Assembly (NCBI RefSeq): GCF_015169395.1
Contig: NZ_CP063458.1
Location: 2,604,001-2,668,000 of the forward strand
Direction: 5' to 3'
From: Humisphaera borealis
GTDB lineage: Bacteria > Planctomycetota > Phycisphaerae > Tepidisphaerales > Tepidisphaeraceae
DNA length: 64,000 nt
A program made the position numbers and the translations under genes. Of this stretch, positions 1 through 64,000 are shown in pieces; within the stretch, counting starts at the first letter, position 1, and the number at the start of each line of letters is the position of its first letter. The notes beneath the pieces were generated by a model. That model was not told the origin of the DNA. It did not search any database and was given only the letters and a program-made list of their open reading frames with translations.

Positions 1-310
1 CGTACGTCGCCGCGAACGAATCCTGCTGCTCGTCGGTGATAAGCCTCATGCGGCGTTCTTTCCGCTTGACGTCAATCGCCAGGTTGCGGCACACCGTGTA
101 CAGCCACTCGACCACGTGCCCTTCGATCGCGTCCTGATCCTGATCGCAAAGCCTGAGAAAAGCCTCCTGGACCAGATCACGGGCACGTTCAAGATCGCCG
201 GCGAGCAGGTGGACCGCATACTGCGTTAGCGGGCGTTCATGAAGTGCGACGGCGCTTCGGACCCATTCGACCCGACGATCGCTCTCGCGGGCGACGCCTC
301 GAGCCGACAT
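1..310 (-). CDS. ECF-type RNA polymerase sigma factor, truncated by window edge
   Basis: The reverse strand encodes about 103 residues that run off the left edge. Sigma-70 region 2 is clear: an acidic helix with LVQEAFLRLC, followed by VEWLYTVCRNLAIDVKRKER, the core- and -10-binding part of ECF sigma factors. Region 4 lies beyond the window. The start is taken as the ATG at 310. An in-frame ATG at 355 would add 15 residues of low-complexity Ser/Arg/Pro, and neither start has a convincing ribosome binding site. No anti-sigma gene is visible on this side. The regulon cannot be inferred. Confidence 0.85.
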   Translation of the reverse strand, partial: MSARGVARESDRRVEWVRSAVALHERPLTQYAVHLLAGDLERARDLVQEAFLRLCDQDQDAIEGHVVEWLYTVCRNLAIDVKRKERRMRLITDEQQDSFAATY

Positions 311-1044
311 CCGGGATTGCGCCGATCGCGGCTGTGAAGACGGCGACGATCGCATGCTCGACCGGCCAATTTCGGAAGCAGCCCGGACTGCGCCCCCTTT
401 CGACGCAGCCGGACCGTTCCGTTGTTCTGTCTCGTCACCGGCCGACTCGCCGATAACCATCTCGCCGCCGCCCCCCGCTCCACGAAGTGACCCGGCAACA
501 CCGGATGCCGGGGATAGCGAACTGCGCTCGGCGTCTGCGCCAAGAGCACCGGCGTCGGCGCGTTCTATGCGCCGTGGCGTGATCCCGCTGGGATCGATCG
601 GGCCCATCCAAGCTCCGGACAACGCCACCTCGAGTCTTGTTCCGCCTTCGAACGCCTGTCGCCGAAGTACCTGACGGACAACCGAGACCCGTATTAGGGA
701 CGAACCAGAAATCTTAACCTTTCGCGGACGAGAGTCAGTCGAAATAGCCGGATTGCGTATTTTTGCCCAAATCATGCGGTAAGAAAACATGCCCACCGCG
801 CCGCGGTGGGACCCACGGCAGCGCCGCGGGCCGCGTCAAGGGTGGGCTCCGTCTTAAGTGGTGGGTTCCGTCGTCAGTGGCGGGATCACAGATCGGTGCG
901 CGACGGTCTGTTCGATCCCGAAGTGCGGCCTTTGTTGCAAATCTGTTGAACCGCGTCTTTTGCGTCGCGACGCGCGACCTCTATAATCACCCGTCACGGC
1001 GGCAAGCGTGTGCGCCGTTCCACGGATAGAAAGAGGTTGCAAAC
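311..1044. other. Intergenic region without a recognisable gene
   Basis: These 734 bases separate the divergent sigma-factor and sdhC genes. Short open frames on both strands give Pro/Ser/Arg-rich translations with no domain and no ribosome binding site. Around 845-880 there is an imperfect direct repeat of a GTGGGYTCCGTC-like word. Promoters for both flanking genes must lie here, but no clear -35/-10 pair was recognised. Confidence 0.6.
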
Positions 1045-1737
1045 GTGTCCACTGCCGCGCCCGTACCCGCCGCCGAGGCGATCTCCGCCGACGCCAATAT
1101 CCGACATTTCCTGCTCCGAAGGCTGCATTCCCTGACAGGAATCATCTTCGGGGGATACATCGTTATTCACCTTCTGGTGAACGCCTCGCTCATTGAGGGC
1201 GCCCGGACCGATGGTGGCGTCACCGTCTTCCAGATCCAAGTGGACAAGATCCATTCGCTCCCGTTCCTGGAAGTGATCGAGACCGTCGCGATCTACCTGC
1301 CGATCCTGTTCCACACGATTTACGGCATCTGGATCACCATCAGCGGCAAACCCAATGTCGCCAACTATCCGTTCGCCAAGAACTGGTTTTATGTCCTGCA
1401 GCGGGTCAGCGCGATGATCCTGGTCGCGTTCATCCTCTTTCATGTCCTGGCAATGAAGGGATTGCTCGGCGATGTGCTGAAATTCGAACCGGTCGCCAAA
1501 GCGACCGAATCCACCCTTCGGCACCTTCGGGCGGCGTGGTGGGTGACCTGGGTTGTGTATCCCGTCGGCATCCTGGCGGCGTGTTATCACCTGGCCAACG
1601 GCTTCTGGACCGCCGGCATCACCTGGGGCCTGACCGTCAGCAAATCGGCGATCAAGCGCTGGGGCTTGGCCTGCGCGGGCCTGTTTCTGCTGACCCTCGG
1701 CTGCGGGCTGACGGCGCTTTTCTCGGCACTGCTGTGA
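1045..1737 (+). CDS. sdhC: Succinate dehydrogenase/fumarate reductase cytochrome b subunit
   Basis: Membrane anchor of complex II, passing electrons between succinate oxidation and quinone. The 230 residues contain five predicted transmembrane segments (about 31-51, 75-100, 112-138, 163-194 and 205-229). This is the single-subunit di-haem type B layout of the Wolinella/Bacillus/Bacteroidetes group. Histidines lie in or next to the helices (RRLHSLTG, VIHLLV, LFHTIYG, LFHVLAM, CYHLANG) and can supply the haem ligands. The start is GTG at 1045, about 9 bases after an AAAGAGG ribosome binding site. The flavoprotein gene lies 1.5 kb downstream beyond two DinB-like genes, which is unusual for a normally tight operon. 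Confidence 0.9.
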   Translation: MSTAAPVPAAEAISADANIRHFLLRRLHSLTGIIFGGYIVIHLLVNASLIEGARTDGGVTVFQIQVDKIHSLPFLEVIETVAIYLPILFHTIYGIWITISGKPNVANYPFAKNWFYVLQRVSAMILVAFILFHVLAMKGLLGDVLKFEPVAKATESTLRHLRAAWWVTWVVYPVGILAACYHLANGFWTAGITWGLTVSKSAIKRWGLACAGLFLLTLGCGLTALFSALL

Positions 1738-1753
1738 GTCATTGAAGACGCCT

Positions 1754-1786
1754 AACCACGGAGGACACGGCGACCACGGAGGACGA
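1754..1786. repeat. Short 9-bp tandem repeat
   Basis: Three 9-bp units follow sdhC: CACGGAGGA, CACGGCGAC, CACGGAGGA. The array lies just upstream of the family A element. Confidence 0.6.
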
Positions 1787-1831
1787 AGGCCCGAGAAGAG
1801 AGCGACCAACGTTGCGCGATGGCTCATACCT

Positions 1832-1918
1832 GGTGCCACTGGTCGCCGGTACTCCGGAGACCAGTGCCGACGCGCGACTCCCGCACGGGTCTGCGGAGTA
1901 CAGCCGAACCGTGGCACC
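1832..1918. repeat. Dispersed paired-hairpin repeat, family A, copy 1
   Basis: Two arms face each other in inverted orientation. The left arm begins GGTGCCACTGGTCGCC and the right arm ends with the complementary GTGGCACC. Each arm also contains a small palindrome around GGTACTCCGGAGACC or its counterpart. The same element recurs at 39819-39906. It lies between sdhC and the first DinB gene, and no protein is encoded. Confidence 0.85.
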
Positions 1919-1985
1919 GGACACGATTCAACCCGCAGGTGCAGCGCCGTCGCGTGAGGGTCGAGGATGACAGTTTTTTTGACGG

Positions 1986-2468
1986 ATGACCGACATGGAC
2001 CGCAACCTCATCGACCTCTACGAAGACGGCGGCCGGAAGCTGGTCAAAGCGATCGACGGGTTGACAGAAGCGGACCGTGTATCGTTTCCGGTGCCAGGCA
2101 CTTGGTCGATCAATCAGCTCGTCGCGCATCTGACCGACTGCGATCTGGTCTTTTCAGATCGAATGAAACGGGTGATTGCCGAAGAAAAGCCGACGTTGAC
2201 AGGCTTTGATGAAAGCAAATGGGTCGAAGGTCTGCACTATCAGTCGCAGTCGGCCCCCGACTTGGTGGCGTTGTTCGATCTGAACCGCCGGGTGATGACC
2301 AACGTGCTTCGGCTGTTGCCGCCGGAAGCGTTCGCCCGAACCGGAACGCACACCGACAAAGGCGTGCAAACGGTGGAAGACATATTGAGGTACGCGGTCA
2401 ATCACCTGGACCACCACCTCAAGTTCCTCTACGCCAAGCGAGAGGCGCTGGGGAAGTTGATGTGGTGA
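1986..2468 (+). CDS. DinB-like/YfiT-like helical bundle protein (first of tandem pair)
   Basis: The 160-residue protein matches DinB/YfiT putative metal-dependent hydrolase folds, which are four-helix bundles with a His triad. The metal-ligand positions are visible as a His in NQLVAHLTDCD near residue 46 and HLDHH near 146-150. DinB superfamily members include thiol-transferases that use bacillithiol or mycothiol, but the substrate here is unknown. It shares many identities with the next gene (KRVIAE-KP, G-DES, QSA, LPP-AFAR-G, H-x-HH), so the two look like a tandem duplication. The start could be ATG 1986 or ATG 1995. It sits between sdhC and sdhA, with repeats on both sides. Confidence 0.8.
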   Translation: MTDMDRNLIDLYEDGGRKLVKAIDGLTEADRVSFPVPGTWSINQLVAHLTDCDLVFSDRMKRVIAEEKPTLTGFDESKWVEGLHYQSQSAPDLVALFDLNRRVMTNVLRLLPPEAFARTGTHTDKGVQTVEDILRYAVNHLDHHLKFLYAKREALGKLMW

Positions 2469-2471
2469 TCT

Positions 2472-2587
2472 CGTCAGTGACACGGGCTTCCAGCCCGTGA
2501 GCGGGACGAAGGAGTAAAAGGAGCGTTCGGAGCGCAACTTGAGAGCATTCCGTCGCTCGCACGGGCTGGAAGCCCGTGTCACTGACG
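2472..2587. repeat. Dispersed paired-hairpin repeat, family C
   Basis: An inverted pair lies directly after the DinB stop codon. The left arm reads CGTCAGTGACACGGGCTTCC and continues into AGCCCGTG. The right arm is its reverse complement and ends GTGTCACTGACG at 2587. Each arm folds on itself as CACGGGCT-TCC-AGCCCGTG. The spacer is about 60 bases. A degenerate single copy lies at 22503-22537. Confidence 0.85.
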
Positions 2588-2619
2588 GGTCGTCTCAGAA
2601 GTGACCCGCGAGAAGTACT

Positions 2620-3096
2620 ATGATTGCTGACTGGATCAATCAATACGACGCTGGCCCGCGGCAACTGCGTGATGCGGTCGCCGGACTCAGCCGAGAGCAG
2701 CTTCTCTGGAAGCCGCCCGCCGACTTGAGCGTCGGCCTCTGGTCGATCCACCAGATCGTCATCCATATGGCCGACTCGGATGCGATCGGCGTCCACCGCC
2801 TCAAGCGGGTGATCGCCGAAGACAAGCCGCTGCTGATCGGCTACGACGAGTCGGCGTTCGTGCGATCGTTGAATTACGATGACCAGTCGGCCGACGAAGC
2901 GCTGACGCTCTTTGAGCTGGCAAGAAGAAGTGTCGTCGTAACGCTGCGAAAGCTGCCGCCGGACGCGTTCGCCCGGATCGGCATCCATAATGAAGTCGGC
3001 GCGATCCGGCTGGACGATTTCGTCCATAAGTATGTGAAGCACCTGAACCATCACCTGGATTTCATTCGTCGGAAACGTGCGGTGATGAAGGTGTGA
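2620..3096 (+). CDS. DinB-like/YfiT-like helical bundle protein (second of tandem pair)
   Basis: This 158-residue protein is a paralogue of the preceding one, with the same metal-ligand layout (IHQIVIHMADSD near residue 46; HLNHH near 145-149). The shared blocks KRVIAEDKP, GYDES, QSAD and LPPDAFARIG make a recent duplication likely. An ATG follows the spacer at 2620. It is followed within 10 bases by a family B repeat. Its role is unknown; thiol-dependent transferase or detoxification activity would be a family-level guess only. Confidence 0.8.
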   Translation: MIADWINQYDAGPRQLRDAVAGLSREQLLWKPPADLSVGLWSIHQIVIHMADSDAIGVHRLKRVIAEDKPLLIGYDESAFVRSLNYDDQSADEALTLFELARRSVVVTLRKLPPDAFARIGIHNEVGAIRLDDFVHKYVKHLNHHLDFIRRKRAVMKV

Positions 3097-3105
3097 CTGA
3101 ACCTC

Positions 3106-3190
3106 GTGGCATGGGCATGTACTCATGCCCGTGCGGAACGCGAATCGGGCCGGACGCCGAAACACGGGCATGAGTGCATGCCCATGCCAT
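3106..3190. repeat. Dispersed paired-hairpin repeat, family B, copy 1
   Basis: An inverted repeat whose left arm is GTGGCATGGGCATG plus ACTCATGCCCGTG and whose right arm is CACGGGCATGAGTG plus CATGCCCATGCCA. Each arm contains its own GGGCAT/ATGCCC hairpin. A second copy lies at 30272-30348. The element occupies most of the gap before sdhA. Confidence 0.85.
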
Positions 3191-3235
3191 AAGACGTGCG
3201 ATCGAATCGAGATCTTCTGAAGTACTGGTGAACAA

Positions 3236-5149
3236 ATGGCTATCAATCCCAAGAAGCGTGTGATCGTCGTCGGCGGCGGACTGGCCGGACTGGCCTGCAC
3301 CATCAAGCTGGCCGAAGAAGGCATGAACGTGGACCTGTTCTCGATGGTCCCGGTCAAGCGGTCGCACAGCGTCTGCGCCCAAGGCGGCATCAACGCCTGC
3401 AACGACATCGCCCGCCAGCAGGGCTACAGCGAATGGGTTCACTTCGATGAGACGGCGCTCGGCGGTGACTTCCTCGCCGACCAGCCCCCGCTGCTCGAGA
3501 TGGCCTACATGGCCCCCAAGATTATCGACCTGCTCGACCGCATGGGCGTGCCGTTCAACCGCACGCCTGAAGGCCAGCGCGAACTGCGTCTGTTCGGCGG
3601 CAGCCTGTTCAAACGCACCTTCTTCGCCGGCGCGACGACCGGCCAGCAGTTGCTGTACGCACTGGACGAACAGACCCGCCGCGCCGAAGCCGAAGGCAAG
3701 GTCAACAAGTACGAGTTCTGGGAGTTCCTCTGGCCGATCGTCACCGACGGCCCCGACGGCCCGCAGTGCGTGGGCATCGTGGCGCAGGACATGCGCACCA
3801 TGCAGATCCGCGCCTTCCGCGGAGACGCGGTCGTCATCGCGACCGGCGGTAACGGACTGGTCTTCGGCAAGAGCACGATGTCGGTCATCTGCACCGGCGG
3901 CGCGCTCGCCCGCTGCTATCAGGCCGGGGCGCTCTACGGCAATCCCGAGATGATGCAGGTGCACCCCACCGCCATCCCCGGCGAAGACAAGTGCCGTCTG
4001 ATCAGCGAATCGGCCCGCGGCGAAGGCGGCCGCGTCTGGGTTCCGAAGAAGCAAGGCGACACCCGCCATCCCAACAGCATTCCCGAAGACGATCGCGACT
4101 ACTTCCTGGAACGCATGTATCCCAAGTATGGGAACATCGTCCCGCGCGACATCGCTACCCGCGAGATCTTCAACATCTGCCTTGAAGGCTATGGCGTCGG
4201 CGGCGGGAACATGGTCTACCTCGACCTGCGCGACAAGGTGAAGCAGATCGGCCGCGAGGCCGTCCTCGGCAAGCTCGAAGGCATCCTGGAGATCTACGAG
4301 AAGTTCGTCGGCACCGATCCGCTCGACGAGCCGATGAAGATCTTCCCCGCAATCCACTACTCAATGGGCGGCCTTTGGACGACCTTCCAGAAGAAGGAAC
4401 GCTCGCCCGGCGGGCTTGAGTACGGCCATCCGCTCAACGCATCGACCAACATCCCCGGCCTCTATGCGATGGGCGAAGTCAACTTTGCCTATCACGGCGC
4501 CAACCGTTTGGGGGCGAACTCGCTGCTGTCGTGCATCTTTGACGGCCTGTTCTGCGGACCGAGCGTGAAGAACTTCGCGCTCGACACGAAGTTGTCAGCC
4601 GCCGACGTGAGCCAGAGCGTGTACGACGGCGCGGTAAAGCAGGAGACCGATCGCATGAACGTGCTGATCAACTCCACGGGCTCGGAGAACCCGTACAAGC
4701 TCTGGCAGGAAATGGGCAAGGCGATGACCGAAAACTGCACGGTCGTTCGCTACAACGACAAACTTGAGTCGACGCTCGAGCAGTGCCAGGATTGGAAAGC
4801 GCGCTACAAGAAGGTGCGCCTGAGCGACACGGGCATGTGGTCGAACCAGAACCTGTCGTTCGCCCGCGCGGTGCGCGACATGATCCTGCAGGCCGAAGCG
4901 ATCCTGAAGGGTGCCCTGCTGCGGAATGAGAGCCGCGGCGCTCACTACAAGCCCGACTTCAAGGAGCGCGACGACGCCAACTTCCTGAAGGCAACGGTCG
5001 CGGCGTACAACCCGGCGACCGAGTCGGCGGAGATCAGCTACAAGCCGGTCGATACAAGCCTCGTTCCGCCGCGTGCCCGCACGTACGGCAAGACGGCCCC
5101 CGTCGCCGCCAAAGCCGAGAAGCCCGTTGCAGTGCCGGCGGGTGTTTGA
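3236..5149 (+). CDS. sdhA: Succinate dehydrogenase/fumarate reductase flavoprotein subunit
   Basis: Catalytic subunit that oxidises succinate to fumarate with covalently bound FAD. The 637 residues show the N-terminal dinucleotide motif VVGGGLAGLACTIKLAEEG, the FAD-linking histidine in HSVCAQGGINA near residue 45, and active-site blocks HPTAIPG, SESARGEGGR and HYSMGGLWT. The C-terminal part is typical of type B enzymes (Bacteroidetes, Wolinella), with a Pro/Ala tail. ATG at 3236; no strong ribosome binding site is visible. The iron-sulfur subunit gene sdhB is neither downstream, where a repeat and a chloride channel follow, nor elsewhere in the window. Confidence 0.95.
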   Translation: MAINPKKRVIVVGGGLAGLACTIKLAEEGMNVDLFSMVPVKRSHSVCAQGGINACNDIARQQGYSEWVHFDETALGGDFLADQPPLLEMAYMAPKIIDLLDRMGVPFNRTPEGQRELRLFGGSLFKRTFFAGATTGQQLLYALDEQTRRAEAEGKVNKYEFWEFLWPIVTDGPDGPQCVGIVAQDMRTMQIRAFRGDAVVIATGGNGLVFGKSTMSVICTGGALARCYQAGALYGNPEMMQVHPTAIPGEDKCRLISESARGEGGRVWVPKKQGDTRHPNSIPEDDRDYFLERMYPKYGNIVPRDIATREIFNICLEGYGVGGGNMVYLDLRDKVKQIGREAVLGKLEGILEIYEKFVGTDPLDEPMKIFPAIHYSMGGLWTTFQKKERSPGGLEYGHPLNASTNIPGLYAMGEVNFAYHGANRLGANSLLSCIFDGLFCGPSVKNFALDTKLSAADVSQSVYDGAVKQETDRMNVLINSTGSENPYKLWQEMGKAMTENCTVVRYNDKLESTLEQCQDWKARYKKVRLSDTGMWSNQNLSFARAVRDMILQAEAILKGALLRNESRGAHYKPDFKERDDANFLKATVAAYNPATESAEISYKPVDTSLVPPRARTYGKTAPVAAKAEKPVAVPAGV

Positions 5150-5154
5150 GCGAC

Positions 5155-5322
5155 TGAGATCTGAGATCTGAGATTTGAGATCGAACGTCGAACGTCGAAC
5201 GTCGAACGTCGAACGTCGAACGTCGAACGTCGAACGTCGAACGTCGAACGTCGAATTCTATCGCCTTGCGCTTGTTTGATTCGGCGTTCGGCGTTGAAAG
5301 TTCAGCGTTCAACGTTCGTCTT
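5155..5322. repeat. Heptad-phased palindromic repeat HE-1, with ten perfect 7-bp copies
   Basis: All 168 bases divide into 24 units of 7 bp in one register. Four TGAGATC-type units (5155-5182) are followed by ten exact GAACGTC units (5183-5252) and then four unrelated units. Six degenerate inverted units follow at 5281-5322 (TCGGCGT twice, then TGAAAGT, TCAGCGT, TCAACGT, TCGTCTT). The right-hand units are roughly complementary to the left array, so the whole can fold back. It is non-coding and fills the sdhA-clc gap. The number of GAACGTC copies is probably variable between strains. Confidence 0.9.
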
Positions 5323-5410
5323 TTGAATACGATCCACACAACGTCCCAGTCGGCCCCGGAGATTTCCCCCGTTGTAAACCCCACGCATCGGTCTATTCTT
5401 GCCGACAGCG

Positions 5411-7303
5411 ATGCTTCCATTGCTCGAACAAACAGGACTTCGCCTCCGCCTTGCTCTCTCACGCCTGTTGCAACGCCTTGGCTTCAGCGAAAACGCCCTG
5501 CTGCTACCCCTGGCGGTCATCATTGGCATTCTCAGCGCCGTCGCAGCGATGACGTTTCATGAAGCGATCGGGATGGTGCGGAACCGCCTGTTCGTTTCCA
5601 CCTTCTCTCCCGAACAGCTGTACGGCCCCTGGCTGTTCATGCTGGTGTTGATCCCCGCGGCCGGCGGCCTGGCGGTCGGGCTGATAAGCCGATACCTGGT
5701 GCGGCGGACCGAAGGACATGGCGTCGTTGACGTCATCGAAACCGTCCTTCGCAGCCGTGGCCGGATTAGTGCCATCATGTCGCTGGAGAAGATCTTCAGC
5801 AGCGCCCTGACCATCGGCAGTGGCGGCTCGGCGGGAGCGGAGGGACCGATCGTGCAGATCGGCGCGGGCATCAGTTCCGGCGTCGGGCAGCTTCTGCAAA
5901 TCGGCCGGGCACACTTTCCAACGCTGATCGGCTGCGGCACGGCGGCGGGCATCAGTGCGATCTTCGGATCGCCCATCGGCGGCGTATTGTTCACGCTCGA
6001 AGTCATCCTGCTCGATTTCTCAATCCGCGCCTTTACCCCGATCGTGCTCGCCAGCGTCATCTCCTACGTGACAACTCAGAAGATTCACCACTGGCTGCAC
6101 GATGTGACGCTCGAACCGATCTTTCGCGTACCGCCTCACCTGCTGCCCGATACGCTCACGTGGTCGGGCGTCGTTCCGGTCGTAATGCTCGGTGTATCGT
6201 GCGGACTGATCGGAGCGATCTTCACCCTTTCCATGCACCGGTCGGAAGAGTTGTTCCGAAAAGTGCCCATCCACCCCGCACTTCGGCCTGCCGCGGGCGG
6301 CGCGGCGCTGGGGCTTCTTGGGGTGTTCTACGTGGTGGTCTTCGGCTGGATGATGCTCGGCAAACCCAAGCCTTTCAATTCCAATGCGTACCCCCTGCCG
6401 GCGTTCTTCAGTGACGGTTACGGCGTCATCCAGCAGATGCTCAGCGACGACTTTCACACGAGCGCTTCCTTCCACCAACTCGTTCTGCTGCTCTCATTCG
6501 TCGTGCTCGCCAAGATTGTGGGAACCTGCCTTACGCTCTCGACCGGCGGCAGTGGCGGCGTGATCGCGCCGTCGCTGGTACTGGGCGCGACGACCGGAGC
6601 CCTGCTCGGCGTGCTGCTCCGACACGCCGGGTGGATCAGCGACGACCTCAAGCCCGGCTTCTTCGCGCTGATCGGTATGGGCGCAGTGCTGGCGTCCGTT
6701 GTCCACGCCCCACTGGCTTCGATCCTCATTCTGATGGAGGTCGCCGGCGGCCAAAGCGGTCAGCGTGATGTCATCCTGCCGGCCATGCTGGCCTGCGTCA
6801 CGGCCACTGGGACCGCACGGCTGATCTCACGTGATTCGATCTACACCCTCGGCCTGCGCCGCAGGGGCGTTGTGCTTGGCAGTGGCGGCGACGTGACGCT
6901 GTTACGGCGCTTAACCGTTGACGTCGTCCCGATGGACCCCGTCCGCGCCGTGGCGATCAACGCGCCCTTGAAGGACCTGCTCGACGCCGTCGCCGACAAC
7001 GAGCAGGACTTCGTCGCACTCGACGCGCACGGTATGTATGCGGGAATCGCCCTGGCCCAGGATGTCAGGACGGCGATCATGCAGAACCAGGCGACGCCTC
7101 ACCTGCTGGTGGAAGACCTGGCCCGCTCGGACATCCCCGCGGTCAACACCACCGATGACCTGTCCGTCGCGTTCGAGGCCTTCAGCCGACACGATGTAAA
7201 TCGATTGCCGGTATGCCTCGTCAACCAGCCCGGCCGGGTGATCGGGCTGATCAGCCGAACGGAAGTGATGAGGGTGTATCACAAGGCGCTGACCGAGAAC
7301 TGA
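5411..7303 (+). CDS. ClC-family chloride channel/transporter with C-terminal CBS region
   Basis: Integral membrane anion channel or H+/Cl- exchanger of about 630 residues. ClC signature segments are present: GSGGSAGAEGPIVQIGAG, in which the Glu of AEGP is the gating glutamate, GSPIGGVLFTLEV, and STGGSGGVIAPSLVLGA. The C-terminal 140 residues after the last helix look like a cytoplasmic CBS pair (VVPMDPVRAVAINAPLKDLL; HDVNRLPVCLVNQPGRVIG), the usual regulatory module. A TTG at 5399 could add four residues; the ATG at 5411 is preferred. It converges on fliA across a heptad repeat. Confidence 0.92.
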   Translation: MLPLLEQTGLRLRLALSRLLQRLGFSENALLLPLAVIIGILSAVAAMTFHEAIGMVRNRLFVSTFSPEQLYGPWLFMLVLIPAAGGLAVGLISRYLVRRTEGHGVVDVIETVLRSRGRISAIMSLEKIFSSALTIGSGGSAGAEGPIVQIGAGISSGVGQLLQIGRAHFPTLIGCGTAAGISAIFGSPIGGVLFTLEVILLDFSIRAFTPIVLASVISYVTTQKIHHWLHDVTLEPIFRVPPHLLPDTLTWSGVVPVVMLGVSCGLIGAIFTLSMHRSEELFRKVPIHPALRPAAGGAALGLLGVFYVVVFGWMMLGKPKPFNSNAYPLPAFFSDGYGVIQQMLSDDFHTSASFHQLVLLLSFVVLAKIVGTCLTLSTGGSGGVIAPSLVLGATTGALLGVLLRHAGWISDDLKPGFFALIGMGAVLASVVHAPLASILILMEVAGGQSGQRDVILPAMLACVTATGTARLISRDSIYTLGLRRRGVVLGSGGDVTLLRRLTVDVVPMDPVRAVAINAPLKDLLDAVADNEQDFVALDAHGMYAGIALAQDVRTAIMQNQATPHLLVEDLARSDIPAVNTTDDLSVAFEAFSRHDVNRLPVCLVNQPGRVIGLISRTEVMRVYHKALTEN

Positions 7304-7313
7304 GAGCATCGCG

Positions 7314-7432
7314 GATTGACGAATGACGAAAATCGAATGGCGAATGAAGTTTCAAATCAGAAATCTCAACCATCACGCTGAGATTTCAGATTTCGTGCTT
7401 CATTCGCCATTCGATTTTCGTCATTCGTCATT
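7314..7432. repeat. Heptad-phased palindromic repeat HE-2
   Basis: The element is 119 bases, exactly 17 units of 7 bp. Left-arm units are GATTGAC, GAATGAC, GAAAATC, GAATGGC and GAATGAA; right-arm units are CTTCATT, CGCCATT, CGATTTT, CGTCATT and CGTCATT. The arms pair almost perfectly for about 50 bp around a loop of roughly 10 bp. It lies between the convergent clc and fliA genes, so a hairpin would form in either transcript. There is no T-run, so a classical terminator is not indicated. Confidence 0.9.
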
Positions 7433-7447
7433 ACCGCAGAAAGCGGC

Positions 7448-8242
7448 TCAAACTGCCGCCGCCTGCTGGTACTCCTTGCGCTTGCCTGCCATCTGCGCCT
7501 TCAGCCGGGCCAGGATGCTGCTGTGCATCTGGCTGACGCGACTTTCGGACAGGTCGAGCGTTGCACCGATCTCCTTCATGGTCATCTCCTCGAAGTAGTA
7601 GAGGATGATGATGAGCCGCTCGGCCCGGCTCAGGCCCTTGGTGAGCAGTTCCTTGAGGTCCTTGCGGTGGATTTCACGTACGGGGTTGGCCCCGCGCTTG
7701 TCTTCCAGAACGTCGATCTCGCGGACGTCCTTGTTGCTGTCGGTCTCGTACCACTTGCGCGACAGCGACACCAGGCCGACCGCCGAACTGTCCTTGGCCA
7801 TCTTTTCGAACTCGGCCATCGAGACCTGCAGCCGGGCGGCGAGTTCTTCCTTGGTCGGCTGGCGGCCGAGCTGGGTTTCGAGCTGCTTGGCAGCAGTGTC
7901 CATCTTGGCGGCGCGGGAACGGACCAGGCGCGGAACCCAGTCCATCGATCGCAGCTCGTCCAGAATCGCGCCGCGGATACGCGGCGCGCAGTAGGTTTCG
8001 AACTTGACGCCACGTTCCAGATCGAATGCAGCAATCGCGTCCATTAAGCCGAAAATACCCGACGACATCAGGTCGTCGAGCTCGACTTCGTCGGGTAGTT
8101 TGACGTGGATGCGTTCGGCGTTGTAGCGGACCAGATGGAGATAGTTCTCCATCAGGATATTCCGCAGCGCTTCGGTGCGCGTTTTTTTGTACTCAATCCA
8201 AACCTGAGAAATGTCTCGGTCCGTCCGTTGAACCTTGGCCAT
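7448..8242 (-). CDS. fliA: Flagellar/motility sigma factor, FliA/WhiG type (sigma-28)
   Basis: Alternative sigma factor that directs RNA polymerase to late flagellar genes. The 264 residues contain region 2 (NYLHLVRYNAERI; DLMSSGIFGLMDAI; FETYCAPRIRGAILDELR, a FliA hallmark), region 3 (RQPTKEELAARLQVS) and region 4 (MTMKEIGATLDLSESRVSQM). The start is ATG at 8242, preceded by GGGAG seven bases upstream; a longer frame to 8332 lacks support. It is the last gene of the long minus-strand flagellar operon. No FlgM anti-sigma gene is nearby. Confidence 0.95.
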   Translation of the reverse strand: MAKVQRTDRDISQVWIEYKKTRTEALRNILMENYLHLVRYNAERIHVKLPDEVELDDLMSSGIFGLMDAIAAFDLERGVKFETYCAPRIRGAILDELRSMDWVPRLVRSRAAKMDTAAKQLETQLGRQPTKEELAARLQVSMAEFEKMAKDSSAVGLVSLSRKWYETDSNKDVREIDVLEDKRGANPVREIHRKDLKELLTKGLSRAERLIIILYYFEEMTMKEIGATLDLSESRVSQMHSSILARLKAQMAGKRKEYQQAAAV

Positions 8243-8373
8243 GATGTCTCCCAATCCTTTGGGTGAGTGCCGACAGGAGCTGGCGTCGTTCCCCGCGAGC
8301 GCACGCGGTTGACGCCGCACACAATGCGGCACTTTGGGTTATCGGTCGGGGATCGGCGGCAACTTCTACAAAA

Positions 8374-8655
8374 TTATCGGCCGTTCCCACCGGGGCCGCG
8401 GAGTGCTTCCGTTGCACCCGTAGCGGCCGCTTCTGCCTCGCTCGCTTTTCGGAGTTCGCGTTCCTTGCGGGCCACGTTCTCTTCCAGCATTCGCTCTGCC
8501 ATCGTACCGACGATGAGCGAAATCACCAGCGTCCCGAGCATCGCCACCAGCGCCCGCGACAGAATGGTCGACAGTGTGTTGCCAGACTCCATCCCCACGA
8601 TCAGACAGATCGCGAAGACGAGTAAGGCGAGACTGGCGGCAAGACGACGAGGCAT
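8374..8655 (-). CDS. Small membrane protein of the flagellar operon, unknown function
   Basis: The protein is 93 residues. Two hydrophobic segments (about 5-23 and 31-52) are followed by a charged Ala/Glu/Arg helix likely to be a short coiled coil, then a Gly/Pro tail. It lies between flhG and fliA in the same orientation, with 131 bases before fliA and a heptad repeat in front. I do not recognise the family. The position suggests a role linked to flagellar number, placement or FliA control, but this is inferred from context only. Confidence 0.6.
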   Translation of the reverse strand: MPRRLAASLALLVFAICLIVGMESGNTLSTILSRALVAMLGTLVISLIVGTMAERMLEENVARKERELRKASEAEAAATGATEALRGPGGNGR

Positions 8656-8663
8656 GGTACGTA

Positions 8664-8747
8664 AAGATGAGGGATGAAGGCGGAAGGATGAAAAGTCTCA
8701 CCGTCCTACGTCTTCATCTCATTCTTCATCCTTGTGAATTCATCCTT
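8664..8747. repeat. Heptad-phased palindromic repeat HE-3
   Basis: The element is 84 bases, 12 units of 7 bp in one register. The left arm is purine-rich (AAGATGA, GGGATGA, AGGCGGA, AGGATGA) and the right arm is pyrimidine-rich (TTCATCT, CATTCTT, CATCCTT, GTGAATT, CATCCTT). Its right end overlaps the TAA stop codon of flhG at 8746-8748. It fills the gap between flhG and the small membrane protein gene. Confidence 0.88.
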
Positions 8748-9651
8748 ACTTCCGAAACCACCGACTCATCCGATTGAAGAACCCGCCGTCGCCGGTAGGC
8801 GTCACGCCGGCCGCGAGCTTCATCGCCAGTTGTTGGATCGCCTGCGAGGCGGCCGATCGCGGGCTGGCGATCGTGAACGGCGTTCGACGGCGGACGCACG
8901 CGGGCACCTGGTCGTCCAGCGGCACCGAGCCGGCGTCGAACAGCGTCGTCCCGATGAACTGCCTCGCGACCTTGGCGATACGTTCGTACACCACTCGAGC
9001 CTCGGCTGGCGACCGGGCCTGGTTGACCAGCAGGCTCATCTTGCGCTTCGTGTTGTCGTTGGCGGCCATCGGGTCGCGGGCGGTGCCGTCGCGGCGGCAG
9101 ATCACTTTGATCACCGCGTAGGCGTCGGTGATTGCCGTCGGCTCGGGCGTGGTGACGACCAGCACATGGTCGGCTGCCTGCGTGAAGGTCAGCACGTTCG
9201 GGCTGATGCCGGCACCGGTGTCGACGATGATGATGTCGGCCTGATCCTCAAGTTCGGCCAGGGCGTCGACCAGCCGCTGACGATCGGCATCGGACAGGTC
9301 GGCCATCCGCGCCAGGCCTGATGCGCCACCGACAAGGCTGAAACCGCCGGGCGCTTTGATCATCACCTCCGACAGTTCCTTCCGCCGGGCGATGACGTGC
9401 GACAGGTTGCACTGCAGGTCGATGCCGCAGAGCACGTCGGCGTTGGCCAGTCCCAGGTCGGCATCGAGCAATACCACCTTTTTGCCGCCCTTGGACAGCG
9501 TGATCGCCAGGTTGACGGCGACGTTGCTTTTGCCGACGCCGCCCTTTCCGCTGGTGATCGCGATGACAGTCGCGCGCCGCCGCGTGATTCTCGTCTGCCT
9601 GACGAGGGATCGCAGGTGGCTGGCTTGATCGACTAACATGGTCATGGCCAT
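8746..9651 (-). CDS. flhG: Flagellar number regulator, MinD-like ATPase FlhG (YlxH)
   Basis: ParA/MinD-family ATPase that limits flagellar number by acting on the FlhF GTPase. The 301 residues start with DQASHLRSL (residues 8-16), the N-terminal motif known to stimulate FlhF. The deviant Walker A TSGKGGVGKSN follows near residue 35, then DADLGLANADVL and IIIVDTGAGISPNV. The C-terminus carries basic and aromatic residues (FFNRMSRWFRK) that may act as a membrane-targeting helix. ATG 9651 is chosen because GAAGAGAG lies just upstream; in-frame ATGs at 9645 and 9639 are alternatives. It is downstream of flhF across a family E repeat. Confidence 0.93.
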   Translation of the reverse strand: MAMTMLVDQASHLRSLVRQTRITRRRATVIAITSGKGGVGKSNVAVNLAITLSKGGKKVVLLDADLGLANADVLCGIDLQCNLSHVIARRKELSEVMIKAPGGFSLVGGASGLARMADLSDADRQRLVDALAELEDQADIIIVDTGAGISPNVLTFTQAADHVLVVTTPEPTAITDAYAVIKVICRRDGTARDPMAANDNTKRKMSLLVNQARSPAEARVVYERIAKVARQFIGTTLFDAGSVPLDDQVPACVRRRTPFTIASPRSAASQAIQQLAMKLAAGVTPTGDGGFFNRMSRWFRK

Positions 9652-9668
9652 TCTTCGCTCTCTTCGTT

Positions 9669-9760
9669 GGGGCACACGGCTGTGTACCCGCGGCGTTCCT
9701 GGCACACGGCCGTGTGCCTCTACACCGTCCCACATCAGGGCACACGGCCGTGTGCCCCTA
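9669..9760. repeat. Dispersed hairpin repeat, family E, three arms
   Basis: Three near-palindromic arms lie in tandem: GGGGCACACGGCTGTGTACC at 9669, GGCACACGGCCGTGTGCC at 9701, and GGGCACACGGCCGTGTGCCC at 9738. Each can form a hairpin by itself. The array occupies the flhF-flhG gap. No T-run follows, so it is more likely an RNA-processing or mobile-type element than a terminator. Confidence 0.85.
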
Positions 9761-9764
9761 CCGA

Positions 9765-11063
9765 TCAGACGTTCCGAATACCCTCGCCCAGCACGAGCTG
9801 CGCGAGTCTCCGGGGCTGTCCAACTTCAATGTCGTCCGGCACATCCTGCCCGGTGGTGACGTACGACACGTTTTTGTTCACCTTCTGCACGACGTTCAGC
9901 AGCATGCCCAGATGCGCCATCTCGTCGAGCTTGGTGAAGATCACTCGATCCACGCGAACTTCGTTGAACTGCCCTACCGCCAGCTCGATGCACGCCTCGC
10001 TCGCGGTGGTCGACAGCACCAGGTGAACTTCGTCGGGCGAGGCTACTTCCAGCACCTTCTTGAGCTCACTGAGCTTCAGCTGGTCCTTGGGGCTGCGGCC
10101 GGCGGTGTCGATCAGAACGAACTCCATGTCGGCCATCGCGGCGATCGCCTCACGCAGCTCTTCGGCCGAGCCGACCACTCGCAGCGGCGCGCCGATGATC
10201 TCGGCATACCGCCGAAGCTGATCGACCGCGGCGATGCGGTACGTGTCGAGCGTGATGAGCCCGACCTTCTTGCGCTCGCGCAGCTTGAGGTTCGCCGCGA
10301 GCTTGGCCAGCGTGGTCGTTTTGCCGACGCCGGTCGGCCCCACCAGTGCCACCACGTGTGGGCCGTCGGTCTTGGTTCGGCGAATGGGACCGGCGACGGG
10401 AATCATCTTCTCGATCTGCTCGGCGAGCTTCTCGCGCATCACCTGCGGCTGAGCGTGCATCTCGGCCCGCACCTGCCGCTGGATGGTTCGAACAATCTGT
10501 TCGGCCAGTTCCGCGTTGACGAGGTTTCGCGTCAGCAGGTCGTAATACTCCAGCAGCTCCTCGGGGATGTTGGGGGCCTGCTTCTGGCGGCTGACCGCCA
10601 TGAAGTCCTTGAGCATCTGCTTGAGCGTGGTGACTTCGTTGGTCAGCCCGACGATCGCCGCCCCCGTTGCGGCGGGCGTCTCCAGAAGGGTGCGAGGACC
10701 GGCGGATGGCGCTGCGGCCTGGGGGAATCGAGAATCGGCAGCCCGAGAGTCCGCCGACCGTGACTCCATTGCTCGGGATTCTGCCGATCGGGCGACGGTC
10801 CGGCGATCGTAGGTACCCGAAATCGGCTTCTGCTCCCGCGTTTCCACCTGCCCGCGCGTCTCGACCTGTCCGGGCCGCGGACGGCGGCCGATGTTCATTC
10901 CCTTGCCCGCCGTGATCTCTACGATTTCCTTCTTGCGCAGCCCGAGCCAGTGCTTCAGTTGATACGTCCGCGTGTGCAGAATGATGGCGTCCGTGCCCAG
11001 CGAGGTCTTCACCTGCGTGAGGCACTCGGCCATTGTCGGAGCTTTGAACGTTTGCAACTGCAT
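9765..11063 (-). CDS. flhF: Flagellar biosynthesis GTPase FlhF (SRP-type)
   Basis: SRP-family GTPase that sets the site of flagellar assembly at the pole or membrane. The 432 residues have an N-terminal B domain (MQLQTFKAPTMAECLTQVK), a low-complexity Ser/Arg/Asp/Glu linker, then the NG domain: G1 ALVGPTGVGKTTT near residue 245, ITLDTYRIAAVDQLRRYAEI, LIDTAGRSPKDQ, and the guanine-specificity region FTKLDE. Start is the ATG at 11063; a TTG at 11072 would add three residues. The linker contains an apparent in-frame heptad repeat (10735-10797). It lies upstream of flhG and probably acts with it. Confidence 0.95.
   Translation of the reverse strand: MQLQTFKAPTMAECLTQVKTSLGTDAIILHTRTYQLKHWLGLRKKEIVEITAGKGMNIGRRPRPGQVETRGQVETREQKPISGTYDRRTVARSAESRAMESRSADSRAADSRFPQAAAPSAGPRTLLETPAATGAAIVGLTNEVTTLKQMLKDFMAVSRQKQAPNIPEELLEYYDLLTRNLVNAELAEQIVRTIQRQVRAEMHAQPQVMREKLAEQIEKMIPVAGPIRRTKTDGPHVVALVGPTGVGKTTTLAKLAANLKLRERKKVGLITLDTYRIAAVDQLRRYAEIIGAPLRVVGSAEELREAIAAMADMEFVLIDTAGRSPKDQLKLSELKKVLEVASPDEVHLVLSTTASEACIELAVGQFNEVRVDRVIFTKLDEMAHLGMLLNVVQKVNKNVSYVTTGQDVPDDIEVGQPRRLAQLVLGEGIRNV
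10735..10797. repeat. Heptad-type palindrome inside the flhF linker
   Basis: Within the flhF coding region, 63 bases divide into nine 7-bp units, with GAATCGA and GAATCGG at the left and CGGGATT and CTGCCGA at the right, forming an imperfect inverted repeat. Because 63 is a multiple of both 7 and 3, the element adds about 21 codons without a frameshift and encodes a Ser/Arg/Asp/Glu-rich stretch. It resembles the intergenic heptad elements but is more diverged. Confidence 0.55.
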
Positions 11064-11071
11064 GGCGTCCA

Positions 11072-11155
11072 AGGATCAAATCAGAAGGATGAATGACGAA
11101 GACAGCACTGCGTCTTCCGCCTTTTTTCATCCTTCAGCTTTCATCCTCCATCCTT
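11072..11155. repeat. Heptad-phased palindromic repeat HE-4
   Basis: The element is 84 bases, 12 units of 7 bp. Left units are AGGATCA, AATCAGA, AGGATGA and ATGACGA; right units are CATCCTT, CAGCTTT, CATCCTC and CATCCTT. The complementary arms can fold. It fills the gap between flhA and flhF and ends 9 bases before the flhF start, so it may influence flhF translation. Confidence 0.88.
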
Positions 11156-11165
11156 TCTTCGAACG

Positions 11166-13280
11166 TCACCCATTCATTCCAACCATCGCGACCGCTTCCA
11201 CGCCGATTCCATTGACGATTTCGCTGTACGCCAGCACCGCGACCGACGGCAGCGACGACTCGACCATGCGCCGTAGCGGGGCACGAATCTGCGGATTGCA
11301 CAGAATCACGGCATTACGACCGCCCTGCTGCACTTCCGACACCTTGTCGGCAATTCGCTGACTGACCTGCTGTGCCGTGTGCGGCGGCATGGTGTTGGTC
11401 GTGCCGCGCTCGCCGCGGTCGAGGTGCCCGTTGATCAGTTCTTCCAGCGTCGGGTCGATCGTCACGCACCAGAGCCGGTCTTCGTCGTCGACGTACTGCT
11501 TGCAAATCGTCCGGGCGAGTGCGGCCCTGACGTACTCGGTCAGCACGTCGAGGTCTTTTGTCCGCGACGAGAAGTCGCCGAGGGTCTCCAGGATCGTCTC
11601 CAGGTCCCGCACCGGCACGCGCTCGCGGAGCAGATTCTGCATGACTTTCTGCAGTTCGCCCGGCTTGATCTGTGTGGGCACGACTTCTTCGACCAGTGCC
11701 GGAACGCGGACCTTCAGGTTGTCGAGCAGGTTCTTCACTTCCTGCCGCGTCAGCAGTTCGTGCGCATGCGTCTTGATGATCTCCGTCAGGTGCGTCGCCA
11801 GCACCGCCGATGACTCGACGACGGTGTAGTTGAGCAATTCGGCATGCGAACGTGCGTCTTCGGTGATCCAGTAGGCCGACAATCCGAACGCCGGCTCGAT
11901 CGTCGGCGTTGCTCCCGGGATCGGCCCGCTCGCCGCACCGGAGTCCATCGCCATGAATTGCCCGGCAAATGCGATGCCGCGGGCGACGGTCTGTCCCTTA
12001 ATCTTGATCGCGTAGTCGTTCGGACCGAGCTGCACGTTGTCACGAATCCGCACCGGCGGAACGATCACGCCGAGCTCCATCGCGATCTGCCGGCGAATCA
12101 TGCTGATGCGTTCCAGCAGGTCGCCTCCCTTGGCGGTGTCCACGAGCTTGACCAGCCCGTAGCCGACCTCCAGCTCCATCGTGTCGACATCGAGCAGTTT
12201 CTCGACCTTCTCGGGCTCTCGTTTCTCGGCGGCGGTCGCCTCCTTCTGCTTGGCGGCGGCGGTCGCGACGGCGGTCTGCTCGCGCCTTGTCAGCATGTAC
12301 GCCAGTCCGGCACAGCATGATCCGAGCACCAGCAACGGGAGCTTGGGCAGGCCGGTGAAGCTCATCAGACACAGGAAGATCGACGCGACAACCAGCGCGC
12401 CGGGCTTGGCAGTGAGCTGGCTGAGCATCTCTTCGCCAAGGTTCTTCTTCGTCGCCGAGCGCGTGACGATCAAACCGGCCGCGAGCGAGGTGATAAACGC
12501 CGGCACCGAACTGACCAGGCCGTCGCCGATTGTCAGCTTCGTGTAGAGCTTGAGGCAGCCCATGACGTCCCAGCCGTTCTCGACCATACCCACGTACAGG
12601 CCGCCGAGGATATTCACGACGGTGATAAAGATGCCCGCGACGGCATCACCCCGGACGAACTTGCTGGCACCGTCCATCGCACCGTAGAAGTCGGCTTCCT
12701 GGCTGATGGCTTCGCGGCGTTCGCGGGCCTGGCCTTCGTTGATGGTTCCGGCGTTGAGGTCGGCGTCGATCGCCATCTGCTTGCCGGGCATCGCGTCCAA
12801 CGTGAATCGGGCGGCGACTTCCGAAATACGGCCGGAGCCCTTGGTGATCACCACGAACTGAATCACGAAGATGATCAGGAAGATGATCGCCCCGACCACG
12901 ATCGAGCCGGCGGTGACGAACTCGGCAAAGCTCATCACCACTTCGCCCGCGCCGTGCAGGGCATGCTCGATCGGCACCGTGGGCCCGCCGGCGGTCAGAA
13001 TCAGCCGGGTCGTCGCGACGTTCAGCACAAGCCGGAACAACGTCGTCGCCAGCAACAGCGACGGCAGAACGGCAAACTCCAGCGGGCTCTTCACGTAGAT
13101 CGTCGTCACCAGCACGATGACCGACAGCGTGATGTTCAGCACCAGCAGGAAGTCCAGCACCATGGTCGGCAGCGGGACCAGGATGACCATCAGCAGGCTA
13201 ATGAAGCCCAGCGGGAACAAGAGCCCTCGGTTCTCATGAACCTTGATGACAAAGGGGTTGTTCGCGAGGGCCAGAGCCAT
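11166..13280 (-). CDS. flhA: Flagellar type III export gate protein FlhA
   Basis: Integral membrane component of the flagellar export gate; its cytoplasmic domain forms the nonameric ring that docks chaperone-substrate complexes. The 704-residue length fits the family. About eight N-terminal transmembrane segments are visible in residues 20-320. The conserved FHIPEP loop region reads RFTLDAMPGKQMAIDADLNAG near residue 150. The C-terminal cytoplasmic domain begins around 350 (VGYGLVKLVD; VPPVRIRDN; VVIESSAVLATHLTEI-like segment). Start is ATG 13280. It lies between flhB and flhF with heptad-type sequence on both sides. Confidence 0.96.
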   Translation of the reverse strand: MALALANNPFVIKVHENRGLLFPLGFISLLMVILVPLPTMVLDFLLVLNITLSVIVLVTTIYVKSPLEFAVLPSLLLATTLFRLVLNVATTRLILTAGGPTVPIEHALHGAGEVVMSFAEFVTAGSIVVGAIIFLIIFVIQFVVITKGSGRISEVAARFTLDAMPGKQMAIDADLNAGTINEGQARERREAISQEADFYGAMDGASKFVRGDAVAGIFITVVNILGGLYVGMVENGWDVMGCLKLYTKLTIGDGLVSSVPAFITSLAAGLIVTRSATKKNLGEEMLSQLTAKPGALVVASIFLCLMSFTGLPKLPLLVLGSCCAGLAYMLTRREQTAVATAAAKQKEATAAEKREPEKVEKLLDVDTMELEVGYGLVKLVDTAKGGDLLERISMIRRQIAMELGVIVPPVRIRDNVQLGPNDYAIKIKGQTVARGIAFAGQFMAMDSGAASGPIPGATPTIEPAFGLSAYWITEDARSHAELLNYTVVESSAVLATHLTEIIKTHAHELLTRQEVKNLLDNLKVRVPALVEEVVPTQIKPGELQKVMQNLLRERVPVRDLETILETLGDFSSRTKDLDVLTEYVRAALARTICKQYVDDEDRLWCVTIDPTLEELINGHLDRGERGTTNTMPPHTAQQVSQRIADKVSEVQQGGRNAVILCNPQIRAPLRRMVESSLPSVAVLAYSEIVNGIGVEAVAMVGMNG

Positions 13281-13292
13281 GAAGACTGTCGA

Positions 13293-13320
13293 GTAACGAT
13301 GAACGATGAATGCGTAAGTG
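13293..13320. repeat. Single-arm heptad repeat
   Basis: Four 7-bp units (GTAACGA, TGAACGA, TGAATGC, GTAAGTG) lie in the flhB-flhA gap. No obvious complementary arm is present, so this may be a half element of the heptad family. Confidence 0.6.
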
Positions 13321-13350
13321 ACGCTGGGGCGAAAGATCTCCTGTTATGGA

Positions 13351-14433
13351 TTAGGCATTTGCGGCGGCACGCCGCTTCGCTTTCCCGGTCAACTCGTACA
13401 CGTACGCCAGGATCTCCGCGACGGTCGCGTAGAACTGTTCCGGCACTTCCTGTCCGACGGCACAAAGCTTGTACAGAGCGCGGGCGAGCGGCTTTCTTTC
13501 GAGGATCGGAACGCCCGACTCGATCGCAATCGCGCGGATGCGGGCGGCCAGCACACCCTGGCCCTTGGCGATCACGCGTGGGGCGTTCATGCTCGCCGCG
13601 TCGTACTTCAGGGCGACGGCGTATTCGGTCGGGTTGGTGACGACGACATCCGCCGTCGGGACGTCTTTCTTCAGCCGCTTGCTCGCCATCTGGCGGGCGA
13701 TGCTTCGACGGCGCTGCTTGATCATGGGGTCGCCGTCCATGCTCCGCATCTCGTCCTTGACCTCCTGCTTGGTCATCTTCAGGTCGCGGAAGTGCTTCCA
13801 CTTCTGCCAGACAAAGTCGAGGATCGCCAGGACCAGCAGCGCCACGCCGATCTTCATCGCGATCGCGTAGAGCACCTGCATGCCCAGGTAGAAGATCTGC
13901 TCGTGCGAGAGGCGCTGCGCCATGACGATCTGCCCGAGGCGATCGCGAACGGCCGTCCAGGCGACGAAGCAGATGACCGCCAGCTTCGCCAGGTTCATGG
14001 CGAACTTCATCGGGTTCCCGCCGCCACCGAAAAGGCGGCCGAAACCTTTGAACGGGTTCAGCGCCCCCAGGTTGGGCTGCAATCGCTGCGGGCTCAGTCG
14101 TAATCCGACCTGCGCTACATTGCCGATCACCGCGATGATCATCAGTCCGACCATCAGCGGCCACAGCGCATGGCCGGTGATGAAGATTCCCCGTGCCAAC
14201 TGCTCGGCGGGTGCGTTGGTGCCCAGGTCACGCAGTGAGTTGAGCGATTCGATGAGGAATTGCCGGATCGAACCCAGGACGGCGTCGCCGAACCTATTGA
14301 GAAGCGCCATCGAGCCGACGATCAGCGCCGCGGCGACCAGGTCCTGGCTGCGCGCGATCTGCCCCTCTTCCTCTGCCTTTTGCCGTCGGCGGGGAGTGGG
14401 GGCTTCGGTTTTGTCGCCGCTGTCGTCAGCCAT
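13351..14433 (-). CDS. flhB: Flagellar export switch protein FlhB
   Basis: Export-gate protein that switches substrate specificity from rod/hook to filament proteins through autocleavage. The 360 residues contain an N-terminal charged segment (KTEAPTPRRRQKAEEEGQIA), four transmembrane segments (about 30-55, 85-110, 140-160, 180-205) and the cytoplasmic autocleavage domain. The cleavage motif reads NPTE near residue 265, where many homologues have NPTH; the essential Asn-Pro pair is intact. ATG at 14433. The fliR gene precedes it across a family D repeat. Confidence 0.96.
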   Translation of the reverse strand: MADDSGDKTEAPTPRRRQKAEEEGQIARSQDLVAAALIVGSMALLNRFGDAVLGSIRQFLIESLNSLRDLGTNAPAEQLARGIFITGHALWPLMVGLMIIAVIGNVAQVGLRLSPQRLQPNLGALNPFKGFGRLFGGGGNPMKFAMNLAKLAVICFVAWTAVRDRLGQIVMAQRLSHEQIFYLGMQVLYAIAMKIGVALLVLAILDFVWQKWKHFRDLKMTKQEVKDEMRSMDGDPMIKQRRRSIARQMASKRLKKDVPTADVVVTNPTEYAVALKYDAASMNAPRVIAKGQGVLAARIRAIAIESGVPILERKPLARALYKLCAVGQEVPEQFYATVAEILAYVYELTGKAKRRAAANA

Positions 14434-14440
14434 TTTTGTC

Positions 14441-14506
14441 GGGTCCGCCTTGGCAGACCGATTCGTTCGCTTCGCGACGCCTCACGTCCGCCAAGGCGGA
14501 CCCTAC
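14441..14506. repeat. Dispersed paired-hairpin repeat, family D, copy 1
   Basis: Arms GGGTCCGCCTTGGCAGACC and CGTCCGCCAAGGCGGACCCTA face each other across the flhB-fliR gap. On the minus strand the element begins TAGGGTCCGCC, and its TAG is the stop codon of fliR (14505-14503). The copy at 29157-29226 overlaps a stop codon in the same way. Each arm contains the TCCGCC-TT-GGCGGA hairpin. Confidence 0.85.
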
Positions 14507-15267
14507 GCGCCGCTCCACATCCGTTGCACCTGCTGCACGCTGCCGATCACCGCGTCTTCGAGCACGCCGCTGGTCAGACCCAGCCCGAGAATCACAAGCA
14601 CCAGCCCGACGATCGACCGGATACTCAGACCGGCCTGCATGACATTGAACTGCGGCATCGTTCGCCCGATCAGGCCCAGTGCCAGGTCCACCACCAACAC
14701 GGTGATGAGCATCGGCGCCGCCAGCTTCAGCGTCAGGATCATCGACGTCTCGAACATGCCAACGAGCGTGTCGAGCAGCACGGGGTTCATGCTGAGCGAC
14801 AGCAGCGGCAGATGGTCGAAGCTCGCCTTGACGCCGTTCAGCAAGGCGTGGTGCCCGCCGAACAGCAGGAAGACGGCCAAAGCGACGAAGTAGTACAGGT
14901 CGCCCATCAGTGATCCGCCTGCACCCATCGACGGGTCGAAAACCGAGCTCAAGTTCAGACCCATCTCCATGCCGATGATCTCACCAGCCCATTGCGCGGC
15001 GATGAACGTGAAACTGATTGCCATGCCCATCGCCAGACCGAACACCATCTCGCCGCCGATGCCCAGCGTCAGTTCCCACATCGATTCCGGCAGCGGCACG
15101 GCCTTGACGCCGCCGGAGATACCGAAGGCCAGCACGATCACCAGCATTGCCTTCACGCGGCGCGGCGTCCGGGGGCTGCTGAACAGCGGCGACATCAGCA
15201 TCATCCCGGCCAGTCGGAACACGACGAGCACGAACACCGGCACGCGTTGGAGGACGTCGTCGATCAT
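14503..15267 (-). CDS. fliR: Flagellar export gate protein FliR
   Basis: Core subunit of the FliP-FliQ-FliR export channel. The 254 residues are almost wholly hydrophobic, with about six membrane segments and family-typical stretches (VFRLAGMMLMSPLFSSPRTPRRVKAML; WAGEIIGMEMGL; GGSLMGDLYYF; PQFNVMQAGLSIRSIVGL). Start ATG 15267. Its stop codon is provided by the first bases of a family D repeat. The fliQ gene lies upstream across a heptad element that fills the 82-base gap. Confidence 0.95.
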   Translation of the reverse strand: MIDDVLQRVPVFVLVVFRLAGMMLMSPLFSSPRTPRRVKAMLVIVLAFGISGGVKAVPLPESMWELTLGIGGEMVFGLAMGMAISFTFIAAQWAGEIIGMEMGLNLSSVFDPSMGAGGSLMGDLYYFVALAVFLLFGGHHALLNGVKASFDHLPLLSLSMNPVLLDTLVGMFETSMILTLKLAAPMLITVLVVDLALGLIGRTMPQFNVMQAGLSIRSIVGLVLVILGLGLTSGVLEDAVIGSVQQVQRMWSGA

Positions 15268-15271
15268 GAAA

Positions 15272-15348
15272 AATGCGGAATGATGAACGCGCCATGCGGA
15301 ATGAAAGCCATGTATTCATCATTCCGCAGTCCGCATTCGTCATTTCCT
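15272..15348. repeat. Heptad-phased palindromic repeat HE-5
   Basis: Eleven 7-bp units occupy 77 of the 82 bases between fliQ and fliR. Left units are AATGCGG, AATGATG, AACGCGC, CATGCGG and AATGAAA; right units are ATTCATC, ATTCCGC, AGTCCGC and ATTCGTC. The arms are complementary in register. The element abuts the fliR start codon (15267). Confidence 0.88.
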
Positions 15349-15349
15349 T

Positions 15350-15613
15350 TCACGGCATCTGCCCGGTCCCGAACATCGCGATCGCATAATCCATCAACCG
15401 CTGGCCGATCCATGGCATCAAGATGATCGCGGCGACGATCATCGCGGAGATCTTGGGTACGAAAGTGAGCGTCTGTTCCTGGATCTGCGTCAGCGCCTGC
15501 ACGAGCGACACGACAATGCCGACAACCAGACCGATGACCAGCATCGGAGCCGAGACGACCAACGCCATGATGAGGGCTTGACGGATGAACTCCGTCGCTT
15601 GCTGGAGGGACAT
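15350..15613 (-). CDS. fliQ: Flagellar export gate protein FliQ
   Basis: Small export-channel subunit of 87 residues, the normal family length. Two transmembrane helices are visible (about 15-40 and 50-75), with the conserved pattern ALIMALVVSAPMLVIGLVVG then SLVQALTQIQEQTLTFVPK. The start is ATG 15613 with AGGG upstream; the open frame extends to 15727 but the extra 38 residues are basic, unrelated and overlap the fliP stop. It follows fliP by 110 bases. Confidence 0.95.
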   Translation of the reverse strand: MSLQQATEFIRQALIMALVVSAPMLVIGLVVGIVVSLVQALTQIQEQTLTFVPKISAMIVAAIILMPWIGQRLMDYAIAMFGTGQMP

Positions 15614-15723
15614 ACGATCACCCTTCCATGGGTTGGTTCGGTCGCATCCTGAAAGACGCTTCCGAACGTTTCGCCCGGCCGGTTCTGATGGGGCTGGCCG
15701 TGCCAACGTCACATCCTGTGACG

Positions 15724-16668
<945 letters not shown>

Positions 16669-16839
16669 GGCATCCTTGCCGACGTCTACAACTCGATAAA
16701 GCACCTGGCGTCCTGCCGATGCTTCGCCCAGCCCGAAACCAACACCAACCTGCCTTCTGCGGCGGCTACCAGGCACGCTGGTCCGTACCACCCGAAGAAA
16801 CACCTTTCACCGGGCCGCCTGCCGAACTTTCGGCCATTG

Positions 16840-17883
16840 CTATGCGTTGCCGCTATCCGGAGTTTCGCCACGGGCCTCGGGGCCTGTCAGTCGGCCGGTG
16901 ACTTCACGAAGTTTCGCCCGAAGCGCCTGAATGTCGTAACGCGCGGCCTCGACCGCCGATCTGGCTTCGTCCTCGGCTTCAGATTGAACGGTCCGACCGG
17001 GCATCGGCAGTTCCGGCGTGTCGCCGGGGATGTCGGCTTCGTCCATCAACGCGTCAGCATTAGCTCTGTCCTGACGATGGGCTTGATCCGTCTCGCCCAG
17101 CAGCCCTGTCCGCTCGGACGACGGGACCATCGCCTGGTCTTCCAGTTCGGCCCAGTCAGCTTCTTCGGCGCGCCCGGAGCGGCTTTGTCCCAGCCGGCGG
17201 AACAGGCCGGCGAAGTTCACCGACTTGGGCGTCGTTTCGATCACTGCCTTCGACTGGCTCAGTAGGCATGCGACTTCGTCGGGGTCGGCGATCTGTCCGA
17301 TGCCGGATAGCCTTCCGCCGCTATCGCCGACAATCAGGAGGCGTTTGCCCACGCGAACCAGCAGCAACTGCTGCTTGGGTGCCAGGATCGTCCGGGAGAC
17401 CACCTGCATGACGCCGGTGCCTGTACCGGACTGCAAGCCAAAGAGCTTCTTCCCGCCCCACTTGAGGAACAGAATCAGACCGATCACAAGCGCCAGTGAC
17501 AGAAGGACCCGGCCGGTGTCGAACGTCGGCGCGGTCGAGGCGGCGGCCCCGGCGGGCTGTGTGGATGCAGCTTCAGCCCTGGTCACCCGATTGATACCAA
17601 CGGCATCCAGTGCCGACGCGGTGGCAGGCTGAGTCGTCGAAGTCGGACGGGTCGTCGGCGGTGCGAACGGCCCGAACGCCTTGGGCAAAAAGCCGGGCGT
17701 TGCCGAAGCCGCCTGAGTTGCGGCATGCCCCGAACCGACATCGCTCGTGCCCAGCATGGGCCGTGTCGTCGGGCGGTCAACAAAAGCCGTCTCTGCCCGC
17801 GCGGCCGAAACGGCCAGACCAGACGCCGTGACGAGAATCGCGGCTCGCAGCACCTTCGATAATGTGAGGCACCGTTGGGACAT
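16840..17883 (-). CDS. fliO: Flagellar export assembly protein FliO (FliO/MopB family)
   Basis: Membrane protein that assists assembly of the FliP ring. The 347 residues have a signal-like N-terminus ending SAARAET near 30, a Thr/Pro/Ala-rich periplasmic stretch, one transmembrane helix (VLLSLALVIGLILFLKWGGKKL near 125) and the FliO core (GVMQVVSRTILAPKQQLLLVRVGKRLLIVGDSG). A long charged cytoplasmic tail follows. It is much longer than the enteric protein of about 125 residues. ATG 17883 lies 4 bases after the fliN stop; an earlier start at 17919 would overlap fliN. Position between fliN and fliP supports the call. Confidence 0.85.
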   Translation of the reverse strand: MSQRCLTLSKVLRAAILVTASGLAVSAARAETAFVDRPTTRPMLGTSDVGSGHAATQAASATPGFLPKAFGPFAPPTTRPTSTTQPATASALDAVGINRVTRAEAASTQPAGAAASTAPTFDTGRVLLSLALVIGLILFLKWGGKKLFGLQSGTGTGVMQVVSRTILAPKQQLLLVRVGKRLLIVGDSGGRLSGIGQIADPDEVACLLSQSKAVIETTPKSVNFAGLFRRLGQSRSGRAEEADWAELEDQAMVPSSERTGLLGETDQAHRQDRANADALMDEADIPGDTPELPMPGRTVQSEAEDEARSAVEAARYDIQALRAKLREVTGRLTGPEARGETPDSGNA

Positions 17884-17887
17884 CTTG

Positions 17888-18616
17888 CTAGAGGCCCTCG
17901 TCCTTCGCCGCGGCGACAATTTCGTTCACGCGAACGCAGAAATTGTCATTTAACACCAGCACTTCGCCGCGCGCCACCAGTCGTTCGTTGACGAAGACAT
18001 CGACCGGGTCGCCGGCAAGTTTGTCCAGCTCGACCACGGACCCTTCTGCCAGCCGCAGGACATCCTCGACGAGCATGCGGGACCGACCCAGTTCAATCTT
18101 GACGTTCAGTTCGACGTCGCGAAGCAGGTCGATGCTCGAGACCTGCGCGTCCTGGATGACCTGGTTAAAATTCGGAAGGTTGAACGGATCGGCATCGACG
18201 GAGGCAGCGACGCTGCCCGATGCAAACCCCGACTGCGACATATCTGCCCCCGAAGCCCCGGGGTCCTCGAACGTCGCCTGGCGCAACATCTCTTCAATCG
18301 ATGCCTGATCCGGGAGCCCGGACAGCAATGCATCGGCCGAGGGGATGTCCTGAGCTGGCCCAGCACCGGTGGACGCCGCGGCAGCAGCGCCGGCTCCAAT
18401 CCCGAGGTCCGGGGGATCGACCGCGCCAGCACCGGCCGCATCGGTAAAGGTGGCGGCCTTGGCGAGCATTTGCTCGATGGAAATATCGTCAGCGGAATCG
18501 CCGGTGGCGGCAGCGTCGGCAGGTGCCGGGACAGCTTGGGGTGTGGGGTCGGCGGCTGTGCTCGGAAGGGGATCCGGCGTAGCGCCCGCCGTCGGGGAAG
18601 GGGATTCTTCGGCCAT
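17888..18616 (-). CDS. fliN: Flagellar motor switch protein FliN with long N-terminal extension
   Basis: C-ring component controlling rotation and export. The last 85 or so residues are the SpoA/FliN domain ([55 protein letters not shown]). The first 155 residues are Ala/Pro/Asp-rich and carry two similar helical motifs, [13 protein letters not shown] (about 45-57) and [12 protein letters not shown] (about 104-115), which look like duplicated docking peptides. The protein is 242 residues against about 100-140 in most FliN. No fliM is in the window. Confidence 0.92.
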
Positions 18617-18702
18617 GGTTCACCATCCTTGGCGGCCGTAGCGCGACACCCATCCTTGGGCATCGTTGCAACCCGAGTTCCAGAAGCACTGCGGCCGCGT
18701 GA

Positions 18703-19350
18703 TCAGTAGTCAGCGCGGAACGGAATGCATCGGGGCACGAGCACCTCGTCGATCGTTCCCTTTTCGAGAATCTCGTCGAGCTGGTGCTTGATCTGCCGGC
18801 GAAGCGTTTCGAGCCCTGGCTCTGAACCTCCGCCGAGCTTCTCTGGATCGCTCTGGGCAATAATCGTTCGAATTCGGTCGGTAATCAAGGCCTTGCGGGC
18901 GGCAATTGTAGTTTTTACGGCTTCTTCGCGATCCCCTTTGAGCGAGACGAAGATGCTGACATCGAAGATGAGGGTACGTCCGGAGACTTTGTTGGGCGCG
19001 CGCATCTCGATCAGTTGGAGTTCGACGATTTTTTTATCTTTCGAGCCACCGGGTGCTCCACCGCCCCCACCGCCGTGCCCGTCACCGTGAGCATCTCCGT
19101 GGGCGTCGCCGCCGTGTTCGTCATGGGCATCAACGGCGCCGGCGGCGGCATCGGCCGACTTCGGGCCGGCCCCCAGGAACTTGATGCCACCAATGATGAT
19201 GACCGCCTCGATGAGCATGATGACGCCCATGAGGATCGGCGTTTTGGAAAGGAAGCCCCCACCGGCGGCGGCCGCTTTCTTGTCGCCTTCAGCGCCGGCC
19301 GGCTTCTCGTCGGGCTTTTTCTCTGCCTTTTTCTCGGCCTTATCGGACAT
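18703..19350 (-). CDS. fliL: Flagellar basal body-associated protein FliL
   Basis: Single-pass membrane protein that associates with stators. The 215 residues begin with a Lys/Glu-rich cytoplasmic segment, then one transmembrane helix (about 37-59), then a His/Asp/Gly-rich linker (about 73-98, with DAHGDAHGDGH), then a FliL periplasmic domain (LIFDVSIFVSLKGDREEAVKTTIAARKALITDRI). It is the first gene of the minus-strand operon in this window; the operon promoter should lie between 19351 and about 19500. The His-rich linker is unusual and could bind metal. Confidence 0.88.
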   Translation of the reverse strand: MSDKAEKKAEKKPDEKPAGAEGDKKAAAAGGGFLSKTPILMGVIMLIEAVIIIGGIKFLGAGPKSADAAAGAVDAHDEHGGDAHGDAHGDGHGGGGGGAPGGSKDKKIVELQLIEMRAPNKVSGRTLIFDVSIFVSLKGDREEAVKTTIAARKALITDRIRTIIAQSDPEKLGGGSEPGLETLRRQIKHQLDEILEKGTIDEVLVPRCIPFRADY

Positions 19351-19552
19351 GGAGGGATCCCGTGATTCTGATCAGCCGCGGGAGCCGCACAACGCGCAGC
19401 ATCCGCCGATACGACAAAACGTCAGTCAATGTATCGGCCGACCGGGGACCGGGGTTAAAGCCGATGTTGGGGAGAATCCCTTGCCGGGGGGATTGCCCTT
19501 CGAACGCCGTGGACTACGTCCGGGGAACTTGCGACCGTAGAATCGGGGCCCA

Positions 19553-20011
19553 ATGATCGAATCGATTGACCATGTGAACATCGTTGTGGCCGACATGGAG
19601 CTGGTCGCCAGGTTCTATGAAGACACACTGGGGTTTCGAAGGACCAAGCATGCCACGATCCGCGGCGACTGGGTGGATGCAACGGTGGGGCTCAAGGGCG
19701 CCGAAGCCGAGGTGATCTACCTGGAACTGGGCGTCGGACCCCGCATCGAGCTGGCACGGTACGTCTCGCCGCCGGGCAGGAGACCAATCGATATTGACCT
19801 GCCGAACATGCAGGGCATTCGTCATCTGGCTTTTAAGGTCTCCGGGATCGAGGCGATCGCCGCCAGGCTGCGGGCGGCAGGCGTGAAGGTGTTCAGCGAA
19901 GTTCAGCAGGTACCCGACTCGCAGGTGACCTACGCCGGGGGTGTGCGAAAGTACCTGCTCTATTTTCAGGACCCTGAAGGAAATCTGCTCGAGCTGTGTG
20001 AGTACCGGTAG
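19553..20011 (+). CDS. VOC-family (glyoxalase/dioxygenase fold) protein
   Basis: The 152 residues fold as two vicinal-oxygen-chelate beta-alpha-beta-beta-beta modules. The N-terminal ligand region is IDHVNIVVADMELVARFYED, with the first metal His at residue 7. The second module starts RHLAFKVSGIEAIAARL, with another His, and the terminal acidic ligand lies in DPEGNLLELCEYR. This resembles methylmalonyl-CoA epimerase or lactoylglutathione lyase-like members, but the substrate is unknown. ATG 19553 follows a GGGG. It is divergent from the fliL operon. Confidence 0.85.
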   Translation: MIESIDHVNIVVADMELVARFYEDTLGFRRTKHATIRGDWVDATVGLKGAEAEVIYLELGVGPRIELARYVSPPGRRPIDIDLPNMQGIRHLAFKVSGIEAIAARLRAAGVKVFSEVQQVPDSQVTYAGGVRKYLLYFQDPEGNLLELCEYR

Positions 20012-20038
20012 CGGGCGATGATTGGACCGTTGATCCTT

Positions 20039-20076
20039 AAAAAAGCAGAGGGCACGCTCGGTGAGCGTGCCCTCTG
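20039..20076 (-). terminator. Rho-independent terminator for the PEP-CTERM-like gene
   Basis: Read on the minus strand, a perfect 14-bp stem (CAGAGGGCACGCTC with its complement, 3-base loop) is followed after one C by six T residues. It lies 47 bases after the stop of the 20123-20890 gene. It is the clearest intrinsic terminator in the window. Confidence 0.92.
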
Positions 20077-20122
20077 TCTGTTGTTGGACGTAGTTGTCCT
20101 GGTCGGAAAAGAGCGTGAACGC

Positions 20123-20890
20123 TCAGGCGGCGACCCGACGACGAAGCTTGCCGTAAAGCAGCGAGCCGAGCATCGTGATGCCACCCATCCACACCGCCGG
20201 CGGAACCGGAACGGCGCTGAGCGCGGGCGAATCGAGGCTGCCGCTGACCGAGGCCGGAGCGATCTGATTGGCCGGAATCTCCGTCGTACCGTCGTTCAGA
20301 AAGTCAGCTTCATTGCCGCTGTTACGGGTGCCGGGGTCGGCAAAGATCGTGTAGCGGGCGATCGTGTTATCGGGAACGGTTGGCAGGTAGTCGAAGAAAA
20401 GGGCATGGGTATCGACGGCAGCCGGACCGGCCACCGCGGTGGTTGTGTAGCCGACCGGAGGCGTGATCTGGCCGTGGGTACTGGGACCCGCGCCGGCGGA
20501 CGGTCCGAACCCGATGACGCCGGGTTCGAAGAACGTGACCTGAACGTAGCCGGTCTGAGTGCCGAACGGCTCAGCGAGGTAGTCGTTTAGGTCCGTCAGG
20601 AAGGTTCCGTCACCGGAAAGCTCGACCTGTGCGAATCCGTTGTAGCCGGGCCCGAAGAGCAGGCCCGAGATCGACACGACATTCGGGTCGTACGTGACGC
20701 TGATCGACCCGTAAACCGGTTCGGTCGGGTCGGCGATGAGCTGCTGCTTGCGGATCGCCTTGTTCTTCGACAAGGTTCCGCTGAGCCCCGAGCCGCCTGC
20801 GGCCTGGGCCAGGGCACCTTCGGCGGTCTGAACAGACAACCCAAGGCAGCCTACGATTGCGAGAACAACAACGCTACGGATACTTCGCAT
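20123..20890 (-). CDS. Exported protein with PEP-CTERM-like sorting signal
   Basis: The secreted protein has 255 residues. A signal peptide (MRSIRSVVVLAIVGCLGL, cut near AEGALA) leads a beta-rich domain without recognised family. The C-terminus has the exosortase-type tripartite signal: VPVPPAVW, a hydrophobic helix (MGGITMLGSLLYG) and a basic tail (KLRRR). This is the VPxPPAVW variant of PEP-CTERM, so the product is probably processed by an exosortase or archaeosortase-like enzyme and surface-anchored. ATG 20890 has a strong GAAGGGAAAG site 8 bases upstream; the open frame to 21064 is an extension. It ends at a clear terminator. Confidence 0.82.
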   Translation of the reverse strand: MRSIRSVVVLAIVGCLGLSVQTAEGALAQAAGGSGLSGTLSKNKAIRKQQLIADPTEPVYGSISVTYDPNVVSISGLLFGPGYNGFAQVELSGDGTFLTDLNDYLAEPFGTQTGYVQVTFFEPGVIGFGPSAGAGPSTHGQITPPVGYTTTAVAGPAAVDTHALFFDYLPTVPDNTIARYTIFADPGTRNSGNEADFLNDGTTEIPANQIAPASVSGSLDSPALSAVPVPPAVWMGGITMLGSLLYGKLRRRVAA

Positions 20891-21199
20891 AAGTACTTCT
20901 TTCCCTTCAAAACCGTCGGCACGGGTAACGGCTTGGTAGCGGTAGTACCAGAACGTCACCTGCCTAGACAACAAAAACCTGATTAAGGTGGTGCAAAAAG
21001 AATAGCACAGAAAAGCGCCCCCGGTCGGACGCCACGGACGCCTCCAAAAGGCCATTCCCACCAACCACCGTTAATTGCTATAGGGAATACACTTACGCCA
21101 ATTCCAGCGACGTCGCTAACGGCAGCCGGGGCCCAAAACGCATGAAATTCACAAAATGGTGGACTGGCCTGTTTAGGGCATCTGCGAAGGCTCTAACGA
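20891..21199. other. Intergenic region between exported protein and TolB-like gene
   Basis: These 309 bases hold the leader and promoter area of the 20123-20890 gene (the minus-strand ribosome binding site is next to 20891) and the 3' side of the TolB-like gene. No ORF, repeat or RNA structure was recognised, and no promoter could be assigned with confidence. Confidence 0.5.
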
Positions 21200-22444
21200 T
21201 TACTCGGCCTCGACCGGCATTTTGAACTTCGCGACGAAGAGCTGCGTCGTTCCGTCCTTGCTTCGCTTTGCCGACCACATCACGTGAGCTCCGTCGGGCG
21301 AAAAGACCGGTAGACCGTCGAACCCGGGGCAATAGGTGATGCGGGTCTTCTTCGAACCATCGTCCTTCATCAGGTACAGCTCGTAGTTGTGATGGCCATG
21401 GATGCTGGTGGCGTAAATGATGTGCTTGTTGTCGGGATGAAACCAGGGTCCCCAGTTCACGTTGGCATCGTCGGTCAGCTGGCGCTCGGACGCGATGTGC
21501 GTGATGTCGCCGTTGGCGTCGAATGCCAGCTCACCGACGAACACCTGAAGCAGATCGTTCCCCTTGCGATCACTGCGATAGATGATGCGCTTGCCGTCGG
21601 GGGCGAAGAACGGTCCGCCGTCGTAGTTCGGCGACTTGGTCAGTTGCACCGGATTGCTGCCGTCGGCCTTCATGACCCAGATCTCAGTGTCGCCGGACCG
21701 TCGGCTGGTGAAGACGATCCACTTGCCGTCCGGCGAGAACGAGCCCTCTGCGTCGTAACCATTGTTCTCGGTCAGACGATTGGCCGCGGTGGCAAGGTCC
21801 AGCAGAACGGGCCCCGCGGTCGTTCCGCTGCGGGCGGCCTTGGCGCTCAGCTCATCCAGCCCGGACCAGGCCTCGGCCGCGGCGGACAGTTCGCGCCCGG
21901 TGACATTGGCGCCATAGATCTCCATCCCATCCGGGAACGCCCAGCGGTAGTTCCCGCCCTGCCGCTGGTAGCCGGCGCTCTGCTCGTCCGGCTTCTCCTT
22001 GCCGGCGGTCGATCCGAAGATCACCGTTTTGCCGTCCGGCGAAAAGAACCCGCAGGTGTTCCGCGAGTTGGTCGGTGAGATCCGGATCGGCACGCCGATC
22101 TTCGGAGCCCCGCCGCCCAGTTGCAGCGAGGCCACATACATCTGGTACTCCTTCTCCCCCTTCGGCGTCGCCTGGAAGATGATCCACTTCATGTCGTGGG
22201 AGAAGTACCCTTCGCCGGCGCGATCAAAGCCGTCCGTCAGTTGGGTGACATTGGACAGGTACTCCGCCTCGCGTGCATCGGGAACCGCCGGCTGCGTCAC
22301 GGCGACGGGCGCCGTTGACGGCACTTGAGGCTTGCCTTTGTTGGCGATCGGTTCCGACGTTTGGCAACCTGTCAGGATAGCGGCGGCAAGAGCCACTGAA
22401 GCGAGAATCGATCGACGAACGACTGGCGATAGGCGTTGGTTCAT
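21200..22444 (-). CDS. TolB-like beta-propeller lipoprotein
   Basis: The 414-residue exported protein has a lipoprotein signal with lipobox LTGC (Cys near residue 27). The rest consists of WD40-like PD40/TolB blades with the recurring FSPDGKxIVFxSxRxGDxEIW pattern: FSPDGKWIVFTSRRSGDTEI, FAPDGKRIIYRSDRKG, FHPDNKHIIYATS, FSPDGAHVMWSAKR. About six or seven blades are visible. It is likely an envelope-anchored propeller. A link to a Tol-Pal system is not supported, since no pal or tol genes are near. ATG 22444. Confidence 0.88.
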   Translation of the reverse strand: MNQRLSPVVRRSILASVALAAAILTGCQTSEPIANKGKPQVPSTAPVAVTQPAVPDAREAEYLSNVTQLTDGFDRAGEGYFSHDMKWIIFQATPKGEKEYQMYVASLQLGGGAPKIGVPIRISPTNSRNTCGFFSPDGKTVIFGSTAGKEKPDEQSAGYQRQGGNYRWAFPDGMEIYGANVTGRELSAAAEAWSGLDELSAKAARSGTTAGPVLLDLATAANRLTENNGYDAEGSFSPDGKWIVFTSRRSGDTEIWVMKADGSNPVQLTKSPNYDGGPFFAPDGKRIIYRSDRKGNDLLQVFVGELAFDANGDITHIASERQLTDDANVNWGPWFHPDNKHIIYATSIHGHHNYELYLMKDDGSKKTRITYCPGFDGLPVFSPDGAHVMWSAKRSKDGTTQLFVAKFKMPVEAE

Positions 22445-22502
22445 GGCAATCCTTGTACCTGAGGCATCCCCGCGATGTTAGCGCCGGATTGGAAAGCTGT
22501 CC

Positions 22503-22537
22503 GTGACACACCTTGCAGGGCTTGGAGAGCCGTGTCA
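22503..22537. repeat. Degenerate family C hairpin
   Basis: A short palindrome begins GTGACAC and ends GTGTCAC, with an internal GGGCTTGGAGAGCC. It resembles one arm of the 2472-2587 element. It lies just upstream of the alpha/beta hydrolase gene. Confidence 0.5.
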
Positions 22538-22568
22538 CAGACGCGCGTTTGGCGATACATTTTCCGCC

Positions 22569-23360
22569 ATGCCCACGCAAGCGCTCAACGGCGTCGACTT
22601 CTTCTACGAAGACCGCGGCAAAGGTCTGCCGCTCGTCCTTCTCCACGGATTTCCGCTCAGCCATGCGATGTGGTCGGCGCAGATGGCTGACCTCGCTTCC
22701 ACTTGCCGGGTCATCGCGCCGGACTTTCGCGGTTTCGGGAAGTCGCAGTCCGACCAGCCATTCACGGTCGACAGTCTCGCCGCCGATGTGCACGGGCTTC
22801 TGAAGGCGATCGGGGCGCTGCCCTGCGTGGTCGCCGGGCTGTCGATGGGCGGGTATGTGGCTTTGGCATTCGCCCGGCAGTTTGCGAACGATCTCAAGGG
22901 CTTGGTCCTGGTCGATACCCGTGCCGATGGCGACAGCCCGCAGGCCAAAGAAAGCCGAACGAAGACCATCGACCTCGTCCGCAAACAGGGCCCCAAGGCG
23001 ATCGCCGATGCGATGATCCCCCGCCTGCTCGCCCCCGGCGCCGATGAAGGCCGCCCGGAACTGGCGCGGTCGCTCCGCAGGATGATCGAAGACAACTCGG
23101 CGAAGACGATCGAGCACGCCCTGATCGCGCTGCGCGACCGGCCCGACTCCACGCCGCTGCTGCCGACGCTGAAGGTGCCCACGCTGATCGTCGTCGGCGA
23201 CGGCGACCAGATCACCCCGCCAGATATCGCCGAAGGGATGCACAAAGCGATCCCGGGAGCCAAGCTCGCCGTCATTCGCGGCGCGGGGCACATGACGCCC
23301 ATCGAGCAGCCGATCCAGGTGAACCAGGCGTTGCGGCTTTTCGTTTCGAAGATTCGTTAG
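22569..23360 (+). CDS. Alpha/beta hydrolase
   Basis: The 263-residue protein has the alpha/beta hydrolase fold. The catalytic triad is visible: nucleophile Ser in GLSMGG near residue 95, Asp in VVGDGDQITP near 212, and His in GAGHMTPIEQP near 241. The oxyanion region reads LLHGFPLSHAMW. It is similar in layout to 3-oxoadipate enol-lactonases and small esterases, but the substrate is unknown. ATG 22569 is preferred over an upstream in-frame start at 22503 that would run through a repeat. Confidence 0.88.
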   Translation: MPTQALNGVDFFYEDRGKGLPLVLLHGFPLSHAMWSAQMADLASTCRVIAPDFRGFGKSQSDQPFTVDSLAADVHGLLKAIGALPCVVAGLSMGGYVALAFARQFANDLKGLVLVDTRADGDSPQAKESRTKTIDLVRKQGPKAIADAMIPRLLAPGADEGRPELARSLRRMIEDNSAKTIEHALIALRDRPDSTPLLPTLKVPTLIVVGDGDQITPPDIAEGMHKAIPGAKLAVIRGAGHMTPIEQPIQVNQALRLFVSKIR

Positions 23361-23506
23361 GAACGGCGACAATACGCCACCCTCGCCACGCGTCGTTTTG
23401 AAAGTTCACTCCCCATTCAAGGGACTATCCCGGTAGAATCGCCGCATCGTCGGACGCGGTAGTACCGAATGCGTCCTGATGTCGGTCACCCCAGGCGGAG
23501 CACACC

Positions 23507-23779
23507 ATGGCCAAAGCGAATGTAGACCCGGCAGAAGTTCGCCGGTTCGCCCAGGAACTGAACCGATTCAACAACGACCTTCACGGCCTGCTTTCGGCGC
23601 TACACGCCAAGATGCGTGCCCTCGAATCCACCTGGCGCGACCAGGAACAACGCAAATTCTCCGAGGCGTTCGAGGCCACGGTCAAAACCCTGGGCAACTT
23701 CCTCGACACCTCGCACGAACACGTGCAGTTCCTGGCCAAGAAGGCGACGTTGATCGAAGAGTACTTGAAGCAGCACTAA
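23507..23779 (+). CDS. WXG100/EsxA-like small helical protein
   Basis: The 90-residue protein is predicted as two helices joined by a turn at STWRDQEQRKF. This is a W-x-D variant of the W-x-G turn of WXG100 secretion substrates, with the trailing F and E spacing kept. There is no signal peptide. A C-terminal YxxxD/E export signal is not evident (the end is EEYLKQH). ATG 23507 has GGAG upstream. A GGCACC-GGA-GGTGCC hairpin follows the stop at 23781-23795. It is the first gene of the type VII-like locus. Confidence 0.75.
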   Translation: MAKANVDPAEVRRFAQELNRFNNDLHGLLSALHAKMRALESTWRDQEQRKFSEAFEATVKTLGNFLDTSHEHVQFLAKKATLIEEYLKQH

Positions 23780-23800
23780 CGGCACCGGAGGTGCCGTGGA

Positions 23801-23884
23801 GTCGGAAGTCAGAAGTCGGGAGTCAGAAGATTGCCGATTCGATGACGACTTTCGACATTCCACTTCTGACTTCTGACTCCCGAC
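23801..23884. repeat. Heptad-phased palindromic repeat HE-6
   Basis: The element is 84 bases, 12 units of 7 bp. Left units are GTCGGAA, GTCAGAA, GTCGGGA and GTCAGAA; right units are TTCTGAC, TTCTGAC and TCCCGAC, so the arms pair in register. It lies between the WXG100-like gene and the coiled-coil gene of the type VII-like locus. Confidence 0.9.
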
Positions 23885-23908
23885 TTCAGGGCCGCTACGC
23901 GGCACGCT

Positions 23909-24736
23909 ATGTCCGACCTCGCCCGCATAGATTCGATCGACGTCCTTCGCGACTTTCGGGCGCAGGTCTGGAAGTTCGCCGAGGCCGCCAAGGTGGCCCT
24001 CGGCGACGCCGAGTCGGAACTGACACGCACCATCATGTGGTTGGAAACCGAGCAGACAGCCTACTGGGCCGGGCAGATCCGCAAGCGCACCGACCTGGTC
24101 TCGCGGGCGGCGGAAAAGCTTCGGGAAAAACGAGTGTTCAAGGATGCCAGCGGACGCGTCCCGTCGGCAGTGGACGAAGAAAAGGCTTTGCGGGTCGCCA
24201 AAGCCAAACTCGAAGAAGCCGAGGAAAAGGCCGCCGCGACCAAGCGGTACATCCGCGTCCTCCAGAAGACGGCCGACGACTACAAAGGCGCGATCGCCGG
24301 AATCGCCGCGTTTGTGGCGTACGACATCCCGCTGAGCGTCGCCCGGCTCGACAAACTTTCGGACATCCTGCGCCAATACGTGGACCTGACACCGGCCGGT
24401 CAGGGCGGCGAAGGATCGGAATCCGTCGGCGAAGGCAGCGGGTCATCGACGACCACCCTGATGGTCCGTTCGCCAGACAGCACGGACAGCGACACCCAGC
24501 CTGCCGAAGACCTGCCCGATTTCCCGTCGTTCGAGCCGCCACAGGTCGTGCTGGTCCACACCCACAAGCCGAGCGGATTGATTCTGGCGGCCGACGGGAA
24601 GAGCGTTGCCGACGAAGGCAACCAGTATCGCAGGTTCGCCGACCTCGCCGAGGCTCAGGCCTACGCCGGGCGCAAGGCTGACAGCGATCCGTTGATCGAG
24701 TGTGCGATCTACAATGCCGCAAAAGTGCGGCTGTAG
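23909..24736 (+). CDS. Coiled-coil protein of the type VII-like locus, unknown family
   Basis: The 275-residue protein is predicted mostly helical for residues 1-165 (long Lys/Glu/Ala heptads; AKLEEAEEKAAATKRYIRVL). An acidic Ser/Gly/Thr linker follows (about 168-205), then a small C-terminal domain (PQVVLVHTHKPSGLILAADG to the end). There is no signal peptide. The helical part could be a WXG/LXG-superfamily-like substrate or a chaperone/adaptor, but I do not recognise a family. ATG 23909 lacks a clear ribosome binding site. The next gene starts 21 bases after its TAG stop. Confidence 0.7.
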   Translation: MSDLARIDSIDVLRDFRAQVWKFAEAAKVALGDAESELTRTIMWLETEQTAYWAGQIRKRTDLVSRAAEKLREKRVFKDASGRVPSAVDEEKALRVAKAKLEEAEEKAAATKRYIRVLQKTADDYKGAIAGIAAFVAYDIPLSVARLDKLSDILRQYVDLTPAGQGGEGSESVGEGSGSSTTTLMVRSPDSTDSDTQPAEDLPDFPSFEPPQVVLVHTHKPSGLILAADGKSVADEGNQYRRFADLAEAQAYAGRKADSDPLIECAIYNAAKVRL

Positions 24737-24757
24737 GGTCCGACGCAGGAGAACCCC

Positions 24758-24979
24758 ATGGGTCTATTTGAAGGCAAGGGCCAACTCGACCGCGCGACCA
24801 AGGACCTGATGGCCCGATGGTCGGTCGTCCGCGCGAGCTGGCGGGACAACGTGGCCGCCGACTTCGAACAGCAGACGCTTCTGCCGCTTCAGCAGCATGT
24901 AAAGAACGCGACCTCGGCGATGAGTTCCGCGGCGTCGCTCATTACGCGGATCAAGAGCGAAGTCTCGGACCGGTCGTAA
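24758..24979 (+). CDS. Second WXG100-like small helical protein
   Basis: The 73-residue helical protein has an SWRDNVAADFEQQ turn near residue 27, matching the STWRDQEQRKF turn of the first small protein of this locus. Two helices flank the turn. The pair is reminiscent of EsxA/EsxB heterodimers. No signal peptide and no cysteine. ATG 24758 has a good GGAG site. It lies 21 bases after the coiled-coil gene and 139 bases before the ATPase gene. Confidence 0.7.
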   Translation: MGLFEGKGQLDRATKDLMARWSVVRASWRDNVAADFEQQTLLPLQQHVKNATSAMSSAASLITRIKSEVSDRS

Positions 24980-25118
24980 CGGGCGATGAAGCGGACTCGC
25001 GTCCGGTGCCGCCGGCCCATGGCACTCGCGACCCCGTGCGATCCTTGTTCGTCGGGTCGCAGCCGCGCCATCCTGCGGTACACTCACACACCATCGATAG
25101 ACCTCACGGGAGCCCGCC

Positions 25119-28100
25119 TTGACCCTCATCACCACCGACCTGCCCGTCTCCGCCTCTCCGCCAGCCAAACCGCTGAGCCCTCCCGACGCCCAGCGCGCAG
25201 CCCTGCGAGACCTGGTGAGCCTGTCGACCGAATGCGCCGCCACCGAGAAACGCATCGATCGCGAACTGGCGGCAACGCTCGCCGAGTCGGCCGAGACATT
25301 AGAAAAGTCGCAGAAGTCGATTCGCATCCGCTTCGAAAGCCTTCGTGGCCAAGCGGCGCAGAAGAAGGACGAACTGCTCGCCGAGATTACCCAGAAGCAC
25401 GCCGCCGACCTGCTGGCGATCCGCCAGTCGGAGGAGCCGGCGCGCCGTCGGGCCGAGGCCGAACTGGAACAGGTCGAGCAACTCGTACAGAAGAAGACCG
25501 CCGAGGCATCCTGGCTTGCCGACAGTGATCTGGAAGTCACGCTGAACACACTGGCCGCGGAAGAGAAAAAAATCGCCGGCGAAGTGGGCGCCCAGCTTGC
25601 GCAGCTCGACGCGTTAGAGCAGGACATCATCCGCCAGGCCGTCACGTTCGGGCATCAGCCCGGCGAGGCCGATGTGTCGGTCGGTCGGCCGCCTGCGGCA
25701 AAGCATCCGAGCACGCTCGATGCCAATGACTCGCAGTCCACCGGGACGACCGACTCTTTGTCGGCCGACCTTTCGGCCTCCGGAACGAAAACGCCCTTGC
25801 TGGAGGAAGCCGCGGCGGCATTTGTCGTCACCCGGGAACAGCTCGATATTGCCGCCGCGAAAGTGCGGTCCCTGGGTTTACCCCGACTCTTCGTCGGAGT
25901 GACGCCGGCGCTGATCGTGTTCGTCGCGGTCATCCTGGCCGCGGGAGGAACCTGGGCGGCGACGAACCTGGAACAGCCGAACTTCGTGGCGATCGGCATC
26001 GGCGGTGGCGCGGCGCTGCTCGTCTGCCTGATCATCGGCGCGATTCTCAAACGCGCCGCGAAACAGCAGGTGGTGCACGCGTTCGGCGAGTTCGAGCAGT
26101 CACTGGCCAAAGCCCGGGCGGCATCGTCGGCGCAGCTCGAAGCGGCCGACGTCGCGCGCCATCGCGCCCGCCAGCGGGCCACCCACAAGCGCGATACCGA
26201 AATCCGAATGGCGCGGGAGAAGTACGCGCCCGGTTATGCCAACGCCAAGAAGAGGATCGATGCCGCGCTCGCGACCATCGCCGAGCAGGCCACCGCCGGC
26301 CGGGCCGCAGTGAACGCCGCCCGTGACGCCGCACTGGCCGACGCAACCGCCCGCATCGACAAAACCGCACGCGACATCGAGCAGCGGCTCGATCTCGACC
26401 TCCAGGGTGCCAAACTGCACCACGACCGGATCATCGGCCAGGCCCGCGAGCGATACGACCGCAGCCGGCTCGAACTCGAATCACGGCTGCGCGACGGCCT
26501 GCAAACAATCCAGGCACCGATCGAAGCCAACGCCTCCACCGGCCACACCGCGCCACACGACTGGGAATCGCCGGAGTGGGCAAACTGGAAGCCGCCGACA
26601 ACCTTTGCGCCGGGCGTTCGCTTTGGTCGGCTGCATGTCGATCTGACGCGCATTGCCCGTGCCGCCGCTGACGGTGCCGAAGTACGACTTGCCCTGCCAC
26701 CGCCCTTCAGCCTGCCGGCAACGCTCGCCTTCCCCAACCGCGCCAGCCTGCTCATCCAGGCCGATCGCGATGGCCGGGCCGACGCGATCCGTGCCATCCA
26801 GATGGTGATGTCCCGCCTGCTGGTTTCGCTTCCGCCGGGCCGGGTGCGCTTCACGCTGCTCGATCCCGTCGGCCTCGGCCAGAACTTCGCCGGTTTCATG
26901 CACCTGGCCGACCATGATGACCAGCTCGTCGGCGGGCGCATCTGGACGGAAGCCGAGCAGATCGACCAGCGCCTCACCAACCTGACCGGCCACATGGAAA
27001 CGGTCATCCAGAAGTACCTGCGGAACGAATTCGAAACGATCGACGACTACAACGCCCAGGCCGGCGAGCTGGCCGAGCCCTACCGCTTTCTGGTCATCAG
27101 CGATTTCCCGGCGAGCTTCTCGGATGAAGCCCTTCGCCGGCTCAGCAGCATCGCCAGCAGCGGGGCTCGGTGCGGCATCTACACGCTGATTTTTCAGGAC
27201 ACCCGCCAGACGACGAACCTCGGCACGACGCTCGATGACGTGATCGCCAGCAGCGTCACGCTGTCTCGGGTGGAAGGCAGTTTCGTCTGGCGTGATCCGG
27301 TTTTCGAACAGTTTCCTCTCACCCTCGAACCGCCGCCCAGCGAAGGGGCGCTGACCAGGATTCTCGACAAGGTCGGCAAGGGCGCGAAAGAAGCCGCCCG
27401 TGTGGAGGTGCCGTTCGAAACGATCGCCCCGCCGCCGGGCAAGTTCTGGTCACTCGACAGCGGCGGCGACGTCCACGTGCCGGTCGGCCGGATGGGCGCG
27501 ACACGGTTGCAGCTCATGCGCCTCGGCAAGGGTGTCGCCCAGCACGTGCTGATCGCCGGTAAGACCGGCTCGGGTAAGTCGACCCTGCTCCACGCGCTGG
27601 TGACGAACCTGGCCCTCTGGTACTCGCCGAACGAGGTCGAGTTCTACCTGATCGACTTCAAGAAAGGCGTCGAGTTCAAGACCTACGCCACCTACAACCT
27701 GCCGCACGCCCGGGCGATCGCGGTGGAAAGCGACCGCGAGTTCGGCCTGAGTGTGCTGCAGAAGCTCGACGCCGAGTTGTCCCGGCGGGGCGAACTATTC
27801 CGCGCGGCCGGGGTTCAGGACCTGGGCAGCTACCGCAAGTCGCCAAATCCGCAGATCATGCCGCGAACGCTGCTGATCGTTGACGAATTCCAGGAGTTCT
27901 TCAGCGAAGACGACAAGCTCGCCCAGGATTCCAGCGTGCTGCTCGACCGGCTGGTGCGGCAGGGCCGTGCGTTCGGTATTCACTGCCTGCTGGGGTCGCA
28001 GACGATCGCCGGCGCTTCGGGCCTGCCCCGCAGCACGATCGGCCAGATGGCGGTCCGCATCGCGCTGCAGACGAGCGAGGCCGATTCGCAGCTCATCCTC

Positions 28101-29159
28101 GGCGACAACAACTCCGCCGCCCGGCTGCTGTCCCGTCCCGGCGAGGCGATTTACAACGACCAGGGCGGCTTGGTCGAAGGCAACAGCCCGTTCCAGGTGG
28201 CCTGGCTCAGCGACGAGCGAAAGGATCGCTACCTGCAGCAGGTTCGCGAAGCGGCGGATCAACAGGCCATCAAAACCGCCGACGCGATCGTGTTCGAAGG
28301 CAACGCACCGGCCGATCTATCGAAGAACCGCCGGCTGATGGAGTTGATGACCTCGCGCCAGCCGCAGCAGGGCCCGCCGCGGGCGTGGCTCGGCGAGCCG
28401 GTGGCGATCAAGGACCCCACCGCCGTCACACTTCGCCGCCAGAGCGGTGCGAATGTCTTGGTCATCGGTCAGTCGGAAGAACCGGCGCTGGCTACGCTGC
28501 TGGCGTCGATGATCTCGCTCGCGGCGCAGCTCCCCGCCGGCGATTCGGTCGCCGCCCCGACGTTCTATATCTTCGATGCCACGCCGACCGATTCGACGCT
28601 GTTCGGATCCTTCGCGAAGGTGAAACAGTCGCTGCCGCACAAGAGCAAGCTCGTCGAATGGCGGGCCACGCCCGAGGCGATCAACGACATCGCGACTGAG
28701 GTCATCCGCCGGCGCGACGAGCAGGACCAGACCGCCGGGCCGATCTTCCTGTTCATCTACGGTTTGCAGCGTTACCGCGTATTGCGAAAGGGCGAAGACG
28801 ACTTCGGCTTCTCGATCGGCTCCAGCGACGAACCCAAACCCGCCGACCCGGGCAAGCAGTTCGCCGACATCCTCAAAGAGGGCCCGCCCGTCGGCGTGCA
28901 CACGATCGCCTGGGCCGACACCGCGACGGCGGTCGATCGAACGCTGGACCGCAACGCGATGCGCGAGTTCGACAGCCGGGTGCTCTTCCAGATGGGTGCC
29001 AATGACAGCAGCAACCTGATCGACTCCCCTGCCGCCAACAAGCTCGGGTTCCACCGGGCCCTGGTCTACAGCGAAGAGCAAGGCGTCATGGAAAAGTTCC
29101 GCCCGTACGGACTTCCGGCCGAGCAATTCCTTGCGACAGTGCGGGGAAAAATGAAGTAG
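25119..29159 (+). CDS. Membrane FtsK/SpoIIIE ATPase, EssC/EccC-like
   Basis: This protein of 1346 residues is the motor of the type VII-like locus. An N-terminal coiled coil (about 30-190) precedes two transmembrane helices (about 258-281 and 289-311) and another coiled coil (about 320-450). Three ATPase-like modules follow. The first is degenerate (near 540-720, no P-loop lysine). The second is canonical: Walker A IAGKTGSGKSTLL near 812 and Walker B TLLIVDEFQEFF near 917. The third is degenerate (IGQSEEPALATLL near 1115). Three modules in series fit EccC/EssC more than FtsK, which has one. TTG start at 25119 with GGGAG seven bases upstream. Its TAG stop is part of a family D repeat. Confidence 0.85.
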   Translation: MTLITTDLPVSASPPAKPLSPPDAQRAALRDLVSLSTECAATEKRIDRELAATLAESAETLEKSQKSIRIRFESLRGQAAQKKDELLAEITQKHAADLLAIRQSEEPARRRAEAELEQVEQLVQKKTAEASWLADSDLEVTLNTLAAEEKKIAGEVGAQLAQLDALEQDIIRQAVTFGHQPGEADVSVGRPPAAKHPSTLDANDSQSTGTTDSLSADLSASGTKTPLLEEAAAAFVVTREQLDIAAAKVRSLGLPRLFVGVTPALIVFVAVILAAGGTWAATNLEQPNFVAIGIGGGAALLVCLIIGAILKRAAKQQVVHAFGEFEQSLAKARAASSAQLEAADVARHRARQRATHKRDTEIRMAREKYAPGYANAKKRIDAALATIAEQATAGRAAVNAARDAALADATARIDKTARDIEQRLDLDLQGAKLHHDRIIGQARERYDRSRLELESRLRDGLQTIQAPIEANASTGHTAPHDWESPEWANWKPPTTFAPGVRFGRLHVDLTRIARAAADGAEVRLALPPPFSLPATLAFPNRASLLIQADRDGRADAIRAIQMVMSRLLVSLPPGRVRFTLLDPVGLGQNFAGFMHLADHDDQLVGGRIWTEAEQIDQRLTNLTGHMETVIQKYLRNEFETIDDYNAQAGELAEPYRFLVISDFPASFSDEALRRLSSIASSGARCGIYTLIFQDTRQTTNLGTTLDDVIASSVTLSRVEGSFVWRDPVFEQFPLTLEPPPSEGALTRILDKVGKGAKEAARVEVPFETIAPPPGKFWSLDSGGDVHVPVGRMGATRLQLMRLGKGVAQHVLIAGKTGSGKSTLLHALVTNLALWYSPNEVEFYLIDFKKGVEFKTYATYNLPHARAIAVESDREFGLSVLQKLDAELSRRGELFRAAGVQDLGSYRKSPNPQIMPRTLLIVDEFQEFFSEDDKLAQDSSVLLDRLVRQGRAFGIHCLLGSQTIAGASGLPRSTIGQMAVRIALQTSEADSQLILGDNNSAARLLSRPGEAIYNDQGGLVEGNSPFQVAWLSDERKDRYLQQVREAADQQAIKTADAIVFEGNAPADLSKNRRLMELMTSRQPQQGPPRAWLGEPVAIKDPTAVTLRRQSGANVLVIGQSEEPALATLLASMISLAAQLPAGDSVAAPTFYIFDATPTDSTLFGSFAKVKQSLPHKSKLVEWRATPEAINDIATEVIRRRDEQDQTAGPIFLFIYGLQRYRVLRKGEDDFGFSIGSSDEPKPADPGKQFADILKEGPPVGVHTIAWADTATAVDRTLDRNAMREFDSRVLFQMGANDSSNLIDSPAANKLGFHRALVYSEEQGVMEKFRPYGLPAEQFLATVRGKMK

Positions 29160-29226
29160 GGTCCGCCTTGGCGGACGCGATCGACCCGCGCAATTGCCGC
29201 TCCCGCGTCCGCCAAGGCGGACCCTA
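29157..29226. repeat. Dispersed paired-hairpin repeat, family D, copy 2
   Basis: A perfect 23-bp inverted repeat: TAGGGTCCGCCTTGGCGGAC plus GCG at 29157-29179, and its complement at 29204-29226. Each arm also contains the TCCGCC-TT-GGCGGA hairpin, so a cruciform-like fold is possible. The first three bases are the stop codon of the EssC-like gene. Confidence 0.92.
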
Positions 29227-29277
29227 TGGCGGCTGTCGTTTGCTGTTTCACCCCCGCGTCATTACATTCCCCCACCT

Positions 29278-30204
29278 ATGAAGGCGGAACGGCGGCACGA
29301 GCTGCAGGAAAATTCGTTGGTTCGAGGGGTCCGGACTTTCCCACAGTTCTGGAAGGACTACGGGTCTAAAATCTCGTTGGTCATCATTCTCTTTCTGCTA
29401 TCGCTGGTGCTGGTGCGCTACTGGCTGAACAGCCGGGAAGTAACCCAGCAGGCGATCGCCGAGCAGCTCACCAGCGCGCGGTCGGTGCTGGAGCAGTATC
29501 GCCAGGGGAACGCCGGCTCGTCGGTTCTCGACGACGACGCACAGACACGGCAGTTCCTGGTGATGGCCTCGCGGCAGTTGGGCGATGCCTCGATCCCCAT
29601 CGTCTTTCTCGGACCGGAAGCCGAGACGCGCATCCGCGGCCGGGTGAAGGAAAAGGTGGAAGCGGCCGTCGCCGAAACACTCAAGAACTCGTCCGACCCG
29701 GCCCGCCAGGCCGAGGCAACCCTGCTTCGCGCCGACCTGAACCTGCACTTCGGTCTGCTCGCGTTCGCCGAAAGCACCGCAGCGCCGGCCACCCAGCCGA
29801 CGACCAAGGCGTTCGACAAGACGCCGGAGCAGTACTTCGAGTCGGCCGCGAAGGACTACGCCGAGCTGATCGCCCAGGCGGCAAAGATTCCCGCCCGCAC
29901 GGCAACTGCGGCCCGCTTCGGCATGGCCGCGGTTCACGAGAACCGAGACGAACGCGACAAGGCCAAGGCGATCTATGACGACATCGCCAAGAGCGGCCCT
30001 GACGCGACGGTGAAGAAATTGGCGGCGGCCCGCATCGACCTGCTCGTCCGCATTCCCGCCAACCCGCTGCTCGGCCCGCCGAGCAAGCCCAAGCCGACCA
30101 CCGCTCCAGCCACCACGCAGGCGACGACCGGGCCGGCGGCGACCGCACCGGCCGCCACGCAACCCACTGCAACGCCCGCGACGAAGCCTTCCACGCAGCC
30201 GTGA
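29278..30204 (+). CDS. Single-pass membrane TPR-like protein (YfgM-like)
   Basis: The protein has 308 residues from the ATG at 29278. It has a short cytoplasmic N-terminus, one transmembrane helix (about 33-53, ISLVIILFLLSLVLVRYW), and a helical periplasmic part with TPR-like repeats (AEATLLRADLNLHFGLLAFA; TATAARFGMAAVHENRDERD). A Thr/Pro/Ala-rich C-terminal tail follows. It resembles YfgM-like periplasmic chaperone partners. Co-orientation with the type VII-like ATPase suggests but does not prove a shared role; a family D repeat separates them. Confidence 0.65.
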   Translation: MKAERRHELQENSLVRGVRTFPQFWKDYGSKISLVIILFLLSLVLVRYWLNSREVTQQAIAEQLTSARSVLEQYRQGNAGSSVLDDDAQTRQFLVMASRQLGDASIPIVFLGPEAETRIRGRVKEKVEAAVAETLKNSSDPARQAEATLLRADLNLHFGLLAFAESTAAPATQPTTKAFDKTPEQYFESAAKDYAELIAQAAKIPARTATAARFGMAAVHENRDERDKAKAIYDDIAKSGPDATVKKLAAARIDLLVRIPANPLLGPPSKPKPTTAPATTQATTGPAATAPAATQPTATPATKPSTQP

Positions 30205-30216
30205 GGTCAGAGGTCT

Positions 30217-30394
30217 AACCACAGATGTGCACAGATAAGAGCTGAGCTTCGTGCTCGGCTCTCTCTGTTTTGTGGCATGGACATGGAATCATGCCCGTGC
30301 CGAACGTCGATCCGCTTAATCACGGGCAAGCGTACTTGCCCATGCCACACACCCGCCTTGCTTGATCTGTGAAGATCTGTGTGCATCTGTGGTT
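30217..30394. repeat. Nested repeats: decamer inverted repeat around family B copy 2
   Basis: The outer inverted repeat is AACCACAGATGTGCACAGAT (30217-30236) with ATCTGTGTGCATCTGTGGTT at 30375-30394. The right side shows a 10-bp period of ATCTGTG-containing units. Inside lies family B copy 2 (30272-30348), with GTGGCATGGACATGG at its left and TTGCCCATGCCAC at its right. The whole sits between the TPR and SGNH genes. Confidence 0.85.
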
Positions 30395-30472
30395 CGCTCG
30401 TCTTCAAGGGGTAATTTCATCATTCGCGCTGGTCAGCGGTAAACACTTCCGTCCCCTCTTTGAAAGGAACCG

Positions 30473-31591
30473 ATGCGCTTTCGACCGACCGCTGTCGTTC
30501 TGGCTTTTCTCCTCTGTTCCGTTTCCCTCCGCGCCGCCGAGGCGCTCGACTCCGCGACCGGGAAGGAAGCCAAAGGCGTCATCTTCTTCGACGCCAAGGC
30601 GATCGGCATCGAAGGCCAGGCCTTCGCCGACACCAAGGCGCCCTACGACCGCCTGCCCGGCAAGGCCGATGGTGTCGTCCGCCCGCCGGTCTGGAATCTC
30701 TCGCGCGATTCCGCCGGCATGGCCGTCCGGTTCGTCTCCGACGCCCCGGCCATTCACGCCCGCTGGTCGCTGACCAAGGAAAAGCTCGAGATGCCTCACA
30801 TGGCCGCGACGGGCGTCAGCGGACTGGACCTGTACGTCCGCACCGAGAAGGGAAACTGGCATTGGCTCGCCGTCGGCAAGCCGGCCGCCCAGACGACCAC
30901 GGCGGCGCTCATCTCCAACATCCCCGCCGGGAAACGCGAATACCTGCTCTACCTGCCGCTCTATAACGGCGTGACCAGCCTGGAGATCGGCGTGCCCAAG
31001 GGCAGCACCCTGTTCAAGCCCGATGCCCGCCCCGCCGCCCGTGCCAAGCCGATCCTGTTCTACGGCACCAGTATCACCCACGGCGCCTGCGCGAGCCGGC
31101 CGGGCATGGTCCACACGTCAATCCTCGGCCGATGGTTCGACCGCCCGGTGATCAACCTGGGCTTCAGTGGTAACGGCACCATGGACGACTCCATGGGCAA
31201 CCTGCTCGCCGAGCTGGACGTGGCGGTTTACGTGATCGATTGCCTGCCGAACATGGACGCCAAAGCCGTCGCCGCCAAGGCCGAGCCGTTCATCCGGGCC
31301 CTGCGCAAGGCCAAGCCCAACACGCCGATCGTACTGGTCGAAGACCGCACCTACGGCGACGCGTTTTTGATCGAGAGCAAAGCCAAGCGCAACGCCGGCA
31401 GCCGGGAAGAGTTCCGCAAAACCTACGCCAAGCTCAAGGCCGAAGGCATGACCGGGCTGTCGTACCTGGAAGGTGAAAAGCTGCTCGGCGAAGATGGCGA
31501 CGACACCGTCGACAGTTCGCACCCGAGCGATCTGGGATTCATGCGGCAGGCCGAGGCGATGAAGGTCGTGCTGGAACCCCTGCTCAGGTAG
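30473..31591 (+). CDS. Secreted SGNH/GDSL-type hydrolase
   Basis: The 372-residue exported esterase-like protein has a signal peptide (residues 1-22). An N-terminal beta domain (SGNH_N-like, about 40-165) precedes the catalytic domain. Block I is FYGTSITHGACAS, with Ser as nucleophile; block III is GFSGNGTMD; block V is DSSHPSDLGF, supplying Asp and His. Related planctomycete proteins act on acetylated carbohydrates; that substrate is an inference. ATG 30473 follows GAAAGGA. Confidence 0.88.
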   Translation: MRFRPTAVVLAFLLCSVSLRAAEALDSATGKEAKGVIFFDAKAIGIEGQAFADTKAPYDRLPGKADGVVRPPVWNLSRDSAGMAVRFVSDAPAIHARWSLTKEKLEMPHMAATGVSGLDLYVRTEKGNWHWLAVGKPAAQTTTAALISNIPAGKREYLLYLPLYNGVTSLEIGVPKGSTLFKPDARPAARAKPILFYGTSITHGACASRPGMVHTSILGRWFDRPVINLGFSGNGTMDDSMGNLLAELDVAVYVIDCLPNMDAKAVAAKAEPFIRALRKAKPNTPIVLVEDRTYGDAFLIESKAKRNAGSREEFRKTYAKLKAEGMTGLSYLEGEKLLGEDGDDTVDSSHPSDLGFMRQAEAMKVVLEPLLR

Positions 31592-31640
31592 CGTGCGCCG
31601 ACAGCGTCGGGACGAGACCCCGGCCTTTGAGGAGTGCCCC

Positions 31641-33176
31641 ATGCAAGCGTCTGACGCACTGCGGACATTCGGAATCGACGCGTCGGTGGAAGGCGTTGCC
31701 GTCGGCCGAGGCTTTGGTCCGGGCACCGGTCCGGCGCTCGCCGTCCGCTCGCCGATCGACGGGCAAACGCTCGCGACCGTTCAATCGGCCGCGCCGACGG
31801 ATGTGCGGCGTGTGGTGGCCGCGGCAAGTCGAGCGTTTCAGGATTGGCGACTGGTTCCCGCGCCGCGTCGCGGGGAGTTTGTCCGGCGCATCGGCCAGAA
31901 GCTGCGAGAGCGCAAGGCCGACCTTGCCGCAATCGTCTCCTGGGAAGCGGGCAAGATCACCCAGGAAGCGCTCGGCGAAGTGCAGGAGATGATTGACATC
32001 GCCGACTTTGCCGTCGGGCTGTCGCGACAGCTGCACGGTCTGACGATCGCCAGCGAGCGGCCGGGCCATCGCATGATGGAGCAGTGGCACCCGCTGGGCC
32101 CGGTCGGTGTGATCACGGCGTTCAACTTTCCGGTCGCGGTCTGGGCTTGGAATGCCATGCTCGCGCTGGCTTGCGGCGATTCGGTGATCTGGAAGCCGTC
32201 GGAGAAAACGCCGCTGACGGCCGTCGCCTGCCAGCGGATCGTCGCCGACGTGATGGCGGACATGCCAGAGGTGCCCGACGCGATCAGTTGCCTGCTCGTC
32301 GGCGATGCCACCAACGTGGGCAGGCCGCTGGCGGCTTCAGTCGATGTTTCGTTGATCTCGGCGACCGGCAGCACGCGGATGGGCAAAGAGGTCGCGACCA
32401 CCGTCGCCGGGCGGCTCGGCCGGTCGCTGTTGGAACTGGGCGGGAACAACGGCCTGATCCTGACGCCGTCGGCCGACCTGAACCTGGCGATTCGCGCCAT
32501 CGTCTTCGCCGCCGTTGGCACCGCCGGCCAGCGGTGTACGACCCTTCGACGGCTCATCGTTCACCGGAGCATCAAGGAAGAGGTCATCGGCCGACTGCTG
32601 GCGGTTTACTCTCGTCTGAAGATTGGCAACCCGCTCGACGAAGGCGTACTCGTCGGCCCGCTGATCGACGAGGCCGCGTATGACGCGATGCAGCAGGCAC
32701 TGGCCGACTGCCGCGACGCCCGCGGCCGGGTCTACGGCGGTGAGCGTATCACCGCCGGCGTTCCAGCCGGCGGCGTTTACGTTCGCCCGGCGATTGTCGA
32801 GATCAATCCGCACGCGCCGGTGATCACCCGTGAGACCTTTGCCCCGATCCTTCACGTGATGCCGTACGAGACGATGGATGAAGCGATCGAATGGCACAAC
32901 GCCGTCCCGCAGGGACTGAGCAGTGCGATCTTTACGTCCGATATCCGCGAGGCCGAGCGCTTCATGGGACCGGCGGGCAGCGATTGCGGCATTGCCAATG
33001 TGAACATCGGCACCAGCGGGGCAGAGATCGGCGGTGCGTTCGGCGGGGAAAAGGAAACCGGCGGCGGGCGCGAGAGCGGATCGGACGCCTGGAAGGCATA
33101 CATGCGCCGAACGACGAATACGATCAACTACTCGACAGGGTTGCCGCTGGCGCAGGGGATTTCGTTTGAGGTCTGA
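31641..33176 (+). CDS. Aldehyde dehydrogenase, ALDH7/AmaB-like
   Basis: NAD(P)-dependent aldehyde dehydrogenase of 511 residues. The catalytic Cys is in AGQRCTTLRRL near residue 298 and the general base Glu in LELGGNNG near 264. The cofactor region includes PVGVITAFNFPVAVWAWN and WKPSEKTPLTA. The ELGGNN and GTAGQRCTT forms fit the ALDH7 branch (alpha-aminoadipic semialdehyde or related substrates), although the exact substrate is not shown. ATG 31641 has GAGGAG upstream. It lies 49 bases after the SGNH gene. Confidence 0.92.
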   Translation: MQASDALRTFGIDASVEGVAVGRGFGPGTGPALAVRSPIDGQTLATVQSAAPTDVRRVVAAASRAFQDWRLVPAPRRGEFVRRIGQKLRERKADLAAIVSWEAGKITQEALGEVQEMIDIADFAVGLSRQLHGLTIASERPGHRMMEQWHPLGPVGVITAFNFPVAVWAWNAMLALACGDSVIWKPSEKTPLTAVACQRIVADVMADMPEVPDAISCLLVGDATNVGRPLAASVDVSLISATGSTRMGKEVATTVAGRLGRSLLELGGNNGLILTPSADLNLAIRAIVFAAVGTAGQRCTTLRRLIVHRSIKEEVIGRLLAVYSRLKIGNPLDEGVLVGPLIDEAAYDAMQQALADCRDARGRVYGGERITAGVPAGGVYVRPAIVEINPHAPVITRETFAPILHVMPYETMDEAIEWHNAVPQGLSSAIFTSDIREAERFMGPAGSDCGIANVNIGTSGAEIGGAFGGEKETGGGRESGSDAWKAYMRRTTNTINYSTGLPLAQGISFEV

Positions 33177-33206
33177 CGTCCTAAGGAGCGCCCGGTAAGG
33201 CATGGA

Positions 33207-34457
33207 CTACTTGATTTCCAGGCACTTCAGTTCCTTCGCGTCCCGCAGGAACAACTTCCCATCCACATACGCCGGCGTGCACCAGTTTTTGCCGGCGACC
33301 TGCGAGCGGCCAAGCTCGCGGTACGCGTTGACGTCCGCGGCGAACATGACGAGTTCGCCGTTGTCACCGAGCGCCAGCACCTTATCGCCGACGACGATCA
33401 GGCCGGCGTGGGCCTTGCCGAGGGTCGCGTCGGCCGACCAGGCGATCTTGCCGGTGGCGACTTCGGCGCAGAAGACTTTCAATCCCTGGCCGACGCCAAT
33501 GACGTGTGTCCCGCCGACGAGGACCGGGCTGGAGAAGTTCGGCATGGCGTCCTTCGTCTGCCAGATCTGCTCGGCCTTCACGCCGGTGTCGGACTTGCTC
33601 AGCTTGATGCCCACCAGGCCGATGTTGAACGAGCCGACGACGATCATGTCGCCGGCGACGGTTGGCGTGGTGACATGCCGGCCGAGGGCCGTCTTCTGGG
33701 CGACCGTCCAGAGCGCCTTGCCCGATTCGCGATCGATACCCACCACGCCGCCGGTGGTGAATGCGATCACCTGCTTAACACCGGCCGGCGAAGCGACGAT
33801 TGGGGCGGCGTAGGCGGGAAGGAGATTCTCGAGCGCCGTCTTCCAGACGACTTTGCCGGTCTTCTTATCGAAGCAGACGTAGGTGGCTTCTTTCCCGCCG
33901 ACGCCGGCGATCAGGTGATCGCCATCAACGACGGGCGCCCCGGTGTTGCCGTGGCGGGTATGCCCTTCGGCCTTGCCTTTTTCGCCGGTGAAGGTGGCTT
34001 CAAAGTCCTTGGTGAAGTTGGTCGCCCAGACTTCCTTGCCGTCGGCGACAGCCAGGCACCTGAGCGTGCCTCGGCACGATTGAGCGTAGAGCAGGTCGCC
34101 ATCGACGACGGCCGTGCAGCGGGGACCGGCATCGCTCTGGCCGTCTTTGAACGTCTCGTCGAGCTCGGCGGACCAGATCGGCTTGCCATCGGCGGCGACG
34201 GCATGAACGACCTCTTTCCCGTCCTTCTCGGCGAGAAAGAACACTTTACCGCCGGCGACTACGGGCGAATCTAGCCCGAAACCGATCGGCGACTTCCACA
34301 CGACCGGCAGGTTTGCCGGCAACTTGTCGGGTAGCTTCGTCTCGGTCACCGCGTACCCGTCGCGATTCGGTCCCCGCCACTGCGGCCAGTCCGCGGCGAA
34401 GGCCGAAGCGGCACCACTGGCGGCAAGAAACGCGGCAATCAGGCGGGCGTTGGTCAT
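33207..34457 (-). CDS. Exported PQQ-binding-like beta-propeller protein
   Basis: The 416-residue protein has a signal peptide (MTNARLIAAFLAASGAASAFA) and then DWPQWRGPNRDG, the typical opening of planctomycete PQQ-like propellers. Repeating blades carry the DxxTGKxxW or similar pattern (DKKTGKVVWKTAL, DRESGKALWTVAQK, EVATGKIAWSADA). It resembles BamB/quinoprotein propellers; no dehydrogenase active-site residues were identified, so a catalytic role is not claimed. The open frame continues upstream but ATG 34457 precedes the signal peptide. It is divergent from the flavoprotein gene. Confidence 0.88.
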   Translation of the reverse strand: MTNARLIAAFLAASGAASAFAADWPQWRGPNRDGYAVTETKLPDKLPANLPVVWKSPIGFGLDSPVVAGGKVFFLAEKDGKEVVHAVAADGKPIWSAELDETFKDGQSDAGPRCTAVVDGDLLYAQSCRGTLRCLAVADGKEVWATNFTKDFEATFTGEKGKAEGHTRHGNTGAPVVDGDHLIAGVGGKEATYVCFDKKTGKVVWKTALENLLPAYAAPIVASPAGVKQVIAFTTGGVVGIDRESGKALWTVAQKTALGRHVTTPTVAGDMIVVGSFNIGLVGIKLSKSDTGVKAEQIWQTKDAMPNFSSPVLVGGTHVIGVGQGLKVFCAEVATGKIAWSADATLGKAHAGLIVVGDKVLALGDNGELVMFAADVNAYRELGRSQVAGKNWCTPAYVDGKLFLRDAKELKCLEIK

Positions 34458-34619
34458 GGACCTCACTTGAATCGAGCAAGGGGAACGAGTCAAACCTTTT
34501 GAAGCTTTCCCTCGCGGTGGCCGCAGAAGATAATGTCTCCCCGTGGCCAATTGCATTCGCCGCGTCGGATCCAGCCTGCCGTGGCCGCCGGCGCGACCTA
34601 TGCTTGCCGGGCAAGCCGT

Positions 34620-35987
34620 ATGGAAAACGACCATTCCGCCACCTCCGAGTTTTACGATGCGATCGTCATCGGTGGTGGCCCCGCCGGATCGACCGCTGCC
34701 TTGGTGCTGGCTCGCGCGGGCGTGCGAGCCCTTGTCTTGGACAAGACGTCGTTCCCACGATTTCGCATCGGCGAATCCTTCCTGCCTCGGTGCTACGCCT
34801 TCATCCGCGACGAATTGGGCCTGGAAGACGTCGTCAAGGCGTTGCCCAAGGTCGATAAGTTCGGCGCCGAGTTCGCGATGGGCAACTGCCCCGACGGCCA
34901 GACCATCCGCTTTGCGTTCGACGGCAGCCTGACGCCCGGCGGGCGGACGTTCAATATCGAGCGGTCGGTCTTCGATCAGATGATGCTCGACCAGGCGGCT
35001 TCGGCCGGGGCCGACGTTCGCGAGAACGTTGGCGTCCGCGAGATCATCGAACTGGCCGACGGTGCGGTGCGCATCAGGACCGACGACGAGCAGGTCATCT
35101 CCGCCCGCTGGCTGCTCGACGCCAGCGGCCAGGCGACCGTCGTCGGACGGCACCTGAAAACCCGCGTTAACGCGCAGGAACCGGAGCTGCAGAAGGTCGC
35201 ATACTTCGGCCATTTCCACGGCGTGAAGCGCCTGCCGGGCAGCGAAGAGGGCCACCCGCTGATCATCATGTGCGATGAGGGTTGGTTCTGGGTCATCCAC
35301 ATCAACGAGACGACGACCAGCGTCGGCCTGGTGATGGATGCGGCGATCGCCAGCACACTCGACGTACCGGCCAATCGCCGCCTGGCATGGGGCATCGCGC
35401 GGTGCCCGCTGCTGCTGGAGCGGATGGCCGAGGCGACCGGCCCGACGACGAACCAGGTCGTCGCCGACTTCACCTACCGCTGCCGTCCATACGCGGGACC
35501 GGGGTACTTCCTGCTCGGCGATGCGGCGGCGTTCATGGACCCGATCTTCTCCACCGGCGTTTGCCTGGGCATGATGAGCGGTGCCAACGCGGCCGAGCAG
35601 ATCATCGCCGTGCACCGCAACGAACAGTCGCCGGCCGCGGCCCGCCGGAAGTACATCAAGTACGTGGAAGGCAGCACCGCCGTCTTTTTCCGCCTGATTC
35701 GGGGCTACTACAAGCACGGGTTCCGGGAAATGTTTCTGGAAGGCTCAGGGCCCTTCTCGATCCATCGCGCGGTGCTATCGGTACTCGCCGGGCACGTGTT
35801 CCCCAAGCCGCCTTGGAAACTCCGCTGGCGGCTGGCGATTTTCTGGATGTGTCTGTGGCTTCAGCCCAAGGTGGGCATGGTGCCCCGGCGGGATCGGTTT
35901 TCGCTGCTGGCGACGGAACCTGCGGCGTGGCCGCCCAGGGCCGGGATGGCGTCAGCGCCGGTTCTGGAGTACGCGTCAATGCGGTGA
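34620..35987 (+). CDS. FAD-dependent oxidoreductase, halogenase/geranylgeranyl reductase-like
   Basis: The flavoprotein has 455 residues. It shows the FAD Rossmann motif VIGGGPAGSTAALVLARAG near residue 15, FRIGESFLPRC near 45-55, a middle motif GWFWVIHIN that nearly matches the WxWxIP of flavin halogenases with His in place of Pro, and GDAAAFMDPIFSTGVCLGM near 300. It belongs to the tryptophan-halogenase/geranylgeranyl-reductase superfamily; halogenase activity is uncertain given the altered motif. ATG 34620 is preferred over an upstream TTG- or ATG-like extension to 34533. Confidence 0.82.
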   Translation: MENDHSATSEFYDAIVIGGGPAGSTAALVLARAGVRALVLDKTSFPRFRIGESFLPRCYAFIRDELGLEDVVKALPKVDKFGAEFAMGNCPDGQTIRFAFDGSLTPGGRTFNIERSVFDQMMLDQAASAGADVRENVGVREIIELADGAVRIRTDDEQVISARWLLDASGQATVVGRHLKTRVNAQEPELQKVAYFGHFHGVKRLPGSEEGHPLIIMCDEGWFWVIHINETTTSVGLVMDAAIASTLDVPANRRLAWGIARCPLLLERMAEATGPTTNQVVADFTYRCRPYAGPGYFLLGDAAAFMDPIFSTGVCLGMMSGANAAEQIIAVHRNEQSPAAARRKYIKYVEGSTAVFFRLIRGYYKHGFREMFLEGSGPFSIHRAVLSVLAGHVFPKPPWKLRWRLAIFWMCLWLQPKVGMVPRRDRFSLLATEPAAWPPRAGMASAPVLEYASMR

Positions 35988-35995
35988 AGAGGGAC

Positions 35996-36328
35996 TCAGA
36001 CGCTGGCGTTTGCGACAGCATCCTTTCGTCGTCGCTCTCGCTTCCAGGCGTTGAAGAGGATCGCCGCCAGCGCTACAACACACGCCACCTTCCACACCAG
36101 CAGCCACCAGGGTTCCCACCATTTGTCGCCATACGCCGCTTCAACGAGATCAGTCGGACCGAAAGCAAACAGCACGACCGCCGCCAGCCGGAAGTCCCGG
36201 CGGATCGCCCCTGCCCGCCAGAAACTCGCGATCAGCAGCACCAGCCCGATGACCGGCCAGATCGCGACCTCGGCGTAGTTGAACGCATGGCTCAGGTCGC
36301 GCAGAAGATCGGCGGGTGGAAGATGCAC
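35996..36328 (-). CDS. Small multi-pass membrane protein, unknown function
   Basis: The protein is 110 residues if started at GTG 36328, which shares one base with the TAG stop of the upstream DUF1801 gene (TAGTG), suggesting translational coupling. Three hydrophobic segments are visible (about 20-38, 50-65, 80-98). A WWEPWWLL loop and a basic C-terminal tail (WKRERRRKD) are notable. Family not recognised. Confidence 0.65.
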   Translation of the reverse strand: MHLPPADLLRDLSHAFNYAEVAIWPVIGLVLLIASFWRAGAIRRDFRLAAVVLFAFGPTDLVEAAYGDKWWEPWWLLVWKVACVVALAAILFNAWKRERRRKDAVANASV

Positions 36329-36828
36329 TACTTCCCGGTTTTCTTGGCGGCCTTCTTCGGCCGCTTCACGGCCACGCGCGATTTGATCGCCGTCTCGTAG
36401 TACGCCACCCACTTCTTGACGGGCATTCGCTTGATCGCATCTCCGAGGACATCAAGAGCAAGGTCCTCCACATTCTTGAACCGGATGCAACTCTTGCCCA
36501 TGTCCAGCTTCTTGCCGGTCTTCGCCCAGGCGTCTCGAAATGCAGTGGCGTTGCCCTCGCAGTCGTAGACGCACATCAGGTAGACGGCCATATGGTTCTT
36601 CTGCGACGCCAGCCCGGCAAACGGCAGCGGCTGTTTCGGATCGCAGTGGTAGCCGTCGGGGTAAAGCTTGTGCGGCACGTAGTAGCCGATCATGCCGTAC
36701 TGCATGCCCTCTTCGTAATCCTTGTCGAGGTTCTTGCGGATGACTTCGCGCACCTGCGTGATCGCGGCGCGGCGGTCCTCCGGCAGTTCGGCGAGATACT
36801 GCGCGACGGTCGTTGCCTTGCTTTGCAT
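36328..36828 (-). CDS. DUF1801 domain protein
   Basis: The 166-residue soluble protein has the DUF1801/YdhG-like fold: opening segment TVAQYLAELPEDRRAAITQVREVIRKNL, then the central YGMIGYYVP, FAGLASQKNHMAVYLM and MGKSCIRFKNVEDLALDVLGD. A Lys-rich tail ends the protein. The biochemical role of the family is unknown. It overlaps the following membrane protein gene by one base, so the two are probably co-transcribed. Confidence 0.85.
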   Translation of the reverse strand: MQSKATTVAQYLAELPEDRRAAITQVREVIRKNLDKDYEEGMQYGMIGYYVPHKLYPDGYHCDPKQPLPFAGLASQKNHMAVYLMCVYDCEGNATAFRDAWAKTGKKLDMGKSCIRFKNVEDLALDVLGDAIKRMPVKKWVAYYETAIKSRVAVKRPKKAAKKTGK

Positions 36829-36884
36829 GGCGATTGGATTGCGAGAGGAGAGAACGCAGAAGACCGATCTTGGGCCGACCGCGG

Positions 36885-38489
36885 TCAGTAGGTGACTTCA
36901 TCACGCCAGATACGCGAGATCTGCCCGATGAGATTCCGGGTCGCGAACGGGCTCGGTCTGTTCGACTCTGCCGCACCCCGTTCGGGCGATGTCGAACTCC
37001 GGCCCTTCGAACCGGGAACGCCCGCGATAAATCGCGATTCGAGCAGTTGCTCCTGGCGACGCCGGGCGGTGAATTCTTTGCAATACCAGTACCCGCCGAT
37101 CGCGACGACCAGGCTGATACCCGCCGTCACTTTCCAAGCGGTTGCGACGTCCTGGGCAGGGCTGGCCGACATGTGCCAGGGAGACAGGCCAAGCGCCACC
37201 GCCGACCCCGCGCCGCTGCGGATCGCATCCAGGTCGATGATGGTCGGCCCGGCCGGGGGTGAACCCTCGCCAGACCCGAACAACCGCAATGCCGCCTCGC
37301 TCAACGACGAAAGCTGCGTCCCGGCGACCATCACCAGGTACCGGGCCATCTCGCCCGCGCCATGGCCGGCCTGCGCCTCCGACTGATCCAGAAGCAGCGT
37401 GGTCGGACGCTGCGGATCGGTCAGAATCGGCCCGCCCACGCCGGTCGCCGCGGCAGATTTCGGCACGGACACGAACTGCAACCCGTGTGACTCGAATTGG
37501 CTGAACGCATGCCGGTCGGCATAGGCGACCGTGCCGGTCGCGGTGGCAGCGGCGTGCAGCGACAGCCGGGCCGCATCGGAAAGCGCAGGTGCATCGCCTG
37601 GCCGATTCACGACGACTGGCCCGCCAGCACCTTCCGGTCGCGGCGACGGCCGGCCGGCGGTACCGCCCTGCTGCGGCGTAGCCGGCGGAACGACCAACAC
37701 GCCGCTTCCCACCGACCCTGCCGGCGGCACTGTTGCGCCGCCTCCCGGCATGGTCGGCTCGGACGGAATCTCCAATACGCCCTGGCTCGATCCCGGCGGT
37801 GTGGCAACCAATCCGAACGCGGCGATGCGGGCGAAGAAACTACCGACACCACCCGCCGCCCCGTCAGGCCTGAAGCTGCCCTGCGGGAACTGACCGATCA
37901 CGATGTTCACCGGAACGATCGCACCGTCGATCGGCAGGTCGGCTTCAATCGTCCCGCCGGAGTAGGTGAATGCGACGTCTTTGAAGATCTCAAAGCAGGA
38001 CCAGTCGATGTCGGTCGGTGGCTTCTCAAAGGGCTTTGCCGCCGATCCCTCGCCGTCGGCTTTGTCGTGTTTGTCTTCCGGCAGGCCGGACGGATCGCGT
38101 TCGAAGGGCCGCGTCTGGAAGACCGACGCCGGGTCAATCTGGGCAAAGGTCAGCACGTCGGGTCCGCCGACCGTTCCCACGGGCGACCCTACCGGGAAGA
38201 CCCCATCGATCCGGGAAGGCTGCAGCGGCACATCGTCGATTCGCCCAACGGTGACGACCGGGCCTGCGACGCGAACCGCATCAATCCGAAACGGAACCAC
38301 CGTCGCAACCGTCGCCGGGCTAGTCGAGGCCTTGATCGCCGACCCGGCCCAGATCGCCCCCTGCAGGCTGAGATCGATGGAGACCGACAGCAGCGATCGA
38401 ACTTCCAAGACCTCGGCGCGCACGAAAGCTTGCTTCGCGCCGGATGAGGCCGGTTGACGACGACCACCACTGTTGCCGAAATCCTGCAT
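36885..38489 (-). CDS. Planctomycete-type surface protein with LExRxLLS motif and C-terminal membrane helix
   Basis: The 534-residue protein begins with a basic segment and VLEVRSLLS near residue 28-36, matching the LExRxLLS N-terminal motif of planctomycete extracellular proteins. The middle is a low-complexity Gly/Pro/Ala-rich region without a recognised domain. One transmembrane helix lies near 470-490 (ISLVVAIGGYWYC), followed by an Arg/Ser-rich cytoplasmic tail. ATG 38489 is used; a TTG at 38534 would add 15 residues. Function unknown; a cell-surface role is inferred from the motif. Confidence 0.72.
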   Translation of the reverse strand: MQDFGNSGGRRQPASSGAKQAFVRAEVLEVRSLLSVSIDLSLQGAIWAGSAIKASTSPATVATVVPFRIDAVRVAGPVVTVGRIDDVPLQPSRIDGVFPVGSPVGTVGGPDVLTFAQIDPASVFQTRPFERDPSGLPEDKHDKADGEGSAAKPFEKPPTDIDWSCFEIFKDVAFTYSGGTIEADLPIDGAIVPVNIVIGQFPQGSFRPDGAAGGVGSFFARIAAFGLVATPPGSSQGVLEIPSEPTMPGGGATVPPAGSVGSGVLVVPPATPQQGGTAGRPSPRPEGAGGPVVVNRPGDAPALSDAARLSLHAAATATGTVAYADRHAFSQFESHGLQFVSVPKSAAATGVGGPILTDPQRPTTLLLDQSEAQAGHGAGEMARYLVMVAGTQLSSLSEAALRLFGSGEGSPPAGPTIIDLDAIRSGAGSAVALGLSPWHMSASPAQDVATAWKVTAGISLVVAIGGYWYCKEFTARRRQEQLLESRFIAGVPGSKGRSSTSPERGAAESNRPSPFATRNLIGQISRIWRDEVTY

Positions 38490-38714
38490 CAAGAGGGTTC
38501 CGTGAAAGCCGGCATGACTCACGCCCAATCGCAACTGAGCGCACCAAGAGCCACGTACGGTCGTGCCGGCATCGGATTATACATCATGTCCGGCCCGAAG
38601 GTTCAATAATAGAAACGGCGACCAAGGAGGTATTCTTACAGGCTTGTGGCACATAGGGTTATCCATCGCCGACGCCAAGACGTCGGGACGCCGTTGTGAG
38701 CCAGTGTCTTCGGG

Positions 38715-39728
38715 CTACGCCCTTCCGCCGCGTCGCAGCCGGTCCAGCGCCGCGGCGATGACGATGATCGTCCCGGTCACGATCTGCTGCACCGAGTTCC
38801 GCATGTCGGGGAACTTGGTCAGCCCGTTGGCGACCACCGTCATCAGCAGCGCGCCGATGATCGTTCCCGACACCGTCCCCACCCCGCCCGACAGGCTCGC
38901 CCCGCCGATCACCACCGCCGCGATGACGTCGAGTTCCATGCCGGCCGCGCCGGTCGGGTCGCCCAGGCCGACGTAGGCAAACTGCAACACCCCGGCGATC
39001 CCCGCCAGCGCGCCGGCCGAGGCGTAAACCGCGATCTTCGTGCGGTTCACCCGGACGCCGCACAGACGCGCCGTCTGCTCGTTCGACCCGATCGCAAACA
39101 GGTGCCGGCCGAACCGCGTGTACCGAAACACGCCGGCCACCAACACCGCCAGCAACAGCGTCAGCCAGAGTCCGGGAGCGACGAGCATCCAGCGGTTCTT
39201 TTCAGACGGCACCACCAGCAGGCTGTCCAGCCATCCGCGATCGGCGATGAACACCACGCTGTCGTCGGCGAGCCACTTGGCCAGGCCGCGCAGCGCGCCC
39301 CACATGCCGAGGGTGACAATGAACGGTTGAAGCCGCAGCAGCGTGACCAGCGAACCAATCACCAGCCCCGAAGCCATGCCGGCGGCGATGCCTCCCGCCG
39401 CCGCCGACATTGGCGCGAAGCCAGCCTTCAGCAGCATCGCCACGACGACCGAACACATCGCGACATTCGACCCGACCGACAAGTCGATCCCGCCGGAGAT
39501 GATGATCATCGTCATCCCGAGCCCCGCCGTGATAACGATCGCGGTCTGAAGCAGCATCACCTCGGCGTTACCGGCGGTGCGAAACTTGGGAAACGCAATC
39601 GCGAACGCGCCCGCGACCAGGATCAGCCCGATCAGCGGGCCGAGCCGGGACAGGACCTGGGTCGCCGCCGACCGGAACACGTCCGGGCCGCGGGCTGCGT
39701 CGAGTTTTGCCGGTTCAGAAGAGGTCAT
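38715..39728 (-). CDS. Sugar ABC transporter permease, RbsC family
   Basis: The 337-residue inner-membrane permease has about eight to ten hydrophobic segments and the family signatures GGIDLSVGSNVAM, LVTLLRLQPFIVTLG and GGASLSGGVGTVSG. It is the branched-chain amino acid/ribose-type permease (BPD_transp_2). The ATPase gene lies 234 bases upstream in the same direction across a family A repeat. No periplasmic binding-protein gene is present. The transported sugar is unknown. Confidence 0.92.
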   Translation of the reverse strand: MTSSEPAKLDAARGPDVFRSAATQVLSRLGPLIGLILVAGAFAIAFPKFRTAGNAEVMLLQTAIVITAGLGMTMIIISGGIDLSVGSNVAMCSVVVAMLLKAGFAPMSAAAGGIAAGMASGLVIGSLVTLLRLQPFIVTLGMWGALRGLAKWLADDSVVFIADRGWLDSLLVVPSEKNRWMLVAPGLWLTLLLAVLVAGVFRYTRFGRHLFAIGSNEQTARLCGVRVNRTKIAVYASAGALAGIAGVLQFAYVGLGDPTGAAGMELDVIAAVVIGGASLSGGVGTVSGTIIGALLMTVVANGLTKFPDMRNSVQQIVTGTIIVIAAALDRLRRGGRA

Positions 39729-39818
39729 GCTGGATTCCAGGTTTCGTCCGCGATGCTTGCTCCATCTTCCCTTGATCTACTCGCCCGCGTCCCGACCCAA
39801 GGCGGTGCAAACGCCATC

Positions 39819-39906
39819 GGTGCCACGGGTCGGCGGTACTCCGCAGACCCGTGCGCGAGTTGGGCCGACGGCACGGGTCTCCGGAGTACCGGCGACCCGT
39901 GGCACC
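39819..39906. repeat. Dispersed paired-hairpin repeat, family A, copy 2
   Basis: The left arm GGTGCCACGGGTCGGCGG and the right arm, ending CGACCCGTGGCACC, face each other and match copy 1 at 1832-1918. Each arm has an internal GTACTCCG/CGGAGTAC palindrome. It lies in the gap between the sugar ATPase and permease genes. Confidence 0.9.
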
Positions 39907-39962
39907 AGCCTGCGTCACTCTTCTGAACCGTACGGGCGAGCGGTAATGGAATTCTGACCCAC

Positions 39963-41471
39963 TCACAGCGCACCCGTCGCCTCCTGCATCACCTGATGTT
40001 CGTTAACCTCGCCAACCGCCCGGGCCGGGCCGAGACGGCCGCGGCACATCACCGCGATTCGGTCGCACACACCCAGCAGTTCCGGCAGGTAGCTACTGAC
40101 CATCAAAATCGCCTTGGGCGGTCGGCGAGCGGCAGCATCACCTCGGGCAAGCTCGTCGATCAGCCGATAGATCTGCGCCTTGGAACCGACATCGATCCCG
40201 CGGGTCGGCTCGTCCAGCAGCAGGACATCCACGTCGTGATAGAGCAGCCGGGCGAGCGCCACCTTCTGCTGGTTGCCACCGGACAGATCGCCGACCGGCT
40301 GCCCCGGCGAACGGCACTTGATCGCCAGCCGATCGATCCAGGTGGCGGCGGCCTGTTGCTGTCGCGACGGTAGCACCAGCCGTAGCGGGCCCAGGTTACG
40401 CAGGCGGGACATCGTCAGGTTCTCGGCGATCGCCAGGTTCAGCGCCAGGCCTTCGGTTTTGCGGTCTTCCGAGACCATGCCAACGCCCTGCGCCCATCGG
40501 TCCACAGGTGCCGCCGGGCCGCTGTGGACGCCCACCCGCACGTCGCCCGACCGCACCCGATCCAGACCGAACACCGCACGCAGCAGTTCCGTCCGCCCGG
40601 CGCCGATCACACCGGCGATGCCGACGACCTCGCCCCGGCGGAGCGACAGCGTCGCGTCGATCGGCCGGGGGTCGCCATGAAGATGGTCGATCCGCAGCAC
40701 CTCATCGCCGGGCGTGCGCGGCGACCGCGGGTACAAGTCGGCGACATCGCGGCCGACCATCATGCGAATGATGTCCGCCGTCGGCGTGTCGGCCGTCCGG
40801 CCGGAGCTGACGCTCCGTCCGTCGCGTAAAACGGTAAAAACATCGGAGATTTCCCTCACTTCTTCCAGAAAGTGCGAGATGTAGATGACGGCAATCCCCC
40901 GCCCCTTAAGCCGCCGCACCAGCTCGAACAGCAGCCGGATGTCGCGCGCGGTCAGCGAACTGGTCGGCTCATCCAGCACCAGCACGCGGCACCCGACGGC
41001 AATCGCCCTGGCAATCTCGACGAGCTGCTGGTCGGCAATCGACAGCTCTCCGGCCGGCCGATGGATGTCGATGTCCGGCCGGCCAAGCTGCCGCAGCGCA
41101 TCGGTCGCGGTACGGCTCATCCGCCCACGGCGGAGCATCGGCCCGGCGGTCGGTTCCATGCCCAGCAGGATGTTCTCGGCGACGGTCAGATGGGGAGCGA
41201 GCGAGAGTTCCTGGTAGATCATCGCGACGCCGCTGCGCCGGGCGGCCAGCGGATCGCCGGGCGTGTAAGCCTGCCCGTCGAGCAGCATCTGCCCTTCGTC
41301 GGGCTGATGGGCCCCGGAGAGCACCTTCGTCAGCGTGCTTTTGCCCGCGCCGTTTTCCCCGACCAGCGCCAGCACCTGTCCCGGCTCGACCGACAGCGAT
41401 ACACCAGCCAGCGCGGCGGTCGCGCCGAACCGCTTGTGAACGCCGATCATTTGCAGCCGTGGTTGGCCCAT
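39963..41471 (-). CDS. Sugar ABC transporter ATP-binding protein, RbsA family (two ABC domains)
   Basis: The 502 residues contain two fused nucleotide-binding domains. Domain 1 has Walker A VGENGAGKSTLTK near 35, signature LSIADQQLVEIA and Walker B VLVLDEPTSSL. Domain 2 has the degenerate Walker A GVIGAGRTELLRA near 285 typical of this family, signature LSGGNQQKVALARL, and VLLLDEPTRGIDVGSK. Tandem ABC domains are characteristic of ribose/xylose/galactose-type importers. Start ATG 41471; upstream residues to 41579 are low-complexity. It is 56 bases from the divergent permease gene. Confidence 0.92.
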   Translation of the reverse strand: MGQPRLQMIGVHKRFGATAALAGVSLSVEPGQVLALVGENGAGKSTLTKVLSGAHQPDEGQMLLDGQAYTPGDPLAARRSGVAMIYQELSLAPHLTVAENILLGMEPTAGPMLRRGRMSRTATDALRQLGRPDIDIHRPAGELSIADQQLVEIARAIAVGCRVLVLDEPTSSLTARDIRLLFELVRRLKGRGIAVIYISHFLEEVREISDVFTVLRDGRSVSSGRTADTPTADIIRMMVGRDVADLYPRSPRTPGDEVLRIDHLHGDPRPIDATLSLRRGEVVGIAGVIGAGRTELLRAVFGLDRVRSGDVRVGVHSGPAAPVDRWAQGVGMVSEDRKTEGLALNLAIAENLTMSRLRNLGPLRLVLPSRQQQAAATWIDRLAIKCRSPGQPVGDLSGGNQQKVALARLLYHDVDVLLLDEPTRGIDVGSKAQIYRLIDELARGDAAARRPPKAILMVSSYLPELLGVCDRIAVMCRGRLGPARAVGEVNEHQVMQEATGAL

Positions 41472-41527
41472 CTCGTTTCGATCCGCTCGCAAAGGTATAC
41501 CATGGCGACGACTTTTCGCACCGCGAT

Positions 41528-42451
41528 ATGCGCACGACTTCGAACCCATCCTCCCGTCGCAGGCTCGGATTCCTGCCACTGATGTCGCCCGTCTGGCTGA
41601 CGCTGGGTGGATTGTTCGTGCTTCCTCTGCTGGGGATCTTCGTGCTCAGCTTCGCCCGCACCGGAGAACTGGGATTCGCCGAGCCGTTCGAGGATGCCGG
41701 CCAGCTCTGGCGACACGTCGGGTCGGGGGATTTCATTGACCACTACGCGAGGTCCTTCGAGCGCGGGCCGCTGCGAATCCTGCTCCGATCGATCTGGATC
41801 GCAGCCCTGACGACATTGCTGTGCGTGCTGGTCGCTTATCCGGTCGCGTATTACATCGCCGTCCGCGCGCCTGCCCGATTTCGATCCCTGCTCCTGATGC
41901 TGGCGATCCTCCCTTTCTGGACGAGCTTCGTCATCCGGACTTACGCCTGGATGGTCATCCTTCGACCGGAGGGACTGATCAATACACTGCTGATGAAGCT
42001 CGGGGTGGTCAGCGAGCCGCTCCCGCTCCTGTACAACGAACTGGCCGTCCTGTTCGGCCTCGTGTACGGCGAACTGCCGTTCATGATCCTTCCGCTGTAT
42101 GCCTCGCTGGAGAAACTCGACCGCTCGCTGCTGGAAGCGTCGAACGATCTTGGTGCCGGCGGGTGGGGAACGTTCTGGAGCGTCACGCTCCCGCTGAGCA
42201 TGCCCGGCCTTGTCGCCGGCTCGGTGCTGGTGTTCATCCCTTCGGTCGGGCAGTTCGTCGTTTCAGACATGCTCGGGGGTTCGCGAAGTCTGCTGATCGG
42301 AAATCTGATCCAGAGTCAGTTCGCCGGTCACGGCACCGTCGGCGACCGGCCCTTCGGGGCGGCGCTGGCGTTCCAATTGTCGGCGGTGGTGCTGCTGATC
42401 GTCTGGATGTACGCCAGTTGGGCGAAGCGGCGTGGCGAGCAAGTCATGTGA
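41528..42451 (+). CDS. Spermidine/putrescine-type ABC permease (PotB-like)
   Basis: The 307-residue membrane protein has six transmembrane segments and the EAA loop EASNDLGAGGWGTFWSVTLPLS near residue 205. Other PotB-like stretches are PYVVAYYIAV-like VAYPVAYYIAV and LPFWTSFVIRTYAWM. The partner genes (PotC-like permease, PotA ATPase, PotD binding protein) are not in the window; it is followed by an intergenic region and phage-like genes. Orphan or split from a transporter located elsewhere. Confidence 0.9.
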   Translation: MRTTSNPSSRRRLGFLPLMSPVWLTLGGLFVLPLLGIFVLSFARTGELGFAEPFEDAGQLWRHVGSGDFIDHYARSFERGPLRILLRSIWIAALTTLLCVLVAYPVAYYIAVRAPARFRSLLLMLAILPFWTSFVIRTYAWMVILRPEGLINTLLMKLGVVSEPLPLLYNELAVLFGLVYGELPFMILPLYASLEKLDRSLLEASNDLGAGGWGTFWSVTLPLSMPGLVAGSVLVFIPSVGQFVVSDMLGGSRSLLIGNLIQSQFAGHGTVGDRPFGAALAFQLSAVVLLIVWMYASWAKRRGEQVM

Positions 42452-42741
42452 GCCGCGAGCGGGCTGCCCGAACCGTGCGAAAACGCGGGGAGCGGGGTGT
42501 TTCCCACCATTGCGTGAGAATGGCGAATTCTGGCTGAATTTCTCTCGACTTTTGTTCACTAGTTAGTAAACTGTACGGGTCGTTAGGATTCTCGTTCATC
42601 GCCGAAAAGTGCCACGCACGAAGTAAGCGGGAACGGAGACCCAGAGCGACAAAACCAGACCGCCATGCGGCGGTCCGGACTATTTTAATTGCATTTAGGT
42701 GTTTTGCATTTTTCGATTCTCCACACTTTACCGGAGGTCCC
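42452..42741. promoter_or_regulatory. Lower-GC intergenic region with hairpin, upstream of phage-like genes
   Basis: A GACCGCC-ATGC-GGCGGTC hairpin (42658-42675) is followed by an AT-rich stretch (ACTATTTTAATTGCATTTAG). This is one of the few AT-rich segments of the window. It probably holds the terminator of the upstream permease gene and the promoter of the five-gene phage-like cluster, but exact -35/-10 boxes were not assigned. Confidence 0.45.
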
Positions 42742-43296
42742 GTGTTTCCATTCAATCGTATCGCGCAGGCTGGTGCCGCCTTGTCGCGCAGTGCCGGGTA
42801 TGTCGTCGTCGAGTTGACCCCATGGGTAATTCGCGCCCTGATCGGCTGGCTCGGCGATCGCTTCGGGCGCACGCCGGGCGGTGACTTCAGTCTGTGCAAA
42901 ACGTGCCCGTTCCAACCGCCGGGCGCGGCCGTGTCAGCGGCTGCGCCGTCATCGCCGGACGATGACGGTTCGAGCACGTCACGGCCAGATCCCGCATCGC
43001 CTATCCCGTCTCAGTTCCCACCCCGCCCGGCGGTTCACAACACCTTCGCGACCGAGCCGGCACTGGTCGTGCTCGCGTTTCTGCTGGCCGTACTTGCCAT
43101 CGCATTTGGCAGCGGCTGCACACCCGTCGGTTCGTACGTCTCGGCGGATCGTTCGACGTTCGAAGCGATCACCCCGGAATACGCACGGTACGTCGAAGCG
43201 GACCCCGACCTTAATCAACAGCACAAGGACCGCCGTCTGCGCACGGTCGCGGCGTGGCGTCTGCGGCTGGAATCGGCCGAGTCCGCCGCTCGCTGA
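42742..43296 (+). CDS. Phage-like membrane protein, possible spanin/lysis accessory
   Basis: The 184-residue protein has an amphipathic N-terminus, a CKTC pair near residue 52, a Pro/Ser linker, one transmembrane helix (about 107-125) ending GSGCTPVGSY, and a charged helical tail (ITPEYARYVEADPDLNQQHK). The GC just after the helix resembles a lipobox but lies mid-protein. GTG start at 42742 with GGAGGT only three bases upstream, a short spacing. First gene of the phage-like cluster. The lysis-protein assignment is tentative. Confidence 0.5.
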   Translation: MFPFNRIAQAGAALSRSAGYVVVELTPWVIRALIGWLGDRFGRTPGGDFSLCKTCPFQPPGAAVSAAAPSSPDDDGSSTSRPDPASPIPSQFPPRPAVHNTFATEPALVVLAFLLAVLAIAFGSGCTPVGSYVSADRSTFEAITPEYARYVEADPDLNQQHKDRRLRTVAAWRLRLESAESAAR

Positions 43297-43396
43297 ATTG
43301 CCGACGGCGCATCGCGCCCGTGCGAGCTTTTACTGCGATCAACGCCAAATCACCCTGGTTCGTCTTGCCCTTCACAACTGTTTTCGCGGAGCACCC

Positions 43397-43711
43397 ATGA
43401 CTTCCAAACCCATCGCATCGGCACTTTTGTCCGAACTCCTGAACCACCTTGGCGTGGAGGCTTGGCGCAGCTTCTCCGACACCGACCGCCGCCTTGTGGA
43501 GGCCTGCTGCAACGACGCGGCCGACATTCAACTGGCATTGGTCGCCGGCGGCGGTGCGCCGACATCAGCCGGTTCGCTCGCGGCCGAGAAGGCACACATC
43601 GCGGCCCAGTTGGCGTGCCTCTCGGCCGCCACCGGCGCGTCGGTCGAGAAAGCGATCTGGGAAGTCGCGTCGCGACTGCTGACCCGCGCCGCGGCGGCAG
43701 TTCTCGCCTGA
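43397..43711 (+). CDS. Small helical protein of phage-like cluster
   Basis: The 104-residue Ala-rich helical protein (LLSELLNHLGVEAWRSFSDTDRR; AAQLACLSAATGASVEKAIWE) has no signal peptide or membrane helix. Its position between a membrane protein and a DUF2730-like gene matches a small unnamed gene of Mu-like phages, but sequence similarity was not established. ATG 43397 with GGAG upstream. Confidence 0.55.
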   Translation: MTSKPIASALLSELLNHLGVEAWRSFSDTDRRLVEACCNDAADIQLALVAGGGAPTSAGSLAAEKAHIAAQLACLSAATGASVEKAIWEVASRLLTRAAAAVLA

Positions 43712-43765
43712 ACGGTCGGTCGATCGTTGTCGAATCGAAGAATGGCTTCTAACCGCGAGGCAACC

Positions 43766-44227
43766 ATGCAACACCTCCTGACACAGCACCTTCTGGCACA
43801 AGCCGAGTCCATCCCCACGGCCGCCATTTTCCAGGCCCTTTTCTCGGCGGTCGTTTCGCTCTCGCTCTGGAAGCTGACCGCCTGGCAACGCCGCTACGAA
43901 GGACTGGAGCGGCGACTCAATGAGGCGACGGGCCGACTGATCGACGAGCGCATCCGCGCCGTATCCACCGAACTGGAGAATCACACCCGCGCCACCCGGG
44001 CGTCACTCGACGAGACGCGCCAACGCCTTGCCGCCGGGGAACGCGCCATGGTGGCGATGGCCGAGGCGGATCACCGTTTCGAGCTGACCCTGACCGCGCG
44101 GCTCGACGGGATGAAGGACTACGTCCGCGAGTTTGCGCCTGCCCGGACCGACCTCGAACGCCACGAGCAATCCGTGGAGCGGAGGTTGACGCGGGTCGAA
44201 ACGCGGCTGGAAGAACTCACAGGCTGA
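43766..44227 (+). CDS. Membrane-anchored coiled-coil protein, phage DUF2730-like
   Basis: The protein has 153 residues from ATG 43766, which has GAGG upstream; in-frame starts at 43727 and 43742 exist. An N-terminal transmembrane helix (AAIFQALFSAVVSLSLW) is followed by a long coiled coil (LERRLNEATGRLIDERI; DLERHEQSVERRLTRVETRL). This layout matches Mu gp25-like proteins (DUF2730), which occur between lysis and terminase genes. Confidence 0.55.
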   Translation: MQHLLTQHLLAQAESIPTAAIFQALFSAVVSLSLWKLTAWQRRYEGLERRLNEATGRLIDERIRAVSTELENHTRATRASLDETRQRLAAGERAMVAMAEADHRFELTLTARLDGMKDYVREFAPARTDLERHEQSVERRLTRVETRLEELTG

Positions 44228-44293
44228 TCGGCAGGCCGCTCGCGCCGCGATCAGCCGCAACCAGCAACATCTATCGCACAAAGGGAGAACACC

Positions 44294-44680
44294 ATGAATT
44301 TCGACTATGCAGAACATCGCCGGGACCGTCGCCTGCGCAAACGTCTCCTGCAGGCATTGCACGCGGTGCGCGTACGGCCGGAGGGGGGATGGGTGACCGG
44401 GCGCTTCGCGTTTGACCTGGTGGACGGGGCACAGCCGGGTGGAGAGCGGTTCGAGTCCGACATCCACGCGCTGGGGCTACTGCGCGACCTGGTGAACAGC
44501 CACTACGCCCAGGAGCGCGACGACCGCCCGACCAGGGAGCCGTTTACGCTGGAATCGGTGAGCTACCGGGTGACGGCGGCCGGCACTGCCGTGGTACTGG
44601 AGCTGACCGATCCGGACCCGCTGCTGGAAGATTCGCGTGACCGCCCGCGGCGATCGCCGGACTGGGCAACGGGGGTCTGA
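44294..44680 (+). CDS. Hypothetical protein of phage-like cluster
   Basis: The 128-residue soluble protein is rich in Arg and Asp (YAEHRRDRRLRKRLLQALHAVR; LVNSHYAQERDD). A short beta-rich part at the end (ESVSYRVTAAGTAVVLELTDPD) suggests a mixed fold. No family recognised. GGGAG lies before ATG 44294. It is co-oriented with the four other genes of the cluster. Confidence 0.6.
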   Translation: MNFDYAEHRRDRRLRKRLLQALHAVRVRPEGGWVTGRFAFDLVDGAQPGGERFESDIHALGLLRDLVNSHYAQERDDRPTREPFTLESVSYRVTAAGTAVVLELTDPDPLLEDSRDRPRRSPDWATGV

Positions 44681-44719
44681 AACTTCTTCTACGATCAGCA
44701 CGCATTTCGGAGACTTGCC

Positions 44720-45460
44720 ATGCAGGACAGCAATCCGCGTCGAAACCTCGCACGAAGACGCCGCCAGACACGCCCGCCGGAGAAGCCGCCGATCCGGCTC
44801 GGCCCTGATGTCGCCGACGGCACAGAACTTTCCGACGGCATCGACCCGACGCCGCCGGTTCACGACTGCGACCGCATGGCCAATTCCGTCCGCTCGCCGG
44901 GCCAGGGGGCCGAGGTACCATCGACTCGCCCGTTTGGATGTCCGGCGCAGGTCGATCTGGCCGAGTTCGACCGCATCGCCGCCGACATCGCCCGGTCGGA
45001 AGAGGACATCGTGCGCTGGGCGGCGGATCGCGGATGGCAGATCGATGCGGCGTTCGTCCGGCGACGCCGCGGTGACCTGCGGCAACGACTCTGCGATGCC
45101 GCCGAATCAGCGGTCGTCTCCACCACGATCGCCAAGGCTTTCGGTGCCGATCACCTGCGGGCTTCGGACTCGACCGTTTCTTGCGTCGAACAGACGCTGA
45201 CCCAGTGGCTCTACGCGCAGCTGTCGTCGCAGGAAAGCGAAATGACGATCGAGCGTTGGCTGCAGGTGCTGAAGTCAGTCGCGGGGATCATCGACAACCG
45301 GATGGGGCTGGAAAAGCTCCGTCGATTCGTCGAGGCTGGGGCAGCGGCGATGAACGTTTCGCCGTCCGGTCAGGACCCGTCGGTCTCCGGCCGGACGATC
45401 GCCGACCGCATCCGAAGCGCGTTGCTGGGGCCGGCCCTCGTCAACGGGATACCGTTGTAA
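44720..45460 (+). CDS. Mu gp27-like (DUF3486) putative small terminase subunit
   Basis: The 246-residue protein has a disordered basic N-terminus, then a helical part: a possible HTH region (FDRIAADIARSEEDIVRWAAD), a central bundle (LRQRLCDAAESAVVSTTIAKAFGAD) and a tail (LEKLRRFVEAGAAA; ADRIRSALLG) that resembles the Mu gp27 family in order and ending. Small terminases select DNA for packaging. No large terminase gene follows: the next gene is a response regulator. ATG 44720 with GGAGA upstream. Confidence 0.5.
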   Translation: MQDSNPRRNLARRRRQTRPPEKPPIRLGPDVADGTELSDGIDPTPPVHDCDRMANSVRSPGQGAEVPSTRPFGCPAQVDLAEFDRIAADIARSEEDIVRWAADRGWQIDAAFVRRRRGDLRQRLCDAAESAVVSTTIAKAFGADHLRASDSTVSCVEQTLTQWLYAQLSSQESEMTIERWLQVLKSVAGIIDNRMGLEKLRRFVEAGAAAMNVSPSGQDPSVSGRTIADRIRSALLGPALVNGIPL

Positions 45461-45552
45461 TGAACGCAGATCGCCGGAAGGGAAATCCCACCGTTAAGTT
45501 TTGCGCGAGTTAGTCGTTAGTGGGGTGGAAGCGACGGGATTGGTGAGCGCAC

Positions 45553-45993
45553 ATGGATCAGCCGAACATATTGATTGTCGAAGACCACCTCGATCTGGCA
45601 AGGGCGATGACCGCCCTGCTTCGTAAGGCCGGATTCTCAGTTTCTTACGCAACCGATACGCTCAAGGCGAGCCAAGCAATGAACCTTGTCATTCCCGCGA
45701 TGATGATTCTGGACGTCAATATCCCGAAGAGCGGCGGGCTCGATTTCCTGCAGGCGATGCGCGTTCACGACAAGCTTTCGAATGTGCCTGTGGTGATCTA
45801 CACGGCGATCGACGACCCGCAGCTCCGCGAGCGGGCCCGAAAGCTGGGGGCGGTGGATTACGTTGTCAAAGGGGCGTTGGACGGCGCTTCGATCGCACGC
45901 CTGGTTCGCAAACACATTCGACCCTCCTCGACCGGCGCGACATTGCTGGGCTCCCCCATTGAACTCGGTGCGGGTACAACGCTGCCGCAGTGA
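45553..45993 (+). CDS. Single-domain response regulator
   Basis: The 146-residue receiver domain lacks an output domain. Acidic pocket residues Glu10/Asp11 (IVEDHLD), phosphorylation site Asp54 (MMILDVNIPKSGG), Thr in VVIYTAIDD and Lys in VDYVVKGAL are all present. A short Ser/Thr tail ends the protein. No kinase is next to it. Its last codons overlap the GTG start of the next gene by four bases (GTGA), so the two are probably translationally coupled. Confidence 0.92.
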   Translation: MDQPNILIVEDHLDLARAMTALLRKAGFSVSYATDTLKASQAMNLVIPAMMILDVNIPKSGGLDFLQAMRVHDKLSNVPVVIYTAIDDPQLRERARKLGAVDYVVKGALDGASIARLVRKHIRPSSTGATLLGSPIELGAGTTLPQ

Positions 45994-47969
45994 GATCAAA
46001 GCAGAAACCTTCCACACCCTCTCCCGCCACGGGGACACGAGCGAGCCGCGTCGGTACGACCGCGAACGCTTCTCTCGGATCGCCGGAGAAAACTTCTGTT
46101 TCCCGTCTTGGCGTGCTCTCGGCGGCGGCTGCGGGCTTGTTGGGGTGTTTCCTGCTCTGGGGTTTTGCCGACATCACCGCAGCCCCGGCACTACAGTTCA
46201 ATCTAGGGGTAACCCGCTGGCTGCTGATCGCCGCAGCGACAGCCTTTGCCGCGCTACCGCCGGTGACGGCCGTCATTCAACGGCTGTTCGCGTTCGCGGA
46301 GCGTCCGTCGGCAGTCAGCCGGGCGAAGATCGCTTGCGTTGTTTCGATCATTGCGGCGACGTACCTTATTGTCACCGCGCACCTGCAGGGCCGCGACCTG
46401 TTCCCCAAGACGCACGACGACCAGAGCTACCTGCTTCAAATCCAGATGCTGGCCCGCCTGCGGCTTTGGATGCCGCAGCACCCGCTGGCGGATTTCTTCG
46501 ATACGTTTTACGTCATCTCCAAGCCGGTTTACGCCTCACTGTATTTCCCCGGGGCTTCGCTGCTTTATGTGCCAACGGTATGGCTCGGTCTGCCGACCTG
46601 GTTTTTGCCGACTTGCGTGGCGGGTGCGTGCGTCGGACTGACGTACCGAATTGTCGCCGAGCTGGTGGACGGCGCGTCGGGACTGCTGGCAGCGCTGGCG
46701 CTGCTGTCGCTGGAGTACTTCCGGGTTTTCAGCGTGCTGCTCACCAGCCATGAGCCCATGCTGCTGCTGGGACTGCTGACAACGGTCGCCTGGCTGCGAT
46801 GGCGGTCGGCGCGATCGAGCGCGGGTGGACGATCTTGGGTTCGTTTGGCGGCGGGACCGATTTCGATCGGCGTCTTTGCCGGTTGGGCCGCCATCACCCG
46901 CCCTGCCGACGCGGTCTGCTTCGCGCTGCCTGTCGGGGTGGCACTGCTGCTGGATTGCTTTCGCCCGGAGCAAGGCACCGACAATGAGAGGCCCGTTTCT
47001 CGGGTTCGTTCGGCGGGAATGGTGTTGGGTTTGATCGTCCTGGGCGCGACACCGTTTCTGGCGCTGCAGGCGGTGTTCAACAAGGGAGTGACCGGCAACT
47101 GGTTGGAGACGCCATACACCTTCTATCTGAAGCAGGAGCAGCCGAACACGTCGTTCGGGTTTCATGCGTATGACCCGTCGGCCCGACCGGCTTCGAATAA
47201 CCAGAGGAAGCTCGACTATTACGACCAGTTCTTCGCACCTTATATCGTGCGACACCAGCCGGCCGAAAACCTGCGATGGTGGGGAAAGGTCTACCTGCCG
47301 ATGACGGTGGACACCACCCTGCCGACGCGGTTGGCGCTTCCGCTGGCGGCGATTGGTGCCCTGGCGGTGTTCTGCAGCCGCCGACGTTGGGCGGTCGTCG
47401 GAGTCATCCCGCTGTTCCTGCTGCTCTACTACTTCAACACGTTCTTCCTGGAGCATTACGCGATCCTGATCGCGCCGGCGATGTTGCTCCTGGTCGTCCT
47501 GGGAATCAGACGTTGCGCCGACGCTTGGCCAGCCAGAGCGAGCTCGATCCGGGCATCGCTTTCGGCGGGGCTGGTGGTGACGAGCCTGCTGATCCTGCCG
47601 GAGTTCAACGCGCTCTGGCCAGAGCAGCATCAAACTGGCGACGAGACCATGACGTCGAGCGTGATGCGGTTCGCCAAGGTGGATATGCCGCTGGCGGGTA
47701 ACTTCAAGTCACCGGCGATCGTGCTTTTCGCTTATCGATTCGGGGATTCGATCGTGGAGGAACCGGTCTACAACAGCGACGTCGCCTGGCCGGACGATGC
47801 ACCGTTGATCTACGCGCACGACCTGGGTGCGAGGAACGCCGAGCTGTTTCGTTACTACGCCCTTAGGCAGCCGGAACGCCGCGTGTACCGCTTCGACCGT
47901 CACTCGGCCGAGGGGATCGAAGACCTGGGGCGGGTGGCCGACCTGGCCGCCCGGGCCGATCAGCGGTGA
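45990..47969 (+). CDS. GT-C/GT39-like membrane glycosyltransferase
   Basis: The 659-residue polytopic protein has about eleven transmembrane segments. The first exoplasmic loop carries THDDQSYLLQIQ near residue 145, resembling the acidic motif of GT-C enzymes (ArnT/PMT-type) that use lipid-linked sugars. The C-terminal portion is a soluble domain with no recognised family. The GTG start at 45990 overlaps the response-regulator stop as GTGA. The substrate is unknown; protein or lipid glycosylation is possible. Confidence 0.75.
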   Translation: MRSKQKPSTPSPATGTRASRVGTTANASLGSPEKTSVSRLGVLSAAAAGLLGCFLLWGFADITAAPALQFNLGVTRWLLIAAATAFAALPPVTAVIQRLFAFAERPSAVSRAKIACVVSIIAATYLIVTAHLQGRDLFPKTHDDQSYLLQIQMLARLRLWMPQHPLADFFDTFYVISKPVYASLYFPGASLLYVPTVWLGLPTWFLPTCVAGACVGLTYRIVAELVDGASGLLAALALLSLEYFRVFSVLLTSHEPMLLLGLLTTVAWLRWRSARSSAGGRSWVRLAAGPISIGVFAGWAAITRPADAVCFALPVGVALLLDCFRPEQGTDNERPVSRVRSAGMVLGLIVLGATPFLALQAVFNKGVTGNWLETPYTFYLKQEQPNTSFGFHAYDPSARPASNNQRKLDYYDQFFAPYIVRHQPAENLRWWGKVYLPMTVDTTLPTRLALPLAAIGALAVFCSRRRWAVVGVIPLFLLLYYFNTFFLEHYAILIAPAMLLLVVLGIRRCADAWPARASSIRASLSAGLVVTSLLILPEFNALWPEQHQTGDETMTSSVMRFAKVDMPLAGNFKSPAIVLFAYRFGDSIVEEPVYNSDVAWPDDAPLIYAHDLGARNAELFRYYALRQPERRVYRFDRHSAEGIEDLGRVADLAARADQR

Positions 47970-48104
47970 CCGCAGACGGGAGGTTTACGTCTCGAACAGA
48001 TCGTCTACGGGCATGGTCCATCCGGGTACAGCAGGTTCCGCCTCGGCGGTCTGGCCCCGGCGGTAGGACTGGCATGACATCACCAACCTTTCTCGCGCCG
48101 AAGT

Positions 48105-49370
48105 CTACCGCACATGCCCTGCACCCGTCACAACCCACTTGTAGGTCGTCAGGTCCATCGCCCCCATCGGGCCGCGGGCGTGCATCTTGTCGGTGCTGAT
48201 GCCGATCTCGGCCCCCAGGCCGTACTCGCCGCCGTCGGCAAAGCGGGTACTGGAGTTGATCATCACGCTCGCCGAGTCCACCTGCTGTACGAATCGGTTC
48301 GCGGCCGAGAGGTCGGTGGTCAGGATGGCGTCGGTGTGATGGCTGCCGTGCTCGTTGATATGCGCGACGGCTTCGTCCAGCGAATCGACCACCTTCACAC
48401 CGGCGATCAGCGCAAGGTACTCCGTGTCCCAGTCTTCCGGCGTGGCAGCTTTAGCTGCCGTGAAAAGAGACCGCGCCCGGTCGTCGCCGCGGATCTCAAC
48501 ACCCTTCGCCGCCAGCGCCGCACAGACCTTCGGCAACAGCGCCGGCGCGACATCCTTGTGGAACAGAAGATGCTCGACCGCGTTGCAGGCCGCTGTGTAA
48601 GACAGCTTGGCATTCAGGCAGATATCGACGACCTGCTGCTCCATGCCGGCCGTCGCCTTGTCGACGTAAATGTGGCAGTTGCCGGTAAAGTGCTTCAGGA
48701 CGGGAATCGTCGATTCCTTCACCACCAGCCGAATGAGCGACTCGCCGCCGCGCGGAATCACCAGGTCGATGTACTTGTCCTGCTTCAGCAGAAGTGGCAC
48801 CAGAGTGCGGTCGGTCGACTCGACGAATTGCACCGCGGCGGGATCGATCTCGCTGGCCTTCAGGGCGTCGGCGACGATCTGCACGATCTTCCGGTTCGAG
48901 TGAAACGCTTCCTTGCCGCCGCGCAGAATGATCGCGTTGCCGCTCTTGATGCACAGCGCCGCGGCGTCGGAGGTCACATTCGGGCGGCTCTCGTAGAAGA
49001 ACAGCACGACGCCCAGCGGTACCCGGCGTTTCTCGATCCGCAGCCCGTTCGGGCGGTTGTACCCTTCGATCGTCTGGCCGACGGGATCGACCTGGGCGGC
49101 GATCTGCTCGACGCCTTCGGCCATCGCAGCGACCTTCTTTTCCGTCAGCTGCAGCCGCGCGATCAACGGCGCGGCCAGTTCCGCCTGCTTCGCCGCTTCA
49201 ATATCTTTGGCATTCTCCGCCAGGAGTGCGGCGGTCTGGTCGCGCAGCGCCGCGGCGATCGTACGAAGCGTGCGCGAGCGCACCGCATCGGTCAGCGTCG
49301 CCAGTTGCTGCGACGCCCGACGGGCCGATTTGCCCAGGTTCTGAACGTAAGCGGGCCAGTCACTGCTCAT
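48105..49370 (-). CDS. proA: Gamma-glutamyl phosphate reductase
   Basis: Second enzyme of proline synthesis: NADPH-dependent reduction of gamma-glutamyl phosphate to glutamate semialdehyde. The 421-residue length fits the family. The catalytic Cys is in LSYTAACNAVEHLLFH near residue 265; other blocks are VPLGVVLFFYESRPNVTSDA, NAIILRGGKEAFHSN and GGEYGLGAEIGISTDKMHARGP. The proB gene is not adjacent. The upstream gene is cdaR, 36 bases away. Confidence 0.97.
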   Translation of the reverse strand: MSSDWPAYVQNLGKSARRASQQLATLTDAVRSRTLRTIAAALRDQTAALLAENAKDIEAAKQAELAAPLIARLQLTEKKVAAMAEGVEQIAAQVDPVGQTIEGYNRPNGLRIEKRRVPLGVVLFFYESRPNVTSDAAALCIKSGNAIILRGGKEAFHSNRKIVQIVADALKASEIDPAAVQFVESTDRTLVPLLLKQDKYIDLVIPRGGESLIRLVVKESTIPVLKHFTGNCHIYVDKATAGMEQQVVDICLNAKLSYTAACNAVEHLLFHKDVAPALLPKVCAALAAKGVEIRGDDRARSLFTAAKAATPEDWDTEYLALIAGVKVVDSLDEAVAHINEHGSHHTDAILTTDLSAANRFVQQVDSASVMINSSTRFADGGEYGLGAEIGISTDKMHARGPMGAMDLTTYKWVVTGAGHVR

Positions 49371-49406
49371 GGCCGGATTATAGGGGATGAATCGCGGTTC
49401 GTGGGC

Positions 49407-50537
49407 TTATCGGGGTGTGGCACGGATACGCAGTGTTTTTCGTTCATCTTTGAGGACCACCCCGGGCGGCAGGTTGTACCTGATCGGCACGTCCGCCTCG
49501 CCCTCGGTCAGGACCGCCGGGCTCACTTCCACAAACGCGACTGGCGAATTGTCCTTGAGCCGGTTCACCAGTTCCTCGGGTCCGGAGACGAGCACATTCG
49601 GGATCGTCTCGACGCCCGACGGGACGGTTTCGATCAGGTAGCGGTCGAGCACCAGCTTGGGTGCCGCGATCATCACGCGCACCGTGGGCAACGTATCTTC
49701 CTTGGCTTTGACGGGCGTCACGATCGCGGCGACCGCGGGCGGGCTCAGGGCGATGTTGGCGGTGTCGCCACCGATCACGTTCAGTTTGACGTCACTGAGC
49801 TGGACCGGCTCATCCGACGCCGGTGCCCGGCCCATCGCGGCGGCGATATCGGCCTCGATTCGAATCGTGGTAGCCGGATTGTTCAGCACCCGGGACGGAC
49901 CGCGAACCTTCACTGTTTCCGGAGTGAACTTAGGCGGCGACCCGAACCGCCGCGGGTCGGCCACTTCGACGCGATATTCCTTCTCCACAAGCTGATCGAC
50001 GTAGAACTTGATCTCCGCCGGTTCGGGGCTCTCGACTGTTACGCCAAGATCCGCCAGTCGCTTGTCCTCGCGGATACGCACCGAAGCGATCCGCTGAGAA
50101 GCGTTGTCCAGCGGAGAGTCGTAGAGGATCTTCGCCGGCGGATTGCCATTGAGCGGGTTAAACAGCTTCTGCGCCTGCTCCACGGCCGCGCGAGGGCCAA
50201 CAAGCTTCACAACGATCAGCTTGCTCGCCGGCGATTGGATCGAGAAAACCTTCGTGGGGTCGTTCGAGACGATCTCCACGGGGATCGTCACGCCGGGAAC
50301 GCCGGCCAGTTCCTGCCGCTCGGCATAGATCCAGATGAGGATTGTCAGAGGGATGACCCAGAGCAGGGTCTTGACTACGGACGACACCTTCTCGCGGGAG
50401 AGGTGTTCGTCAATCCAGCCACGAACGAACGCCACCGTGCGGCTCGGACGTTTCTTGCCTTTGAGCGGCACCTCGTCCGGTCGCGGGGCGGCCGGTTCGG
50501 CGGCGGTCTGTTCGATGATGGAGGAAGGATCAGGCAT
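49407..50537 (-). CDS. cdaR: YbbR-domain protein, putative regulator of CdaA
   Basis: The 376-residue protein has one N-terminal transmembrane helix (VVKTLLWVIPLTILIWIYAE near residue 60) and several YbbR beta modules exposed outside (AEIKFYVDQLVEKEYRVEVA; VKVRGPSRVLN; FVEVSPAVLTEGEADVPIRY). In Firmicutes CdaR binds and controls the diadenylate cyclase CdaA. Position next to cdaA supports the same role here. ATG 50537, with 101 bases separating it from cdaA. Confidence 0.85.
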   Translation of the reverse strand: MPDPSSIIEQTAAEPAAPRPDEVPLKGKKRPSRTVAFVRGWIDEHLSREKVSSVVKTLLWVIPLTILIWIYAERQELAGVPGVTIPVEIVSNDPTKVFSIQSPASKLIVVKLVGPRAAVEQAQKLFNPLNGNPPAKILYDSPLDNASQRIASVRIREDKRLADLGVTVESPEPAEIKFYVDQLVEKEYRVEVADPRRFGSPPKFTPETVKVRGPSRVLNNPATTIRIEADIAAAMGRAPASDEPVQLSDVKLNVIGGDTANIALSPPAVAAIVTPVKAKEDTLPTVRVMIAAPKLVLDRYLIETVPSGVETIPNVLVSGPEELVNRLKDNSPVAFVEVSPAVLTEGEADVPIRYNLPPGVVLKDERKTLRIRATPR

Positions 50538-50638
50538 GCAGGCTCTTTGACATCATCATCACCATCAGGCGGCGCGACCGCAGAATCGAGAAGGTCGCAA
50601 CGGCGACCATGGCGTAAGCGACGGCAGTCAATTGAGAC

Positions 50639-51475
50639 TCAAGGCGCTTTGCGAAAGAAGCCGCCTTGCGTACCCCGGCCCAGCAGTTCCGTCAGCAGGC
50701 CGCGCAGACCGTCGGGCATCAATTTGCGGATCAGCTGTCCGCGCTCGGCGATGCTGATATCGCCTGTCTCTTCCGAGACGACAACGACCACGGCATCGCT
50801 GTCCTGGCTCATGCCGACCGCAGCGCGATGCCGAGCGCCCAACTCGCGCTCCAGTTCGCCGCTCTCGGCCATCGGAAACTGCACCCCGGCAAACGCCACC
50901 CGTCCGCCGGCGATGATGACGCCCAGATCGTGCAGCGGGCTGTTGGGCCAGAAGATCGTATTCAACAGGTCGGCCGTGAGCTTCGCGTCGATCATCGTGC
51001 CGTTTTCGTCGGCGTTCGGGACGATCGGGGTATCGCGCTCGATCGCGATCACCGCCCCGATCTTCCGGCGGCTCAGGAAAGTCGCCGCCTCGACCAGTGC
51101 CTCGATATCTTCACTAAACCGCTCGCTGCGACCGCGAATGATCGGTAGCTGCTCCCCCAACCGAATCAGCGCCCGCCGCAGTTCCGGCTGGAACGCAATC
51201 ACAATCGCGAACGACGCACCGAGCAGGAACTTTTCGTACAGGAACTTGAGCCGCTCCAAGCCGGCTTGGTCGGCGAGCAAGCCGACGATCAGGTACAGCG
51301 TGATCAGGACGAACGCGATCCCACGGAGCATGCGGGCACCGCGGGTGCCTCGTAGAAAACCGACTACCCAATAGACGACCACCCCAATCAGGAGCAGCTC
51401 GATCGCGACCCGCCACCACTCGTAGTTGCGCAACGAGCGAAAGAAGTCTTGGAGGTTGAAGAGGGACGCAATCAT
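50639..51475 (-). CDS. cdaA: Membrane diadenylate cyclase CdaA
   Basis: Makes c-di-AMP from two ATP. The 278 residues have three N-terminal transmembrane helices (about 18-40, 42-62, 70-85) and a cytoplasmic DAC domain. ARHRAAVG, the conserved RHR motif, and VVVVSEETG are intact. The usual DGA motif reads HDLGVII instead of HDGAVII: the Asp is kept, but the neighbouring Gly-Ala is Leu-Gly. Start ATG 51475; a TTG at 51499 is less likely. folP lies upstream and cdaR downstream. Confidence 0.92.
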   Translation of the reverse strand: MIASLFNLQDFFRSLRNYEWWRVAIELLLIGVVVYWVVGFLRGTRGARMLRGIAFVLITLYLIVGLLADQAGLERLKFLYEKFLLGASFAIVIAFQPELRRALIRLGEQLPIIRGRSERFSEDIEALVEAATFLSRRKIGAVIAIERDTPIVPNADENGTMIDAKLTADLLNTIFWPNSPLHDLGVIIAGGRVAFAGVQFPMAESGELERELGARHRAAVGMSQDSDAVVVVVSEETGDISIAERGQLIRKLMPDGLRGLLTELLGRGTQGGFFRKAP

Positions 51476-51625
51476 TCGTCTGTCGTCGGCGAGGCCCAAC
51501 TATATTGCGCGACACGGGCGGCCGTCACCATTCCCGATCGTCAATTCCGAGCAATTCCGTGGAAACCGATGAATCACCCCTTCCCGATACCCTGATGATG
51601 GTCGGGGAACGGCGCAGCCTGCGGG

Positions 51626-52477
51626 TCAATCGCAGAATCCCTCTATCGCCCGCACCATGCGAACGACTTGAGCGATGGGTCCGACATCGTGGACACGCAC
51701 GACCGCTGCTCCGTTTGCCACGGCCCAGGCGATTGTCGCCGCGGTTCCGAATTGCCGCTGCATGGGGTCGGCCACTCCGGTCGCCTTGCCGATAAAACCC
51801 TTCCTGCTGGGACCAATCAACAGCGGACGCCCCGGCTTCGCCAATTCGGGCAATCGCCGGAGCAGGGTAAGGTTGTGCTCGTAGGTCTTGCCGAAGCCCA
51901 GGCCGGGATCGAGAAGAATTCGATGTCGGGCCACACCGGCGGATTCGGCGGCGGCCGCCCGCTCGACCAGGAACGATATCACTTCGGCCGTGACATCCTG
52001 ATAGCGCGGGTCGATCTGCATGGTGGCCGGCGTGCCCTGCATGTGCATGAGCGCAATGGGTACGCCGGCACCCGCGACAAGCGGCAGGAGGGCCTGGTCG
52101 TCCCGACCGCCGGAGATGTCATTCACCATGTCGGCACCAGCCTGCAGCGCTGCTTTGGCAACGGCGGCCCGCGTGGTGTCGATCGAGATGACGATATCGC
52201 CCAGACCGGCGACGGCTCGGATCGCCGGCTCGATGCGTCGAATCTGCTCGGCTTCTGAAACGGGCCGCGACCCGGGACGCGTCGATTCCCCCCCGACATC
52301 GATCAGATCAACACCTTGCTCAATCATCTGCCCGGCGACTTCCGCGACGGATTGGGGGTTAACGTACAGTCCCCCATCACTGAAACTATCGGGCGTGACG
52401 TTCAGAATCCCCATGATCAGAGGCCGCCGATCGGCGGGCGACGCCAGCAACCATTGTTCGAACTCGACGGAGGTCAT
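51626..52477 (-). CDS. folP: Dihydropteroate synthase
   Basis: Condenses p-aminobenzoate with dihydropterin pyrophosphate in folate synthesis; target of sulfonamides. The 283 residues show MGILNVTPDSFSDGG near residue 22, DVGGESTRPGS near 60, DTTRAAV, VNDISGG, LMHMQGTP, LDPGLGFGKT and the end motif VRVHDV. Length and motifs are typical. It precedes cdaA, giving a folP-cdaA-cdaR group on the minus strand. Confidence 0.97.
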   Translation of the reverse strand: MTSVEFEQWLLASPADRRPLIMGILNVTPDSFSDGGLYVNPQSVAEVAGQMIEQGVDLIDVGGESTRPGSRPVSEAEQIRRIEPAIRAVAGLGDIVISIDTTRAAVAKAALQAGADMVNDISGGRDDQALLPLVAGAGVPIALMHMQGTPATMQIDPRYQDVTAEVISFLVERAAAAESAGVARHRILLDPGLGFGKTYEHNLTLLRRLPELAKPGRPLLIGPSRKGFIGKATGVADPMQRQFGTAATIAWAVANGAAVVRVHDVGPIAQVVRMVRAIEGFCD

Positions 52478-52538
52478 TCCCCATAGCGTAGCACTGTCGG
52501 CACTTCAGTGGCACCCGCCGGCCGTCGATGTGTCCTAT

Positions 52539-52733
52539 ATGCGAGAATGGCTGGGCCGAGTATTGGTGGGTGGTACGATCGTCATGATCGTGGGCGGCCT
52601 CTGGACCTACGCATCTCTGCGCCATGTGATCAGCCAGGAGCGCCGCGTCTACTATCCCCCGGTCAGGCCCCCACTGCCGCCGCCGGCCGATTCGGACCCG
52701 CACTTTCCCGATCTCGCCGCGATCCGGGACTGA
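52539..52733 (+). CDS. Small membrane protein, hypothetical
   Basis: A frame of 64 residues with one hydrophobic segment (LVGGTIVMIVGGLWTYASL near residue 8) and a Pro-rich tail (VYYPPVRPPLPPPADSD). No good ribosome binding site is visible. It lies between the divergent folP and GNAT genes. It could be a real small membrane protein or chance; composition favours the former weakly. Confidence 0.4.
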   Translation: MREWLGRVLVGGTIVMIVGGLWTYASLRHVISQERRVYYPPVRPPLPPPADSDPHFPDLAAIRD

Positions 52734-52779
52734 CACTACTTGCGGATGCCGCTCTCGCTGATACCGCGTTCGTGGCGTG

Positions 52780-53229
52780 CTACTCCAGCAGGTTCTTCTC
52801 GAACACCAGCATGTTGCTCGCGTAGGTCGAATCCCAACGCATGCCAACGATGTCGAACCCCATCGCGATCATGAAGTGCATGAACTCCCGCTGCTCGTTC
52901 ATGCATTCGCAGCGCAGATATTCGTACCCGTGATCCTTCGACCAGGCCTGCTGCGCTTCGAGCAGCTGCCGTGCCACGCCGTGGCGACGCACATTGGGGA
53001 GCACCCCGCCCATCCAGTGGTAGAACATCCCCGGCTTGAGCTCGAACCCGATCCAGAACCCCACCGGCTTGTCGTCCATCTTGGCAATGAGCGTGAGGCA
53101 GTTGTAACGCCCCATGAACCGGCGCTTGAAGAAGTCCACTTCACGCCGGGGACGGAAGATCGCGTTGTAGATCTCTACGGCCTGCGGGATGAGTTTTTCG
53201 TCGGCGATAATGATGTCGGCCTGGGCCAC
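52780..53229 (-). CDS. GNAT-family N-acetyltransferase
   Basis: The 149-residue GCN5-like acetyltransferase has the acetyl-CoA loop motif RRHGVARQLLEAQ near residue 81 (R-x-x-G-x-A variant), the preceding strand PGMFYHWMGGVLPNV, and a C-terminal strand-helix (FMIAMGFDIVGMRW). The substrate is unknown. GTG start at 53229 with GGAGGT nine bases upstream. Confidence 0.82.
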   Translation of the reverse strand: MAQADIIIADEKLIPQAVEIYNAIFRPRREVDFFKRRFMGRYNCLTLIAKMDDKPVGFWIGFELKPGMFYHWMGGVLPNVRRHGVARQLLEAQQAWSKDHGYEYLRCECMNEQREFMHFMIAMGFDIVGMRWDSTYASNMLVFEKNLLE

Positions 53230-53402
53230 GTCGGAAGACCTCCGGAAATTCGTACAACTCGCGCGGGATGCAAATCACATCTTATCGGGATGCGGGTGGG
53301 AGTCCACCGAGCCTGAAACAATGGCATGGATTGACGACAGAGTGCAGCCGGACAGCGCGATCACCGCAGCTCAAGTCGATCCAAGGTCGAGCCAGAACCA
53401 TC

Positions 53403-54437
53403 TCAGTACGCCAGCCCGATCTGAGCCCTGAAGCGTTCAATCCACCTGCAGACTTCCATCGTCTCGGCGCGTGTGACCCGGGGGGAGCCGCCGGTCCAGA
53501 CACTGCTGGCAAAATCGTCGGCTTCGATGCCGTAAAGGTCACCCTCGAAAGGGACGGTGACGACCCGGCGTGGCGGGGGTGGCGGGGCGCCGCCGCCGGC
53601 AAAATCCTGTTTCGGGGGCGTCGCGTGGGCGATGACAAACTCGCCGGCGGGCACCGGGGGCTTCCAGGGGACGGGGATCTCGATGAAACCGTCGGTGCCA
53701 CAGATGTATGCGGTGTTGTTGGCCTGCGTGCCCGTTCCACAGGTGAAGCTCGCCACCGCCCCGCCGGCATACTTGAGCCAGCCGGTGCAAAGGTCGTCCA
53801 CGCCGGTCGGGTGCAGGTTGCCCGTCGCCGAGCCGTCGGTCGCCGGCCCGCAGAACAGGTGACCCAGGCTGATGCAATAACAGCCGACGTCCATCAGCGC
53901 GCCACCCGCAAGCGCCGGGTCGAAACGCACGTTTCCGGCGATCTTGCTCGTCCGATAGCAGAAACTGGCACGGACCTGCGTGACCCGACCGATCACACCG
54001 TCGGCGACGGCACGCTGGACCGCCAGTGTTTGCGGATGACAACGGTACATGAACGCCTCCATCAGCACCCGACGATGGGCATCGGCGGCGGCGAACATCG
54101 CCCGGGCCTCGGCGGTCGTGACGGCAAAGGGCTTTTCGCAAAGTACGTGCTTTCCGGCTTCGAGCGCCGCGATCGTCCAGTCGTGGTGCATCGAGTTGGG
54201 TAGTGAGACATAGACGGCATCGACATCATCCCGGCGAAGCAGCCCGCGATAATCGCCGAGCGACGCCGCCACCCCATTGGCCGCCACCCCGTTTGCCGCA
54301 GCGAACGCCGCCGCCTTTGCCCCATCCCGGGATGCAACCGCCGTCAGAACGCCATGTTTCGACGCGTTCACGCCCACCGCAAACTGCCGGGCGATGTTGC
54401 CGGTTCCCAGAATGCCCCAACGAAGTCGGTCCGCCAT
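53403..54437 (-). CDS. Gfo/Idh/MocA-family oxidoreductase
   Basis: The 344-residue NAD(P)-dependent sugar-type oxidoreductase has an N-terminal Rossmann domain with LRWGILGTGNIARQFA near residue 4 and the family EKP motif in HVLCEKPFAV near 95. The C-terminal beta sheet domain follows. A duplicated ANGVAANGVAAS segment (near 47-58) and a poly-Pro loop (GGGAPPPPPRR) are unusual. Substrate unknown; planctomycetes have many members. Confidence 0.88.
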   Translation of the reverse strand: MADRLRWGILGTGNIARQFAVGVNASKHGVLTAVASRDGAKAAAFAAANGVAANGVAASLGDYRGLLRRDDVDAVYVSLPNSMHHDWTIAALEAGKHVLCEKPFAVTTAEARAMFAAADAHRRVLMEAFMYRCHPQTLAVQRAVADGVIGRVTQVRASFCYRTSKIAGNVRFDPALAGGALMDVGCYCISLGHLFCGPATDGSATGNLHPTGVDDLCTGWLKYAGGAVASFTCGTGTQANNTAYICGTDGFIEIPVPWKPPVPAGEFVIAHATPPKQDFAGGGAPPPPPRRVVTVPFEGDLYGIEADDFASSVWTGGSPRVTRAETMEVCRWIERFRAQIGLAY

Positions 54438-54698
54438 CGGATGCTCCAGGTCTATTGTTGCGGTACTGAATGACCCCCTCGCGAGGGGCCCCGGATACCT
54501 GCCGATCGGCAGACACCCTGGCGCCAGACTCTACCGATTTTCACGCCGATGTCTGTGATTCTCCGGCGATGTCGCGTGGCACCCTTCCATCACGCCCGTC
54601 GCGCGGCTATTTTCCCTGTGCCGATTGTTTGCCAGGTGGAATAACGCCGGTCGCCCGCCGGTAATGGCTTTCGGGCGCGAAGCAAGGACCGCATCGTT

Positions 54699-55223
54699 TT
54701 GGACCGCCCTGCTCAGCTCCAGTTCCGCGACCTGGTACTGGCCGAACTCCCGGCCGTGCACAGGCTTGCAGTCTATCTGTGCAGATCGCGCGAGATCGCT
54801 GAAGACCTGGTCCAGGAAACCTACCTGCGGGTGTTCAAGTCTGCCGGTACCTACCGCGAAACGGATCTCGGTCCTCGACCCTGGCTGTTTAAGATCCTGC
54901 ACAATGTCTGGCGAACCAGGGCCGGTCGGCGAACGGAGGTTGCGGCAGCGGCCGATGAACTGGCAGAGCAGACCGCGGCCCCGCAATCGGTCCCGCTGGA
55001 ACTAGATTGGGAAAACGTAGACCAGCGCGTCAAGAAAGCGGTCGAGCAGCTTCCCGACAACTACCGCGACGTCCTGCTGCTCTGGGCCGTTGAGGAGATG
55101 AAGTACCGCGAGATCGCCGACATCACCGGCATCCCAATCGGCACCGTAATGAGCCGGCTGTTCCGGGCGCGCCAATTGCTCGCAGAATCGCTCGCGGATG
55201 TCGCGGTCGAACGAGGGCTGTGA
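54699..55223 (+). CDS. ECF-type RNA polymerase sigma factor
   Basis: The 174-residue sigma-70 ECF factor shows region 2 as VHRLAVYLCRSREIAEDLVQ, then ETYLRVFKS and WLFKILHNVWRTRAGRR. Region 4 reads EQLPDNYRDVLLLWAVEEMK and then REIADITGIPIGTVMSRLFR. The start is taken as TTG 54699, with AAGGA about 10 bases upstream. It is followed 54 bases later by a putative anti-sigma gene, a typical paired arrangement. Confidence 0.92.
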   Translation: MDRPAQLQFRDLVLAELPAVHRLAVYLCRSREIAEDLVQETYLRVFKSAGTYRETDLGPRPWLFKILHNVWRTRAGRRTEVAAAADELAEQTAAPQSVPLELDWENVDQRVKKAVEQLPDNYRDVLLLWAVEEMKYREIADITGIPIGTVMSRLFRARQLLAESLADVAVERGL

Positions 55224-55277
55224 ACGCGGCGTATCAAAGGATCGAACCGAAATCGAACGAACTGTATCGAACGCGAA

Positions 55278-56123
55278 ATGCCAGACCCCACCGACAACCT
55301 CGATGCGACGCAGCGCCTGATGGCGTTTGCAGACGGGGAGCTGAACGCTGCCCAGCAGCTCGAGGCGATGCGCGCCGTCGCGGCCGACACCGACGCGGCA
55401 AAGGTCGTTGAGCAGGAAATCCGCCTCCGCCAGGCCGTCGCAAGAACGCTATCGGCCGGGCCGGGCCCAAGCGAAGCATTGCAGCGATCGGTGGCGGCGC
55501 TGGCGTTCCAGATGCCCGCCGCCACGACCGCAGAACCCTCGTCGGTGGCCAGACGCTGGGTGCCGCTAGGCGTTGCCGCAGCGATCGCCCTGCTGGCCGG
55601 CGGGACGCTGATCGGGCGGTTCGCCCTTCAGCCCGATCGGCCGACCATCGCCACGCACCCTGATCGTGACGTTCTCCCCGCGAATTACATCGCCGCCGCG
55701 ACGCAGATCCACGTCCGCTGCTCCCGCGGCGTGGAACACCATCCGCACGGCGGTTGGCCGAAAACACTCGTGTCGATCGAGGAGCCGGTCAAGCAGTACG
55801 TCAACAACAACAGCCAGCACTACCCCGACCTGAGCAGCATCGGCTTCAAGTACCTCGGCTGTGGTCCCTGCGGTCGTCCGGAAGAAACCGGCGTTCATCT
55901 GCTCTATCGCAGCACAGCCGGAACCGACACCCTGAGCCTGTTCATCGAGCCTTTCACCAACCAGGTTGATCTCGCCCCCGGGACCTGCTGCTACAGCAGG
56001 ACGTCCGACGTCCATCCCGTCCTCGTCTGGCGCACGCAGAACCTGGTGTTCTTCATGGTCGGCAACGCAAAAGCGGCGGTCGAAAGTGCCCGCACGGCGA
56101 TGAAGCTGCCGGAACCGATTTGA
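55278..56123 (+). CDS. Putative membrane anti-sigma factor with CGPC motif
   Basis: The protein has 281 residues. The N-terminal anti-sigma-like region includes LMAFADGELNAAQQLEAMRA near residue 14. One transmembrane helix spans about 94-117. The periplasmic domain carries CGPC (GCGPCGRPEE near residue 194), a lone Cys in HVRCSRG near 147 and CC near 236, plus a His cluster (EHHPHGG). A redox- or metal-sensing role is possible but only inferred. It lies 54 bases after the ECF sigma gene. Confidence 0.78.
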   Translation: MPDPTDNLDATQRLMAFADGELNAAQQLEAMRAVAADTDAAKVVEQEIRLRQAVARTLSAGPGPSEALQRSVAALAFQMPAATTAEPSSVARRWVPLGVAAAIALLAGGTLIGRFALQPDRPTIATHPDRDVLPANYIAAATQIHVRCSRGVEHHPHGGWPKTLVSIEEPVKQYVNNNSQHYPDLSSIGFKYLGCGPCGRPEETGVHLLYRSTAGTDTLSLFIEPFTNQVDLAPGTCCYSRTSDVHPVLVWRTQNLVFFMVGNAKAAVESARTAMKLPEPI

Positions 56124-56207
56124 CCCGGCAGACACGACGGCGACGACGCATGAGCACCGGTTTCATGCCGAGCGCGTGAAACATCGCGCATCTCATACCC
56201 AACCGTC

Positions 56208-57389
56208 CTACTTCGCCACCCAAACCCGCCCGTCGGCCGCGACCACGATCAATTCGTCCTTCTTGTCGCCGTCCAGGTCGGCCGCCGCCAGCTTGGTACC
56301 CGCCTCGATCGGGAACGGATACTTCCCGTCTTTCGCCAGAAGCTCTTTGACCTTTGCGATCACGAAAAACGCGCCGTAGCCTCGGTTGACGAGCACGATT
56401 GCCCCCTCGTCGGCGGCGATCAGCACATCGCGGCGGCCGTCGCCGTTGATGTCGATGTCCGTCATGACCGCCGCCTTGACGCCGTCGGCACCGACGGTCG
56501 GGAAGAACACCTTTGCCGGGTCGCCGGTCAGCCGTTTGAAGTCATCGATCGGCAGCTTGGACTTGTCGTCAACCGGCTCGCGGGTGATCGACTTCGATCG
56601 CGCGACGATCCGTGCCCGCTCCCCGGCGGGACCGAATGCGGCGACGGCAGTCGCGAGCGCCGGCTCGCCACCGGGTGTCGCCGCCCCGGGCGGAAAATCT
56701 TTCGGCGACGATGCCTTCGAAGGCGCGATCGCTCCGCCTTCGAGCGAGTAGACCGACACCCCCGCCGCCGTCGCAACCGCCAGGTCTGGCTTGCCGTCAC
56801 CATCGAAGTCGCCGGTGGTAATCGCGGTCGGGTTCGCCACAGGAAGTTTCCCGATTTCCTTGATGCCGCCGGCAAAGATCGCCGGATCGACCTTGTCGAG
56901 CAGGCTGGTTTTTCCGTCTTTCTTAAGGTCGCGCAGGATGGCAATGAGCGTGTCGGTCGAGCCCGGAAATGTGTGCGGGAAATCCGGCTTCACGCCGGTC
57001 GCGATGAAGAACGGAATGCGCTTGGTGGCGTCGTAGGTCGCCAGCGCCCAGGTATCGCCGATGTGCAGAATGGCCTGTTTCGGGTCGCGCTTGCTGAGCA
57101 TGATGACCGCCGACTGACCGGCAGCCAGATGCGGACGGATTTCCGGCACCTGGACGGCAATGCGGCAGGCACCGTTGAAACCTTCGCCGGTGAGTGTCTC
57201 CTTTGCGACCACATCCATGTCGCCGGTCTCGGGGTTCACCTTCTCGACGGTTCCGACGACGACCCCCTTGGAGATGCCATAGATCGACGTCAGCGGAAGC
57301 TTGGCCTCGATCACCGCATGAGCGGTCGAAGGGGACAGTACGAACGCTACTGCCACGGCAAAGAGCACGTTTTTCATAGGCTGGTTCAC
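56208..57389 (-). CDS. Secreted FG-GAP/VCBS repeat protein
   Basis: The 393-residue exported protein has a signal peptide (KNVLFAVAVAFVLSPSTAHA). The first half is a beta-rich domain of unknown family. At least three calcium-binding FG-GAP-type loops follow: GDFDGDGKPDLAVAT, DIDINGDGRRDVLIA and ADLDGDKKDELIVVA. The GTG at 57389 is chosen because GGAGGAG lies seven bases upstream; ATG 57377 is an alternative. It is 35 bases downstream of the dikinase-insertase fusion gene and probably in its operon. Confidence 0.85.
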   Translation of the reverse strand: MNQPMKNVLFAVAVAFVLSPSTAHAVIEAKLPLTSIYGISKGVVVGTVEKVNPETGDMDVVAKETLTGEGFNGACRIAVQVPEIRPHLAAGQSAVIMLSKRDPKQAILHIGDTWALATYDATKRIPFFIATGVKPDFPHTFPGSTDTLIAILRDLKKDGKTSLLDKVDPAIFAGGIKEIGKLPVANPTAITTGDFDGDGKPDLAVATAAGVSVYSLEGGAIAPSKASSPKDFPPGAATPGGEPALATAVAAFGPAGERARIVARSKSITREPVDDKSKLPIDDFKRLTGDPAKVFFPTVGADGVKAAVMTDIDINGDGRRDVLIAADEGAIVLVNRGYGAFFVIAKVKELLAKDGKYPFPIEAGTKLAAADLDGDKKDELIVVAADGRVWVAK

Positions 57390-57424
57390 GAAGCAACTCC
57401 TCCGACAGTGGATCATCAGCGCGT

Positions 57425-60400
57425 TCACGCAATGCCCAGCGCCCTTCGGCTGATGAACATCGCAGGCAAGTACGCCAGAAGATACGTCCAGAGCCACCCG
57501 GCGTCCCACTGATTCCACCCTCGTTGCACGAGAGGTTGCCAGATCACGCCGGAAAGGGGTCGCCAGAACTTTCCGGGTGGCCGGCTTTCGTAGATCAGTC
57601 TTACATGCGTCAGGCTCGTTCCCGCATCGCCTTGAACTTCGGATGGTTCCGGCGGCCGGGTATCGCCGACGACGGCTTTCAGGGTCACTACCGCGCCATC
57701 GGGCCCCTGAACGGCAATGGGCCAGCGACCAGGCTCGGTCGGCGTATGAACGGTCCATCGCAGCGGGCGCGGCGCGAGCGGGCCAGAACCCAGAAACTGC
57801 CGGAGCGCCGCTGGCGAATCCCCGCGCGTCTTTGCCGCGTCGATCTGATCGGCAATCGCCTCATCCGCAGGACGCGTTGCGCCACTGCCCGACTGGCCCT
57901 CCCAGGCGACGAGCAACTGACCGAGCGCCTTATCCGCGGTCGAGACATCTTCGACAGCCTGCTCCGGCGGCGTGGCGGAATCGAGTCGCAGCGGGGCGAC
58001 CATTGCGACGCTGGCCGTACCGCGGGCGGCGCTCGACAGCTCTGCTTCGACCTGCACCACCGTCCCCGGCGCGGCGTTCCAGCTTGCCGGATCCATTCGG
58101 GCGGGGAACCAGAAGAACGTCATTACCATCGGGCCAAGGAAGACGGCCATCGGCACCATCGCCGAAACAAACAGGCGACCCTGCACCGCCGCCGTCGCTC
58201 GGCGAATGGATACCAGCCGTGGCGAACCGGCCGGCAATAACGCCGCCTGTTTCGAAAGCGCATCGGACCGCCGTTTGGCTTCGCCGAGTCGGCGGTTATC
58301 GGTCAGAACGCGCTGCATGACCATCGTGGTGAACGCCACCAGCGCGGCAATGATGGCGACCGTCAACGGCTTGCCCACCATCGGCACCAGCGGCCAGAAA
58401 ATCGCATCCAGCACACGGAGCGACGGCTGGTAGAGCCAGTGCTCGGGCAGCAGAAATGCCAATACCAGGAAAATGCCCCAGACGAGCAGCCCGGCACACG
58501 CCCAGCGTCCGGCTCGACGATCACGCCCGCCGGGCGGTGGTGGAAGCAGCCTGGCCTCGATAAACGTATCGTTCGGGTCTACCGCCCCGCCGTTGTAAGA
58601 AAGGACAGTCTTCGCGGCAGATAGCCCACCCGGCTCACCAGCGTCGGCCGGTCCGACGGCACCGTGGTGACCATCAACCCGCAGTAATTGCCCATCCGTA
58701 AACAGCCGAGTCGCGTCCGGCAGAACGACGGCCGGTAGTCCCATCTCGCGGGCCACGACCGCTCCGTGCGACAGCGTACCACCGCACTCCAGCACCAGCG
58801 CCGACGCATTCACAAACAGTGGCGTCCAGTTCGGGTCGGTGCTGGGGCAGACCAGCACGTACCCCTTGCCCAGGTCGCCGGCCTCGGCCGGGGAACGCAC
58901 GATCTTCGCCGGCCCTGCTGCAACGCCGGTCGATACGGCAAACGCTTCATGAACTCCGTCGGCGACGATCTTCGGCGGTGTGCCGAGCGCTTCGATCTCC
59001 TCCACCACGATCACGTGGGGCAGCGAGATCCGCACTTCAGCACGATGCTGGATACGACGGGCGGCAATCGACGCCGCGAGCTCGGAGGCTGACGGGCCCC
59101 GCTCGACCAGCGCGGCAAGCATTTCCTGCGCCGTCAGGAAGAACACACCATCCCGCAATCCCGTCCGCCGGCCGATCTCGATCGCGACATCGCGGAGCAG
59201 GGCATACCCGAGCATCAGGAAGTACTTGCCGTCTTCACGGAAGACGATGTATCGCCAGACCAGATCCAGCCGCCGGTCGAACTCTTTCGCGGCCGCTTCG
59301 GGCATCGCCGCCCGCAGCTTCGCGACGCGCTCGCGGACCGCCGAGGCGTGTGATTCATGCAATGACATCGGATCGGCCCCGCCAGCGAGGCGGTCGGCCA
59401 TGGTTCGGACGGCATCGGGCTGGTCGCGCCAGCGCGGAACGGACAGGTCGAACTCACCCGCTGCCCGGTGTCCGAAGTGCTTCAGCCAATCGTCGATCGT
59501 GCGCCTGCCCGATGCCAATTCGTATAGCCCGGCGTCGGCGAGCAGCGTCATGTTCGGCACGGGGCTGCTCGACACCGCCGCCGACAGCTCGCCGGCGTCT
59601 TCGTCCCAGACTTCCTCGGCCAGGAACTGTTTCAGTTCCCCCAGCGCCATGCCTTCAACAAGGCTCGGCAGCAGCGACATCGGGGCGAAGTCATCCAGCA
59701 CCGCCGCGCGGCGTTGCTCCCAGCATTCGGCGAGTTCATCGGCGGACATGGCCGCGAGGTCTTTGGCGCGCTCGCGACCGCAGTAATCGCCAAACGCGGG
59801 GAAGATCTCGTGACGCAGTTCGCGATCAAGATCGCCCGCAAGTGCCGCGAGCCGTTTCTGAACATCGCCAATCCTGCGACCGGCCTTCCAGCGGGCGATG
59901 AACGATCCCGCCGGAATCGTCGGCGGAGATTGCGCCGCGTCGGGATTTTTGCGCAGCAGGTCGAGGTCATATTGGTACGGATACGCCTCCTGAAAGATTC
60001 CGGCGGCCCGCGATGCATCCATGTAGATGCGCCCGGCGATAAGCTTGAGAAAACCATCGCGGCAGACGTCCGCCGACGGTTCGAAACCAGCCAGCCGGTA
60101 CATCGCGCCAAAGCCCCCGGCACCGGTCATAAACGGCTGCATGACCGACCAGGTCAGCGGCGTTGGGTGTGGAAGCGTTTCGCCGAGGTTGTGCCGTACC
60201 CAGGGGCCACGCGGCGTGCCATCGCCGCGGGCGTCGCGTCGAATATCGTCGCGCGTTTCCAGCAGAATCCGCTGATACGCTTCGGACTCTTCCAGGGTCG
60301 TGATCGGCCTGGATTGCAGCAGGAAAAGCTGCCCACCGTCAATCGCCCACTCGATGTCTTGCTCTGCGCGGAAATGCTCGGCGGCCTGCCTTCCGAGCCG

Positions 60401-61147
60401 CCAGAGGCCGGCGATATCGGCTTCCTTCAGGCAGGCGGTGCGGCGGAGATGTTCCGGCGTTTCGACCTCGCCGTCGGGTGAGACCGACTCGGCGGCACCG
60501 CCCTGTGGTCCCGCGGCAGGCATCATGAGCCGCTTGTCGCCAATCCGCTGCTCGATCACGCCGCCACCGGCGCGATCAACCCGCAGCACATCCGGCTGGA
60601 TCCGGCCGCTGACGAGCGATTCCCCCAGACCCCAGGTGGCCTCGATCAGCATTTCGCCGCGATCGCCAGTCCGGGGGTTGGCGGTAAAGAGCACACCGGC
60701 GATGTCGGCCCGCACCAGTCTCTGCACCACGACCGCCATCGCGACGGAATCGATGTCGATGCCGTGCCCGGCGAGATAGCTTCGTGTGCGGTCAGACCGG
60801 ACGCTGGCCCAGCAACGTGTTACGGCATCGAGCAGGGAAGCATCATCGTGCACATGCAGGAACGTGTCGTACTGCCCCGCCATCGAAGCCCCGGCCATGT
60901 CCTCGGCGGTTGCCGATGACCGCACCGCGACTGGACCGCCGCCCATGACGTGATAGGCGGCAACAATGGCAGCGAAGATGGCGTCCTGCGGAAGTGCCCG
61001 CCCTGCAAACGCCGCCGTCGTGATCGCAAATCCGCCGGGCACGGGAAATCCGGCGCGCAGCAGCACGCCCAGGTTCACCGCTTTACCGCCGACGAGCGCA
61101 ATATCGATGCACTCTTCGAGCGGGAGGATGTAGTCAGGCTTCGTCAC
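57425..61147 (-). CDS. Rifampin-phosphotransferase-like enzyme fused to DUF106/EMC3-type membrane domain
   Basis: A single protein of 1240 residues. Residues about 5-285 form a PEP/pyruvate-dikinase ATP-binding domain (GGKAVNLGVLLRAGFPVPGG; VAVRSSATAEDMAGASMAGQ; FLLQSRPIT). A long middle region resembles the substrate domain of rifampin phosphotransferase. The swivelling phospho-His domain is near 740-830 (GGTLSHGAVVAREMGLPAVV). There is no PEP-binding barrel. Instead, helices near 882, 922-948 and 985-1015 follow. The stretch VGKPLTVAIIAALVAFTTMV, then QRVLTDNRRLGEAKRR, fits DUF106/EMC3/TMCO1 of the Oxa1 superfamily. Start GTG 61147 overlaps the preceding stop (GTGA); ATG 61165 is possible. 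Confidence 0.8.
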   Translation of the reverse strand: MTKPDYILPLEECIDIALVGGKAVNLGVLLRAGFPVPGGFAITTAAFAGRALPQDAIFAAIVAAYHVMGGGPVAVRSSATAEDMAGASMAGQYDTFLHVHDDASLLDAVTRCWASVRSDRTRSYLAGHGIDIDSVAMAVVVQRLVRADIAGVLFTANPRTGDRGEMLIEATWGLGESLVSGRIQPDVLRVDRAGGGVIEQRIGDKRLMMPAAGPQGGAAESVSPDGEVETPEHLRRTACLKEADIAGLWRLGRQAAEHFRAEQDIEWAIDGGQLFLLQSRPITTLEESEAYQRILLETRDDIRRDARGDGTPRGPWVRHNLGETLPHPTPLTWSVMQPFMTGAGGFGAMYRLAGFEPSADVCRDGFLKLIAGRIYMDASRAAGIFQEAYPYQYDLDLLRKNPDAAQSPPTIPAGSFIARWKAGRRIGDVQKRLAALAGDLDRELRHEIFPAFGDYCGRERAKDLAAMSADELAECWEQRRAAVLDDFAPMSLLPSLVEGMALGELKQFLAEEVWDEDAGELSAAVSSSPVPNMTLLADAGLYELASGRRTIDDWLKHFGHRAAGEFDLSVPRWRDQPDAVRTMADRLAGGADPMSLHESHASAVRERVAKLRAAMPEAAAKEFDRRLDLVWRYIVFREDGKYFLMLGYALLRDVAIEIGRRTGLRDGVFFLTAQEMLAALVERGPSASELAASIAARRIQHRAEVRISLPHVIVVEEIEALGTPPKIVADGVHEAFAVSTGVAAGPAKIVRSPAEAGDLGKGYVLVCPSTDPNWTPLFVNASALVLECGGTLSHGAVVAREMGLPAVVLPDATRLFTDGQLLRVDGHHGAVGPADAGEPGGLSAAKTVLSYNGGAVDPNDTFIEARLLPPPPGGRDRRAGRWACAGLLVWGIFLVLAFLLPEHWLYQPSLRVLDAIFWPLVPMVGKPLTVAIIAALVAFTTMVMQRVLTDNRRLGEAKRRSDALSKQAALLPAGSPRLVSIRRATAAVQGRLFVSAMVPMAVFLGPMVMTFFWFPARMDPASWNAAPGTVVQVEAELSSAARGTASVAMVAPLRLDSATPPEQAVEDVSTADKALGQLLVAWEGQSGSGATRPADEAIADQIDAAKTRGDSPAALRQFLGSGPLAPRPLRWTVHTPTEPGRWPIAVQGPDGAVVTLKAVVGDTRPPEPSEVQGDAGTSLTHVRLIYESRPPGKFWRPLSGVIWQPLVQRGWNQWDAGWLWTYLLAYLPAMFISRRALGIA

Positions 61148-62700
61148 TTCGTCCCCACAAAACATCGCAAGCCGCCGGTTTCGCTGCCGATGTACAGCCG
61201 CCCCTCGGCCACGGTCGGCCCGCTCAGGCAGAACCCCAGATCACCGGGCTTGCCGTTGACGCTTCGCGGCGGTTCGGCCGGTGTTCCGTCGGCGGGGTTC
61301 AGCACGTGGAGCTGACCGATCTTGTTCACCACGTAGAGCCGGTTTGCCGTCACCGCGAGCCCGGCGAGAATTGGCGACCCTTCGCCGACCTTCGCCCGCC
61401 AGACGTCCTTGCCGTCAGCCGCATCCAGCACCACAACGAACCCGTTGCGAATCGGGCAGAACACTTTGCCGTCGAGGAAAGAGACCGAGCCCAGGACGGC
61501 GTCGGCCATATCGCGACGCCAGCGGACGCTGCCCGTCTTTCGATCGATCGCCATCACGACGCCGGCCGGCCGCGGGTCGGCGTTGACGAAGTCGCTGTTG
61601 CCGCCACCGACGATCGCCAGATCGCCCGCCAAGGTCACCGGCCCGACGATCGGGTACGGTGCGGGCACGCGCCAGATCAGCCGATCGTCGCCTCGCGACT
61701 TCAGATCGGCGTCGCTATTACTTTTCAAGGCGATCGTCGCATTGCCGTTGAACCCACTGCCGATGTACACGACGCCCGCTTCATCGATCGCCGGCGAGCT
61801 TTCCGGGTCGGCGATCGGGTATCGCCAGAGTTCTTTCCCGCTGGCCAGGCTGACCGCCAGTACGAATCCAGGATCGGTGGTCGGCTTGTGGTTGGCGTCT
61901 TCAATGGCGCCTGCACCGATGACGACCAGATCGCCACGAATGGCCGGCGATGATTCCAGGTGCAGCGTCGTCGGCACCTGCCATCGGACGGTTCCAGTCT
62001 CGGTATCCAGGCACAGCAGGGAGCAGTCGGCGTGTTCGTGCAGGCCCTGGCCGATGACCAGCGATTTGCCGTCTTTGCTGATCGCCGGAGAGGAGAAGAA
62101 CGCGTTGAACGGGGTTCCGTCCTTGGTCGCCGACGAGGTCTTCCAGAGGATCTTGCCCGTGCGGGCGTCGGCGGCGAAGACGTAGCCGTACTTACCGACC
62201 AGGTCGAGCTGGCACGAGGCACCGTAGACCCGCCCGTCTCGGACGATCGGTGTAGAGAGATAGAAGGTTTCAGGCTCCGCGTGCGACCAGAGCGGCTCCA
62301 GCGAAAGTCTGAGCGGTACCGGTCCGCCGTCGTAACCTGTTCGCTGCGGCGTGACACCCAGCATCAGGTCCGTTACGGCAGCGGTAGTGGTCGGACGAGT
62401 CGCACCCTGGCCGGCGTACTGGCGGGCACGGACGATCTGGCGTCCGACTTCGGCCCAGTTCGTGGGCTGCTGCACTCGAGCGGGCTGGGGTGCGACCGCC
62501 TTGGCCGCGATCATCCAATGCACGCCAAGTCCGACGAACACGGTAAGCACCGCAGGAATCCAGGGTCGCCGTCGAAACACGGAAATCAGTTCGCGTGGCC
62601 TGAAAAGCAATGCCACGGCCGACGCCGCTCCCGCGATGATTGCCGGCAGCACCGCCGCCGTGGCATTGACGAAGATGGGAACGACAGCGAGGTCGGGCAT
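61144..62700 (-). CDS. Membrane-anchored PQQ-like beta-propeller protein
   Basis: The 518-residue protein has two N-terminal transmembrane segments (about 9-33 and 46-66) and a Gln/Thr-rich spacer. A propeller follows with repeating blades (ADARTGKILWKTSS, LDTETGTVRWQVP, SLASGKELWRYPI, IDRKTGSVRWRRD, LDAADGKDVWRAK). It resembles BamB/PQQ propellers but no enzymatic residues were identified. ATG 62700 is taken; GTG 62718 is an alternative. Its stop codon overlaps the start of the fusion gene by four bases, indicating translational coupling. Confidence 0.85.
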   Translation of the reverse strand: MPDLAVVPIFVNATAAVLPAIIAGAASAVALLFRPRELISVFRRRPWIPAVLTVFVGLGVHWMIAAKAVAPQPARVQQPTNWAEVGRQIVRARQYAGQGATRPTTTAAVTDLMLGVTPQRTGYDGGPVPLRLSLEPLWSHAEPETFYLSTPIVRDGRVYGASCQLDLVGKYGYVFAADARTGKILWKTSSATKDGTPFNAFFSSPAISKDGKSLVIGQGLHEHADCSLLCLDTETGTVRWQVPTTLHLESSPAIRGDLVVIGAGAIEDANHKPTTDPGFVLAVSLASGKELWRYPIADPESSPAIDEAGVVYIGSGFNGNATIALKSNSDADLKSRGDDRLIWRVPAPYPIVGPVTLAGDLAIVGGGNSDFVNADPRPAGVVMAIDRKTGSVRWRRDMADAVLGSVSFLDGKVFCPIRNGFVVVLDAADGKDVWRAKVGEGSPILAGLAVTANRLYVVNKIGQLHVLNPADGTPAEPPRSVNGKPGDLGFCLSGPTVAEGRLYIGSETGGLRCFVGTK

Positions 62701-63049
62701 CGGAGGCAGGTTATGCACGAATGAACACGAAAGTTCACCACTGGAGGTAATCAGATAGAATCCTTCGGTCCCGCCTTCAGTTCATTCGTGTGTACTCGCG
62801 GGCGTTGGAAGACTGTATCCGGTGCTGAAAGTTGATTTCGGCGGCGAACCGTCATCGTGGCTGTTCAACAACGAAGGATATCGCGTGAACGAGTCTGCGT
62901 TGCCGCCGAAGCGCGAAGTGGCACGCATTGCGAGTCAATCACCCAGTTGGGTGATTCGACAGGCTTTTTCGTTCAACGCTTGCAGCGAGCTGCCGTAGAC
63001 TCCTCCAGACGTACGCCGGCGTCAATTGCTCTGAAACATGGAGGCGGGA
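62701..63049. other. Intergenic region with a small hairpin
   Basis: About 350 bases separate the divergent PQQ-propeller operon and the TPR gene, so promoters for both should lie here. An AATCACCC-AGTT-GGGTGATT hairpin lies at 62937-62956, with a five-T run 10 bases further on. No ORF with support was found. A sigma-54-like word near 62919 has the wrong spacing. Confidence 0.5.
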
Positions 63050-64000
63050 ATGACGGATGAAAGCTCGGGCGACAGGTGCGATCGCACGGATGTGGTCGTC
63101 GGCAGGCGGGCGGAGACACGCGCCGCCGGCAGCGCGACCCAGTCCGGTCGTCCCCCCACTTCGTTGGCAAGATCGCTCCTGCTGTCAGCGGCCCTGTTCG
63201 CGGCACCAGCGGTTTGCATTCCCCAATTGGCGTCCACTGCATCGGCACAGCAGCAGCTGGCTCCCGAGGAGCAAGCGGCACTACTGCTCAACGCCGCCCG
63301 ACGAGCGTACAACGACCGCAACTACCCCCAGGCCGCCAATCAGTTTCGCGAATACACGGCCAAGTTCGGCGGAATGAAGGACGTCAACGCGGCGTGGTAC
63401 GGGCTGGGCCTGTCGCTGCTGGACGGCCCGCGCGATTACGCCGGCTCGGCCGATGCGCTGTCGCGCGTGGTCGCCGATGCCGCCGCGCCGGATCGACCTT
63501 TCGCCGCCTACTTTCGCGGGACGGCGTTGCGATCGCTCGGACTGGCGTCGCAACGACTGGCCGTCGAAAAGCCGCCTGAAGCGCCGACGCACATCGCTGC
63601 CGCGAAAGCCAAGCTGGATGAAGCCGCTTCGCAGTTCGCCGAGGCGGTGAAGGCGTTCGAGGCGTTGCTCAAGTCCGCCCCGCCGGACCGACAGCCCATG
63701 GTCATTGAATGGATCGCACGGTCGCGATGCGATTGGGCCGAATCGCTGCTTCGCACGGGCAAACCTAAGGAATCGCTCGCCGCGGCCGACCCGGTCATCA
63801 CCGACGCCGTGCTCGGCAAGAGCAAGTACCGACCGCTGGCGCTGTATCAGGCCGGTCAGGCCAACGTCGCGCTGAAGGAAACGGTCGCCGCCGGCCGAGC
63901 GCTCAGCCAGCTCGCGCCGTTCGACCAGGAGTTCGGCGATCATGTGCGGTATCTGCTGGGTCGTATCCATCACGAGTCCGGCGAACGCCCCGAGGCGATG
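63050..64000 (+). CDS. Exported TPR-repeat protein, truncated by window end
   Basis: The frame stays open to the window end (317 codons). A long basic N-terminus precedes a signal-type hydrophobic segment (LLLSAALFAAPAVCIPQLA near residue 45-62), ending near TASAQQ. The mature part is helical with TPR features (NAARRAYNDRNYPQAANQFR; YGLGLSLLDGPRDYAGSADAL; ALYQAGQANVALKETVAAGR). ATG 63050 has GGAGG five bases upstream; ATG 63038 is an alternative. A periplasmic scaffold role is likely; partners are unknown. Confidence 0.78.
   Translation, partial: MTDESSGDRCDRTDVVVGRRAETRAAGSATQSGRPPTSLARSLLLSAALFAAPAVCIPQLASTASAQQQLAPEEQAALLLNAARRAYNDRNYPQAANQFREYTAKFGGMKDVNAAWYGLGLSLLDGPRDYAGSADALSRVVADAAAPDRPFAAYFRGTALRSLGLASQRLAVEKPPEAPTHIAAAKAKLDEAASQFAEAVKAFEALLKSAPPDRQPMVIEWIARSRCDWAESLLRTGKPKESLAAADPVITDAVLGKSKYRPLALYQAGQANVALKETVAAGRALSQLAPFDQEFGDHVRYLLGRIHHESGERPEAM

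What the first reader, a model, noticed from the sequence alone, without database searches (positions are those of the whole stretch)
23507..30204. Minimal type VII secretion-like locus in a diderm planctomycete
Two small proteins with a shared S/T-W-R-D turn (WXG100-like) flank a coiled-coil protein and precede a 1346-residue membrane ATPase with three ATPase-like modules, of which only the middle one keeps Walker A and B. EccC/EssC also have three modules, but there the first is usually the active one. EccB, EccD, EccE, EssA, EssB and EsaA homologues are absent. A TPR membrane protein follows. If real, this is a distinct T7SS branch adapted to a cell with an outer membrane.
Basis: partly seen in the sequence, partly recalled or inferred. 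Interest (0 to 1): 0.82.

Follow-up and report, generated by a model that had tools for sequence, protein, structure and literature searches.

The report
Compact type VII-like secretion cassette
Four neighbouring planctomycete genes (two tiny WXG100-type proteins, a long helical-hairpin protein and a membrane-anchored pump ATPase) form a conserved cassette found across the phylum that probably exports proteins like a pared-down type VII secretion system, a kind noted in passing in 2012 but never tested.

Summary
Gene 1 (90 aa) passes the Pfam WXG100 cut-off. The 1346-aa ATPase has three FtsK-type modules, and only the middle one keeps Walker A and B. The order EsxA / coiled-coil protein (CC) / EsxB / ATPase holds in 17 of 20 relatives and about 60 of 80 planctomycete loci; most exceptions are contig ends. 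In 298 genomes of the class, EsxA and the ATPase each occur in 95, and together in 91. The TPR gene is not part of it. EssB, EccB, EccD and LXG are absent, with controls; the genome's YukD homologue belongs to an E1/JAB locus.

The kind is already known. Zhang et al. 2012 (PMC3482391) name planctomycetes among lineages with WXG proteins plus an ATPase with three FtsK domains, only the middle one active. CoCoNuT operons (PMC11090510) carry a version without membrane helices. Plasmid relatives form one clade with it, separate from EccC.

What is new here: a chromosomal, single-copy, phylum-wide branch with a predicted two-helix membrane anchor. Its CC is predicted to be a two-helix hairpin with a variable C-terminus (Imm33-like in 19 of 52), where the Helicobacter relative carries a WHH nuclease followed by a SUKH immunity gene.

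Best reading: a membrane-anchored pump that exports CC with its Esx partners. Secretion itself is untested.

The parts
23507..23779 (+). EsxA-like WXG100 protein, 90 aa, W-x-D turn at residues 43-45
   Evidence: Pfam WXG100 40.7 bits over cut-off 27.3; orthologues in 95 of 298 genomes of the class and 115 of 393 of the phylum, one copy each
23786..23899 (.). inverted-repeat element between esxA and CC; folds into a long hairpin; dispersed repeat of this genome, not part of the conserved cassette
   Evidence: 18-nt perfect arms, 40 nt apart; RNA MFE -67.4 kcal/mol, z -6.0; 17 matches in the genome, itself included
23909..24736 (+). CC: coiled-coil protein, 275 aa; long two-helix hairpin (residues 10-76 and 88-160) plus variable C-terminus; proposed cargo
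   Evidence: homologues between EsxA and EsxB in most relatives; AlphaFold2 pLDDT 93-99 over residues 11-160; Imm33-like C-terminal domain in 19 of 52 homologues but not in this one
24758..24979 (+). EsxB-like small protein, 73 aa, invariant W21 and W28-x-D30
   Evidence: 31-sequence alignment; no Pfam WXG100 match; fixed position before the ATPase gene
25119..29159 (+). EccC-like membrane-anchored FtsK/SpoIIIE ATPase, 1346 aa (TTG start)
   Evidence: FtsK_SpoIIIE 116.8 bits, EccCa TIGR03924 116.6 bits but below its 509-bit cut-off; best fold match EccC cytoplasmic domain 4nh0, E 1e-33
25887..26048 (+). predicted two-helix membrane anchor of the ATPase (residues 257-275 and 292-310), flanked by coiled-coil-like stretches
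   Evidence: hydropathy 2.7 and 2.5; at least two such segments in 61 of 71 near-full-length planctomycete homologues, at least one in 69
26661..27353 (+). ATPase module 1 (residues 515-745), degenerate, no Walker motifs
   Evidence: AlphaFold2 model; module HMM matches plasmid relatives but not EccC
27465..28208 (+). ATPase module 2 (residues 783-1030), the only one with Walker A (27558-27581) and Walker B (27867-27887)
28290..29123 (+). ATPase module 3 (residues 1058-1335), degenerate P-loop (GQSEEP)
   Evidence: HMM of this module re-finds module 2 at E about 1e-9; AlphaFold2 model

Best explanation
A four-gene, membrane-anchored type VII-like export module. The ATPase is held in the inner membrane by its two-helix anchor and works as a ring (by analogy with FtsK/EccC) powered only by its middle module. 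EsxA and EsxB, small proteins with a W-x-D turn, bind the long helical hairpin of CC and present it to the ATPase, as Lap proteins do for LXG cargo. CC, with its variable C-terminus, is the main cargo. Shown here: gene content, order, co-occurrence, fold of the ATPase, single active module, predicted CC hairpin, kinship with WXG/FtsK operons of which one carries a nuclease-immunity pair in the CC position. Inferred: hexamer, complex formation, direction of transport. Unknown: how cargo would cross the outer membrane and what CC does outside.
For: WXG100 match over cut-off. EccC/EssC/FtsK are the best sequence and fold matches. Order EsxA-CC-EsxB-ATPase in 17 of 20 relatives and in 57 of 80 named loci, plus 4 where overlapping ORFs disturb the sorting. 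No other conserved neighbour. Co-occurrence 91 both, 4 and 4 alone, 199 neither. Two hydrophobic segments conserved. CC evolves faster than EsxA and the ATPase (31% mean identity to the window, against 57% and 59%), with a variable C-terminus, as expected of cargo. In the Helicobacter plasmid relative the CC slot holds a coiled-coil protein with a WHH/colicin-DNase domain followed by a SUKH immunity gene. TelA-LXG with two Lap proteins forms an EsxA-like composite export signal (PMC13355648).
Against: No secretion data. EsxB is not recognised by any WXG100 model. EssB, EccB and EccD are absent, so pore assembly is unexplained. Plasmid relatives mostly lack clear membrane helices, and CoCoNuT versions were reported to lack them, so the family can work without a membrane anchor. 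The Imm33-like name points to immunity rather than to a secreted effector. The CC-LXG fold match is not significant (8gmh_E, Foldseek E 0.67).
Confidence: 0.5

Rival explanations
1. An intracellular stress or conflict system: the ATPase and the WXG-type proteins act inside the cell on nucleic acid or on an effector (CC) that is released on a signal, and nothing is exported. In planctomycetes it merely became tethered to the membrane.
For: Closest relatives outside the phylum sit beside TerD genes, with a TerD-like domain fused to the ATPase by my reading of the sequence (Rhodococcus), or beside VWA, CARF, PP2C and Ser/Thr kinase genes (Caballeronia), and the CoCoNuT versions belong to restriction operons. 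These ATPases mostly lack clear membrane helices.
Against: No conserved Ter, VWA, CARF or nuclease neighbours in the planctomycete loci examined, and nearly all carry a membrane-helix pair. PADLOC hits are only generic FtsK/HerA similarity.
Confidence: 0.25
2. An export system for EsxA/EsxB alone, with CC as adaptor or chaperone (an EspG-like role) and an envelope-maintenance rather than antagonistic function.
For: Single copy per genome, no LXG and no second WXG100 family member. Many CC homologues are short, with only a hairpin and a tail. Imm33-like rather than toxin domains in the long forms.
Against: Toxin domain in the CC slot of the Helicobacter relative; rapid divergence of CC.
Confidence: 0.17
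3. Ordinary chromosome-partition FtsK with unrelated small genes beside it.
For: Middle module is FtsK/SpoIIIE-like.
Against: Separate FtsK-level matches in the same genomes; conserved four-gene order and co-occurrence; the tree places it apart from FtsK with 98/99 support.
Confidence: 0.02

Closest known systems
'Solo WXG' plus YueA-like ATPase with three HerA/FtsK domains, only the middle active (Zhang et al. 2012, PMC3482391, Table 1 footnote 6)
   Same: Planctomycetes named; WXG protein; three modules with the middle one active
   Different: The footnote calls them mobile T7SS versions and gives no gene set. Here the set is defined (EsxA, CC, EsxB, ATPase), is single copy, was found on planctomycete chromosomes and contigs and not on planctomycete plasmids, and is phylum-wide
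[quoted passage not shown]
   Same: Three ATPase domains with only the central one active, N-terminal coiled coil, two small WXG100-type proteins (one without the motif), a coiled-coil partner protein
   Different: CoCoNuT form lacks membrane helices and its coiled-coil partner carries a nuclease domain. The planctomycete form has a two-helix anchor and no nuclease domain, and stands alone
T7SSa to T7SSj of Gram-positive bacteria (PMC11217815)
   Same: EccC/EssC-type ATPase plus WXG100 protein
   Different: No EsaB/YukD, EccB, EccD or EssB partner; three modules instead of four; that survey covers only Actinomycetota and Bacillota
LXG toxin with two Lap partners of T7SSb (discussed in PMC13355648)
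   Same: A long helical cargo domain encoded with two small helical partner proteins
   Different: No sequence homology shown; fold match not significant; no LXG family member in 21 genomes searched

Membership tests
WXG100 superfamily (gene 1, EsxA) | Match to Pfam PF06013 over the curated cut-off | tested here: met
   40.7 bits against 27.3
WXG100 superfamily (gene 1, EsxA) | W-x-G turn | tested here: not met
   Turn is W43-x-D45, invariant in 31 homologues
WXG100 superfamily (gene 3, EsxB) | Match to WXG100 models | tested here: not met
   No Pfam or NCBIfam WXG100 hit; profile comparison with EsxA weak
Type VII secretion system | EccC/EssC-type FtsK ATPase with tandem NTPase modules | tested here: met
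   EccC is the best PDB sequence and Foldseek match, but TIGR03924 and TIGR03928 scores are far below their cut-offs
Type VII secretion system | ATPase anchored by two membrane helices | tested here: met
   Hydropathy only: 257-275 and 292-310; at least two segments in 61 of 71 homologues
Type VII secretion system | Further machine components: EccB/EccD (T7SSa) or EssB (T7SSb) | tested here: not met
   EssB absent in 21 genomes (control B. subtilis positive). EccB absent in 21 genomes and again with positive controls in six genomes. EccD absent with positive controls (one sub-threshold 76-residue hit in G018). EccE, EssA and EsaA not searched
Type VII secretion system | EsaB/YukD ubiquitin-like component | tested here: not met
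   The only YukD match in the genome lies in a Ubl-E1-JAB locus, and YukD also occurs in genomes without the ATPase
Type VII secretion system | ATPase-dependent secretion of the WXG100 protein | not testable with these tools
   needs a secretome or mutant
Three-module WXG/FtsK family (PMC3482391, PMC11090510) | Three FtsK modules, only the middle active | tested here: met
Three-module WXG/FtsK family (PMC3482391, PMC11090510) | Homology of the degenerate modules to other members rather than to EccC or FtsK | tested here: met
   Module 1 HMM 1e-32 to 1e-8 in all five plasmid members and module 3 HMM 1e-29 to 1e-14 in three of them (weak in Caballeronia and Helicobacter); none better than about 0.09 (module 1) or 0.06 (module 3) in EccC or FtsK. 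Middle-module tree: joint clade 98/99
Three-module WXG/FtsK family (PMC3482391, PMC11090510) | Two WXG100-type proteins and a coiled-coil partner encoded together | tested here: met
   the second small protein does not match WXG100 models, as also reported for the CoCoNuT form
Three-module WXG/FtsK family, CoCoNuT form | No membrane helices; nuclease domain on the coiled-coil protein | tested here: not met
   Membrane-helix pair present; no nuclease family in 52 CC homologues

The most novel reading that the evidence does not exclude
Planctomycetota carry, as a vertically kept chromosomal trait, a distinct membrane-anchored type VII secretion branch of only four proteins that works in cells with an outer membrane, with a dedicated hairpin cargo (CC) in place of an LXG arsenal. 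It would be the first type VII-like exporter shown to function in diderm bacteria outside the mycolic-acid group.
Probability: 0.4. Interest if true: 0.72.

Novelty: new variant of a known kind. Interest (0 to 1): 0.52.

Why it matters
Type VII secretion is described for Gram-positive bacteria, and the components needed to form its pore differ between phyla. A four-gene, single-copy version conserved across Planctomycetota, including the cultured Singulisphaera acidiphila DSM 18658, gives a small system in which to ask which parts are essential, and whether a type VII motor can serve a cell with two membranes. It also gives a gene set to a family that the literature found here knows only from a table footnote and from restriction-operon add-ons.

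Tried and rejected
TPR gene as a component: rejected, never beside the ATPase in 100 relative loci. A second type VII locus in the genome (ATPase paralogue at C1:3232209, L052): rejected, it is an FtsK-type domain at the end of a large protein, next to a Ser/Thr kinase gene. YukD match as an EsaB component: rejected, it lies in a Ubl-E1-JAB cluster. Known anti-phage family: PADLOC gives only generic FtsK/HerA matches. LXG cargo elsewhere: none in 21 genomes. Further conserved neighbours: none; the top family occurs in 7 of 80 loci at scattered positions. Assigning the three modules to D0-D1-D2 or D1-D2-D3: unresolved. The middle module scores higher against EccC D1 than D2, but Foldseek and VIA pair the model with D1-D2-D3 of 4nh0, and its second and third modules with the D2-D3 structure 4n1a. 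CC fold: only generic coiled-coil matches; LXG, PE/PPE or EspB kinship is neither shown nor excluded. EsxB as a WXG100 hairpin: not modelled (structure jobs used for CC and the ATPase). Recent transfer of the window cassette: no sign, GC and GC3 match the flanks.
Full report
What is there. The window lies in a complete 7.19-Mb chromosome (G000:C1:2604001-2668000); its relatives in public collections are Phycisphaerae, among them Tepidisphaeraceae and Humisphaera. Four co-directional genes stand between a hydrolase gene and a TPR gene: EsxA-like (23507-23779), a coiled-coil protein CC (23909-24736), EsxB-like (24758-24979) and a 1346-residue ATPase (25119-29159). EsxA passes the Pfam WXG100 cut-off and is the only WXG100 match in the genome. 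EsxB matches no WXG100 model but shows invariant W21, W28 and D30 in 31 homologues. EsxA shows invariant W43 and D45.

The ATPase. The middle module is FtsK/SpoIIIE (116.8 bits) and the best PDB sequences are EccC of T. curvata and EccC5. Only this module has Walker A and B, kept in 71 relatives. The module-3 profile re-finds the middle module of the same protein at about 1e-9, and the module-1 profile finds module 3 only weakly. AlphaFold2 (867 residues, pLDDT 84.5, pTM 0.71) gives consecutive alpha/beta modules; the top Foldseek hit is the EccC cytoplasmic domain 4nh0 (E 1e-33). The VIA match to 4nh0 spans the model (735 residues), but with a large rmsd of 13.5, probably from a different domain arrangement. 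Two hydrophobic segments (257-275, 292-310) are conserved in planctomycete homologues. An assignment to D1-D2-D3, as in the CoCoNuT paper, is not excluded.

Conservation. Of 41 genomes searched (own and 40 relatives), 24 hold a close orthologue of the ATPase; the others have only FtsK-level matches. Among 20 orthologue loci examined, 17 keep EsxA-CC-EsxB-ATPase; one more starts at a contig end; in G005 the EsxA-CC-EsxB trio sits on another contig, and in G012 EsxA does. In 298 genomes of the class EsxA and the ATPase occur in 95 each, together in 91; among genomes at least 90% complete and at most 5% contaminated, 73 of 75 carriers have both by my comparison of the two lists. Phylum-wide, 115 of 393 genomes carry EsxA, always one copy. 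The 80 best public loci are all Planctomycetota, including Singulisphaera acidiphila, Gemmataceae, Isosphaeraceae and Pirellulaceae; 57 show the full order, most others are contig ends, and a few keep the ATPase alone. No other neighbour is conserved, and the TPR gene is never there.

CC. The model is a long two-helix hairpin (10-76, 88-160; pLDDT 93-99 over residues 11-160) and a low-confidence C-terminus. CC diverges faster than EsxA and the ATPase (31% against 57% and 59% mean identity to the window copy). Its C-terminus varies: Imm33-like in 19 of 52 homologues, nothing recognisable in the others. Fold searches give only generic coiled coils.

Relatives elsewhere. tblastn with the ATPase found plasmid proteins that match across all three modules in Rhodococcus, Caballeronia and Deinococcus, and less completely in a second Rhodococcus and in Helicobacter. 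They stand with small helical genes and coiled-coil genes: in Rhodococcus AH-ZY2 a TerD-like domain is fused to the ATPase, followed by CC-like 314 aa, 73 aa and 87 aa genes (the TerD fusion is read from the sequence, not from a profile search); in Caballeronia an annotated WXG100 protein with VWA, CARF, PP2C and kinase genes; in Helicobacter an EsxA-like protein, a coiled-coil protein with WHH/colicin-DNase domain, a SUKH immunity gene and a 77-aa gene. Planctomycete EsxA profiles find one such small protein in four of the five (E 8e-19 to 6e-9; only 0.008 in the second Rhodococcus). Profiles of modules 1 and 3 find these ATPases but not EccC or FtsK, and a middle-module tree unites them with the planctomycete proteins (98/99) apart from EccC and FtsK (several long branches, so details are unsure).

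What is already known. Zhang et al. [quoted passage not shown] The CoCoNuT paper describes the same architecture without membrane helices, with two WXG100-type proteins and a coiled-coil nuclease, and cites an earlier TerY-P study for stand-alone versions (PMC11090510). The Gram-positive survey of T7SSc-j does not cover it (PMC11217815). I recall from memory, unverified, that WXG100 plus FtsK in planctomycetes was also mentioned around 2011.

How it most likely works. A membrane-anchored ATPase ring, driven by one active module, exports CC together with its Esx partners. The parallel is LXG cargo with two Lap proteins. Shown: composition, order, co-occurrence, fold family, single active module, membrane segments by hydropathy. 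Inferred: complex formation and transport. Not addressed: outer-membrane passage. The main rival is an intracellular stress or conflict role, because relatives without clear membrane helices sit in Ter, VWA/CARF and CoCoNuT operons. The absence of such conserved neighbours and the conserved membrane-helix pair in Planctomycetota favour the envelope reading.

Verdict. Real, conserved and coherent; a chromosomal, membrane-anchored variant of a family recognised in 2012 and 2024 but, as far as the papers found here show, never tested. Interest moderate.

Noticed in passing
window 23786-23899; L154-L156 and other places in G000: A dispersed inverted repeat (AGTCGGAAGTCAGA units; 18-nt perfect arms) sits between esxA and CC and folds into a hairpin of -67 kcal/mol (z -6). 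Similar sequence occurs at about ten other sites in the genome. It may act as a processing or attenuation element between esxA and the other three genes.
   Followed up: partly
L145:5483-8224 (G000:C1 about 5.775-5.778 Mb): A YukD/ubiquitin-like gene followed by a ThiF/E1-like gene and a JAB-type peptidase gene (the last two read from the sequence): a bacterial ubiquitin-like cluster. YukD matches also occur in relatives, including genomes without the WXG/ATPase cassette.
   Followed up: partly
L052:6944-11815: A 1168-aa protein with an AAA/STAND-like N-terminus and an FtsK-type C-terminal domain, next to a Ser/Thr protein kinase gene; probably another conflict system.
   Followed up: no
L136:9667-15097: Rhodococcus plasmid operon whose FtsK-type ATPase begins with what looks like a TerD domain and is followed by CC-, EsxB- and EsxA-like genes and further Ter genes.
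   Followed up: partly
L140:5740-10142: Helicobacter sp. plasmid version of the cassette with a WHH/colicin-DNase domain on the coiled-coil protein and a SUKH immunity gene.
   Followed up: partly
L035 (G005:C130): In one relative the ATPase gene lies directly after mraY in a mur gene cluster, away from its EsxA-CC-EsxB trio, which sits on another contig (L146).
   Followed up: no
window 17888-19350, minus strand: FliN-like and FliL-like flagellar genes upstream of the cassette (read from the sequence, no profile search).
   Followed up: no
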